From a virus, in IMG/VR virus record IMGVR_UViG_3300006802_000575, positions 1 to 23,823 of that record: a stretch of 23,823 bases of DNA, one strand, 5' to 3'. How positions within the stretch are numbered: the stretch's first letter is position 1; every line of letters begins with the position of its first letter. This document shows positions 1 through 23,823 of this stretch, piece after piece. The translations under genes were made by a program, and so were the position numbers. The notes below the pieces were generated by a model that searched no databases, was not told where the DNA came from, and was given only the letters and a program-made list of their open reading frames with translations.

Positions 1-159
1 ATCGAAAAAACAAAATTAGACATTATTAAAAATTCATTGATCGCAGTATTAGAATCTGAGATAATAGTTGAAGATAAGCATTCAGATGCATTTAAATTTG
101 GTTACTTGAAAGGTACTATTAATACAGTAATTGAATTTATAAATGATCATAATAAATAA
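1..159 (+). CDS. C-terminal end of an unknown protein (partial)
   Basis: The frame starting at base 1 is open for 52 codons and ends in TAA; the start lies before the window. The visible part is acidic and probably helical, with isoleucine and leucine spaced as in amphipathic helices. I do not recognise a family. It stops 6 bases before the tRNA-like element, so it may belong to a run of small early-type genes upstream. Base use is AT-rich like most of the window. The reading is supported only by openness and codon use, since too little of the protein is visible for more. Confidence 0.5.
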   Translation: MEKTKLDIIKNSLIAVLESEIIVEDKHSDAFKFGYLKGTINTVIEFINDHNK

Positions 160-165
160 TAATAT

Positions 166-250
166 AGTCAGGTGGCGGAATGGTAGACGAGGGCTTCCCG
201 CAAGAACAGCTCGCCCAAAGAGGTTACAGGTTCGAATCCTGTCCTGACTA
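166..250 (+). tRNA. tRNA-like gene, class II (Leu-type) shape, anticodon not assignable
   Basis: A perfect 7-bp acceptor stem (AGTCAGG with CCTGACT, then A) and a perfect T arm (ACAGG TTCGAAT CCTGT) frame an 85-nt unit whose length fits a class II tRNA. The start of the D arm (TGGCGGAATGGTAGACG) resembles bacterial tRNA-Leu. The anticodon arm is abnormal: the best 5-bp stem, GGGCT with AGCTC (one G-T pair), leaves a 12-nt loop instead of 7, so I assign no anticodon. A second element at 3519-3586 has the same acceptor stem. This could be a decayed tRNA, a tRNA with an insertion in the loop, or a non-decoding tRNA-like RNA. No CCA is encoded. Confidence 0.5.
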
Positions 251-328
251 CAAACATTAAACACTAAAACCGCAACACAACTATGATAAACATAGGATTA
301 AATAGTGTCTACCTTGTGAATAAATGCG

Positions 329-340
329 ATATTTATAATA
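329..340 (+). promoter_or_regulatory. Copy of the recurrent motif ATATTTATAAYACG
   Basis: ATATTTATAATA lies directly before the ATG at 342. It matches the first 12 positions of a motif found in other gene gaps of this window (3125, 13533, 16107, and weaker copies at 4151, 10464 and 11463). It is too close to the start codon for an ordinary promoter with a leader, so it could be a leaderless promoter or an RNA-level signal. Confidence 0.4.
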
Positions 341-341
341 A

Positions 342-1022
342 ATGGAAATAATTCATATTTATTTAGTTGAAAATTGTTATAATGATCCTAATAAAGTTTA
401 TATTGGTAAAACAATAAATCCTATATTTCGTTATTATAAACATAGAACCACATATGGTACTAATATAAAATTTACAATAATTGATACTATTAAAACAAAT
501 ATTAAACATGATTGGGTACATATTGAACGTTATTGGATTGAACAATTTAAACATTGGAATTTTAATGTTGTAAATATTAATAATGGTGGTGGTGGATCTA
601 ATTTTATGTCTGATGATAATAAAATTACACTTGCTAATAGAATGTATAATAATAAAAATATGTTAGGTAAAAAACATTCTGAATTAACTAAATTAAAAAT
701 GTCTCAATCGGCTAGTGGTAAAATATTATCTGATGATACTAAAATTAAAATATCAGTAGCTAATAAAGGTAAACCTAAACCAGATGGATATAAAGCTAAA
801 ATATCAGCTATCCATTTAGGTAAAAAACTAAGTTTAGAAACAAAAATAAAAATGGGAAGTGTTGTGTTACAATATGATTTACACGGTAATATTTTAAATG
901 AATATTATAGCGCATCCGAAGCAGCTCGATCAATAAATAAAATACCAAGTGCTATTATTGAATGTTGTAATGGTAAACGAAAAAGCGCTTACGGTCATAT
1001 ATGGAAATATAAAAACGCTTAA
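342..1022 (+). CDS. GIY-YIG homing endonuclease with NUMOD-type DNA-binding repeats
   Basis: This is a probable free-standing homing endonuclease that would cut DNA and spread its own gene. The N-terminal GIY-YIG nuclease domain (about residues 1-85) shows I6-Y7, then YIGK at 20-23, the catalytic-type arginine R30 and a glutamate E62 in IERYWIEQF, followed by the usual N..NGGGG end. Residues about 105-170 hold repeated GKK/GK-x-SxxTKxKMS units typical of NUMOD3, and residues about 173-224 form a NUMOD1/helix-turn-helix-like tail ending GHIWKY. The length of 226 residues is normal for phage Seg-type enzymes. It sits 91 bases after the tRNA-like element, a common setting because tRNA regions are frequent homing targets. 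Codons are very AT-rich. I used the first ATG because the GIY motif begins only five residues in. Confidence 0.88.
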   Translation: MEIIHIYLVENCYNDPNKVYIGKTINPIFRYYKHRTTYGTNIKFTIIDTIKTNIKHDWVHIERYWIEQFKHWNFNVVNINNGGGGSNFMSDDNKITLANRMYNNKNMLGKKHSELTKLKMSQSASGKILSDDTKIKISVANKGKPKPDGYKAKISAIHLGKKLSLETKIKMGSVVLQYDLHGNILNEYYSASEAARSINKIPSAIIECCNGKRKSAYGHIWKYKNA

Positions 1023-1120
1023 ACTACTATAACCAGCTTAATCGCATCATAATAACATGTTCGCCACCTATAGCATGTTGAATAAATTCAGAATTAATTA
1101 AATATTAAAAACAGTATATT

Positions 1121-1231
1121 ATGGAACCACTTGGAATCGACTTTAGCATCACGTTAATACTTACTATGGTAGTATTGGTGGTTGGAACAGAATTAATTGA
1201 CCGTTATAAACGTTATAAACGAGTTAAATAG
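1121..1231 (+). CDS. Small single-pass membrane peptide, 36 residues, unknown
   Basis: A short open frame runs from ATG at 1121 to TAG at 1231. The peptide begins MEPLGIDFSI, continues with a hydrophobic stretch at about residues 10-25 (ITLILTMVVLVVG) and ends in a strongly basic tail with a repeated RYK. This is the layout of a small bitopic membrane protein with a positive cytoplasmic end. The leader just upstream is A-rich (aatattaaaaacagtat), as expected for Bacteroidota hosts. A terminator-like hairpin follows 54 bases after the stop, consistent with a short transcript. I know no family for it; it is called on composition and context only. Confidence 0.45.
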   Translation: MEPLGIDFSITLILTMVVLVVGTELIDRYKRYKRVK

Positions 1232-1284
1232 TATTTCATATAAATTGCTTAACTAGCAAGTTAATCATATCATATCTTATGGGT

Positions 1285-1315
1285 GGGTCGATAATCTCGA
1301 TCCCCCTTTTCTTGT
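1285..1315 (+). terminator. Rho-independent terminator-like hairpin
   Basis: GGGTCGA (1285-1291), loop TAATC and TCGATCC (1297-1303) form a 7-bp stem with one G-T pair, followed by CCCTTTTCTTGTTTT. The position 54 bases after the small membrane peptide gene fits a transcript end. Confidence 0.6.
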
Positions 1316-1687
1316 TTTGTGTGGGTTACATTCCCTATCTGTTTGCGGTATATATACGGTATATGTACGGAGGTAGTGCGGTGGAAATGCGTGCGTTGTT
1401 ATCCATCGATGCGTACGTTGTATTAAAATAAAAATGTGACGTAAAAATAGCAAGTAAACGTATATTGCGCACGGAGCGTATATATTGATATACTATGACT
1501 ACCTATCACACCATTAACACGCATTAACACCGCTATATTCCGCCCATATCCCGCCTATAAACAACGAACGATCGTAAAATACATAATGCGCAAGTCCATT
1601 TAACCATTTTGGTATAACCGGTTAAAGGCCGGAAAAAACTTAGAAGTACAATTTTTCACGTCGATGCAAGTATATACCTATATACCT

Positions 1688-1695
1688 TAAGTTTG
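1688..1695 (+). promoter_or_regulatory. Possible host-type (Bacteroidota) -7 promoter element
   Basis: TAAGTTTG matches the Bacteroidota sigma -7 consensus TAnnTTTG and lies about 75 bases before the DUF932 start. I could not find a clear -33 TTTG at the right distance, so this is tentative. Confidence 0.3.
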
Positions 1696-1768
1696 GCTCA
1701 CCAGGATAGGGATGTTATATTTAAGATGTTAAAAAAGATATAAGTTAAACAATTTAAAAATAAAGGTT

Positions 1769-2569
1769 ATGTTAGACATTAAAAACATGGATTTCATCGA
1801 CAAGTCGGAAATCAAAAAAAGAGCAAATTCAATTTTCACAACTACCGGTTCACCTAGTACTTCAGATAAGTACGCACACATCTCAACCGAGAAAATTATT
1901 GATGACATGGAGTTATTAGGATGGGGTGTGGTTGATGCAAAACAAGTTAGAGCGCGTAAGAGTGTAGGATTCCAAAAACACTTAGTTGTATTTAGAAACC
2001 CAGAAATTGTAATCGATGGAGCAGATGGTGACACTGTTTTCCCTCAAATATTACTTACCAATTCACACGACGGTAAAAATGCGTTTACATTCACCGCCGG
2101 TTTATTTAGAATGATTTGTGAAAATGGTTTAGTGGTTTGTAATCAAGAATTTGAGAACCTAAAAATTAGACACTACGGGTACGATTTTGAGGAACTAGAA
2201 AAAACCATTAACGCGATGGTAGAAAAGTTACCGTTAACTGTTGAATCGATGAACCGCTTTAAAACCACGGTTTTGAATTCAAACCAAATGCTTGACTTCG
2301 CTAAACGAGCATTAAATTCCAGGTTCACTGAAAGTGAATTAGAGAATATCACCATCGATTTAAATGACTTATTAACTCCGTCACGTGAGGAAGATAAGGG
2401 TAATGACATGTGGTCAGTGTTCAATACAGTTCAAGAAAAGTTAACACACGGATTATTTAATTACGCTTACGGTTTTAAAAATCGTAAGGCACGTAAAATT
2501 AAAAACTTCAATAAGGACATGGAGTTAAACAACAAGTTATATCAATTAGCAAACGAATTCGTCAATTAA
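1769..2569 (+). CDS. DUF932 family phage/plasmid protein
   Basis: The protein matches the DUF932 family (phage/plasmid-like protein TIGR03299), widespread in phages and plasmids and without a settled biochemical function. The key stretch is LLTNSHDGKNAFTFTAGLFR followed by MICENGLV (about residues 95-122), the family's usual signature of a substrate-like strand before an R.xC.NGL helix. The rest is helical, with a basic C-terminal region KNRKARKIKNFNK. The length of 266 residues is in the family range. A-rich bases precede the ATG; an in-frame ATG six codons later (1787) is an alternative. Codons here use more C-ending forms (TTC, AAC, CAC, ACC) than the neighbouring homing genes, so the gene may be highly expressed or of different origin. 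It stands alone, behind a long non-coding leader region. Confidence 0.8.
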   Translation: MLDIKNMDFIDKSEIKKRANSIFTTTGSPSTSDKYAHISTEKIIDDMELLGWGVVDAKQVRARKSVGFQKHLVVFRNPEIVIDGADGDTVFPQILLTNSHDGKNAFTFTAGLFRMICENGLVVCNQEFENLKIRHYGYDFEELEKTINAMVEKLPLTVESMNRFKTTVLNSNQMLDFAKRALNSRFTESELENITIDLNDLLTPSREEDKGNDMWSVFNTVQEKLTHGLFNYAYGFKNRKARKIKNFNKDMELNNKLYQLANEFVN

Positions 2570-2631
2570 TGGCGAGTTCGTATATATGTATATTAGTAGA
2601 TAGGTATACACAAAACTAACGCGCGAGAGCT

Positions 2632-3123
2632 ATGGGAAGTTATAAAACCAATAAACAAGTATTAAAAAAATTAACTGTTGAAGAAGCACAAGCCTTTATT
2701 CCGGTTACTATGGAAAATTCTGATGAGTTAGAAAATGCTTATTTTTATACTATGGTACCTATGGGTAATGGTTGGGATGAGATAAATTATTATACTAATC
2801 GACCTGTTCAACATTGGAGAACAGGACCTTATAATGGTTGGATTTATATTTTGTCTAATAGAACAATGCCTGGTCTATTTAAAATAGGACATACTAAAAA
2901 TAATCCTGAGGATCGTGCTAAAGAAATTTCACGTGCAACTGGTGTCCCTATTCCGTTTGAAATTGAATGGGCATTTAATTGTTATGATTCTGATATGTTA
3001 GAGAAAGAAATTCATAGAGCTCTAGACTCGTTTAGATATACATCAAATAAAGAATTTTTTGAAATATCTTTAAATGAGGCAAAAGAAACTATAAGAAAGC
3101 TTGGCTCTGCATATAGGAGTTAG
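2632..3123 (+). CDS. T5orf172 / MUG113 (GIY-YIG superfamily) domain protein
   Basis: Residues about 66-160 form a T5orf172-type domain, a GIY-YIG relative common in phages. They start GWIYILSNRTMPGLFKIG, followed by R (ERA.E/DRAKEISRATG), then an E.EIH.AL helix and an end NKEFFEIS. The Y-I-L and K-I-G strands replace the GIY and YIG motifs, and the arginine in DRAKEIS and glutamate in EKEIH take the catalytic-type positions. The first 65 residues are a separate, unrecognised N-terminal part rich in polar residues. Unlike the gene at 342 it has no NUMOD repeats, so a homing role is not shown; a nuclease or DNA-binding role is inferred. It starts 62 bases after the DUF932 gene, and an element of the recurrent motif follows its stop directly. 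Confidence 0.75.
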   Translation: MGSYKTNKQVLKKLTVEEAQAFIPVTMENSDELENAYFYTMVPMGNGWDEINYYTNRPVQHWRTGPYNGWIYILSNRTMPGLFKIGHTKNNPEDRAKEISRATGVPIPFEIEWAFNCYDSDMLEKEIHRALDSFRYTSNKEFFEISLNEAKETIRKLGSAYRS

Positions 3124-3124
3124 T

Positions 3125-3138
3125 ATATTTATAATACG
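3125..3138 (+). promoter_or_regulatory. Copy of the recurrent motif ATATTTATAAYACG (exact)
   Basis: ATATTTATAATACG begins one base after the stop of the T5orf172 gene and 49 bases before the lipoprotein start. It matches the consensus drawn from several gene gaps in the window at all 14 positions. Here the distance to the next gene would allow a promoter with a leader. Confidence 0.5.
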
Positions 3139-3173
3139 ATTAATTAAACAAATAAAAAACCAATAGAAAAAAG

Positions 3174-3338
3174 ATGAAAAATCTAATTGCAATCGTAGCT
3201 TTAGCTACAATCGTTTTGACTTCATGTCAATCAAATTCAAGTACTTCAGTTTCAACTACAGATTCAACTTCTGTTGATTCATCAGTAGTAGATTCAGTAG
3301 CTGTTGATTCAGTATCTGTTGATACTGTAACTAAGTAA
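3174..3338 (+). CDS. Small secreted lipoprotein, 54 residues, unknown function
   Basis: An open frame runs from ATG at 3174 to TAA at 3338. The peptide starts MKNLIAIVALATIVLTSCQS, a signal peptide with lipobox LTSC, so cysteine 18 would be lipidated. The mature part is about 36 residues of Ser, Thr, Val and Asp with a repeated VDS unit and no fold-forming core. Small lipoproteins of this kind are common in Bacteroidota. In phages, short lipoproteins can block the receptor against superinfection (as in T5 Llp), but nothing in this sequence proves that role. The gene lies 8 bases before tRNA-Thr and may share its transcript. The A-rich leader (caatagaaaaaag) supports the start. Confidence 0.72.
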   Translation: MKNLIAIVALATIVLTSCQSNSSTSVSTTDSTSVDSSVVDSVAVDSVSVDTVTK

Positions 3339-3346
3339 TTAGTTAC

Positions 3347-3419
<73 letters not shown>

Positions 3420-3518
3420 CCCGGATTCATATAAATCGAGGCAACTCTTTAGGTAGAAATATATGGATAAACAACCCGTCACGGTATGCCTAAGGGTAGG
3501 AGTGAACTGAGGAGAAAT

Positions 3519-3586
3519 AGTCAGGTGGCGTAAGGTAACGCCTCATTATTGTAGATGAGAGATACAGTTCGGAGCGGTCCTGACTA
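3519..3586 (+). tRNA. Degenerate tRNA-like element sharing its acceptor stem with 166-250
   Basis: The 68-nt unit has the same acceptor stem as the element at 166 (AGTCAGG/CCTGACT), the same next bases TGGCG and the same 3' flank ACAAA. It shows a D arm GCG TAAGGTAA CGC and a stem CTCAT/ATGAG. The anticodon loop has 8 bases (TATTGTAG) and the T arm does not pair (CAGTTCGGAGCGG), so it does not meet the normal cloverleaf. It may be a pseudo-tRNA or a tRNA-like RNA. Confidence 0.35.
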
Positions 3587-3591
3587 CAAAT

Positions 3592-3663
3592 TGCGGGATA
3601 GAGCAGTGGTAGCTCGCTAGGCTCATAACCTAGAGGTCATAGGTTCGAGTCCTATTCCCGCTA
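3592..3663 (+). tRNA. Initiator tRNA-fMet (anticodon CAT)
   Basis: This is a complete 72-nt cloverleaf: TGCGGGA/TCCCGCT with a T-T mismatch at the first pair, D stem GAGC/GCTC, anticodon stem CTAGG/CCTAG with loop CTCATAA, and T arm ATAGG TTCGAGT CCTAT. The unpaired 1-72 position and the A11-T24 pair are the hallmarks of bacterial initiator tRNA, against elongator Met or Ile. It has two rather than three G-C pairs next to the loop (AGG instead of GGG), a departure from the usual initiator pattern. Confidence 0.88.
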
Positions 3664-3788
3664 CACTAGCCCTAAGTACACGGGATCGAAAAGCAGTCGT
3701 GGCATACCGTAAGATCTGCTCGCTTAATTGCTCCTAATCGTTAGTAGGCACAGTTGACAACTCTGGAGGCGATACAAAAGTTGTAATT
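3664..3788 (+). other. Structured tRNA spacer without a recognisable gene
   Basis: No tRNA T-arm signature and no open frame is visible in this 125-nt spacer. It holds several possible hairpins: AGCAG/CTGCT (3692-3696 with 3716-3720), CTAA/TTAG around 3734-3744, and ACAACT/AGTTGT (3757-3762 with 3779-3784). It could be a small phage RNA, like the non-tRNA stable RNAs in the T4 tRNA cluster, or merely a processing spacer. Confidence 0.25.
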
Positions 3789-3873
3789 GGAGATTTGGCA
3801 GAGCGGTCGAATGCGGCAGTCTTGAAAACTGTTGAAGGTAATACTTCCCAAGGTTCGAATCCTTGAGTCTCCG
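3789..3873 (+). tRNA. tRNA-Ser (anticodon TGA)
   Basis: This is a complete 85-nt class II cloverleaf: acceptor GGAGATT/AGTCTCC with discriminator G (the usual serine base), anticodon stem GCAGT/ACTGT with loop CTTGAAA (anticodon TGA), a long variable arm, and T arm CAAGG TTCGAAT CCTTG. It reads the TCA and other TCN codons abundant in the window. Confidence 0.95.
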
Positions 3874-3969
3874 CACCTTAATACCGATTCGGGTTTGACG
3901 GTCAAGTGGGCCCTGCGACTATGACTTAGTAATAAGTAATTAGACAAAACGTCATTAAATATCCATCAC

Positions 3970-3993
3970 GTTAGATGGCATCGGTGATCTAAC
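3970..3993 (+). other. Hairpin in the spacer before tRNA-Gln
   Basis: GTTAGAT (3970-3976) pairs perfectly with ATCTAAC (3987-3993) around a 10-base loop, ending 5 bases before tRNA-Gln. No T run follows, so a processing element is more likely than a terminator. The spacer 3874-3998 otherwise shows no gene. Confidence 0.35.
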
Positions 3994-3998
3994 ATTAT

Positions 3999-4069
3999 TA
4001 CCCTTTCGTCTAATGGCAGGACAATTGGTTTTGGTCCAATTAATCGAGGTTCGAGTCCTTGAGGGGTAA
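3999..4069 (+). tRNA. tRNA-Gln (anticodon TTG)
   Basis: This is a complete 71-nt cloverleaf: acceptor TACCCTT/AGGGGTA, D stem GTCT/GGAC, anticodon stem ATTGG/CCAAT with loop TTTTGGT (anticodon TTG), T arm CGAGG TTCGAGT CCTTG and discriminator A. It reads CAA, the dominant Gln codon here. Confidence 0.93.
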
Positions 4070-4076
4070 CATAATT

Positions 4077-4148
4077 GCTCGGTTCGTCTAGGGGTTAGGA
4101 CAGGAGATTTTCATTCTTCAAACAGGGGTTCGATTCCCCTACCGAGTA
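4077..4148 (+). tRNA. tRNA-Glu (anticodon TTC)
   Basis: This is a complete 72-nt cloverleaf: acceptor GCTCGGT/ACCGAGT with a G-T first pair, D stem GTCT/GGAC, anticodon stem GGAGA/TCTTC with loop TTTTCAT (anticodon TTC), and T arm AGGGG TTCGATT CCCCT. It reads GAA, the dominant Glu codon in these genes. Confidence 0.93.
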
Positions 4149-4150
4149 CA

Positions 4151-4164
4151 ATATTTATCATAAA
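4151..4164 (+). promoter_or_regulatory. Weak copy of the recurrent motif
   Basis: ATATTTATCATAAA keeps the core ATATTTAT of the motif ATATTTATAAYACG. It lies 52 bases upstream of the first gene of the envelope cassette, in a position suited to a promoter. Confidence 0.3.
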
Positions 4165-4215
4165 CAGGTTGTCGTTAATTAGTTGTATTAACCCTTAAAA
4201 CATCTAACGACAACA

Positions 4216-6105
4216 ATGAAAAAAATCCTTTTTTTCCTATTTTTCCTTACCTCTGTAATCTCAGTAAGTGCTAAAACATTACCTGCTCCTGGAACTGGAG
4301 TTTATGTATTAATTGATACTAACTATACTGTAAGTACTTCTTTAAATCCTACAACTACTGCTAGCTTATATTATACTAATAGTACTGCTACTTTAGTTAC
4401 AGGTATGCAGTTTAGAGTATTTTATGATAAGGTAGCATTTAATGGTGCTGCTCCTACAGTCGCTTTAAAATATCCTAGTACCGATCAAAATCTTCAATAC
4501 AACGTTAATACGACTGATGGTTATATTACTATAACCTTGGTTTATACTGGTTCTAACGCTACTTTTAATTACGTTAATAGCGAATTAGTAGCTATCACAT
4601 TTACACACGCTATTGCTTCTACATTTAATAGTTTAGCTAGTATTTCTCCTTTAACTGTAACTGGTGTTCAAACATTTCCTGCTTTTGCTTCTAAAAATAC
4701 AGGTATGGACACAACATTAAATTTATATAGTTATGGTGGTAATTTTTTAAGACCTACATTCTTATTCACTTCTACATTTACTAATGTAACAGGTACAGGA
4801 GCTAAAAATGTTACTATTAAATTATCTAAAAAACCTAAAACTGGATCTACTTGGACTACAATTGGAACTTATACTTCTGATTTAGATGGTATTGTATCTG
4901 TTAATCCGGTTATTGACACTACATTTTGGGATATTAAGTTTGCAGTTCAAGGTGATACAATGAATGTAGGTAAAATTATTTCAGTAGCCGATGCTCAAAA
5001 AGTAAACCAATTCGTATTAGGCACAGCTACTCCTTCAGGATTTGATTTCTATACAGCCGATGTTAATAACTCAAATACTATCTCAATATCAGACGTTTAT
5101 TCTATATTTGGTAGAATCGCAGGCCGATTCTCAGTATGGCCTAATAACACTCCAGATGTAAGATTCTTTACAGCAACTGAATATAATTCAATTAATGGTT
5201 CATCTACAAGTTTAAAATCAACTATACCAGGTGTTACTAATTTTGAGTATTATATTAATGGTACTTCAGTAGTAACTTATTATATTGCTGGTTTAGGAGA
5301 TGCTAATGGTACTGGTTTTAAAATGGCTAGATTAGTTCCTATCCAAATATTAAACCCAAATAACGCTCCTAATTATATTATAGATCAAACAGTAGAATAT
5401 TATGCTAGTTTAAATGAAATTGAAATTAATTTACCTAGTTTAAATGTTGTTGAAGGTAATTTAGTTAATATTCCAGTTAAAGTATTTACAAATGAAGATT
5501 TAGGTTCATTACAATTAGCAATGAAATATGATAAAGATTTATTAGAATTTAAAGGTTTATACACAGATGAAAAACCAATGACTTGGTTATCATTCTTAAA
5601 CGCTAATGATGGTATTGTAGAATGGGGTGGTATAGACATGTCTAATAATAAATTTAACTTAAAAAATAATGAACAAGTTGTTACATTACAATTTTTAGCT
5701 AAAAAACCTAAAGATGAGTGGTCAGCGAGTCCTTTATATGTATCACAAAAATATGTAGGTAATGCTAATGCTTCTGATTTAAATATTAGGCCTACAGATG
5801 GTAGAATTCAAATTCAAAGAGCAATGAATACAGTTGCCTTTAATCCAAATGAAGCTACTATAACTGTATTTCCTAACCCAACAGGTGGTTTAGTTACAGT
5901 ACAATTCAATATACCTAAAGATGGTATTACAACAGTTGCTATTGTAGATATGCAAGGTAATGTTAGAAGAGAAATATTAAGCGGCAAAGTACCTGCAGGA
6001 GCTTATCAGTACGCTGTTAATTTAGATACTATGGCTCCAGGAATGTACTTAGCAGTATTAGAAAACAATGGAAAGGTTATATCAAATAAAACAATTTTAA
6101 ACTAA
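4216..6105 (+). CDS. Type IX secretion cargo with cohesin-like and dockerin-like modules
   Basis: This protein would be exported across the inner membrane, then across the outer membrane by the host type IX secretion system, and anchored or released at the cell surface. It has a signal peptide (1-19, cut after SVSA); a cohesin-like beta domain (about 28-150) with MQFRVFYD; a beta domain (175-245); a dockerin-like pair of helices, VADAQKVNQFVLG (257-269) and ADVNNSNTISISDVYSIFGR (281-300); a linker; a second cohesin-like domain (about 400-535) with SLQLAMKYDKDLLEFKG; and a T9SS type A sorting domain (about 546-629) with VFPNPTGG, G-NV and a final KTILN. The family assignment of the C-terminus (TIGR04183-like) is strong; the cohesin and dockerin calls are by pattern. 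It opens the cassette before the lysis genes. No catalytic domain is visible, so adhesion or scaffolding is inferred. The sorting domain points to a T9SS-bearing Bacteroidota host. Confidence 0.82.
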   Translation: MKKILFFLFFLTSVISVSAKTLPAPGTGVYVLIDTNYTVSTSLNPTTTASLYYTNSTATLVTGMQFRVFYDKVAFNGAAPTVALKYPSTDQNLQYNVNTTDGYITITLVYTGSNATFNYVNSELVAITFTHAIASTFNSLASISPLTVTGVQTFPAFASKNTGMDTTLNLYSYGGNFLRPTFLFTSTFTNVTGTGAKNVTIKLSKKPKTGSTWTTIGTYTSDLDGIVSVNPVIDTTFWDIKFAVQGDTMNVGKIISVADAQKVNQFVLGTATPSGFDFYTADVNNSNTISISDVYSIFGRIAGRFSVWPNNTPDVRFFTATEYNSINGSSTSLKSTIPGVTNFEYYINGTSVVTYYIAGLGDANGTGFKMARLVPIQILNPNNAPNYIIDQTVEYYASLNEIEINLPSLNVVEGNLVNIPVKVFTNEDLGSLQLAMKYDKDLLEFKGLYTDEKPMTWLSFLNANDGIVEWGGIDMSNNKFNLKNNEQVVTLQFLAKKPKDEWSASPLYVSQKYVGNANASDLNIRPTDGRIQIQRAMNTVAFNPNEATITVFPNPTGGLVTVQFNIPKDGITTVAIVDMQGNVRREILSGKVPAGAYQYAVNLDTMAPGMYLAVLENNGKVISNKTILN

Positions 6106-6115
6106 TAAATTAAAC

Positions 6116-6469
6116 ATGGCAAAATTAAAAGAAATCCTAGGATTAGGAGAAACAGAATTCAAGAAAGTAGATGATAAAAATCGTTTCTACTTTATGTTAC
6201 AACAAATGCAAACTAACCGTTGGAAAATTACAGGTATTGTATTATTTTTATTTTTCTTTATTATCTTTGGAATTAACATGGCTGTATTTTTAAATGTTTC
6301 TATTCAAGAGTCTTGGAAAGAAATGTTACTTATCCTTTTAGGTGCCTTTGTAGGTAACTTAAATAAAGTAGTAGACTACTGGTTTAACTCAGAAGATAGA
6401 GACAAAATGTTAATCCAAAAAGTAGACGAAGAAGACGGAAAATCATTATCAAACACTATAACTCAATAA
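6116..6469 (+). CDS. Two-TM membrane protein, holin-like
   Basis: The 117-residue protein has a cytoplasmic N-terminal part (1-34), two hydrophobic segments (about 37-60, ITGIVLFLFFFIIFGINMAV, and about 69-85, EMLLILLGAFVGNL), and a charged tail that starts VVDYWFNSEDRDKM. Two membrane segments joined by a short loop with a charged C-terminus match many phage holins, and a short LLLGAFVG helix followed by a YWF motif is common in them. It lies 10 bases after the T9SS cargo and 4 bases before the next membrane protein, in the same run as the M15 endolysin. Holin is inferred from topology and context. It could instead be an inner-membrane part of the secretion cassette. Confidence 0.6.
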   Translation: MAKLKEILGLGETEFKKVDDKNRFYFMLQQMQTNRWKITGIVLFLFFFIIFGINMAVFLNVSIQESWKEMLLILLGAFVGNLNKVVDYWFNSEDRDKMLIQKVDEEDGKSLSNTITQ

Positions 6470-6473
6470 TAAT

Positions 6474-6764
6474 ATGTCAGAAGAAGAAACACAAGAATCA
6501 ACCTGGACAGGATTGAAGAAAACAATCATTGGAACCTTAGCCACTGTAGTTACAGCAGGTGGCGCTTGGATTGGTACAACTTTGTTTGGTGGTGAAGAGG
6601 CAGCTCCAGCTCCTGTTCAAGCAGCACCTACAATTAATATTACTCAACAAGCAGCTCCAGCAGCAGTACCTGTTAATAACACTACTATCATTCATGAGAA
6701 GACAGTAGAAAAAGCAGCTCCTGCTCCTAAAGAAGAACCTAAAAAAGAAGAACAACCTTGGTAA
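6474..6764 (+). CDS. Single-TM protein with an Ala/Pro-rich periplasmic tail, unknown
   Basis: The 96-residue protein has an acidic N-terminus, one membrane segment (about 17-38, TIIGTLATVVTAGGAWIG) and then a low-complexity region of Ala, Pro, Gln and Val ending in KEEPKKEEQPW. The layout resembles a short TonB-like or spanin-like periplasmic linker: an anchor and an extended, Pro-rich arm. No TonB C-terminal fold is present. It overlaps the CsgG-like gene by one base (TAATG), so the two are probably made together. An inner-membrane spanin role beside a holin-like gene, or an energy or anchoring link for the pore next door, are both possible. The function is unknown. Confidence 0.6.
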   Translation: MSEEETQESTWTGLKKTIIGTLATVVTAGGAWIGTTLFGGEEAAPAPVQAAPTINITQQAAPAAVPVNNTTIIHEKTVEKAAPAPKEEPKKEEQPW

Positions 6765-7516
6765 TGAAAAGTTTTTGGAATAAATACAAACACTTCATTA
6801 TTACAGTATTAGGATTAATGCTACTCACTACATTAGCTATGAACGCTAATGCTCAAGTGGGTAGCGTTAAAACTGAAAAATATCAGGCTGACTTTGAAAA
6901 GAAACAATCTATTGAATTAGTTGCTGATTATAATGGTCCTGTTATTCCTATTCAGATCTTAAAAATTGGAATTAATGAAGAACTATTCGAGATGTATCCT
7001 GAATTAAAGGATAAGCGAGTAGGTTTAGGTGTTACTAATATTGTACTTGAATATTTAGAATATACTAATCGTTTTGAATTTACAGAAGATAAATTAGAAA
7101 TCAAAGAAAAAATGATTGCTCAATTTAAAGCTTCTAATAAAGGATTTACAGAAAATAAAATAGACGGTAAAGGTAAAATTAAGTTAGCCCGTTACTTTGT
7201 TTATATTGAAGTATATGATTTTTCAGTAGCTGAAAATGAAATATTTGACATTCAAAAAGGTAAAAGCTATTCTCGTATAGATCAAACAACTACATTAGGT
7301 TTACAAGTTAGATTTGTAGACGCTCAATCAGGAGAAGTAATTGTTGGGTCTGGTTTAGGAGAAGCTGTTACTGTTAAAGAATCTACTATGTTAGGTAATA
7401 TTGATGAAGTTAAATTTAATCAATCAACAATTGGTATTACTACTAAAAAATCACTTGAAACCGCATCATCTCGTATTGTGAGTAAACTTATTAAAAAAGG
7501 TGTATTTCCACAATGA
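6764..7516 (+). CDS. CsgG-family outer-membrane secretion protein
   Basis: CsgG proteins form the nonameric outer-membrane channel that exports curli subunits. From the ATG at 6764 the protein is 250 residues (a TTG six bases earlier is less likely because the ATG overlaps the previous stop as TAATG). Signal peptide 1-30 ends AMNANA. The CsgG-like body shows the early strand-helix part with KRVGLGVTNIVLEYLEYTNR (84-103), a grown-strand region ARYFVYIEVYDF (142-153), the strand TLGLQVRFVDAQSGEVIV (177-194), GLGEA (197-201) and a long C-terminal helix ending IVSKLIKKG. Length and order fit the family. Curli CsgG is a lipoprotein, but there is no cysteine at the cleavage site here, so it may be soluble in the periplasm or anchored differently. 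It overlaps the next gene by ATGA. No CsgA-like repeat subunit is visible nearby. Confidence 0.75.
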   Translation: MKSFWNKYKHFIITVLGLMLLTTLAMNANAQVGSVKTEKYQADFEKKQSIELVADYNGPVIPIQILKIGINEELFEMYPELKDKRVGLGVTNIVLEYLEYTNRFEFTEDKLEIKEKMIAQFKASNKGFTENKIDGKGKIKLARYFVYIEVYDFSVAENEIFDIQKGKSYSRIDQTTTLGLQVRFVDAQSGEVIVGSGLGEAVTVKESTMLGNIDEVKFNQSTIGITTKKSLETASSRIVSKLIKKGVFPQ

Positions 7517-8754
7517 AAAAATTTATAGTACTATTAGTTTTATTACTGCCCTTAGCTGTATTAGGCCAAAGTACTGTAAACTATTCATATAGTGATCCTT
7601 GTACTGGTAAAGTAAAAAATCTTACTTTTCAAGATAATCAAACTATTACTGTTAATTATTTAGGTTATATTCAAGCTTTTGATTTTAATCAAATTAATAA
7701 TGGTGAACTTGAGACTTGGATTAATGGAGTAGCAAGACAAAATACTTCTAGCCCGTGTGCCGCTGCTACTACTGTTGTTACTACTGCAACTAATTTAGCT
7801 ATAACTAATAATATTATATCTACTTTAACTAATGTCACCTCAGTGGCTACATCTGTAGGTTCAAGTTTAGCCTCAGCTATTCCTATGCCTTCAACTCCAT
7901 CATCTCCTTCTTCTACACCTTCATCTAGTACACCTTCAAGTAAAAAATTAGAAGGAGGTGAAACAAACGATAATGCAACAGAAGAATCTACACCTACTAC
8001 CACAACTACTGAAGGTGGATCAGATAATACAGGAGGATCAATTAGTAATTCAGTTGAAGGCACATCAAGTGAAGGAGGAAACTCAGGTGGAGGTGGTGGA
8101 AAAAGTACAGCTAAAGCTAAAGAAGCTAAAACTAATACTGGTAGTTTAATTGGATCAGGTGATATTGTTGTAACTAATAATAGAAATGATAATACAAATA
8201 ACTTAAGAATGACAGCTAGTATGACTAAGTCAAACTATAAAAATACATTTGCTAAAGGTTTCTTATTTAATTTTACTACTCAACTTAATAACTCTAACCT
8301 TACATTTTATACTGCTTCTACTAAGAAAAAATCTACACTTATATTTGCTAATTCAAGTTTAGTAAATAAAGACTATGATATATTTAATACTACTACAGCT
8401 ATAGAATCTTATCGATTTGGTAAGTTTTCAGCTATGGGAGGAGTTAATTTTACTTTAGGAAAAATAGGTACTAAAGGATTTCAAAATTTATCATCAGTTG
8501 CAGGAGGTTTCTATTTATTCCCGGTGAATAAGAATATAACAGGTAATTTTTTATTATTAAGTGTTTATTCTCCATTTACTCAATTTTATGATGGTAGATG
8601 GTGGAATAGTGGTTTATTGTTAGTACCGTTTAGTTCTTGGGATTTTAAAGTAACTAAAACATTTAAATTTAATATTAGTTTCTCAGGAGTATATGAATTA
8701 AATAAAAGTATGTTAAATTACCAGATATTAACTGGTGGAAAAATAATGCTATGA
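7513..8754 (+). CDS. Secreted protein with Ser/Thr/Gly linker and probable outer-membrane beta-barrel
   Basis: The 413-residue protein has a signal peptide (1-18, ending LAVLG) and a small N-terminal beta domain with two cysteines (C30, C82). Next comes a long low-complexity region (about 125-215) of Pro, Ser, Thr, Gly and Glu with a GGGGG run. The C-terminal part (about 230-413) has alternating hydrophobic and polar strands, rich in aromatic residues, such as KFSAMGGVNFTLGKIG and FKFNISFSGVYEL, as in a small outer-membrane barrel. It overlaps the CsgG-like gene by ATGA and the next gene by ATGA, so production is likely coupled. I recognise no named family; it is not an evident CsgE or CsgF. 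A role as partner, anchor or cargo of the CsgG-like channel is inferred from order alone. Confidence 0.6.
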   Translation: MKKFIVLLVLLLPLAVLGQSTVNYSYSDPCTGKVKNLTFQDNQTITVNYLGYIQAFDFNQINNGELETWINGVARQNTSSPCAAATTVVTTATNLAITNNIISTLTNVTSVATSVGSSLASAIPMPSTPSSPSSTPSSSTPSSKKLEGGETNDNATEESTPTTTTTEGGSDNTGGSISNSVEGTSSEGGNSGGGGGKSTAKAKEAKTNTGSLIGSGDIVVTNNRNDNTNNLRMTASMTKSNYKNTFAKGFLFNFTTQLNNSNLTFYTASTKKKSTLIFANSSLVNKDYDIFNTTTAIESYRFGKFSAMGGVNFTLGKIGTKGFQNLSSVAGGFYLFPVNKNITGNFLLLSVYSPFTQFYDGRWWNSGLLLVPFSSWDFKVTKTFKFNISFSGVYELNKSMLNYQILTGGKIML

Positions 8755-10007
8755 GATATTTGCTAATATTACTATTATTACCTTTAAATTTATTAGCACA
8801 AAATTTTTCATATTCAGGATATGTTTATAATGCTGATAATACAGGGGCACTTAATGTTCCTATAAAGTTGTATGCTAGAACATCTAATGTAGCGGCGGTA
8901 GTTCAAAACTCTGAACAATTTGGAGTGTCTAATGGTTCAGCTTGGTTAACTAAAAATACATATAGTGGTACTCCAAATAATAGCACAACATATAACTATA
9001 GTACAACTAATGCTTTTACAATCACTACATCAGCAGGATCAGCTACTATAGCTCCATTTACTTCTAATATCCCTGCTAATAGAAATAGAGGTACATCTGT
9101 TTTATTTTCATCACTTAATTCAGATGAAGGTTCAGTAATTATAACATTTCCTTCAGGATTTACTCCTTCTTTTTTAGGCACTACTTATTCTAGTGGTCAT
9201 ATAAATACTAATTCATGGTTCACATTTGGAACTAATAGTAGTTCAGGATATAGTGGTACTGCTTCAAATCCTAATGCACCCACACTGCATATAGGATCTG
9301 TAAGTAATAGTACTACAGATAATAATATGTCTTATACTAGTACAGAATCTTACACTGATCCATATTGGGGAGATGTTTTTAGAGTAAGATATGAAGGTAA
9401 TTCTAATTATAGTCAACAAGGTATTAACACTATTTATGACTTATATTTTATAAAAAATCAACCTAATACCCAATTAGTTGTATGGAGACAATTTACAACA
9501 GATGGTTCATCTACCTCAGTAAGTGGGTCACCTCCAGGACCTTGGACTTTAAATACTACATCTATTACTAATTCAACAGGTTATTATTCTTTTAATACAA
9601 GTTTAAATATTTCATCTTATGAATTTTATATTCAAATAGATGTACCTAGTCCTATATCTAATTTAGATAATAATGATATAATTAATACTCTTAAAGTTAT
9701 TAATGGTACTATTCCATTTAATAGTTCTTTTTATTATTTAAATGATGTAAATGGAGATGGAAAAGTTACTGTGTCTGATGCTTATTATATTGGAGCTAAA
9801 AAACAAGGAAGATTTACAACATGGGTAGGAACTTTTACTTCTCGACTATTTACTCCTACAGAATATTCAACAATTAAATCTAATACTTCAAATCTAAAAC
9901 CGACTTATCCCGGCGTATCTTCAATTACTATCTCTAATCCCACAAGTGGCGGTAGTAGTAATTACTATATTATAGCTCCGGGTTATAGCACTAATACAAC
10001 ATTTTAA
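8751..10007 (+). CDS. Secreted beta-rich protein ending in a dockerin-like module
   Basis: The 418-residue protein has a signal peptide (1-16, ending NLLA) and a carboxypeptidase-regulatory or Ig-like start (18-45, YSGYVYNADNTGALNVPIKL). A large beta-rich, Ser/Thr/Asn-rich ectodomain (about 85-300) includes a W-rich section with VVWRQF. The C-terminus has a dockerin-like pair: DNNDIINTLKVINGT (306-320) and NDVNGDGKVTVSDAYYIG (331-348), the latter with the Ca-binding DxNxDGxxxxxD spacing. The part after it (GRF.TW, then LFTPTEY, LKPTYPGV) repeats the same order as the T9SS cargo at 4216, so the two proteins share a module of about 80 residues. It lacks a T9SS sorting domain, so it may reach the surface by the neighbouring CsgG-like channel or by docking. 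Adhesion or assembly is inferred; no enzyme motif is seen. Confidence 0.65.
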   Translation: MRYLLILLLLPLNLLAQNFSYSGYVYNADNTGALNVPIKLYARTSNVAAVVQNSEQFGVSNGSAWLTKNTYSGTPNNSTTYNYSTTNAFTITTSAGSATIAPFTSNIPANRNRGTSVLFSSLNSDEGSVIITFPSGFTPSFLGTTYSSGHINTNSWFTFGTNSSSGYSGTASNPNAPTLHIGSVSNSTTDNNMSYTSTESYTDPYWGDVFRVRYEGNSNYSQQGINTIYDLYFIKNQPNTQLVVWRQFTTDGSSTSVSGSPPGPWTLNTTSITNSTGYYSFNTSLNISSYEFYIQIDVPSPISNLDNNDIINTLKVINGTIPFNSSFYYLNDVNGDGKVTVSDAYYIGAKKQGRFTTWVGTFTSRLFTPTEYSTIKSNTSNLKPTYPGVSSITISNPTSGGSSNYYIIAPGYSTNTTF

Positions 10008-10009
10008 AC

Positions 10010-10462
10010 ATGAAACACCTACTAATCTTTTTATTCTTATTATTACCGTTTACTTTATTAGCAAACGATTGTGTTTACGTTAATCAAATAACTGTAAATA
10101 AAAAATTTAAAGAATTAAACAGCAGAAACATTAAATTTGGTATAAAACAAATTACAGAGGAATTACTATCAGAAAGATATTGTCTGGCGGACTCTTCTAA
10201 CGCTGTTGATATAGAAGTATATTCTATAGGAGCCCCTAAAACCACCATTCGTATTATAGGTGCCTCGTCAATATCTCAAGTTACTCAAATTAGTTTAAAA
10301 GTAACTTATAAAGGAGTAGTATATGAAGGTTTAGGAGAAGCTGAAACTGATGTTAGATCTATGTTTATTGAATTAGAAAATAATGAAGTACCATTTAACA
10401 ACACTACTATATCAATTGCTTTAAAAAGAGCACTTCAAAACGCTATACAAAGGTTACCTTAA
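10010..10462 (+). CDS. Small periplasmic protein resembling the C-terminal part of the CsgG-like protein
   Basis: The 150-residue protein has a signal peptide (1-18, ending FTLLA) and a mature part with alternating strands and helices. Its second half (about 93-148) runs ISLKVTYKGVVYEGLGEA, then EVPFNNTTISIALKRALQNA. This matches by eye the CsgG-like protein at 6764 from LGLQVRFVDAQSGEV through GLGEA to EVKFNQSTIGITTKKSLETA, with similar spacing. It therefore looks like a shortened paralogue without the full channel-forming part. Cysteines at 21 and 58 could form a disulfide. It starts 3 bases after the dockerin-like protein and ends 36 bases before the endolysin. A periplasmic adaptor or accessory to the channel is inferred. 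Confidence 0.6.
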   Translation: MKHLLIFLFLLLPFTLLANDCVYVNQITVNKKFKELNSRNIKFGIKQITEELLSERYCLADSSNAVDIEVYSIGAPKTTIRIIGASSISQVTQISLKVTYKGVVYEGLGEAETDVRSMFIELENNEVPFNNTTISIALKRALQNAIQRLP

Positions 10463-10463
10463 A

Positions 10464-10477
10464 ATATTTATTATTAA
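10464..10477 (+). promoter_or_regulatory. Weak copy of the recurrent motif
   Basis: ATATTTATTATTAA begins two bases after the stop of the small periplasmic protein and 34 bases before the M15 peptidase. It keeps the ATATTTAT core of ATATTTATAAYACG and could give the endolysin its own start of transcription. Confidence 0.3.
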
Positions 10478-10497
10478 ACAACTAAAATCAAAAAATT

Positions 10498-10968
10498 ATG
10501 CAATTATCAAAGTATTTTACACTAGCTGAATTAACTCCTTCGGGAACAGCAAAACGTTTAGGTATTTCAAACAATCCAACTCCTGAACACTTAGAATGTT
10601 TAAAAGGATTAGCGGTTAACGTATTAGACAAAGTAAGAGAACATTTTGGAAAACCAATTTGGGTATCTTCAGGTTACCGATCTAAAGCGTTAAACGAGGT
10701 TACTCCTGGTTCTAGTGCTACATCACAACACTGTACAGGCGAAGCTGCTGACTTGGATCAAGACGGTAGAGGTACAGGTGTAACTAATAAAATGGTGTTT
10801 GATTATATTAAAGATCATTTAAATTTTGATCAATTAATTTATGAGTACGGTACTGATGCTAATCCTGATTGGGTTCATGTTAGCTGGGAATCTACAGGAA
10901 AACAAAGAAAACAAGTATTACGTTGTACTAGAGTAAACGGTAAACCAGTTTACACACCATACAAGTAA
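10498..10968 (+). CDS. Peptidase M15 family endolysin
   Basis: This is a zinc D-Ala-type peptidase (M15_3 group) that would cleave peptidoglycan cross-links at lysis. Nearly the whole 156-residue protein is the domain: a start SKYFTLAELTPSGTA, R61 in SSGYRS, zinc ligands H78 and D85 in SQHCTGEAADLD, catalytic-type E116 in DQLIYEY, and the last ligand H127 in DWVHVSW. All key residues are present. There is no signal peptide, so it needs a holin or membrane change to reach the cell wall; the two-TM protein at 6116 is the nearest candidate. The leader is A-rich (ctaaaatcaaaaaatt). This gene gives the best-defined function in the cassette and fits late expression. Confidence 0.92.
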   Translation: MQLSKYFTLAELTPSGTAKRLGISNNPTPEHLECLKGLAVNVLDKVREHFGKPIWVSSGYRSKALNEVTPGSSATSQHCTGEAADLDQDGRGTGVTNKMVFDYIKDHLNFDQLIYEYGTDANPDWVHVSWESTGKQRKQVLRCTRVNGKPVYTPYK

Positions 10969-11017
10969 TTCAACTACAACTTGGCATTATGACCACTCTT
11001 TATTATATATCAGGAGT

Positions 11018-11458
11018 ATGGACATAGATAAAGTATTTAATTCATTTAATGATGGAGAGTTTCAGGAGGTTATAAAAGACCTTCGGGACACTCCATCTTA
11101 TTGGATTGGTATGTTTAAAAAACTAATACATAATTATAATAACGGTTATCAATATTTCATGAAAAATCTTCTAGACTCATTAGAAGATGAACACGACATA
11201 GATAAGGATAAAGTAAAAGACACAGTTGAATACTTAACTTACTCTATAGCATACTCGTACATTAAAAGACTTGATATTACCGACTTATCCCACCTATATT
11301 ACATTACCTTAGCAGCAGACGATATGTTGTTGACTAGTGTTAAACGTTGTTTATACTACTTTGAATCAATAGAAAGATATGAGGATTGTGCATATCTAAA
11401 ATCACTTGAAACAGAGGTAAACAAAATCCTCCTAAAGTTTGGCCCTCCAAATAAATAA
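11018..11458 (+). CDS. Unknown helical protein, 146 residues
   Basis: The protein has no signal peptide or membrane segment. It is predicted helical throughout, acidic at the start (MDIDKVFNSFNDGEF) and rich in Tyr and Leu in the middle (YLTYSIAYSYIKRL, about 69-82), ending KFGPPNK. I do not recognise a family. It lies between the endolysin and the HD phosphohydrolase, with an AGGAG one base before the ATG that is too close to act as a Shine-Dalgarno site. Codon use matches its neighbours, and the uninterrupted length supports a real gene. A cytoplasmic role in the replication or late-transcription region is only a guess from position. Confidence 0.65.
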   Translation: MDIDKVFNSFNDGEFQEVIKDLRDTPSYWIGMFKKLIHNYNNGYQYFMKNLLDSLEDEHDIDKDKVKDTVEYLTYSIAYSYIKRLDITDLSHLYYITLAADDMLLTSVKRCLYYFESIERYEDCAYLKSLETEVNKILLKFGPPNK

Positions 11459-11462
11459 TATT

Positions 11463-11476
11463 ATATTTTTAATACG
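11463..11476 (+). promoter_or_regulatory. Copy of the recurrent motif (one mismatch)
   Basis: ATATTTTTAATACG differs from ATATTTATAAYACG at one position and begins five bases after a stop codon. It precedes the purine-rich leader and the HD-sigma gene run that starts at 11580. Confidence 0.42.
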
Positions 11477-11479
11477 GGT

Positions 11480-11561
11480 TTTAAGGATTAAGAGAAAGAG
11501 ATAGGAGATAGGGAATAAGAAACGAAACAAGAACAAGAAAAGCACCTAGAGAATAAAATGG
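11480..11561 (+). promoter_or_regulatory. Purine-rich leader tract
   Basis: About 80 bases on the + strand are almost all A and G (for example AAGAGAAAGAGATAGGAGAT followed by GGGAATAAGAAACG). They contain no start codon used by a gene. The tract lies between a motif copy and the gene at 11580, so it may be a leader RNA acting in translation or binding a protein. Confidence 0.35.
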
Positions 11562-11579
11562 GTGGTTATAAATAAACAT

Positions 11580-11777
11580 ATGAGAAATAGAGAAATTTTT
11601 AACAGAAAATTAGAGAATTTAGAGTCTAATTTAACTAAAATGTCTTATTTATTAAGACGTCAAGGAACTAAAGATGAATACGATGAAATGATCACATCTT
11701 GTAGAGATCTAATTGAACAAATGAAATCATACATTAGTATGGAACCTGTTACGCCTAATGAAATCAATAAGTACTAA
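11580..11777 (+). CDS. Small coiled-coil protein, unknown
   Basis: From the ATG at 11580 the protein is 65 residues, beginning MRNREIFNRKLENLESNL; a GTG 18 bases upstream would add six residues and is less likely. It is charged and helical, with heptad-like leucine and isoleucine spacing over about residues 5-50 and a short tail PVTPNEINKY. Nothing suggests export. Its stop is one base before the preferred start of the HD phosphohydrolase (11779), so the two are translationally linked. I recall short proteins of this type beside late-gene regulators in T4-like aquatic phages, but they have no established role. Confidence 0.65.
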   Translation: MRNREIFNRKLENLESNLTKMSYLLRRQGTKDEYDEMITSCRDLIEQMKSYISMEPVTPNEINKY

Positions 11778-11778
11778 T

Positions 11779-12558
11779 ATGTTACAACCGGAACAAATAT
11801 TAAGTAACTGGGAAGAGTTCTTAGGTTATATTGATATGTACATTATGGGAGACCGTGGTGCTAAATTAAAAGCGTTTTATGAACAATATTCTGAACGTTT
11901 TATGATGATGCCGGCTGCTCATAAACCTCAATATCATAATTGTTTTCCTGGTGGTTATGTAGATCATGTTAATAGAGTAATTCAAGGTGCTTTAAAAATA
12001 GATCGGGTATGGAGAGAAATGGATGTAATAGATACTTATTCTACTGAAGAATTAGTGTTCTCTGCATTGAATCATGATTTAGGTAAATTTGGAACGTTTG
12101 AAGAAGAAGCATATCTACCTCAAACAGACCAATGGAGACGTGAAAAATTAAATGAACCTTATATGTTTAATGATCGTTTAGAGTTTATGTCTGTACCTGA
12201 TCGTGGTTTATATATATTATCTCAGCTGGGGATTACAGTAACAAAAAATGAGATGTTAACTATTAAATTACATGATGGTCTATATGATGAAGCTAATAAA
12301 CCATACTTAATGTCATGGATGCCAGAAACTAGACCTCGTACTTCATTAATCTATATAGTTCATCAGGCCGACTTAATGGCAGCAAGAATTGAATTCGAAA
12401 GAGAATGGTTACCTAAATTATTAGGACCAAGACCAGAAAATAAATCAAATTTTAGCTTAAAAAAGGAAGATAAGAAGACACCGGTTAAATCTAAAGCACT
12501 AGGTAGTGTTAAAAGTGAAGGTTTAAAAAATGTAATGTCTAATTTCTTCGACGAATAA
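11779..12558 (+). CDS. HD-domain metal-dependent phosphohydrolase
   Basis: The 259-residue protein carries an HD domain, a metal-dependent phosphohydrolase fold that acts on nucleotides or cyclic nucleotides. Candidate metal ligands are visible in order: H63 in GGYVDHVNRV, H99-D100 in SALNHDLGKFG, H165 in IKLHDGLYD, and D198 in VHQADLMAAR. The tail (about 220-259) is Lys/Ser-rich, ends SNFFDE and is probably flexible. I prefer the ATG at 11779 because it starts just after the previous stop; an in-frame ATG at 11758 would overlap that gene. The substrate cannot be read from the sequence; a nucleotide-pool or signalling-nucleotide role in infection is inferred. It is followed two bases later by a small membrane protein and then the sigma factor. 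Confidence 0.82.
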   Translation: MLQPEQILSNWEEFLGYIDMYIMGDRGAKLKAFYEQYSERFMMMPAAHKPQYHNCFPGGYVDHVNRVIQGALKIDRVWREMDVIDTYSTEELVFSALNHDLGKFGTFEEEAYLPQTDQWRREKLNEPYMFNDRLEFMSVPDRGLYILSQLGITVTKNEMLTIKLHDGLYDEANKPYLMSWMPETRPRTSLIYIVHQADLMAARIEFEREWLPKLLGPRPENKSNFSLKKEDKKTPVKSKALGSVKSEGLKNVMSNFFDE

Positions 12559-12560
12559 AA

Positions 12561-12827
12561 ATGATATATACAATATTAAGTGCATTGGTTGTGATCCTAG
12601 GGTTCACGACCTTTAACCTTTTAATGAAAAATGAACAAGCAGAAGATATAATTATGTCTCAAGATGAATTTATATCTATACTTACAGATACTATTAATAA
12701 AATAGATAATAAATTAAAACAAATTGATTACAAAGGTTCATTTGAGTCAGATGACGAAATAGGATTCTTTTTTAAAGAAATAAAAAATATACAAGCAACA
12801 CTGAATGAGTTCAATAATAAACGCTAG
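12561..12827 (+). CDS. Small membrane-anchored coiled-coil protein, unknown
   Basis: The 88-residue protein starts with a membrane segment (about 3-20, YTILSALVVILGFTTFNLLM) and continues as a charged helix with heptad spacing (about 24-60, with ISILTDTINKIDNKLKQI) to the end. It would sit in the inner membrane with a cytoplasmic or periplasmic coiled coil. It begins 2 bases after the HD protein and overlaps the sigma-factor gene by 23 bases, so it is expressed with both. No family is recognised. Compact placement and matching codon use support it as a real gene. Confidence 0.68.
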   Translation: MIYTILSALVVILGFTTFNLLMKNEQAEDIIMSQDEFISILTDTINKIDNKLKQIDYKGSFESDDEIGFFFKEIKNIQATLNEFNNKR

Positions 12828-13527
12828 TAATTTACCTAAGAACCCAAGTTCTACTAGGTACTTTACCCAAGATACAGAAGATGCTATTGTTGCTTATAAT
12901 AAGTCTTTAGACTTTGATGAACGTGATAAGATTTATAATAGAAAAATCCATTACGCTTTCTTCAAGTTAACAGAAAATATTATACATACGTTTAAATTTT
13001 ATTATACCGAGGTAGATAATATTGAAGATTTACAACATGAAATTATAACATTTCTATTAAGTAAAATTCATTTATTTGATCCAAGTAAAGGTGCTAAAGC
13101 ATACTCTTACTTTGGTACTATCGTAAAACGATATTTAATTATATCTAATACTAAAAACTATAAAAAACGTATAGATAAAGCGCCAATTGAAGATTTGGAA
13201 CAAGACGAGAAACATTCGTATGAAATCGATGATATCCCGCCTAATGAACGCTTAAATGAGTTCTTAACGCTATATACTGAATATTGTTCTAATAACTTAA
13301 AAACGTTATTTCCCAAAGATGGTGATGCTAAAATAGCTGATGCTATTCTTGAATTATTTCGTAAACGTGAAGTATTAGATATATTTAATAAAAAGGCACT
13401 TTATATATACATTCGTGAAATAATTGATGTGAAGACACCTAAAATTACTAAAATAGCTAATAGATTAGGTGACATATTTAAAGAACATTACTTATTTTAT
13501 ATCGAAAACGGATATACAAATTTCTAA
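12805..13527 (+). CDS. gp55: gp55-like late-transcription sigma factor
   Basis: T4 gp55 replaces the host sigma factor on host RNA polymerase so that it recognises short late promoters. This 240-residue protein shows the same type of core: helix NRKIHYAFFKLTENIIHTFK (45-64), then IEDLQHEIITFLLSKIHLFD (73-92) and the hallmark run PSKGAKAYSYFGTIVKRYLI (93-112), close in pattern to the gp55 stretch in which an FD..K turn precedes an AY-F helix and basic residues. It is longer than T4 gp55 (185 residues), and its C-terminal helices (about 195-235, TPKITKIANRLGDIF) could add a DNA- or clamp-binding part. It is placed just before the baseplate genes, and TATAAATA, the T4 late consensus, lies 11 bases after its stop. 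The start overlaps the previous gene by 23 bases and no later Met is available. Confidence 0.68.
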   Translation: MSSIINASNLPKNPSSTRYFTQDTEDAIVAYNKSLDFDERDKIYNRKIHYAFFKLTENIIHTFKFYYTEVDNIEDLQHEIITFLLSKIHLFDPSKGAKAYSYFGTIVKRYLIISNTKNYKKRIDKAPIEDLEQDEKHSYEIDDIPPNERLNEFLTLYTEYCSNNLKTLFPKDGDAKIADAILELFRKREVLDIFNKKALYIYIREIIDVKTPKITKIANRLGDIFKEHYLFYIENGYTNF

Positions 13528-13532
13528 GTATC

Positions 13533-13546
13533 ATATTTATAAATAA
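13533..13546 (+). promoter_or_regulatory. Candidate late promoter (motif copy containing TATAAATA)
   Basis: ATATTTATAAATAA is a copy of the recurrent motif, and on the same strand it contains TATAAATA (13538-13545), the exact T4 late promoter core. It stands directly before the baseplate operon (ATG at 13553) and directly after the gp55-like gene. The 7-base gap to the ATG would give a nearly leaderless message. Confidence 0.45.
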
Positions 13547-13552
13547 AAAATC

Positions 13553-13894
13553 ATGAGTAATTTAGAATCAGTTGTTTTTGGAAACAAAAAATTCTCTGAT
13601 ATCTTAAGTGAGATATACGATAATCAAAAGAAAAAAGAAAAACAAATATCAACTTTAATAGGTGAATTAAAACCATTAATTAATGATATTGGTGATGCTA
13701 CATTAATTGTACCATTAATCAAAGAATACTTAGAAATAAGTGTTAAAAATGATGAACAATTAATTAAAATGGCAACTATTATCCAACGTGCTTTATCTAA
13801 TTCAGCTGAAGCAGGTAATGGATTTGATTTATCAGATGAAGAAAAACAACAACTATTAGCCGAAATAGATAAAATCAGTAAAGATGCCAATTGA
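13553..13894 (+). CDS. Unknown acidic helical protein at the head of the baseplate operon
   Basis: The 113-residue protein is helical without signal peptide or membrane segment. It begins MSNLESVVFGNKKFSDILSE, has a Lys-rich turn (KKKEKQ), a middle helix LIVPLIKEYLEISVKNDEQL (about 51-70) and an acidic end LSDEEKQQLLAEIDKIS. I do not recognise a family. It follows the candidate late promoter and overlaps the spike gene by 11 bases, so it is probably a late protein, either a small virion part or an assembly factor. Nothing more can be read. Confidence 0.68.
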   Translation: MSNLESVVFGNKKFSDILSEIYDNQKKKEKQISTLIGELKPLINDIGDATLIVPLIKEYLEISVKNDEQLIKMATIIQRALSNSAEAGNGFDLSDEEKQQLLAEIDKISKDAN

Positions 13895-15152
13895 TGTTAC
13901 ATATGGTTACAGTTCAGTAAATAAAGGATTAAATACGGGTAATAAAAATTATCCTATTGATACTGCTACTTCTTTAGGTAACTTAATAACCGCAGTTCGT
14001 GTTAAGGATATAGTATTAGATAAAACACATCCACAATTTACAACAGTAGGTGAATGGAATGGTTTAGGTACTATATTTTTTGATGTAGTCAAAGATCCTA
14101 ATATTTCAAGTAAAAATACTTGGTCTACCGCTCGTCCTATATCATCTAATATTAAAGCATATCCATTAATTAATGAGATAGTATATTTAATATCTTTTCC
14201 TGATACGGGTATAGGAAGTAATCCTACATCAGGTCAATTATATTATATTAGTACTGTAGGTATATGGAATACACCTCATCAAAACGGTTATCCTACTATT
14301 GATACTATACCTCCTCCCTCACAGCAAAAAACATATACTATGACTGAGTTAGGTAGTTTAAGAACTGTAACTAGTCAATCTACTAAACTTGAACTTGGTA
14401 ATACATTTATTGAGCGTGGTAATATTCATCCTTTATTACCTTTTGAAGGTGATGTAATAGAAGAAGGAAGATGGGGAAATAGTATTCGTTTTGGTTCAAC
14501 AATCAAAACAAAATCACCTGAAGTTATTGGATTAAATAATTGGTCTCAAGGTCAAAGTGAATCAGGAGATCCTATTATTATTATTAGAAATGGCCAATCA
14601 GTAAAAGCAAATAACGAAGGTTGGGTACCTATAACTGAAGATATTAATAATGATTTAAGTTCTATTTATTTAACTAGTACACAAACTATACCATTAAATG
14701 CATCTAGTGTAAGTTATTTTAGTTACTCTAGTAATCCACCTCAAGATATAAATAAATTTAGTGGTCCTCAATTAATATACAACTCAGGACGTATAGTATT
14801 AAATACAAATCAAGATCATTTGTTATTAAGTTCTATTAAATCAGTAAACTTAAACGCTGTAGAATCAGTTAATATTGACACACCAACAACTATAATTCAA
14901 TCAAGTAAAGTATTATTAGGTTCTAAAAACGCTACTGAACCTGTTTTACTAGGTGATAGTACAATATCTACTTTAGCATCAATTCTTGATAATATGGTAG
15001 GATTTTTAAATTCTTTAGAAAATGTAGTATCTACAGCGCCAGGAACACCGTTAATTACATTATCATTACCTGCTAATTTATTATCAAGTAAACTAGATGA
15101 GATTAAAGGTAACCTAGAAAAATTAAAATCTAACACTGTTAAAACTGTATAA
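13884..15152 (+). CDS. Baseplate central spike protein (gp5/gpV-like, without lysozyme domain)
   Basis: This is probably the trimeric spike at the centre of the baseplate that pierces the host envelope. Residues about 33-130 look like the OB fold of gp5/gpV spikes: TAVRVKDIVLD, GEWNGLGTIFFDVVK, then KAYPLINEIVYLISFPD. Residues about 180-240 hold PFEGDVIEEGRWGNSIRFG and a GDPIIIIRNGQ strand. From about 290 to 360 there is a repeated strand pattern (GRIVLNT, LLLSSIKSVNLNA, VESVNIDT, TTIIQSSKVLLGS) like the triple-stranded beta-helix of phage needles. The T4 lysozyme domain is absent, so this spike would not digest the wall itself. A coiled helix ends the protein. It is followed with a one-base overlap by a hydrophobic protein that may be part of the same injection device. 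Confidence 0.72.
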   Translation: MPIDVTYGYSSVNKGLNTGNKNYPIDTATSLGNLITAVRVKDIVLDKTHPQFTTVGEWNGLGTIFFDVVKDPNISSKNTWSTARPISSNIKAYPLINEIVYLISFPDTGIGSNPTSGQLYYISTVGIWNTPHQNGYPTIDTIPPPSQQKTYTMTELGSLRTVTSQSTKLELGNTFIERGNIHPLLPFEGDVIEEGRWGNSIRFGSTIKTKSPEVIGLNNWSQGQSESGDPIIIIRNGQSVKANNEGWVPITEDINNDLSSIYLTSTQTIPLNASSVSYFSYSSNPPQDINKFSGPQLIYNSGRIVLNTNQDHLLLSSIKSVNLNAVESVNIDTPTTIIQSSKVLLGSKNATEPVLLGDSTISTLASILDNMVGFLNSLENVVSTAPGTPLITLSLPANLLSSKLDEIKGNLEKLKSNTVKTV

Positions 15153-16102
15153 TGGCAACTATAACCCCAGAAGAATTAGAACAGATTAGATTACAAAAAG
15201 CATCTGATGAAGAAGTAGTATTAGCTCAGTCTAATACCACAACAGTAAATGCTACTGAAATTGAAAACGCTACACCATCAGATTTAAAAGCGATGGGTAT
15301 TGCTAAATTACCTTTATTATTATTAGTGATAGGTAATCAAGTAAAAAACATTATTGAACCCGCGTTAACTAATTTAATAGCTACTTATATACAAAAATAT
15401 ATTGGTACTGATTCATGTCCTGATACTGCTACTTTAACTAAAATTAGACAGCAAAGAGATTTAATAGTAGATCAATTAAATAAAATAGGCAAAACATTAA
15501 ATATTATTACAATATCATTAACAGGTGTCACTACATTTTTAGCAATTTTACAAGGTGTTATTAAAGGAATTGATTTAGCTAAAATAGCCGCTAAAGCAGC
15601 AGCAATTGCTTTTCCACCATTAGCTGCTACTTTACCTATTACTTTAAATACTTTATCTCAAGCAAAAACTGAAGCTATTATTGATGATAATGGTAATTCA
15701 CGTATACAAAAATATACATCCATAATTGGTGGTGCTGCTTTAGTATCATCTATTATTGGTGGTTTTATATTAGCAGCAGTAGCATTATTAAAGTCAATTG
15801 ATGCTTTTTTAGAAAAATGTGACCCTAATAATAAATTAACACCTATATCTAAAGAAATACAAGATATAGCAGATGTACAAGCTCAAGCAACAACAACACA
15901 AAATCAAATAACATATAAAGGCTTTATTATTGAAATTGAATTAGTACCATATACTTCTACTGTAACTCGTAGACGTGCTATTGGTAAAAATCAAGATGGT
16001 ATTATATTAATTCAAACCGAATTATCATTTACAACTGATAATCAAACATTAATTAATGAATTAAAACTAATTATTGATAGAGATAATTTAAAAGCCTATT
16101 AA
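15152..16102 (+). CDS. Polytopic hydrophobic protein within the baseplate operon
   Basis: The 316-residue protein carries four hydrophobic stretches: about 49-61 (GIAKLPLLLLVIG), 115-138 (TLNIITISLTGVTTFLAILQ), 143-165 (AKIAAKAAAIAFPPLAATLP) and 188-215 (YTSIIGGAALVSSIIGGFIL). A soluble C-terminal domain follows (about 252-316) with YKGFIIEIELVP, RRRAIGKNQDGI and an end LINELKLIIDRDNLKAY. Such a layout is rare for a baseplate protein. It lies between the spike and gp25 with a one-base overlap to the spike gene, so it should be made with the baseplate. It could be a hub protein released into the host membrane during injection, or a tape-measure-like hub element. The function is unknown; the hydrophobic stretches are clear. 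Confidence 0.62.
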   Translation: MATITPEELEQIRLQKASDEEVVLAQSNTTTVNATEIENATPSDLKAMGIAKLPLLLLVIGNQVKNIIEPALTNLIATYIQKYIGTDSCPDTATLTKIRQQRDLIVDQLNKIGKTLNIITISLTGVTTFLAILQGVIKGIDLAKIAAKAAAIAFPPLAATLPITLNTLSQAKTEAIIDDNGNSRIQKYTSIIGGAALVSSIIGGFILAAVALLKSIDAFLEKCDPNNKLTPISKEIQDIADVQAQATTTQNQITYKGFIIEIELVPYTSTVTRRRAIGKNQDGIILIQTELSFTTDNQTLINELKLIIDRDNLKAY

Positions 16103-16106
16103 CTTA

Positions 16107-16120
16107 ATATTTATAACACG
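16107..16120 (+). promoter_or_regulatory. Copy of the recurrent motif ATATTTATAAYACG (exact)
   Basis: ATATTTATAACACG matches all 14 positions and abuts the ATG at 16121. It sits in one of the few gaps of the baseplate operon, so it marks an internal start or processing point. The lack of any leader between motif and ATG argues for leaderless translation or an RNA-level signal. Confidence 0.48.
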
Positions 16121-16477
16121 ATGAAATCAGAAGAATTTAAAAAATTAATCAAAGAAGCTGTTCGTGAAGTATTCGTTGAAGAAATGAAAGAAATACTTTT
16201 AGAAGCGGTTAAATCACCTAAAGCTACAGTAGGTCAAGGTGGTTATGGTACTGTCACAGAATCATATGTACAACCAACTAACTCTAAACCATTAGATCCA
16301 AACGCTAGAAAAGCAGTTATGGCTAATATTTTAGGAGATATGGCATCAGGTAAAACAATGACAACAGAAGCTCTTACAGCTAATACATTTGTACCTAGAG
16401 GAGGTGATGCCGTTAATGGATCTTTACCTGAAGGTAATGTTGGATTAGATCAAATTATGGGTTTATTAAATAAATAA
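16121..16477 (+). CDS. Unknown protein with N-terminal amphipathic helix
   Basis: The 118-residue protein starts with a strongly charged helix (MKSEEFKKLIKEAVREVFVE, 1-20, continuing to about 30) and continues with a low-complexity Gly, Asn, Thr and Pro region (about 35-60). A helix NARKAVMANILGDMASG follows, then a loop, and a last helix VGLDQIMGLLNK. The split layout suggests a flexible connector or assembly protein. I recognise no family. It begins right after an exact motif copy and ends two bases before gp25, within the baseplate operon, so a virion-assembly role is inferred from context only. Confidence 0.65.
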   Translation: MKSEEFKKLIKEAVREVFVEEMKEILLEAVKSPKATVGQGGYGTVTESYVQPTNSKPLDPNARKAVMANILGDMASGKTMTTEALTANTFVPRGGDAVNGSLPEGNVGLDQIMGLLNK

Positions 16478-16479
16478 TA

Positions 16480-16887
16480 ATGGCATACGGTGCACAAAAA
16501 ATATTTCCTATTGATACTAAAACTGGTACTGCTATTGGTGTTAGTTTAAACTTTAGTAATCCCGGAGTATTTCAGTCTACTTATTTAACTAAAGATGCTA
16601 TTAAAAATAATTTAATTAATTTTTTCTTAACTAATCAGCCTGAACGTTATTTAAATCCGTTATTTGGTGGTAATTTAAGAAATTTTATATTTGAACAAAT
16701 AACAGCTAATAACTTAGATTTTTTAAAACAAGATATTCAAAACCAAATAGGTCTATATTTCCCTAATGTTATAATAGCTAATTTAGATATAATAGAATAC
16801 CCAGATATAAATCAAGTAGTAGTAACTTTAAAATACACAATAGCAGACACTAATATAAGTGATCAATTAGATATAGCATTCAATTAA
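16480..16887 (+). CDS. gp25: Baseplate wedge protein gp25 (GPW/gp25 family)
   Basis: This is the T4 gp25-like wedge subunit, also found in type VI secretion (TssE), which links the baseplate to the sheath. The 135 residues fit the family length. The signature stretch is QPERYLNPLFGG (53-64), with P54-E55-R56 as the EPR-type motif, followed by NLRNFIFEQI. The C-terminus shows the two usual strands, IANLDIIEYPDINQVVVTL and YTIADTN. It overlaps gp6 by one base (TAATG), as in other contractile-tail operons where gp25 and the gpJ/gp6 gene are adjacent. The ATG follows the previous stop by two bases. Confidence 0.92.
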   Translation: MAYGAQKIFPIDTKTGTAIGVSLNFSNPGVFQSTYLTKDAIKNNLINFFLTNQPERYLNPLFGGNLRNFIFEQITANNLDFLKQDIQNQIGLYFPNVIIANLDIIEYPDINQVVVTLKYTIADTNISDQLDIAFN

Positions 16888-18743
16888 TGGCAACAATTAA
16901 AGATATAAAATACCTAAATAAAGATTTTACTGAGTTAAGATCTAGTTTAGTTAATTACGCTAAAACGTATTTCCCAACTACGTATAATGATTTTACTCCA
17001 GCATCACCAGGTATGATGTTTATGGAAATGGCAGCTTATGTAGGTGATGTTTTATCATTCTACTTAGATAACCAATTCCAAGAAACATTTTTACAATATG
17101 CTCGTCAAACTAATAACTTATATGAGTTAGCTTATATGTTTGGTTATAAACCAAACGTGACAGGAGTAGCATTAGCTGATATTAATTTTTATCAACAAGT
17201 ACCAGCTAAGTTATCAGGTTCAACTTATATACCTGATTTTAACTATGCATTATATATTGAGCCTAATTCTAGAGTAACATCTAATCTTAATCCAAATATT
17301 TCATTTTTAGTTGGTGACCCAGTTGATTTTTCAGTATCAAGTTCAGGAGATCCAACTGAGGTTACTATATATCAAATAGCAGGATCAACTCCTCAATCAT
17401 TCTTATTAAAGAAAACCCGTAAATCTATTTCAGCTACTCTTAAATCTAAAACTTATACTTTTGGAGAACCAGTTCAATTCTCAACTATTGAATTAGCTGA
17501 CGAAAATATTATTGGTATATTAGATTGTTTTGATAGTGATAGTAATCAATGGTATGAAGTTGATTATTTAGCTCAAGATACTATTTATAAGTCAATTAAA
17601 AATACTAATACTAACGATCCTTATTTATCACAATATCAAGGTGATACACCTTATTTATTACAGTTAGAACAAGTACAAAGAAGATTTGTCACTCGTTTTT
17701 TAGATTCAGGATCATTACAAATCCAGTTTGGAGCTGGAACAGCAACTGATAAAGATGAAGAAATTATTCCTAATCCGGATAATGTTGGTTTAGGCTTACC
17801 ATTTGAAAAAGATAGATTAACAGTAGCTTATTCACCTAATAACTTTACCTTTACTCGTACCTATGGTATAGCTCCGTCTAATACTCAGTTAACCTTTAAT
17901 TACTTAACTGGAGGTGGCGTCTCAGCAAATGTACCATCTAATGATTTAACTCAGTTAACAGGAAATATTCAGTTTTTAAACAGTAATTTAAATTCTACTA
18001 CTGCTAATACAATATTTAATTCCTTAGCTGTTTCAAACCCAACAGCAGCAAGTGGAGGAGGTAGTGGAGATACAGAAGAAGAAATTAGACAAAACTCATC
18101 TGCAAACTTTGCATCACAACAACGTAATGTTACTCAAGATGATTATCTAGTTAGAACATTAGCTATGCCTGCTAAATACGGTACAGTAGCTAAAGCTTAT
18201 ATTGAACCTACTAAAGCTCAAACTATTTCAGCAGGTGAATCTAATTCAATATTAGATTTATATGTTTTAAGTAATGATGCTAATGGATATTTAACTACAG
18301 GTTCTTTAGCTTTAAAACAAAATATAATTACTTATCTATCACAATATAGAATGGTTAATGATTCTATTAATATTAAGGATGGATTTATTATTAATATTGG
18401 AGTAAATTTTGAAATTATAATTTTACCTAACTATAATAATAATCAAGTATTAACTGCTTGTATATTAGCATTACAAGATTATTTTAAAGTTAGTAATTGG
18501 CAAATTAATCAACCTATCATATTACGTAATGTATATATACTTTTAGATAGAATTGAAGGAGTCCAAACAGTAAAAACAGTAAATATTGTAAATAAAGTAG
18601 GTACTAACCTTGGATATTCACCTTATGCTTATGACATTACAGCAGCTACAGCTAATAATGTTATTTATCCTAGTTTAGATCCATCTATATTTGAAGTTAA
18701 ATACTTAAACACAGACATTCATGGTAAAGTAGTACCTTTATAA
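16887..18743 (+). CDS. gp6: Baseplate wedge protein gp6 (baseplate J-like)
   Basis: gp6 (P2 gpJ) forms the inner ring of wedge dimers that fixes baseplate shape and starts contraction. The 618-residue protein is near T4 gp6 length (660). The N-terminal part carries the strongly gp6-like run NDFTPASPGMMFMEMAAYVG followed by DVLSFYLDNQFQETFL (34-69), then YELAYMFGYKP. The middle is beta-rich. The J-like part includes GGGSGDTEEEIRQNSSANFA, with the E-IR..A element, and SQQRNVTQDDYLVRTLAMP, the usual spot for the Q-AVT.eDY motif. It follows gp25 with a one-base overlap, the standard order. Confidence 0.9.
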   Translation: MATIKDIKYLNKDFTELRSSLVNYAKTYFPTTYNDFTPASPGMMFMEMAAYVGDVLSFYLDNQFQETFLQYARQTNNLYELAYMFGYKPNVTGVALADINFYQQVPAKLSGSTYIPDFNYALYIEPNSRVTSNLNPNISFLVGDPVDFSVSSSGDPTEVTIYQIAGSTPQSFLLKKTRKSISATLKSKTYTFGEPVQFSTIELADENIIGILDCFDSDSNQWYEVDYLAQDTIYKSIKNTNTNDPYLSQYQGDTPYLLQLEQVQRRFVTRFLDSGSLQIQFGAGTATDKDEEIIPNPDNVGLGLPFEKDRLTVAYSPNNFTFTRTYGIAPSNTQLTFNYLTGGGVSANVPSNDLTQLTGNIQFLNSNLNSTTANTIFNSLAVSNPTAASGGGSGDTEEEIRQNSSANFASQQRNVTQDDYLVRTLAMPAKYGTVAKAYIEPTKAQTISAGESNSILDLYVLSNDANGYLTTGSLALKQNIITYLSQYRMVNDSINIKDGFIINIGVNFEIIILPNYNNNQVLTACILALQDYFKVSNWQINQPIILRNVYILLDRIEGVQTVKTVNIVNKVGTNLGYSPYAYDITAATANNVIYPSLDPSIFEVKYLNTDIHGKVVPL

Positions 18744-18753
18744 TAATTAAATA

Positions 18754-19860
18754 ATGGCAGTATATAAAATATTTCCTACTCAAGATGCAACTATGTATTC
18801 TATGTTCCCACAGATGAATACAGGTATTGATGAGATCATAGAAGCAACAACAACAACATTTGGTCCATTTGTTCCAAATCCTCAAGTTAGTAGATTTTTA
18901 ATTCAATTCGATTCAAACGAAATGAATAATATTATTAATACTAAAATAGGAACAAGACAGTGGGATGCTTATTTACAGTGTTATGCCGCTGTAGTAACTG
19001 GTTTAAATGAACCTACAACAATAGATGTTTATCCGTCTTCACAAAGTTGGTTTAATGGTACAGGAAAATATCTAGATCAACCTATTACTACAGATGGAGT
19101 TTCTTGGACTTGGGCTCATTACTCAGGATCTACACCTTGGACTACAGCTTCTTATAATGCTGGTTCTACAGGTTCATATAGTACAACACCTGGAGGAGGA
19201 GTATGGTTAACAGCTTATTCTGCTTCTCAATTATTTCAATATTCAGATAATATTGATTTAAATGTTAGTGTTAAAAATATGGTAAGTGCTTGGTATAGTT
19301 CAAGCATTCCAAATAACGGATTTATAGTTAAACAAGCTAATCAAGACGAGTTTATAGATAATCCTAACGTTCAAGTAGAATTTAAGTTTTTCTCAATTGA
19401 TACTAATACTATCTATCCTCCTCAATTAGAGTTTAGATGGGATGATACAGTTAATTTTTCAGGTTCATCTTCAGTTACTACTATTAATACTCCTCAAATG
19501 ACTGTTGTACTAGGAGAAAATCCAGGTACATTTTATAGTGGTAGTGTTAATAAATTTAGAGTAAATTGTAGACCAACATACCCACCAGTAGTATTCCAAA
19601 CAGCATCAATTTATCTTGAAAACTATTATTTACCTACTGAATCATATTGGTCGTTAAAAGATTTATCTACAAATGAAGTAATTATAGATTATAGTGATCC
19701 ATATACTAAATTAAGTACAGATATCTCAGGTAGTTATTTCACAATGTATATGAATGGTTTAGAACCAGAAAGAAATTATCAAATATTAATTAAAACTATT
19801 TATAGTGGTTCAGTACTTATTTTTAATGATAATTATTACTTTAAAGTAGTTAATGGATAA
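18754..19860 (+). CDS. DNRLRE-like beta-sandwich tail/baseplate protein
   Basis: The first ~200 residues resemble a DNRLRE (carbohydrate-binding-like) domain. They start with IFPTQDATMYSMFPQMNTGI, the D-x-T...P..N.G element, continue with SRFLIQFD and AYLQCYAAVVTGLNEPTTID, and later have SQSWFNGTGKY and VKNMVSAWYSSSIPNNGFIV. The remainder (about 240-368) is further beta structure rich in Tyr, Ser and Pro, ending NDNYYFKVVNG. No enzyme motif is seen. It lies 10 bases after gp6 and overlaps the next gene by one base, so it is a late structural protein. A wedge-associated fibre base or receptor-contact protein is a reasonable inference. Confidence 0.6.
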   Translation: MAVYKIFPTQDATMYSMFPQMNTGIDEIIEATTTTFGPFVPNPQVSRFLIQFDSNEMNNIINTKIGTRQWDAYLQCYAAVVTGLNEPTTIDVYPSSQSWFNGTGKYLDQPITTDGVSWTWAHYSGSTPWTTASYNAGSTGSYSTTPGGGVWLTAYSASQLFQYSDNIDLNVSVKNMVSAWYSSSIPNNGFIVKQANQDEFIDNPNVQVEFKFFSIDTNTIYPPQLEFRWDDTVNFSGSSSVTTINTPQMTVVLGENPGTFYSGSVNKFRVNCRPTYPPVVFQTASIYLENYYLPTESYWSLKDLSTNEVIIDYSDPYTKLSTDISGSYFTMYMNGLEPERNYQILIKTIYSGSVLIFNDNYYFKVVNG

Positions 19861-20213
19861 TGGAACAAGTAAATTTAAATAAAACTGTTTTTTTAAAGGA
19901 TCAATATGAAAAAGTTATTGATACTTCATTCACTCAACTAGTTCAGCCTGCTGCTACTAGTTCAGTTGTTCCTCCTTCTATCTCAGTAGCTGAATTTTTT
20001 ACTAATTATCAAACTTTATTTTTTGAAATACCTAAATATGGTAATATAAATTCACATGAATATTTAATTAAAACAAGTCAAGCTTACGCTGGTGATTTTA
20101 ATAATGATGATACTATTCAAGCATTAATTGAAGAAATAACATCATTAAGACAAGAAAATTTGACTTTACAAGAACAAATATTAAATACCACTACAGCTAG
20201 CATTAATCAATAA
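19860..20213 (+). CDS. Small structural protein with C-terminal coiled coil, unknown
   Basis: The 117-residue protein has a beta-like N-terminal part (MEQVNLNKTVFLKDQYEKVI), a Pro/Ser hinge (SSVVPPSISV) and a C-terminal coiled coil (about 83-108, TIQALIEEITSLRQENLTLQ). It overlaps the gene before and the gene after by one base each. An adaptor that trimerises and joins the flanking large structural proteins is plausible from this layout. No family is recognised, and there is no signal peptide or membrane segment. Confidence 0.65.
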   Translation: MEQVNLNKTVFLKDQYEKVIDTSFTQLVQPAATSSVVPPSISVAEFFTNYQTLFFEIPKYGNINSHEYLIKTSQAYAGDFNNDDTIQALIEEITSLRQENLTLQEQILNTTTASINQ

Positions 20214-20434
20214 TGAGTAAAATAGTTAATATACAACCAGTTAATCCTATAACATTTGAATATCAAACATATTCACCTCAGGATGAATCTTTAATATCTA
20301 GTTTTGAAGTCACTAATAATTTTAATGTCTCTTCAAGTTATATAGAATATTTTATTTATGATTTAAATAATACTATTTATATAGTAATGAACTTGGATAT
20401 AATGGTTACTCATTTCAAGGAGCAAATGTATTAA
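20213..20434 (+). CDS. 5' part of a giant baseplate/tail wedge gene, before an apparent frameshift
   Basis: The frame starting at ATG 20213 (overlapping the previous stop as TAATG) reads a beta-rich start, with TFEYQTYSPQDESLISSFEV and SSSYIEYFIYDLNN, but then enters an out-of-frame stretch and stops at 20434. At about 20376 the sense clearly continues in the -1 frame with LYSNELGYNGYSF, which stays open to the window end. Adding a single T to the TTT run at 20376-20378 would join the two frames as NNTILYSNE. A one-base deletion (natural or an assembly error) is therefore the simplest reading, and this should be annotated as one gene with the following entry. Confidence 0.62.
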   Translation: MSKIVNIQPVNPITFEYQTYSPQDESLISSFEVTNNFNVSSSYIEYFIYDLNNTIYIVMNLDIMVTHFKEQMY

Positions 20435-23400
20435 CTATTGATCCCCAAGCCGATTTAGAAACTCAAGGATACACAGAAGGACAATATTATACAGTTTATA
20501 ATTTTTTAAATCCATTATTATCTTCTAGTGCTCTTAATAGATACTATATTGATCAAATTAGTTCTAATAGGACAGAAATTAGATTAAACACTACTCAAAT
20601 ACCTAATATTGATGTTGTTAGTTCTTCATTAGATTTACAACTTCAAATTAGTCAATCTTTTGGAGGTTATAAAGATTTTTATTTAGATTTTGGATCAAAT
20701 CAACTTATTATCGCTAATAATGTTTTATTAGATAATAGTAATCCAAATGATCCTACAGTATTAATTAAATTATACGACCCACTTCCTTTAAATTTTGATT
20801 TACAATCTCAGTGTTGGGTAGTAGAAACAATAACTGAACCTTTAGCTTATCAAATTGAAATAACTCAAGTATTTCAACCGTTAGATGAGTTTATACAATT
20901 ACGTGGTCCTAATACTAATTTAAATATTAGTGATCAAATTAATAATTCAACAGATTATGTTAATTATTCTTCATTAAGCGCTACTACATCAGTTAATAAT
21001 TCATCAAGTTTAAAATATCAATTAAATAGTTTACTTGCTGAAAAAGGAATTGAAATTAATATTGATTATAATTATTTTAGAAATTTTTGTAATTTTTCTT
21101 CAGCACAAACTCGTTTAGAAAATTTTTACTACAAACTAGTATTAATTGAACAATACAGTGTTAGTAGTAGTTATACTTCTGGTGCTACTAATTATTACAC
21201 ATCAGGTAGTCAAACAATTTGGGATAATAAAATAAATGATATCATAACTAATTTTGATGGTTATGAATATTTCTTATATTTTGAATCAGGAAGTAATTCA
21301 TGGCCTAAATCAAATTCTACTCCTCCTTACAATAATTTATCTACACAAGACTCAGCTTCACAAGCTTGGTTAAATGTTAAATTAGTAGAAGCAGAAGAGT
21401 ATGATTTAGAAAACAGTAATAACTTAATTTATAGTATCCCTAGTTATCTATTAGACGACCCAGCAAACGCTCAATATGAATTATTTATTGAGATGATAGG
21501 TCAATATTTTGATGATATTTGGGTTTATATTAAAGATGTCACTAACAAATATAACGCTGATAATAGATTAAATTATGGTGTATCTAAAGACTTAGTAGCT
21601 CAAATATTAAGAGATTTAGGTGTTAAAATTTACCAAAATAATTTTTCAGTAGATAACTTATATACTGCTTTCTTAGGACTAACTAATTCAGGAAGTTTAT
21701 ATAACATTCCTAATATTACAAATACATTACCTGCACCTACAGGTTTAGAGTACATTAACCTTATAGTGACCGCCTCTAACACAGCATCTCTAGTAGGTAC
21801 GGACGATGTTAATAAAGAAACTTATAAGCGTATTTACCACAATTTACCATTCTTATTAAAGAAAAAAGGTTCATATGAGGGTTTAAGAGCATTAATTACT
21901 ACTTACGGTATTCCTGAAACTATATTAAGTATAAGTGAATATGGTGGTAAAGATAAAAATTCTAATACTTGGGATTACTTTAAACAAATTTATAACTATA
22001 ATTTAATTACGGGTTCCGGAGAAATAAGTACTCCATGGAATTTAAACCCAAGTTGGTCAGTAGCTGTAGATTCATCTAATCAAACACCTTCAACATTACA
22101 ATTTAGATTTCAAACTCAAGGTTTACCTACTTCTAATATTCCATATTCTCAAAGTTTATGGCAATTAAGTAATATAGGAGCTTTAGTATTAACTTATACA
22201 GGATCAGGATATACTTCAGGTTCATATAGTGGATCAGCTATTGATCCTTATTATCAATATGCTAAACTAGATTATTATCCAAATAAAACAGTTGGTATAA
22301 CTAATACAGCTAGTGTTTATTTACCTTTCTTTGATGGAAATTGGTGGTCAGTAATGTTAACTAGATCAGGTAGTACTTACACTTTATATGCTGGTAATAA
22401 AATTTATCAAGGATTTGAAGGAAATACAATCGGATTTATTGCATCAGGTTCTACAATTTCAAGTAGCATCAATTGGGATACAGTAGGAAATAGTACATTT
22501 TATTCTCCTGTAACTATAAATAGTAAAACATATAACTCATTTACTGGTTCATTACAAGAAATAAGATATTATACTACTCCTATATCAGTTAATAGATTTG
22601 AAGACTATGTAATGAATCCTCAATCTATCGAATCAGAAGATACACCTAATCAATTAGCTTTTAGAGCATCATTAGGTGGCGAATTATATACTGCTTCTTT
22701 ATCGATACATCCTAAAGTAACTGGATCGTGGATTGCAACATCTTCATTTGATGGTGGTAATAGCAGTTGGACATCTAGTTTAACTCCATTATTTACTTCT
22801 AATACAGAATATGCTTACTATAACCAACCAGCAGTAGGTATTCAAAATCCTATTACTGATAAGATTAAAGTAGTAAATATGATAATGCCTACAGGCAGTA
22901 CTTTATCTCCTTATATTTCAATACAACAAAATCCTCCAGTATCACAAAGTGTTACTAAAGATATTGATTATGTTGAAGTAGCATTTTCTCCTCAGGATGA
23001 AATCAATGTTGATATTTACGATCAATTAGGTTATTTTAATATTGGAGAATATATTGGTGATCCAAGATTAGTACCTACTAAAGAAGAATCATATCCTCCT
23101 TTAGATAAATTAAGAGATGCTTACTTTGAAAAATATACTAGTAACTATAATGAATGGGATTATATAAGACTTATTAAGTTCTTTGATAACTCATTATTTA
23201 AAATGTTACAAGATTGGGTTCCTGCTAGAACAAGTTTAGCAGCCGGTGTTGTAGTAAAACAACATATTTTAGAACGTAATAAATATCCTTTACCTCAACC
23301 TAATATCACCTCATCAATTGCCTTTATAGGTAGTGGATCAACTAATATTCCTTATTTAACTGAGAATATATTAGTTACTGGTTCTTCTATTGATATAGTA

Positions 23401-23823
23401 GATGTTATAGGAAGTGAAGGTGGATCAATTCAAAATTCTGAAACAATAATATATCCTTCAAATAGAGTATTAAATTATTATGTCTCGGCTTCTTACAGTA
23501 ATGAAAGTGTATTTACAGCAGGCTCAGAATATAATTTAGATACTACATATAGTGAATTCTCAGATAGTTTAGGATATTTTAATCCTACTACAGGAATATA
23601 TACAGCAGGAAGTGAATTTGAAGTACCTATTACTTTTATTATATCAGCATCAATTACTGGTTCTGGAGGTAATACTGGATATGATTATATTAATTTATAT
23701 ACAAATACAGGAACAGGAAATACATTAGTAGCAGTTGGTACTTCTAGTTTATTATCTCCTAGTTCAATGATTACTAATGCTGATTTAAATTTTTCATACA
23801 CTACAACACCAGTACAAGGTCAA
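20383..23823 (+). CDS. Giant baseplate wedge/tail protein with LamG-like domain (gp7/gpI-like place), 3' partial
   Basis: This frame is open for 1147 codons to the window end and has no ATG near its beginning, so it is the continuation of the gene starting at 20213. Residues encoded at about 21430-21950 resemble the gpI-type wedge region: ELFIEMIGQYFDDIWVYIKD, DLVAQILRDLGVKIY, then RIYHNLPFLLKKKGSYEGLR and ALITTYGIPE. The stretch about 22030-22570 is LamG/concanavalin-like (NWWSVMLTRSGSTYTLYAG and FTGSLQEIRYY). Near 23000-23280 comes a striking run with FNIGEYIGDPRLVP, WDYIRLIKFFDNSLFKMLQD and VVVKQHILERNKYP. Its place after gp6 suits a gp7 role, joining the wedges; the LamG-like part may bind sugars or other virion proteins. 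The exact function is inferred. Confidence 0.62.

Follow-up and report, generated by a model that had tools for sequence, protein, structure and literature searches.

The window analyzed here, a stretch of 23,823 nt from a virus record (IMG/VR IMGVR_UViG_3300006802_000575), raises the question of why a phage should carry seven genes for apparently exported or membrane proteins beside its endolysin. Genes A–G (4216-10462) are preceded by five tRNA genes (3347-4149) and followed by the M15 endolysin gene (10498..10968; Pfam M15 peptidase, 3e-17; PHROG endolysin, 5e-35), with all protein-coding genes described here on the + strand; this layout, proposed in an earlier note, was borne out by the open reading frames, the tRNAs and the Pfam/PHROG matches. 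The stop codon of C and the ATG of D share 1 nt (TAATG), the D/E and E/F overlaps are 4 nt each, and F and G are spaced by 2 nt; the junctions from C through F agree with joint translation across 6474-10007, as had been suggested. Because of the TAATG overlap, the true start of D is probably the ATG at 6764, and the listed TTG at 6758 is disfavored. An Rz/Rz1-like argument from the C/D overlap was abandoned, since this overlap is 1 nt long. Signal-peptide-like N-termini were recognized by eye in five of the seven proteins (A, D, E, F and G), matching the number given earlier, and a hydropathy rule, which does not separate signal peptides from anchors (B passes in 70 of 70), concurred on this exported set.

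Gene A (4216..6105) encodes a putative exported protein in which an N-terminal region is followed by a dockerin-like stretch (~aa 256-340), a cohesin (aa 404-533) and a T9SS type A sorting domain (aa 551-628). The scores of Pfam Cohesin (PF00963; 27.2 bits), Por_Secre_tail (36.8 bits) and TIGR04183 (37.8 bits) exceeded their cut-offs of 24.1, 27 and 23, respectively, and the last of these was found at E 0.01 in 17 of 17 A relatives scanned; the description of A as a T9SS cargo thus holds for its sorting domain, secretion itself being predicted. Comparison of a profile of the cohesin half of A with the PDB gave 5jvk as the top row (E 0.00085), matching the end part of 5jvk, and the best cohesin rows at E 0.033 and 0.043. 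In the cultured Flavobacterium phage immuto, where the cohesin score of gp015 was 36.7, A is split over two genes, and the split in this lineage parts the cohesin and CTD from the dockerin-like portion.

A possible partner for this cohesin is the tail of F (8751..10007), a predicted exported protein consisting of an exchangeable head (~aa 45-253) and a conserved dockerin-like tail (aa 264-418). F had been called dockerin-ended; the tail is dockerin-like, but it falls short of the criteria for a dockerin, with 13.9 bits for PF00404 against a cut-off of 22.9 and one clear EF-hand-like loop as opposed to the two calcium loops of dockerin. Dockerin_1 was detected in two of 108 F proteins at E 0.001, and at E 0.1 a dockerin match was obtained for 10 of 22 F tails and A stretches (best, 0.004). 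Since the tail scores below the Pfam cut-off and no solved dockerin was matched by the dockerin-like tails among PDB sequences, the pairing of cohesin and tail is treated here as a hypothesis. No T9SS signal was found in F.

The heads of the 108 F proteins comprised Lectin_C (55), Laminin_G_3 (17), SdrD_B (13), GEVED (11) and PA14 (6) domains, counts that may overlap. Among 130 pairs of phages whose D proteins were at least 93% identical, the heads were less than 40% identical in 48, and G never fell below 40% (minimum 43%, with 43-56% in some pairs). The F tail was also below 40% in 13 of the 130 pairs, which together with the values of G in some pairs indicates that exchange is not limited to heads. 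Heads of the same type were constrained (dN/dS 0.08 and 0.10 in two comparisons).

D (6764..7516), a putative exported protein, had been assigned to the CsgG family. Its AlphaFold model, built from a shallow alignment (pLDDT 72), matched CsgG in all of the first 13 Foldseek rows (best E 6e-7), with TM-scores of just 0.42-0.50, and VIA aligned 162-181 residues with eight CsgG entries at Z 11.3-12.1. Below these entries stood Cj1090c (Z 10.4), a chain that we take to be LptE-like, and PelC (Z 9.4); PelC, LptE, PqiC and TraT were rejected as the identity of D, as they share a common fold only. Pfam CsgG (PF03783) did not match D of the window at E up to 1, although it matched four of 16 aligned D relatives (best, 8.5e-5), and a D profile matched no PDB sequence at E 1. 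By its model, D is therefore a protein of CsgG fold that lies outside Pfam CsgG in the window copy, so that the likeness in fold stood and the family match did not. The model, a monomer, contains a single long hairpin (146-188) and lacks the second membrane hairpin of CsgG; on this basis a CsgG-type pore is only a possibility. A Pfam search for CsgE, CsgF and curlin in the seven cassette proteins and three neighbors found none. The small, putatively exported G (10010..10462) appears to be a remote homologue of D, as its description as CsgG-related implies, with 33% identity over part of the sequence (E 9e-6) and a profile-profile match at E 3e-10. Ribosomal S1 and DBF4, the only PDB rows for the G profile, were read as chance.

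E (7513..8754) was predicted, in accord with the earlier assignment, to form an outer-membrane barrel. Its AlphaFold model (pLDDT 66.7, from a shallow alignment) shows a small N-terminal beta domain, a helix (83-114), a disordered linker (115-206) and a 12-strand barrel (211-412), and VIA placed it with NalP (Z 25.7), EstA and EspP (22.8) and FapF (18.9). With its 12 predicted strands and its pore helix, E thus resembles autotransporter translocators and FapF; however, the likeness is in fold alone, E has a disordered linker of ~90 residues between helix and barrel, and good matches were also obtained with simple porins (KdgM, VIA Z 19.4; an OmpC model in the top Foldseek row). D and E were the two of the seven proteins modelled, and for these two structure prediction gave envelope-type folds.

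B and C are, judging from topology, inner-membrane proteins. B (6116..6469) is small, with two hydrophobic segments, and holin-like by topology only; no Pfam family scored above cut-off, the best family was PHROG 38564 (unknown function; E 8e-5), and its slot in relatives is occupied by other small membrane proteins. C (6474..6764) has a predicted short cytoplasmic N-terminus, one TM segment and a Pro/Ala/Asn/Gln-rich tail with a C-terminal Trp, a residue that ended all 118 complete copies among group representatives.

The conserved gene order that the earlier note proposed to look for was found, the analysis covering 138 non-redundant loci. In the 48 with at least 5 kb on both sides, A, D, E and G were present in every case, and 43 had the full core set of six (A, C, D, E, F and G). 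A was located within 2.5 kb of D in 39 of 40 testable groups of A-scan representatives (2.8 kb in the 40th), and in all 28 testable groups of E-scan representatives D immediately precedes E. At least 563 of the 600 pattern matches listed encoded a D relative, and a scan of genome contigs from 84,980 species retained three D relatives, all with other cassette genes beside D. Since this order recurs in many non-redundant contigs and A–E and G gave dN/dS of 0.06-0.27 in three comparisons, the cassette is, on these sequence comparisons, no chance arrangement. In immuto the cassette corresponds to gp013-gp019, with F, D and E as gp013, gp017 and gp018, respectively, and is mostly without annotation; tblastn against named phages with A, D and F matched four immuto records only, and with B yielded no match. 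Between the window and immuto, identity was 66.5% for D and 45.8% for the baseplate wedge. Microcystis phage Mel-JY01 and LR756508 have wedges 47.2% and 38.7% identical to that of the window, but tblastn found no D match in either, indicating that the cassette does not simply track the baseplate lineage. The hosts of the cassette-bearing viruses appear to be Bacteroidota.

A T9SS sorting domain, a cohesin, a CsgG fold, a predicted barrel, a lectin-headed exported protein and a conserved order together support well the original proposal of a surface or secretion cassette. We lean, with somewhat better than even confidence, towards an envelope-spanning system that would display a swappable lectin on the infected Bacteroidota cell, partly via the host T9SS. 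The host T9SS would export A, or its cohesin half, and fix it to the cell surface, where the cohesin would serve as the docking site for two dockerin-like tails, that of F and that of the N-terminal half of A. D, G and E would constitute an outer-membrane export or anchoring complex with C as its tie to the inner membrane, and F, itself without a T9SS signal, may reach the surface by way of this complex. More speculatively, the displayed head may bind glycans of neighboring cells or of the cell itself, so that future hosts would be kept near the infected cell or re-adsorption blocked. A more specific scheme, possible though doubtful, is a machine with two routes, in which a cohesin-T9SS adaptor would carry dockerin-tailed, swappable lectins via or onto the T9SS pathway and C, D, G and E would serve in anchoring or export; if true, the phage would pick what the dying cell adheres to. 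We know of no virus with an adaptor-based display system of this kind. The modest confidence of the D and E models (72 and 67) counts against lectin display, as does the frequent adjacency of the endolysin, which suggests a role in lysis.

A GH19 or M15 endolysin was detected by HMM in 74 of the 138 loci, and in 68 it lay no farther than 1.5 kb from the cassette, in a count that covers M15 and GH19 only and leaves 64 groups, many of them short; in many relatives GH19 takes the place of M15. Endolysin linkage is thus common and not obligatory, and the earlier suggestions that the cassette replaces spanins or exports a product before lysis do not follow from it: ~27 kb separates the cassette of immuto from the GH19 endolysin, the TM80-type neighbor of this endolysin and an annotated holin, with a second annotated endolysin, of glucosaminidase type, at 5.7 kb. 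This distance also weighs against an outer-envelope lysis machinery, in which C with D, G and E would act like spanins after the endolysin and A and F would grip surface glycans from outside. Such a role would accord with the endolysin counts, with the small genes for membrane proteins of holin-like topology that many loci have between C and D, with a TM plus coiled-coil gene (TM94) in the C–D slot of three of the 48 full-flank loci, with the coupling of C and D by 1 nt, and with the higher identity of D than of the wedge between window and immuto, as expected of a core gene; a lysis role has also been proposed for a methylophage CsgG, as far as the available part of that source goes (PMC9004378). 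As two-component spanins pair an inner-membrane protein with an outer-membrane lipoprotein encoded next to it or in overlap, the lipobox pattern of 41 of 127 D relatives would also fit; that D of the window has no lipobox counts against it, and likewise sets D apart from the lipoprotein CsgG. Lysis machinery seems rather unlikely as the function; to our knowledge, known spanins make no use of lectin heads, a cohesin or a T9SS signal. If the cassette did prove to act in lysis, it would reveal the means by which certain phages get through the outer membrane of Bacteroidota.

Superinfection exclusion or receptor masking, in which the displayed lectin would cover or cross-link the host's own surface glycans, we regard as improbable. 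It would fit the swapping of heads among phages with near-identical D and the glycosyltransferase cluster of immuto at 49-60 kb, and the available part of the report on a Cryophage T9SS cargo puts forward the same idea (PMC7468147). None of the seven proteins matched a PADLOC model at E 0.01, which speaks against masking and by which a defense system was also rejected, and the sequence is equally compatible with masking and with adhesion. Lectin, Ig-like and PA14 domains occur on virions too, and A and F could be ordinary decoration proteins with misleading N-termini; this is very improbable given the signal-peptide-like N-termini in five of seven proteins, the constant T9SS signal of A, the envelope-type folds predicted for D and E, and the lack of any Pfam or PHROG virion family match at E 1 for the seven. 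If lectins are displayed on infected cells, phage "sibling capture" or surface masking becomes directly testable. The cassette is widespread, and in it a binding head is exchanged on a fixed scaffold outside any recognized tail-fiber gene.

A literature search covering titles and abstract openings, with few subscription journals, returned no account of this gene combination. Cellulosome-type display likewise combines a cohesin with modular binding heads on constant tails, whereas the tail of F, with its single clear loop and sub-threshold score, would bind only putatively. Methylophage Melnitz also encodes a CsgG, as a CsgG and CsgF pair, and the accessible part of its description (PMC9004378) contains no counterpart of A, E or F. 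The nearest precedents are the type VIII (curli) clusters of pelagiphages and the Cryophage T9SS cargo. The former, exemplified by HTVC008M gp014-gp018 in the available parts of PMC7029224 and PMC9599517, are likewise phage-borne and join a CsgG protein to exported surface proteins, and gp018 fuses PA14, a head also seen in some F proteins, to curlin repeats; HTVC008M has CsgF and curlin repeats, in contrast to the seven proteins of the window searched with Pfam, and HMMs of A–G found no convincing homologue in it (best E 0.02). The Cryophage cargo is also phage-encoded and variable, with T9SS type A sorting domains and in one case PA14, and the main text of that paper does not mention CsgG or cohesin (PMC7468147). 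Whereas the Cryophage cargo is itself variable and bears the sorting domain, here the variable protein (F) lacks a T9SS signal and its conserved partner (A) has it; relative to the pelagiphage clusters, the cassette adds a T9SS signal, a cohesin, a dockerin-like tail and a predicted barrel.

The gene layout proposed for the window in the earlier note was borne out by ORFs, tRNAs and domain searches. The window, equal in length to its IMG/VR viral record (23,823 bases), contained baseplate wedge genes of T4 gp25 and gp6 type downstream of the cassette (PHROG matches). A homing-endonuclease family protein (PHROG 314 match) was located at 342-1022. Because of the T9SS signal in the cassette and because Flavobacterium is the host of immuto, a cultured phage carrying the cassette as gp013-gp019, we infer a Bacteroidota host.

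Loci with cassette relatives (255, some sharing contigs) were merged into 138 groups via shared 31-mers, and the 48 group representatives with at least 5 kb flanking the cassette on either side were taken as full loci, excluding the window, whose flanks were too short. All six core genes occurred together in 43 of the 48: A (cohesin and T9SS protein), D (CsgG fold), E (predicted barrel) and G (small exported protein) were each present in all, F (exchangeable head and dockerin-like tail) in 47 and C (small membrane protein) in 44. The five incomplete loci lacked C (L197, L203, L219 and L250) or F (L224). Among accessory genes, the small membrane protein B was present in 25, TM80 in 20, TM94 in 3 and S148, a secreted family of ~150 aa adjoining the cassette, in 28; GH19 endolysins were found in 31 and M15 endolysins in none. 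Loci were retrieved via A, D or E, so that one of these three was present by construction, and the fairer linkage test used only groups represented by an A-scan or E-scan locus. In the 40 A-scan groups of sufficient length (n = 46, 6 too short), A and D were separated by at most 2.5 kb in 39 and by 2.8 kb in one (L138); in the E-scan groups (n = 35, 7 too short), E was directly preceded by D in all 28 others.

The single window D protein as query revealed 37 IMG/VR loci with D relatives, and the D alignment at least 563 relatives among 600 listed pattern matches; the A and E scans gave 326 of 338 and 236 of 243, respectively, with the best 80 retained from each of these three scans. Across 84,980 genomes of bacteria and archaea, the scan yielded 3 D relatives, all on MAG contigs bearing other cassette genes. 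The cassette is thus read as phage-specific, although remote host homologues may have escaped the scan, since it depends on conserved peptide words. Among 50,697 named phage records, D, A or F matched only the four immuto records, and B matched none.

Protein A contained a cohesin domain and a T9SS type A sorting domain, both exceeding curated cut-offs, and the sorting domain was found in 17/17 A relatives. In the immuto lineage, A is split into gp014, which terminates after a dockerin-like stretch, and gp015, in which the cohesin scored 36.7 bits and the sorting domain 34.6. The AlphaFold model of D (pLDDT 72) matched CsgG in all first 13 Foldseek rows, with TM-scores of just 0.42-0.50, and comparison with VIA gave CsgG (Z 11.3-12.1), Cj1090c (10.4) and PelC (9.4); Pfam CsgG did not match window D itself and matched 4 of 16 aligned D proteins. 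G and D are distant homologues. The E model (pLDDT 66.7) has 12 strands and a helix; autotransporter translocators ranked top in VIA (NalP, Z 25.7; EstA and EspP, 22.8), above porins (KdgM, 19.4) and FapF (18.9), and Foldseek placed an OmpC model in row one and NalP in row two. X267, an additional protein that is exported and barrel-like, is encoded in a few phages, separating G from F or E (L003:8725-9528, L010:3741-4535 and L027:11211-12020). C has a single TM segment and a C-terminal Trp in 118/118 complete copies. B, with two hydrophobic segments, is holin-like by topology only, and its sole family match was PHROG 38564, of unknown function.

A Pfam scan of 108 F proteins (≥250 aa, from group representatives) revealed Lectin_C heads in 55, Laminin_G_3 in 17, SdrD_B in 13, GEVED in 11 and PA14 in 6; the window F head matched no family. 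The last ~150 residues are common to F proteins, are similar to a stretch of A and weakly matched Dockerin_1. From 119 distinct D and F combinations we obtained 130 pairs with D ≥93% identical, which are non-independent as several have members in common; heads were <40% identical in 48 of these pairs, F tails in 13 and G in none (minimum 43%; ~51-56% in some). For instance, L163 and L168 share 100% identity in D, 92% in E, 91% in G and 78% in the F tail, but 17% in the F head. Same-type heads were constrained (dN/dS 0.08 and 0.10, two comparisons), whereas tails were looser (0.32-0.57, two or three comparisons); the remaining cassette genes gave 0.06-0.27 (two or three comparisons each). From these identities and dN/dS values it follows that F heads have been swapped as units in most such pairs. 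One phage carries a tandem pair of F genes (L230:4784-7060).

GH19 or M15 endolysin HMMs, the two families searched, matched in 74 of 138 groups (the 64 others include short contigs), within 1.5 kb of the cassette in 68 and within 3.03 kb in the other 6; by our estimate, a random gene in a ~150 kb genome would lie within 5 kb in ~7%. Such proximity to endolysin genes points to late timing of the cassette or to a part in lysis. The position of the immuto GH19 gene speaks against an obligatory link: the region at about 43.3-44.8 kb contains gp191, a holin (Phage_holin_4_1) and the TM80-type neighbour of gp191, and the cassette occupies 10.5-16.4 kb, adjoining replication genes. A second annotated immuto endolysin, of glucosaminidase type, is encoded at 22.1 kb, which places it 5.7 kb from the cassette. 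S148 copies were located at L024:7161-7607 (minus strand), L036:4488-4946 and L028:10163-10606; the L024 copy contains HESRH, an HExxH-type motif, and had no Pfam match. TM94, a TM and coiled-coil protein of i-spanin-like topology, adjoins a repetitive protein whose last residues are NWF (L019:15336-16513; L012:8722-9977), a C-terminal aromatic reminiscent of the Trp of C.

Surface display is the reading that best accounts for the T9SS signal, cohesin, swapped lectin heads and envelope folds; adhesion, exclusion and lysis are all candidate roles on sequence grounds. The immuto phage also carries a glycosyltransferase and sugar-epimerase cluster at 49-60 kb (L257:20773-31589).

Published reports describe type VIII secretion genes in Pelagimyophages and HTVC023P-type pelagiphages, with proposed roles in 'sibling capture', superinfection defence and uptake (PMC7029224, PMC9599517), lysis regulation proposed for methylophage CsgGF, with no clumping observed (PMC9004378), and a variable T9SS cargo borne by Cryophage (PMC7468147). 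HTVC008M, which we compared directly, contains true CsgG and CsgF, and its gp018 (L260:10638-11963), annotated as a hypothetical protein in the curli cluster, combines a PA14 domain with curlin repeats, which suggests an adhesin-tipped curli-like fibre. The A-G HMMs revealed no convincing homologue in HTVC008M, and hhalign no significant match between D and its CsgG; therefore, the HTVC008M cluster and the cassette share a common fold and plan, and operon-level kinship was not found by these methods.

Follow-up and report, generated by a model that had tools for sequence, protein, structure and literature searches.

In a phage contig of 23,823 nucleotides (IMG/VR virus record IMGVR_UViG_3300006802_000575; this whole stretch is called the window here), the gene at positions 4216–6105 encodes a protein whose sequence gives good support to its being a cargo of the host type IX secretion system (T9SS). 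An earlier note on this DNA had considered this gene alone; we found it to be part of a conserved seven-gene module that includes a CsgG-like pore and often lies beside an endolysin gene. Phages that encode T9SS cargo have been observed before, and what is added here is the conserved module around it.

A phage protein with a T9SS type A sorting domain

The cargo protein and its recognizable parts are as follows:

4216–6105, plus strand: T9SS cargo or scaffold protein, 629 amino acids, complete open reading frame
4216–4275, plus strand: Sec signal peptide, approximately residues 1–20, by inspection
4966–5133, plus strand: dockerin-like repeat, approximately residues 251–306, from alignment A8
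5425–5814, plus strand: cohesin domain, residues 404–533, PF00963
5866–6099, plus strand: T9SS type A sorting domain, TIGR04183, 43.3 bits in a genome-level search

From the N-terminus, the protein thus consists of a signal peptide, a cohesin-like N domain, a transthyretin-like stretch, the dockerin-like repeat, the cohesin and the type A C-terminal domain (CTD). Judging by eye, the N-terminus (MKKILFFLFFLTSVISVSA) has all the marks of a Sec signal peptide, as the earlier note had read it. A crude hydrophobicity count agrees: once 9 dockerin-protein matches had been taken out, 89 distinct cargo relatives were left, and about 86 of them have a hydrophobic core at the N-terminus. The multidomain character that had been proposed was likewise borne out, and the cohesin, unnamed until now, can be added to it: PF00963 matched residues 404–533 with 27.2 bits (cut-off 24.1), and the best Foldseek matches of an AF2 model of modest confidence (57.9) were cohesins (E = 7.7e-9), so that Pfam and the predicted fold both support this assignment.

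The sorting domain itself, previously recognized from motifs, was detected above the curated cut-off by two profiles, namely TIGR04183 (37.8 bits against the cargo protein, cut-off 23; residues 551–628 of 629, profile positions 1–71 of 72) and PF18962 (36.8 bits, cut-off 27; residues 551–627). The domain is of type A, and the type B model TIGR04131, with which a comparison had also been proposed, was absent from the matches listed for the cargo. The sequence of the domain shows the motifs VFPNPTGG and QGNV and ends in KTILN. Among close relatives, the CTD had a pN/pS of 0.2, indicating purifying selection. In a distant clade it changes fastest of the large domains of the cargo (pN/pS = 0.375), and the motif residues are nonetheless kept. 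Of the related viral records searched, 25/25 in one set and 45/46 in another (70/71 in total) gave a TIGR04183 match above its cut-off, with one copy per record (two in one record) that nearly always lay at the module described below, and in the single exception (G050, locus L106) the tail is still visible by eye. Because the tail is so consistently kept and its pN/pS is low, it is more than a chance resemblance.

The cargo gene belongs to a conserved module

Downstream of the cargo gene, the window encodes the following proteins:

6116–6469, plus strand: TM1, two-TM inner-membrane protein, conserved more strongly than any other part of the module (73–93% identical)
6474–6764, plus strand: TM2, one-TM protein with an Ala/Pro-rich periplasmic tail, from sequence and conserved position
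6758–7516, plus strand: CsgG-like secretion-pore protein, by fold match, with the ATG start probably at 6764
7513–8754, plus strand: secreted protein with an N domain, a long Ser/Thr/Gly linker and a barrel-like C-terminal region, from alignment A3
8751–10007, plus strand: exported dockerin-like protein without a CTD and with a swapped middle domain, from Pfam matches and alignment
10010–10462, plus strand: E10, small exported (periplasmic) protein without a family match, with a signal peptide seen by inspection and a conserved place in the module
10498–10968, plus strand: M15 peptidase endolysin (PF08291, 3e-17; phrog_894 endolysin, 5e-35), the directly downstream neighbor and not a constant part of the module

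The order cargo, TM1, TM2, CsgG-like, barrel-like, dockerin-like, E10 is kept in some 50 contigs of the near family, mostly at 45–50% cargo identity, and also in most of 78 more distant loci, among which one rearranged order occurs (cargo, CsgG-like, TM1, barrel-like, E10, dockerin-like). By inspection, five of the seven proteins carry signal peptides, and the C-terminal region of the 7513–8754 protein looks like an outer-membrane beta-barrel.

The identity of the putative pore came from its fold. A model of modest confidence (pLDDT 67.6), built from an input alignment of the window and IMG/VR sequences only, matched CsgG (4uv3) in Foldseek with E = 5.6e-8 and a probability of 1.00, all top PDB matches being CsgG, and structural alignment gave Z = 11.9 over 152–172 residues. 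At the sequence level, the family profile retrieved nothing from the PDB, and PF03783 matched no member above its cut-off, giving weak matches in 6 of 25 members (best E = 0.018) and none in that of the window. The 6758–7516 protein is thus predicted to have the CsgG fold, and we call it CsgG-like rather than CsgG because the sequence match stays below the PF03783 cut-off. Most of its relatives have a lipobox; the proteins of the window and of locus L007 do not, that of the window having a plain signal peptide. Among the window module proteins that were scanned against Pfam, none matched curli components (CsgF, curlin repeats). The possibility that E10 is a CsgG paralogue was rejected (hhalign probability 2.3%).

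The C-terminus of the 8751–10007 protein is homologous to cargo residues 240–370 (alignment A8). We term it dockerin-like only, since the Pfam gathering score is not reached and the two Ca-binding repeats are not seen: PF00404 gave 14.8 bits against a cut-off of 22.9 in the window member, which has one clear Ca-binding-like loop, and Dockerin_1 was weakly detected in 9 of 20 members (best E = 0.0012). The middle of this protein is exchanged between phages, being a Lectin_C domain in 14 of 25 members, PA14 in 2 and GEVED in 2, with an unassigned type in others, including the window; close relatives with swapped middles share 25–34% identity there and 65–89% in the flanks. Diversification of the lectin by a DGR was considered and rejected, as no reverse transcriptase (PF00078) was found in 35 records in which the control did match.

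The contig, its cultured relative and the spread of the family

The concern that the contig might be host DNA is answered by T4-type baseplate genes (gp25- and gp6-like) and by gene-by-gene synteny with a cultured phage. Judging from these genes, the contig is that of a myophage syntenic with Flavobacterium phage immuto (MW353175): the window genes at 11.6–23.8 kb follow the same order as the immuto baseplate region, with 26–52% identity over most genes. Immuto infects Flavobacterium sp. LMO8, in keeping with the Bacteroidota-type host that had been predicted for the window phage. The genus Flavobacterium is known to have a T9SS.

Immuto is the only annotated isolate with the cargo family, and it carries the same module minus TM1, its genes being annotated as hypothetical, lectin and cohesin proteins. 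It differs in that its cargo is split in two: gene 14 encodes the protein up to and including the dockerin-like part, whereas gene 15 has its own signal peptide, the cohesin and the CTD (TIGR04183, 46.5 bits). Cohesin–dockerin binding would be the simplest way for the two halves to stay together. The immuto module also lies elsewhere, among replication genes and with the lectin gene first, whereas that of the window is upstream of the baseplate genes; because its position differs though the baseplate region is otherwise syntenic, the module appears to move as a unit.

Several further features of the window were recorded. Five tRNA genes (Thr, Met, Ser, Gln, Glu; 3347–4149), mostly with long spacers, form an array directly upstream of the cargo gene, and a sixth tRNA-like match is at 166–250. 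A homing-endonuclease-like gene (342–1022) and a T5orf172-domain gene (2632–3123) near the module are possible agents of its mobility. At 20213–23823, a large homologue of immuto gene 162 occupies two reading frames with the change near 20400; either the assembly is wrong there or the frameshift is real.

Cargo relatives are encoded in 56 IMG/VR contigs, CsgG-like relatives in at least 238 and the module in more than 200, on contigs of up to 434 kb; these records were drawn from overlapping metagenomes and include many near-duplicates, so the counts are not independent. A scan of 84,980 species genomes returned one full cargo relative, on a 16.5 kb contig (L059) in a MAG labelled Sphingomonadaceae, and this module-carrying contig is probably a misbinned phage contig. 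The cargo family is thus essentially phage-only. In three contigs, the cargo gene has an in-frame TGA at the same place, the junction of the dockerin-like and cohesin parts (L112:6359–6361, L113:1743–1745 and L115:6139–6141). A true gene split was rejected there, given that the downstream part lacks a signal peptide and that TGA rarely serves as a stop in these contigs; on sequence grounds, readthrough or recoding seems likelier.

A proposed surface complex and its possible link to lysis

From the conserved module we infer a surface complex. The reading we favor, with reasonable though far from full confidence, is that the cargo, exported by the host T9SS, serves as the outer scaffold of a phage trans-envelope complex that displays a lectin and probably acts late. 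Sec would first export the cargo into the periplasm, where the host translocon would recognize the type A CTD and deliver the protein to the cell surface or release it, as with other type A cargo. The cohesin domain or domains of the cargo could then hold dockerin-like modules, either its own or that of the 8751–10007 partner. This partner lacks a T9SS tail and would need another route across the outer membrane, possibly the CsgG-like channel. Through the interchangeable domain of the partner (C-type lectin, PA14, GEVED or other), the complex would then expose a sugar-binding module at the surface of the infected cell. Least certain is what the complex is for: in our estimate, lectin display serving adhesion or exclusion has about an even chance, somewhat likelier than direct opening of the outer membrane, which we would put at roughly one chance in three.

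The genomic position of the module bears on when it would act. Three families of peptidoglycan hydrolase were counted: M15, GH19 and phrog_3000, of which phrog_3000 qualifies solely because it matches an endolysin family. A gene of one of these families is no more than 3 kb away from the module in 64 of 84 loci and, with coordinates read by eye, in 21 of the 31 long records, most of which have one or two such genes; the other 10 long records, immuto included, have none nearby. When the largest related group is counted once, roughly half of the long records still show this adjacency, compared to a rough expectation of less than one in ten. Since the module lies near lysis genes and encodes two small inner-membrane proteins, it would probably act late, around lysis.

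This neighborhood also speaks for a different explanation, in which the module is itself a lysis device, with TM1 as the holin and with the CsgG-like pore, the barrel protein and the T9SS-exported proteins opening or weakening the outer membrane in place of spanins. In some contigs, a TM1 gene without the rest of the module adjoins a hydrolase gene, and the CsgG pore of methylophage Melnitz has been proposed to act in lysis timing (PMC9004378). However, such a device would need neither the shuffling of lectin and PA14 domains nor a cohesin scaffold, TM1 matches no holin family, other contigs have TM1 with no adjoining hydrolase, and the immuto module is far from the GH19-type hydrolase of that phage. 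We regard TM1 as resembling a holin only in its size, topology and position, having set aside the idea that it is a proven holin, and consider the lysis explanation unlikely. In a separate observation, L222:6001–6525 and similar loci, from phages without the T9SS module, encode TM1 fused to a TM2-like Pro-rich tail.

Comparison with known systems

The earlier note knew of no described role for phage-encoded T9SS cargo, but one had already been proposed: 'Cryophage' encodes T9SS cargo for which secretion of surface proteins, with possible effects on inter-strain competition or superinfection, was put forward (Bellas et al. 2020, PMC7468147), and T9SS sorting domains were reported beside and within crAss-like BACON ORFs (de Jonge et al. 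2019, PMC6949934). Compared by description, Cryophage shares with our phages genes with type A sorting domains and the proposed use of the host system, but has three variable cargo proteins (an endoglucanase, a GH39 and a PA14 protein) instead of one conserved module scaffold. The crAss-like proteins share the sorting domain, whereas they are BACON-repeat proteins encoded near the head section, with no CsgG or cohesin module described. Our literature search found no paper joining CsgG, phage and T9SS. As to whether the phages might carry T9SS machinery themselves, a search for SprA was empty in 35 phage records and gave no positive-control match either.

The Cryophage proposal resembles a further account of the module, that an anchored lectin complex masks or occupies receptor glycans and so remodels the surface against superinfection or phage re-adsorption. 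A surface cargo and swapped glycan-binding domains would suit this purpose, but exclusion benefits lytic phages in some settings only, and proximity to lysis genes suggests, by position, that expression would be late; we see about one chance in four that the account is right.

Pelagimyophages and Melnitz have been described as encoding CsgG, for which the roles put forward include sibling capture, uptake and lysis (PMC7029224, PMC9004378). Like the window phage, they have a CsgG pore with small membrane proteins nearby; unlike it, they have true CsgF and curlin repeats and no T9SS tail. A comparable set is encoded by pelagiphage HTVC008M (CsgG, CsgF and a secreted protein with PA14 and curlin repeats), and when the module profiles were compared with its proteins, no homology was detected for the other module parts; a pore combined with a ligand-binding domain is thus seen again there, with remaining parts that show no sequence homology. 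The HTVC008M protein in question, AGE60352 (L140 10638–11963), is annotated as hypothetical, and its curlin repeats contrast with PMC7029224, which lists CsgA/CsgB-type subunits as missing. Sibling capture, proposed for the pelagimyophage curli genes (PMC7029224), would have the displayed lectin aggregate neighboring hosts before the burst, and that the PA14 and curlin-repeat protein adjoins CsgG in HTVC008M fits it. Against it, Melnitz showed no clumping (PMC9004378), albeit with a curli-type operon for which no T9SS module is described, and we hold this outcome to be improbable, to the same degree as protection from superinfection.

With Bacteroidota type A cargo, the phage protein shares a signal peptide and a C-terminal TIGR04183 domain, and it differs in being a viral gene with phage-specific upstream domains. 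That it is a captured host gene or virion decoration, a structural protein or neutral passenger with the CTD as a bacterial leftover, is very improbable, for although Bacteroidota proteins often contain cohesin, dockerin-like and CTD modules, the operon is conserved, the tail is kept and shows purifying selection, almost no bacterial copies were found in the genome scan, and the signal peptides on five module proteins argue against a virion protein.

Implications

Phage T9SS cargo has been noted in only a few reports and appears here as a conserved trait of a large phage group that includes jumbo phages; being conserved across such a group, it can hardly be a passenger. It may be, at slightly less than even likelihood in our judgment, that a widespread phage machine made of a CsgG-like pore, inner-membrane proteins and cohesin–dockerin parts recruits the host T9SS and assembles an exchangeable, lysis-linked surface lectin; this would be a new type of phage envelope system, with counterparts in the curli-bearing pelagiphages. 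Immuto on Flavobacterium offers a cultured system for asking why lytic phages place proteins outside their host, and it also bears on the function of phage CsgG pores and on how Bacteroidota phages breach the outer membrane.

Follow-up and report, generated by a model that had tools for sequence, protein, structure and literature searches.

We describe here a family of phage proteins with a predicted CsgG fold, represented by gene D of a 23.8-kb virus record (IMG/VR IMGVR_UViG_3300006802_000575, positions 1-23,823; hereafter the window, by which the whole of this stretch is meant), whose near-constant companions are a cohesin protein with a T9SS sorting domain (A), a predicted outer-membrane barrel (E) and a half-length paralogue of D itself (G). 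In the best reading of these data, to which we assign a probability of about 40%, D, E, G and the small membrane protein C would constitute an export or assembly complex by which infected cells receive a cohesin-dockerin lectin scaffold. The fold and the occurrence of CsgG in phages are already known, while the D family and its module appear to be undescribed: no account of either was found in the open-access literature, which takes in no bioRxiv preprints and only a minority of subscription journals.

The window looks like a segment of a T4-like Bacteroidota phage, the phylum being assigned on the basis of the T9SS domain of A and of an isolate relative, Flavobacterium phage immuto. It contains five tRNAs according to ARAGORN and a gp25-like baseplate protein matched at 8.3e-5, below the cut-off. 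Genes A to H form a run of eight on the plus strand (4216-10968), separated, in order, by gaps of 10, 4, -1, -4, -4, 2 and 35 bases; the start of D overlaps the stop of C by one base, whereas its own stop overlaps the start of E by four. The run ends, after the 35-base gap that follows G, with H (10498-10968; 156 aa), an endolysin of the M15 peptidase type (Pfam Peptidase_M15_3, 3e-17; PHROG 894 endolysin, 5e-35). Upstream of D, gene B (6116-6469; 117 aa) displays two hydrophobic stretches in what its sequence suggests is a holin-like topology, and no family with a named function matched it above cut-off in Pfam, PHROGs or NCBIfam. Gene C (6474-6764; 96 aa) consists of a single N-terminal hydrophobic stretch followed by a tail rich in Pro, Ala, Lys and Glu, with a terminal Trp conserved across a 63-member alignment. 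In relatives, B or other small proteins with two transmembrane segments (c7 and c26) stand before or after D.

Gene D is a genuine open reading frame of 250 aa, extending from the ATG at 6764 to a TGA ending at 7516 (an automated listing starts it two codons upstream, from the TTG at 6758). Searches of Pfam, PHROGs, NCBIfam and the sequences of the PDB with the window protein alone gave no convincing match, its sole PHROG match (0.0018) covering residues 7-25 only, and its likeness to CsgG would have stayed unproven from its own sequence; with its relatives taken into account, the likeness holds. Pfam CsgG (PF03783) matched nine of 49 diverse members of the family when E-values up to 10 were admitted, the best at 8.5e-5. 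At the curated cut-off (20.8 bits) none of seven records passed, the single match reaching 18.4 bits, and D thus lies outside PF03783 at that threshold. Profile searches of the PDB with 23 and with 49 relatives found nothing convincing, and the comparison of the D profile with CsgG was not significant, either against a small alignment of the protein from phage HTVC008M and seven from Flavobacterium (E 0.078, probability 0.7%) or against the HTVC008M protein alone (E 0.024, probability 2%).

The AlphaFold2 monomer model of D (mean pLDDT 74, pTM 0.62) comprises strands at residues 61-70, 144-164, 167-186 and 192-207 and helices at 86-100, 110-123 and 220-244. In a Foldseek search of the PDB its top 16 matches were all CsgG chains, from 9.6e-8, followed by PelC (2.1e-6), further CsgG chains, HpaA-type proteins of H. 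pylori, GNA1162 and LptE. VIA-align gave a Z of 12.3 against CsgG (153 residues aligned at 2.9 A, 180 at 3.9 A), ahead of Cj1090c (11.0), PelC (9.5), LptE (up to 8.9), FlgT (8.5), PelBC (8.2) and TraT (7.2). The predicted fold of D is that of CsgG, and the initial annotation, which had recognised a CsgG-like pattern in the letters of the sequence, is borne out by the Pfam hits among relatives and by both structural comparisons; the profile search that it had proposed as a check succeeded weakly for relatives and failed for the window protein alone, with nothing above cut-off. A Pfam scan of genes A to H revealed no CsgA/B, CsgE or CsgF, as had also been stated there.

The same annotation had named D a channel protein, and in this respect the comparison with CsgG points the other way. 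The motif GG-x-GARYFG at the tip of hairpin 1, invariant in eight of eight aligned CsgG proteins, is absent from D in the joint alignment, and the hairpins of D are clearly more charged, with median charged fractions of 0.33 and 0.32 for hairpins 1 and 2 against 0.20 and 0.16 in CsgG. Their best one-face hydropathy is 1.85 and 1.64, compared with 2.41 and 2.08, and a largely conserved acidic run at residues 157-159 places charges on both strand faces. Length does not separate the two families: hairpin 1 measures 20-24 residues across 49 D proteins and 25 in eight CsgG, and the median for hairpin 2 is 19 both in 48 D proteins and in the five of eight CsgG in which landmarks allowed it to be measured. 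The notion that the hairpins are clearly shorter than those of CsgG was therefore rejected, and the case against a channel is one of charge and motif. Since the hairpins are charged on both faces and the tip motif is missing, a pore of the CsgG type finds no support, and D is read, from its sequence and model, as a probably non-spanning protein of the CsgG fold. It is thus very unlikely that D forms a true outer-membrane pore (9-fold, with 36 strands) through which small molecules enter or leak, or an amyloid-like subunit is exported, even though its best fold match is CsgG in both pore and pre-pore forms, its hairpin lengths come close to those of CsgG, and curli modules have been described in pelagiphages (PMC7029224, PMC9599517). 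Besides charge and motif, the absence of a return strand from hairpin 2 of the monomer model, the presence of a half-length G, which would not fit such a channel, and the separate barrel gene adjoining D all argue against it.

The hydrophobic N-terminus of D, a putative signal peptide of about residues 1-31 (6764-6856, plus strand), ends in ...NANAQ-VGSVKTE, by eye an ordinary-looking signal peptidase I site, and since there is no cysteine among the 250 residues the protein has no lipobox. When the D proteins of 188 loci were dereplicated at 95%, the resulting set of 78 revealed that this is a trait of the window lineage and not of the family: 41 carry a lipobox near the position of the signal-peptide end, 11 have another cysteine in the N-terminal region, and 26 have none (two of these, L036 and L038, being N-terminally cut). 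The earlier description of D as lacking a lipobox therefore stands for the window copy but does not extend to its relatives. In the more distant clade the cysteine directly precedes a GS-x-KT motif, while in the window lineage a plain signal-peptide site precedes the same motif: a single site was involved in the loss or gain of the anchor, with the start of the mature protein nearly unchanged.

D is more than a chance reading frame, as hundreds of viral contigs encode relatives of it. A scan of viral contigs with the single protein found 37 loci; with the D alignment it found at least 541 relatives in 600 scored stretches, and with a distant member 124 in 136, the best 80 being used in either case. 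Relatives at 63-73% amino acid identity agreed with the window gene at 31-65% of fourfold-degenerate sites, mostly close to the 48% that base composition would give by chance, so D is old and strongly constrained and does not stem from a recent transfer. The family is nearly confined to phages. A relative was present in three of 42 stretches from a genome collection, all of them contigs of metagenome-assembled genomes (MAGs), one filed as Sphingomonadaceae, which are likely to be binned phage DNA. Among 395 Bacteroidota genomes two matched D, one through such a MAG contig and the other through a distant CsgG-like protein (9.3e-5); none of the 395 matched E, in a search that, having no positive control, shows little. 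Out of 50,697 phage records only four, all of immuto, were matched by A, D, E and G. Among 80 listed loci of the baseplate protein gp6, 19 of the longer records were searched and three of them held D, most of the records being fragments. Of 34 large contigs chosen among those that carry D, 11 were matched by the gp6 of the window, with identities of 20-72%, which indicates that D is common to phages with far-apart baseplates; gp6 is more diverged than D.

Gene A (4216-6105, plus strand; 629 aa) comprises a signal peptide, a weak N-terminal cohesin-like domain (Cohesin, 0.003 with the N-terminal part alone), a dockerin-like stretch, a cohesin (Pfam, 5.1e-6, residues 404-533) and a C-terminal T9SS type A sorting domain (residues 551-627, at 5866-6096; Por_Secre_tail, PF18962, 4.8e-9; TIGR04183 of NCBIfam, 1.4e-9). 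As the latter passes the cut-offs of both PF18962 and TIGR04183, A qualifies as T9SS type A cargo. The domains recur in the A family, for which 25 of 60 dereplicated members were scanned: Por_Secre_tail was found in all 25, Cohesin in 22 and Dockerin_1 in nine. F (8751-10007; 418 aa), likewise preceded by a signal peptide, combines a variable N-terminal part with a dockerin-like C-terminal part. The window copy matched Dockerin_1 at 0.064 only and no lectin in Pfam, while among 25 scanned out of 61 members of its family Lectin_C was found in 13 (best 2.5e-18), Dockerin_1 in eight, laminin-G in three, GEVED in three and PA14 in two. F would thus consist of a dockerin-like end and a changing ligand-binding end; A and F fall in a single similarity cluster, the dockerin-like part being common to both. 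Two immuto proteins, gp014 and gp015, correspond to a split A; the cohesin (5.9e-9) and the sorting domain (2.4e-8) lie in gp015, and the counterpart of F, gp013, carries a lectin (3e-15). The dockerin of gp014 was read by eye, without a Pfam report; a division of A into dockerin and cohesin pieces is as expected of parts that bind each other.

E (7513-8754, plus strand; 413 aa) is predicted by AlphaFold2 (mean pLDDT 67) to contain, after its signal peptide, a small N-terminal domain with two conserved cysteines, a helix (residues 83-114), a disordered linker and a 12-strand barrel (residues 211-412, at 8143-8748), most of the latter modelled above 75. VIA-align matched the model to the NalP translocator (Z 24.9; 229 residues aligned at 3.1 A), KdgM (19.0), NanC (18.6) and FapF (18.2), and no meaningful Pfam match was found among 38 members of the E family. 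Because FapF, porins and autotransporters all match, the predicted 12-strand barrel gives no function for E. FapF and the autotransporter translocators share with it the barrel with a preceding helix; E is set apart from them by its small two-cysteine domain and by the disordered linker that joins the helix to the barrel. G (10010-10462; 150 aa), also with a signal peptide, aligned with residues 121-239 of D at 33% identity (E 8.8e-6), and in the profile comparison of the two families the probability was 96.7% (E 3.7e-10). It is on this evidence a half-length paralogue of D.

These partners accompany D with great regularity. Dereplicated loci that extended for 4.5 kb or more on each side of D numbered 57; among these, A, E and G were each present in 56, C in 48, F in 45 and B in 38, and another lectin-type protein, c15, in ten. 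The next plus-strand gene after D was E in 64 of 78 cases, B in ten and unassigned in four; the gap between D and E had a median of -1 base and was zero or negative in 50 of the 64. The association holds when started from other genes: D and E were found in 70 of 70 loci seeded with A that had 3 kb downstream, and D and A in 62 of 62 seeded with G that had 6.5 kb upstream, although these sets (from 80 loci each) were not dereplicated and partly repeat earlier contigs.

An alternative role, in the step of lysis that opens the outer membrane, constitutes the main rival, although we regard it as rather doubtful. In that case C and D would function as a spanin pair does, E being the outer-membrane target or pore, and the complex would open the outer membrane after the action of holin and endolysin. 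The i-spanin gene precedes the o-spanin gene in spanin pairs, and the order of C and D recalls this arrangement, as do their topologies, an inner-membrane anchor with a periplasmic tail followed by a protein that is a lipoprotein in many relatives. The window operon ends in an endolysin gene, one is found nearby in 36 of the 57 loci (GH19 in 34, M15 in three), and many clade-2 loci present the order c4-A-B-C-D-E-F-G-c7-GH19-holin, in which lysis genes (GH19, 1.3e-9; PF05105 holin, 4.3e-6) adjoin the module. A lytic role was also proposed for the CsgG of phage Melnitz (PMC9004378). However, neither GH19 nor M15 endolysin was found within the flanks examined of the other 21 loci, whereas A, E and G are each found in 56, and the near-constant set is therefore D, E and G with A rather than D with an endolysin. 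Moreover, nearly half of the D relatives have no lipobox, the D model has no long coiled coil like that of spanins, and lysis needs neither variable lectins nor a T9SS-sorted scaffold.

The constancy of the partners also bears on the possibility that D itself is a surface or periplasmic exclusion factor comparable to TraT of plasmids, with A and F as mere companions. D is highly conserved, it has a lipobox in many relatives, and TraT decamers are among its structural matches. Nevertheless, the Z of 7.2 falls within the range that the tool's own note ascribes to common arrangements, CsgG and PelC match better, and D has its partners beside it at nearly every locus examined, all of which makes this explanation unlikely.

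We prefer export and assembly by D, E, G and C, with A and F as the exported proteins, because it is the simplest account that uses every part. It builds on what the computations support, namely the fold of D, the barrel of E, the paralogy of D and G, the T9SS and cohesin domains of A, the lectin and dockerin of F relatives, the operon and the co-occurrence of its genes. D would be an envelope subunit of the CsgG/PelC fold, exported by its signal peptide to the periplasm, where it would lie against the inner face of the outer membrane. There we infer that it forms a ring, with a probable lipid anchor in some half of the relatives though not in the window copy, and that, having no membrane span of its own, it docks on the periplasmic side of the barrel of E. 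G may act as an adaptor, and C, with its single transmembrane segment and its extended tail in the periplasm, may tie the assembly to the inner membrane. The resulting complex would export or assemble phage surface proteins: A would leave through the host T9SS and be anchored by its sorting domain, and F, of lectin type and without such a domain, would be brought out as a substrate, its dockerin docking on the cohesins of A. Before lysis, a cohesin-dockerin lectin scaffold would in this way come to cover the infected cell. The phage would probably gain by masking receptors, either for superinfection exclusion or to keep progeny off debris, or by holding neighbouring cells together. The suggestion in the initial annotation of a ring adapted by the phage for export or lysis suits this setting, in which D adjoins a predicted outer-membrane barrel and the operon closes with an endolysin. 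Against the preferred reading, dockerin matches are weak or absent in most members scanned of the A and F families, and the proximity of endolysin and holin genes fits lysis equally well.

Several known systems resemble parts of this module. With CsgG (PF03783; PDB 4uv2, 6l7a, 7brm), D shares the overall predicted fold, size and signal peptide and, in part of the family, the lipobox. It differs in falling below the Pfam cut-off, in its charged hairpins without the tip motif, in the lack of a lipobox in the window copy, and in a locus that has no CsgA/B/E/F and places it beside a separate barrel. PelC (PDB 5t0z, 5t10), PelBC (9h80) and the LptE of LptDE have a CsgG-like fold as well, and D may share with them the company of an outer-membrane barrel. 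Both PelC and LptE are accessory proteins of outer-membrane barrels. D is larger, sequence searches found no match between it and these proteins, and no Pel or Lpt genes were recognised among A to H. As to cellular CsgG, PF03783 was matched over cut-off in 23 of 101 Flavobacterium genomes, and the Flavobacterium proteins (L197-L211), some 460 aa long, continue after the CsgG domain into an additional C-terminal domain that resembles a barrel; that this domain is a fused E found no support (hhalign E 0.5).

CsgG proteins encoded by phages, with CsgF, are described in reports on pelagimyophages (PMC7029224), pelagipodophages (PMC9599517) and the methylophage Melnitz (PMC9004378), in which export, adhesion or lysis is proposed as their role. 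The first of these presents them as a puzzle still to be solved in pelagiphages, the hosts of which are difficult to manipulate (PMC7029224). D has in common with these modules a phage-encoded protein of the CsgG fold, as predicted from its model. The CsgG of HTVC008M, in contrast to D, has a lipobox-like cysteine and the motif GGVGARYFG, with CsgF annotated beside it, and the hosts of these phages are Proteobacteria. A tblastn search with the HTVC008M protein matched 16 phage records, none of them of Flavobacterium. For A, the parallel is provided by Cryophage, in which T9SS type A sorting domains are carried by phage proteins, two enzymes and a PA14 protein, encoded among variable genes (PMC7468147); the cargo A differs in being a cohesin protein that has D and E beside it in all A-seeded loci.

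We tentatively consider it possible that many large phages of Bacteroidota encode an envelope-spanning machine for secretion or display, with D as a ring of the CsgG/PelC fold, G as a half-length adaptor, E as a barrel like those of FapF or autotransporters and C as inner-membrane link, that works together with the host T9SS in building cohesin-dockerin scaffolds with swappable lectins. If so, it would represent a phage-made lectin scaffold of a kind for which no description was found, in which the swapping of lectins would testify to an arms race for receptors or neighbours. The data suggest that exploitation of the host T9SS is widespread among phages of Bacteroidota and not a single case. 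With a CsgG-fold family of their own in these phages, carried by one isolate set (Flavobacterium phage immuto), the question of what phages do with CsgG-like proteins becomes directly testable, and the near-constant partners lead to clear predictions, namely a barrel partner, T9SS dependence and lectin on the cell surface.

Further genes were observed in and around the module. A small secreted protein with an HExxH motif, c4, occurs in 37 of the 57 loci (e.g. L018, 9693-10157) and was not found in the window; its weak SprT-like match (0.021, L018) would be compatible with a zinc peptidase accompanying the module. A secreted DNA/RNA non-specific endonuclease (PF01223) lies in or near the module in seven of the 57 loci (e.g. 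L077, 6072-6656, matched at 2.9e-25, and L001, 8190-8768). Elsewhere in the window, Rfam reports a sixth tRNA at 166-250 (37.1 bits), without an ARAGORN report, and upstream of the tRNA cluster lie a NUMOD-containing protein (342-1022), probably a homing endonuclease, and a protein with a T5orf172 domain (2632-3123). A weak match to sigma-70 region 2 at 12805-13527 (6e-4, below cut-off) may indicate a phage sigma factor. Finally, a gene of the baseplate or tail region is apparently broken: the reading frame at 20213-20434 ends while an overlapping frame, open from 20371 onward, continues into the one listed from 21493, which exits the window, and the break appears to be a frameshift, either programmed or due to a sequencing error.

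Follow-up and report, generated by a model that had tools for sequence, protein, structure and literature searches.

We consider it fairly probable that two secreted proteins encoded by a viral DNA fragment of 23,823 nucleotides (IMG/VR record IMGVR_UViG_3300006802_000575, positions 1 to 23,823; this whole stretch is called the window) form a two-component phage device that displays an adhesin on the infected Bacteroidota host, with protein A anchored by type IX secretion (T9SS) and protein B, the adhesin, held by a cohesin–dockerin contact. The pair is conserved across a family of viruses infecting Flavobacterium-like bacteria, and the proteins displayed would be interchangeable and for the most part sugar-binding. 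No description of such a display pair was found in the literature searched. The features of the locus are as follows.

4216–6105, + strand: protein A, 629 residues, T9SS-anchored cohesin protein (ORF, profile and fold evidence)
4297–4749, + strand: A residues 28–178, weak N-terminal cohesin-like domain (Pfam gives two Cohesin stretches in A)
4753–4953, + strand: A residues 180–246, transthyretin/CnaB-like domain common to B (weak Transthyretin matches; co-linear with a sister B)
4954–5331, + strand: A residues 247–372, dockerin-like module with beta extension ending GDANGTG (BLASTP, shuffles, alignment)
5410–5823, + strand: A residues 399–536, cohesin domain (PF00963 over cut-off; fold match)
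5866–6096, + strand: A residues 551–627, T9SS type A C-terminal sorting domain (PF18962, TIGR04183)
6116–6469 and 6474–6764, + strand: two small membrane proteins (membrane nature judged by eye)
6764–7516, + strand: CsgG-like protein, conserved with the A/B pair (weak CsgG matches)
7513–8754, + strand: secreted protein with a low-complexity linker, by eye possibly an outer-membrane barrel (ORF)
8751–10007, + strand: protein B, 418 residues, head-bearing secreted protein with signal peptide and C-terminal dockerin-like module (ORF, profile, alignment)
8802–8879, + strand: B residues 18–43, constant N-terminal strands of a transthyretin-like domain (second BLASTP match, A182–206/B19–43)
8880–9539, + strand: B residues 44–263, variable head of the window type (C-type lectin or PA14 instead in sister phages)
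9654–9842, + strand: B residues 302–364, dockerin-like fold (model residues 18–80)
9744–9779, + strand: B residues 332–343, DVNGDGKVTVSD, near-canonical second calcium loop (alignment)
9843–10004, + strand: B residues 365–418, beta extension common to A, with FTxTEY and LKxTxPGV (alignment and model)
10010–10462, + strand: small secreted cassette protein, conserved (weak likeness to the CsgG-like protein, hhalign probability 47%)

Protein A consists, in order, of a signal peptide, cohesin-like domain 1, a transthyretin-like domain, the dockerin-like module (its most conserved part), cohesin domain 2 and a T9SS type A tail. The original prediction of cohesin-like beta domains in A was borne out: PF00963 matched residues 404–533 with 27.2 bits (Pfam cut-off 24.1), and residues 400–536, modelled with a pLDDT of 50–79 by blocks of ten, matched the solved cohesin 6kgc_A with Z 17.8 and an rmsd of 2.1 over 136 aligned residues. 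The AlphaFold2 model of whole A, built from 23 sequences, has a pLDDT of 56.5, with the module below 50, and can be used only in its cohesin and sorting-tail parts. PF00963 was above cut-off in 17/17 phage records and matched all 23 aligned fused A proteins. On this profile and modelled fold domain 2 is assigned as a cohesin, with dockerin binding putative. Domain 1 is weak in the window; profile search found the corresponding domain at E ≤ 0.01 in 16 of 17 phage records and above the Cohesin cut-off in 5 of them. A has at most two cohesin-like domains, and does not show the repeated cohesins with dockerin-bearing enzymes of a cellulosome. The sorting tail scored above cut-off with both PF18962 (4.8e-9, 36.8 bits versus 27) and TIGR04183 (1.4e-9, 37.8 bits versus 23), giving A the signal peptide and C-terminal sorting domain of T9SS type A cargo. 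There was a single such tail per phage, on A, in 17/17 records, and B has neither a sorting tail nor an anchor of its own, in agreement with the earlier suggestion that only the T9SS-sorted partner would need a sorting signal.

The module common to A and B had been placed at residues 256–341 and 306–389, respectively. BLASTP of A against B gave E 3e-10 (26/64 identical), and the local alignment score of 158 was reached in 0/1000 shuffles (maximum 133). The stretch after GRF alone scored 96, where 2000 shuffles reached at most 68; the helix part alone was weaker, its score being reached by 1 of 2000. All motifs named in the prediction are present in both proteins: GRF (A303/B353), FTxTEY (A318/B367) and LKxTxPGV (A333/B382). 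The shared unit proved longer than first described, since a transthyretin/CnaB-like domain lies N-terminal to the dockerin part in both proteins. The head splits this domain in the window B; a sister B in which it is unbroken (L043) aligned with the window A over 159 residues (E 6e-31).

The proposal that this module is a dockerin held for the fold and failed at the family threshold. A model built from 68 relatives (pLDDT 89.4, pTM 0.80) has helices at model residues 23–33 and 57–67. In a Foldseek search of the PDB, ranks 1–16 of 44 were all dockerin chains, with a best probability of 0.97 and E-values of 0.22 and up that are not significant on their own; a second structure comparison returned dockerins in 14/14 rows (best match 4dh2_B, Z 6.6, rmsd 2.9, 62 aligned). 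hhalign against a Ruminococcus albus dockerin gave E 1.3e-7 and a probability of 94% with both halves covered (control probability 0.1%), and Dockerin_1 was the commonest family among the modules (25/68). PF00404 touched no more than the second calcium loop of the window B, at 13.9–14.7 bits against a cut-off of 22.9, was not listed by Pfam for the window A, and did not reach cut-off in 10 relatives scanned singly (best 19.2). Ligands of dockerin calcium loops sit at positions 1, 3, 5 and 12. In the first loop they are lost, leaving it degenerate in both A and B; the second, of 12 residues, has D1, N3 and D12 in 62/62 B and D at position 5 in 52 of them, and its near-canonical form is kept in B and lost in A1, the module-bearing half of a split A described below. 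The module has the pair of loop-helix repeats with the dockerin fold and does not have two full calcium loops. We call it dockerin-like because it falls short of the Pfam threshold for dockerins and has a degenerate first calcium loop; its binding to cohesin is putative.

The head of B is variable. Among 62 distinct complete B sequences (at least 251 residues; incomplete ones excluded), C-type lectin (PF00059) was found at E ≤ 0.001 in 30, the window's own head not among them, and no enzyme family was found at that threshold. All 30 lectin heads have both EPN (30/30) and WND (30/30), motifs of C-type lectin domains. PA14, GEVED, LamG and the window type also occur as heads, and C-type lectin, PA14, GEVED and window-type heads are exchanged between phages whose neighbouring genes are 80–99% identical. 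B heads recombine freely, while the anchor and the dock stay constant. Profile searches gave no family for the window-type head, and a 159-residue part of it had no match among 50,697 phage records; a suspected resemblance to stretches of cyanophage structural proteins was not confirmed. Neither the swappable heads nor the CsgG-like neighbour had figured in the original prediction.

A and B occur together. Both are present in 90 of 104 distinct module-bearing records, and the remaining 14 run off a contig end; B lacks its partner in one record only, which a contig end cuts. This tally leaves out repeats of contigs (L059–L062, L073, L074, L081) and pieces of the window (L001, L002) and counts two immuto isolates (L067, L069) separately; in L054 the first 179 residues of A are present, without the module. 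Among 17 large phage records the module is confined to A and B. In Immutovirus and its relatives A is split into A1 (cohesin-like domain 1 and dockerin-like module) and A2 (cohesin and T9SS tail), so that the module and the anchored cohesin are on separate chains. When genes that are separate in one lineage are fused in another, this is commonly read as a sign that their products touch, and fused A versus split A1 and A2 was counted as such.

In the mechanism that we propose, A would be exported by Sec and then by host type IX secretion, its sorting tail leaving it on the outer membrane. B would also use Sec, and would then pass the outer membrane together with A or by way of the CsgG-like pore whose gene lies between the two. 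Cohesin domain 2 of A, and perhaps cohesin-like domain 1, would receive the B module; this contact is suggested because both folds are present, the pairing is strict and a split form exists. The outcome would be a surface-anchored adhesin with an exchangeable head (C-type lectin, PA14, GEVED or window type), its probable purpose being either the attachment of infected cells to the glycans of neighbouring hosts, algae or particles or the masking of host glycans used by rival phages. We know of no phenotype for any phage with an A/B pair.

It is rather unlikely, in our estimate, that the transthyretin-like, dockerin-like and extension unit was merely duplicated between A and B as a spacer, or that the A module folds onto its own cohesin, leaving A and B as independent surface proteins. 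The degenerate first calcium loop in both proteins, the degenerate second loop in A1, the unreached dockerin cut-off and the position of cohesin directly after the module in fused A are what one might expect if so, and binding of the A module to A's own cohesin could exclude B. Against this, B has no sorting tail or anchor of its own and is yet partnerless only in that one truncated record of 104, its second loop is near canonical in all 62 sequences, and split phages make the module and the anchored cohesin as separate chains. Chain-like assembly of A through its own module, a form of the self-assembling scaffold first envisaged, is possible and not favoured because the A1 calcium loop is degenerate. 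B as docking partner of the T9SS-anchored cohesin fits better, given the A1/A2 split and a near-canonical loop in B that is lost in A1.

The genes around the pair bear on two further readings. The CsgG-like gene is present in 54/57 fused and 43/47 split records; PF03783 was weakly matched by 1 of 13 relatives, CsgG was matched in 3 of 14 phage records (one above cut-off, 21.0 versus 20.8 bits), and no PDB match was found for the protein. This gene and those of the small membrane proteins separate A from B; the B start overlaps (ATGA) the stop of the gene that follows the CsgG-like one, an overlap kept in 45 of the 46 B of fused-A records having both. An M15 peptidase gene follows the cassette directly in the window. 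This arrangement would suit a cassette for lysis or uptake, with B periplasmic or exported through the CsgG-like pore alone and A a separate T9SS cargo, and a lysis role has been proposed for phage CsgG in the available excerpts of PMC9004378. We regard that as improbable: a periplasmic B would have little use for lectin, PA14 or LamG heads, and among the loci compared the M15 gene is restricted to the window's own clade. Baseplate genes are also found downstream in the window, the exchange of carbohydrate-binding heads is reminiscent of receptor-binding variation, and 1 of 62 B matches a PHROG named virion structural protein, all of which could speak for tail or capsid decorations whose lectin heads bind the host at adsorption. 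Such a role is very improbable. An N-terminal hydrophobic stretch was detected, by a simple script and not SignalP, in 62/62 B, 33/33 A1 and 41/41 fused A examined; together with the T9SS tail on A in 17/17 records, these would take A and B out of the cytoplasm, where virions assemble. In Immutovirus, moreover, the genes follow ribonucleotide reductase, close to genes of replication. The CsgG likeness of 6764–7516 is clear by eye and weak by search. A by-eye suspicion that 10010–10462 is CsgE found no support in searches, which gave weak CsgG-like similarity only.

The proposed display of B on anchored A recalls cellulosomal and non-cellulosomal cohesin–dockerin pairs (PF00963/PF00404) in the cohesin fold of A, in the dockerin-like fold and near-canonical second loop of B, and in having one partner cell-anchored and the other with a head, often carbohydrate-binding. 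It differs in being phage-encoded with a T9SS-tail anchor and no enzyme seen, in its putative binding, and in a dockerin part whose first loop is degenerate and to which a further beta extension is fused. Type VIII (curli) genes are encoded by pelagimyophages, pelagipodophages and methylophage Melnitz, for which adhesion or 'sibling capture' is suggested in the available excerpts (PMC7029224, PMC9599517, PMC9004378); the curli pore in Melnitz and pelagimyophages has also been proposed to serve lysis or uptake. As far as those excerpts go, the likeness lies in a phage-borne CsgG-like gene within a conserved cassette of secreted proteins. The present cassette differs in its weak CsgG similarity and in its likely adhesin, a cohesin–dockerin pair that has exchangeable heads and is anchored by T9SS. 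The split cassette of Flavobacterium phage vB_FspM_immuto (Immutovirus, MW353176.1) comprises B with a C-type lectin head, A1, A2 and the CsgG-like gene; its record gives single-gene names only (lectin C-type, hypothetical, cohesin domain-containing) and does not name the shared module, the pairing or the CsgG similarity.

If the display reading is true, this would be the first account, within the literature searched, of a cohesin–dockerin pair serving as a phage device, and of a phage employing host type IX secretion for an anchored scaffold. This raises the question of what advantage a phage draws from altering which sugars its host is able to hold. More tentatively, a large group of Bacteroidota myoviruses may use a host-displayed lectin system to make the infected cell adhesive ahead of lysis, releasing progeny beside new hosts or on colonised particles; together with the pelagiphage curli genes, this would make surface remodelling for capture a general phage strategy built from unrelated parts. 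A cultured system, Immutovirus on Flavobacterium sp. LMO8, makes the capture, exclusion and virion readings separable in a laboratory strain. In the exchangeable heads nature supplies a set of small lectins for surface display, and the cohesin–dockerin-like pair might serve as a new orthogonal clasp for proteins.

Bacteroidota surface proteins with T9SS type A tails share the signal peptide and sorting tail of A, and many host proteins of this phylum combine dockerin-like, cohesin and T9SS parts. Plasmid searches with A, the B module of L017 and A2 gave mainly sorting-tail matches; the module itself was matched only once, at E 10, by a dockerin of Ruminococcus albus. One plasmid from Tenacibaculum, suggested as a phage cassette by its baseplate gene, has only the sorting tail in common, and a Persicobacter plasmid ORF has a T9SS-like tail by eye and no evident dockerin. 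As to a host origin of the cassette, genome contigs scanned with the A alignment yielded one relative only. It belongs to a MAG labelled Sphingomonadaceae, both module matches of which lie on that contig, and the contig is most likely mis-binned phage.

BLASTP aligned A, the protein encoded at 4216-6105, with B, encoded at 8751-10007, at an E value of 3e-10 with 26 of 64 residues identical, confirming that the two proteins have a dockerin-like module in common. The window, 23,823 bases long, is an entire IMG/VR virus record.

4216-6105: A, 629 aa, cohesin-like domains and T9SS sorting tail
8751-10007: B, 418 aa, variable head domain and dockerin-like module

The full local score was equalled by none of 1000 shuffles of B. 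When parts of the match were scored separately, the stretch after the GRF motif scored above all 2000 shuffles, and the helix stretch was equalled by 1 of 2000; the match is therefore real and does not depend on the calcium loop alone. Comparison of the window with a distant clade revealed that the dockerin-like part is the best conserved portion of A (62% identity), with the cohesins at 48-50% and the sorting tail at 33%.

The cohesin-like domains originally noted in A were also borne out, and a T9SS sorting signal was recognized. A cohesin domain at residues 404-533 matched above cut-off in Pfam, and a weaker cohesin-like domain was detected at about 28-178; they are separated by a transthyretin-like domain and the dockerin-like module. 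The AlphaFold2 model of A was poor overall (pLDDT 56.5). Residues 400-536 were superimposed on solved cohesins with Z 17.8 and an rmsd of 2.1 for 136 residues (6kgc_A). Of 50 fold matches, the top 41 were cohesins or cohesin complexes by title, counting match 28 (2o4e), whose title says only protein-protein interaction module. Among 17 large phage records, the N-terminal cohesin-like domain was detected in 16 (E 0.01 or better) and passed the Pfam cut-off in 5, and a 512-residue frame in 4 gave a further marginal cohesin match, below cut-off. The T9SS type A sorting tail, recognized by Pfam and NCBIfam, occurs exactly once in each of the 17, borne by A or by A2, the cohesin-tail protein of a split form.

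To identify the shared module, that of B (9603-10004) was modelled from 68 sequences (pLDDT 89.4, pTM 0.80). The model has two main helices with a short helix between them, followed by an extension that contains strands and one helix. Searched against 350,542 PDB chains, it returned 44 matches at E up to 10, and the 16 top-ranked chains were all dockerins (best E value 0.22, probability 0.97); a second structure aligner returned 14 matches, all dockerins (best Z 6.6, 4dh2_B, model residues 18-80). The scores for this predicted structure are modest and individually not significant, yet the purity of the dockerin list is telling. A profile of the module matched a Ruminococcus albus dockerin over both halves (E 1.3e-7, probability 94%), while the phage's own cohesin, as a control, gave a probability of 0.1%. 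In Pfam searches with the 68 modules, Dockerin_1 was the commonest match (25 modules with E up to 1, the best at 2.4e-4), with EF-hands behind. The expectation of family matches held for cohesin (PF00963) and not for dockerin (PF00404), for which none of the scores examined reached the Pfam cut-off of 22.9 (13.9-14.7 for the window module; 19.2 for the best of 10 relatives scanned singly). Because of these scores and the loss of ligands from the first calcium loop, the module is named dockerin-like and is not filed as a PF00404 member.

Relatives of A were found in 56 viral loci, of B in 8 and of the split cohesin-tail protein in 45. After removal of same-contig repeats, 104 records carried the module: fused A followed by B in 46, B followed by A1 in 43, two Bs with A1 in 1, and a single module in 14. 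In all 14 single-module records the contig stops ahead of or inside the partner's place, and one of them (L036) still shows the B head at the contig edge. Across the 17 phage records (74 to 180 kb, possibly incomplete), the module profile matched two sites in 16 records and three sites in the other, which has two Bs, and nowhere else. Flavobacterium phage immuto, from Flavobacterium sp. LMO8, has the split form, in which B lies directly upstream of A1 and A2, and so do many relatives from metagenomes.

A1: 363 aa, first cohesin-like, transthyretin-like and dockerin-like domains
A2: 243 aa, signal peptide, cohesin, T9SS tail

The alignment of A2 to fused A covers residues 386-626 of the latter (E 1e-25). 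Proteins that form a fusion in one lineage but are separate chains in another are usually in contact; here the pieces concerned are the dockerin-like module and the anchored cohesin. One contig with this Bacteroidota-phage cassette (RFPL01000028.1) lies inside a MAG labelled Sphingomonadaceae and was probably mis-binned.

The second calcium loop differs among the proteins. In B it has 12 residues, with D1, N3 and D12 in all 62 distinct complete sequences and D at position 5 in 52; most fused A proteins have one additional residue, and all 33 distinct A1 loops start with N, none having aspartate at position 5. These sequence differences suggest that B is the partner selected for binding.

B has constant ends, an N-terminal strand pair and a C-terminal part, around a variable head that is exchanged between close relatives. 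Between the window and three related loci (L003, L007 and L065), the compared cassette neighbours are 80-99% identical (A 93 and 90%, from L003 and L007 only, since A falls outside the L065 contig; CsgG-like protein 95-98%; M15 peptidase 91-99%), while the heads are 24-25% identical, that is, unrelated. At locus L008 the head is 96% identical to that of the window and the constant C-terminal part 77%. Among the 62 B proteins, Pfam identified 30 C-type lectin heads (one with a LamG domain), 9 PA14 and 5 GEVED, and a motif rule assigned 13 to the window type and a PA14-like head to 5 marine ones. EPN and WND, presumably the calcium and mannose-type sugar ligands, are kept in 30 of 30 lectin heads. 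Heads of the lectin, PA14 and window types are inserted behind the opening strands of the transthyretin-like domain; GEVED and marine heads come ahead of it, and in these proteins the entire shared unit aligns with A unbroken. One such B (L043) matched the window A at E 6e-31 and its own A at E 2e-19; the marine pair matched weakly (E 0.004). In the B at L086:2365-4032, a LamG-type domain is nested in a C-type lectin head, itself nested in the transthyretin-like domain.

Beyond the observed domains, pairing, split and swaps, we infer a working in which A would be exported by the host T9SS and kept on the outer membrane, B would cross that membrane with A or via a CsgG-like pore and dock on A, and the head of B would be displayed. 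The original proposal was a phage-encoded cohesin-dockerin scaffold in which one partner is T9SS-sorted. The likely benefit is either that the infected cell sticks to neighbouring cells or particles, or that host glycans are hidden from rival phages. For phage curli genes, two reports suggest an attachment role, 'sibling capture' (PMC7029224, PMC9599517). Another describes a culture without clumping and prefers a lysis role (PMC9004378), a warning for the capture reading.

No description of a phage cohesin-dockerin pair or phage T9SS cargo scaffold was found in the open-licence literature searched. A passage search in the main text of PMC7077304, the one paper found on phages and strain LMO8, gave no occurrence of the words cohesin, dockerin, lectin or immuto, and the immuto record names lectin and cohesin domains without linking them. 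The parts are individually of known kinds; what is new is their combination, its strict pairing and the exchangeable heads.

The genes between A and B encode two small membrane proteins, a CsgG-like protein (6764-7516) and a secreted protein containing a low-complexity linker; the stop of this last gene overlaps the B start in 45 of the 46 fused-A cases. Of the 57 fused-A records 54 have the CsgG-like gene, as do 43 of the 47 split-form records. Its assignment is thin: 1 of 13 relatives matched CsgG (E 0.025), a genome search matched 3 of 14 records, one over cut-off (21.0 vs 20.8 bits), and the PDB search gave no match. If Bacteroidota phages carry a CsgG-like pore, this would widen the pelagiphage reports. 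In sister phages the protein has a lipobox-like N-terminus (LAGC), and the small protein at 10010-10462 is weakly similar to its C-terminal part. In one clade, an additional gene between B and the homologue of 10010 (L004:6148-6951) encodes a secreted protein of 267 aa that looks barrel-like by eye; L005 and L006 have an equal-sized gap there.

In the window the cassette is followed by an M15 peptidase gene and, farther on, baseplate genes. Between tail genes, 20207-21493 holds about 1 kb of short open stretches only, is AT-rich (24.7% GC in 20001-21000) and gave no Rfam intron at gathering score; it looks like a frame-broken gene or sequence errors. Homing-endonuclease-like genes lie near a tRNA cluster.

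342-1022 and 2632-3123: homing-endonuclease-like genes (NUMOD motifs; T5orf172 GIY-YIG)
3347-4149: five tRNA genes (Thr, Met, Ser, Gln, Glu), ARAGORN
166-250: sixth tRNA, Rfam only
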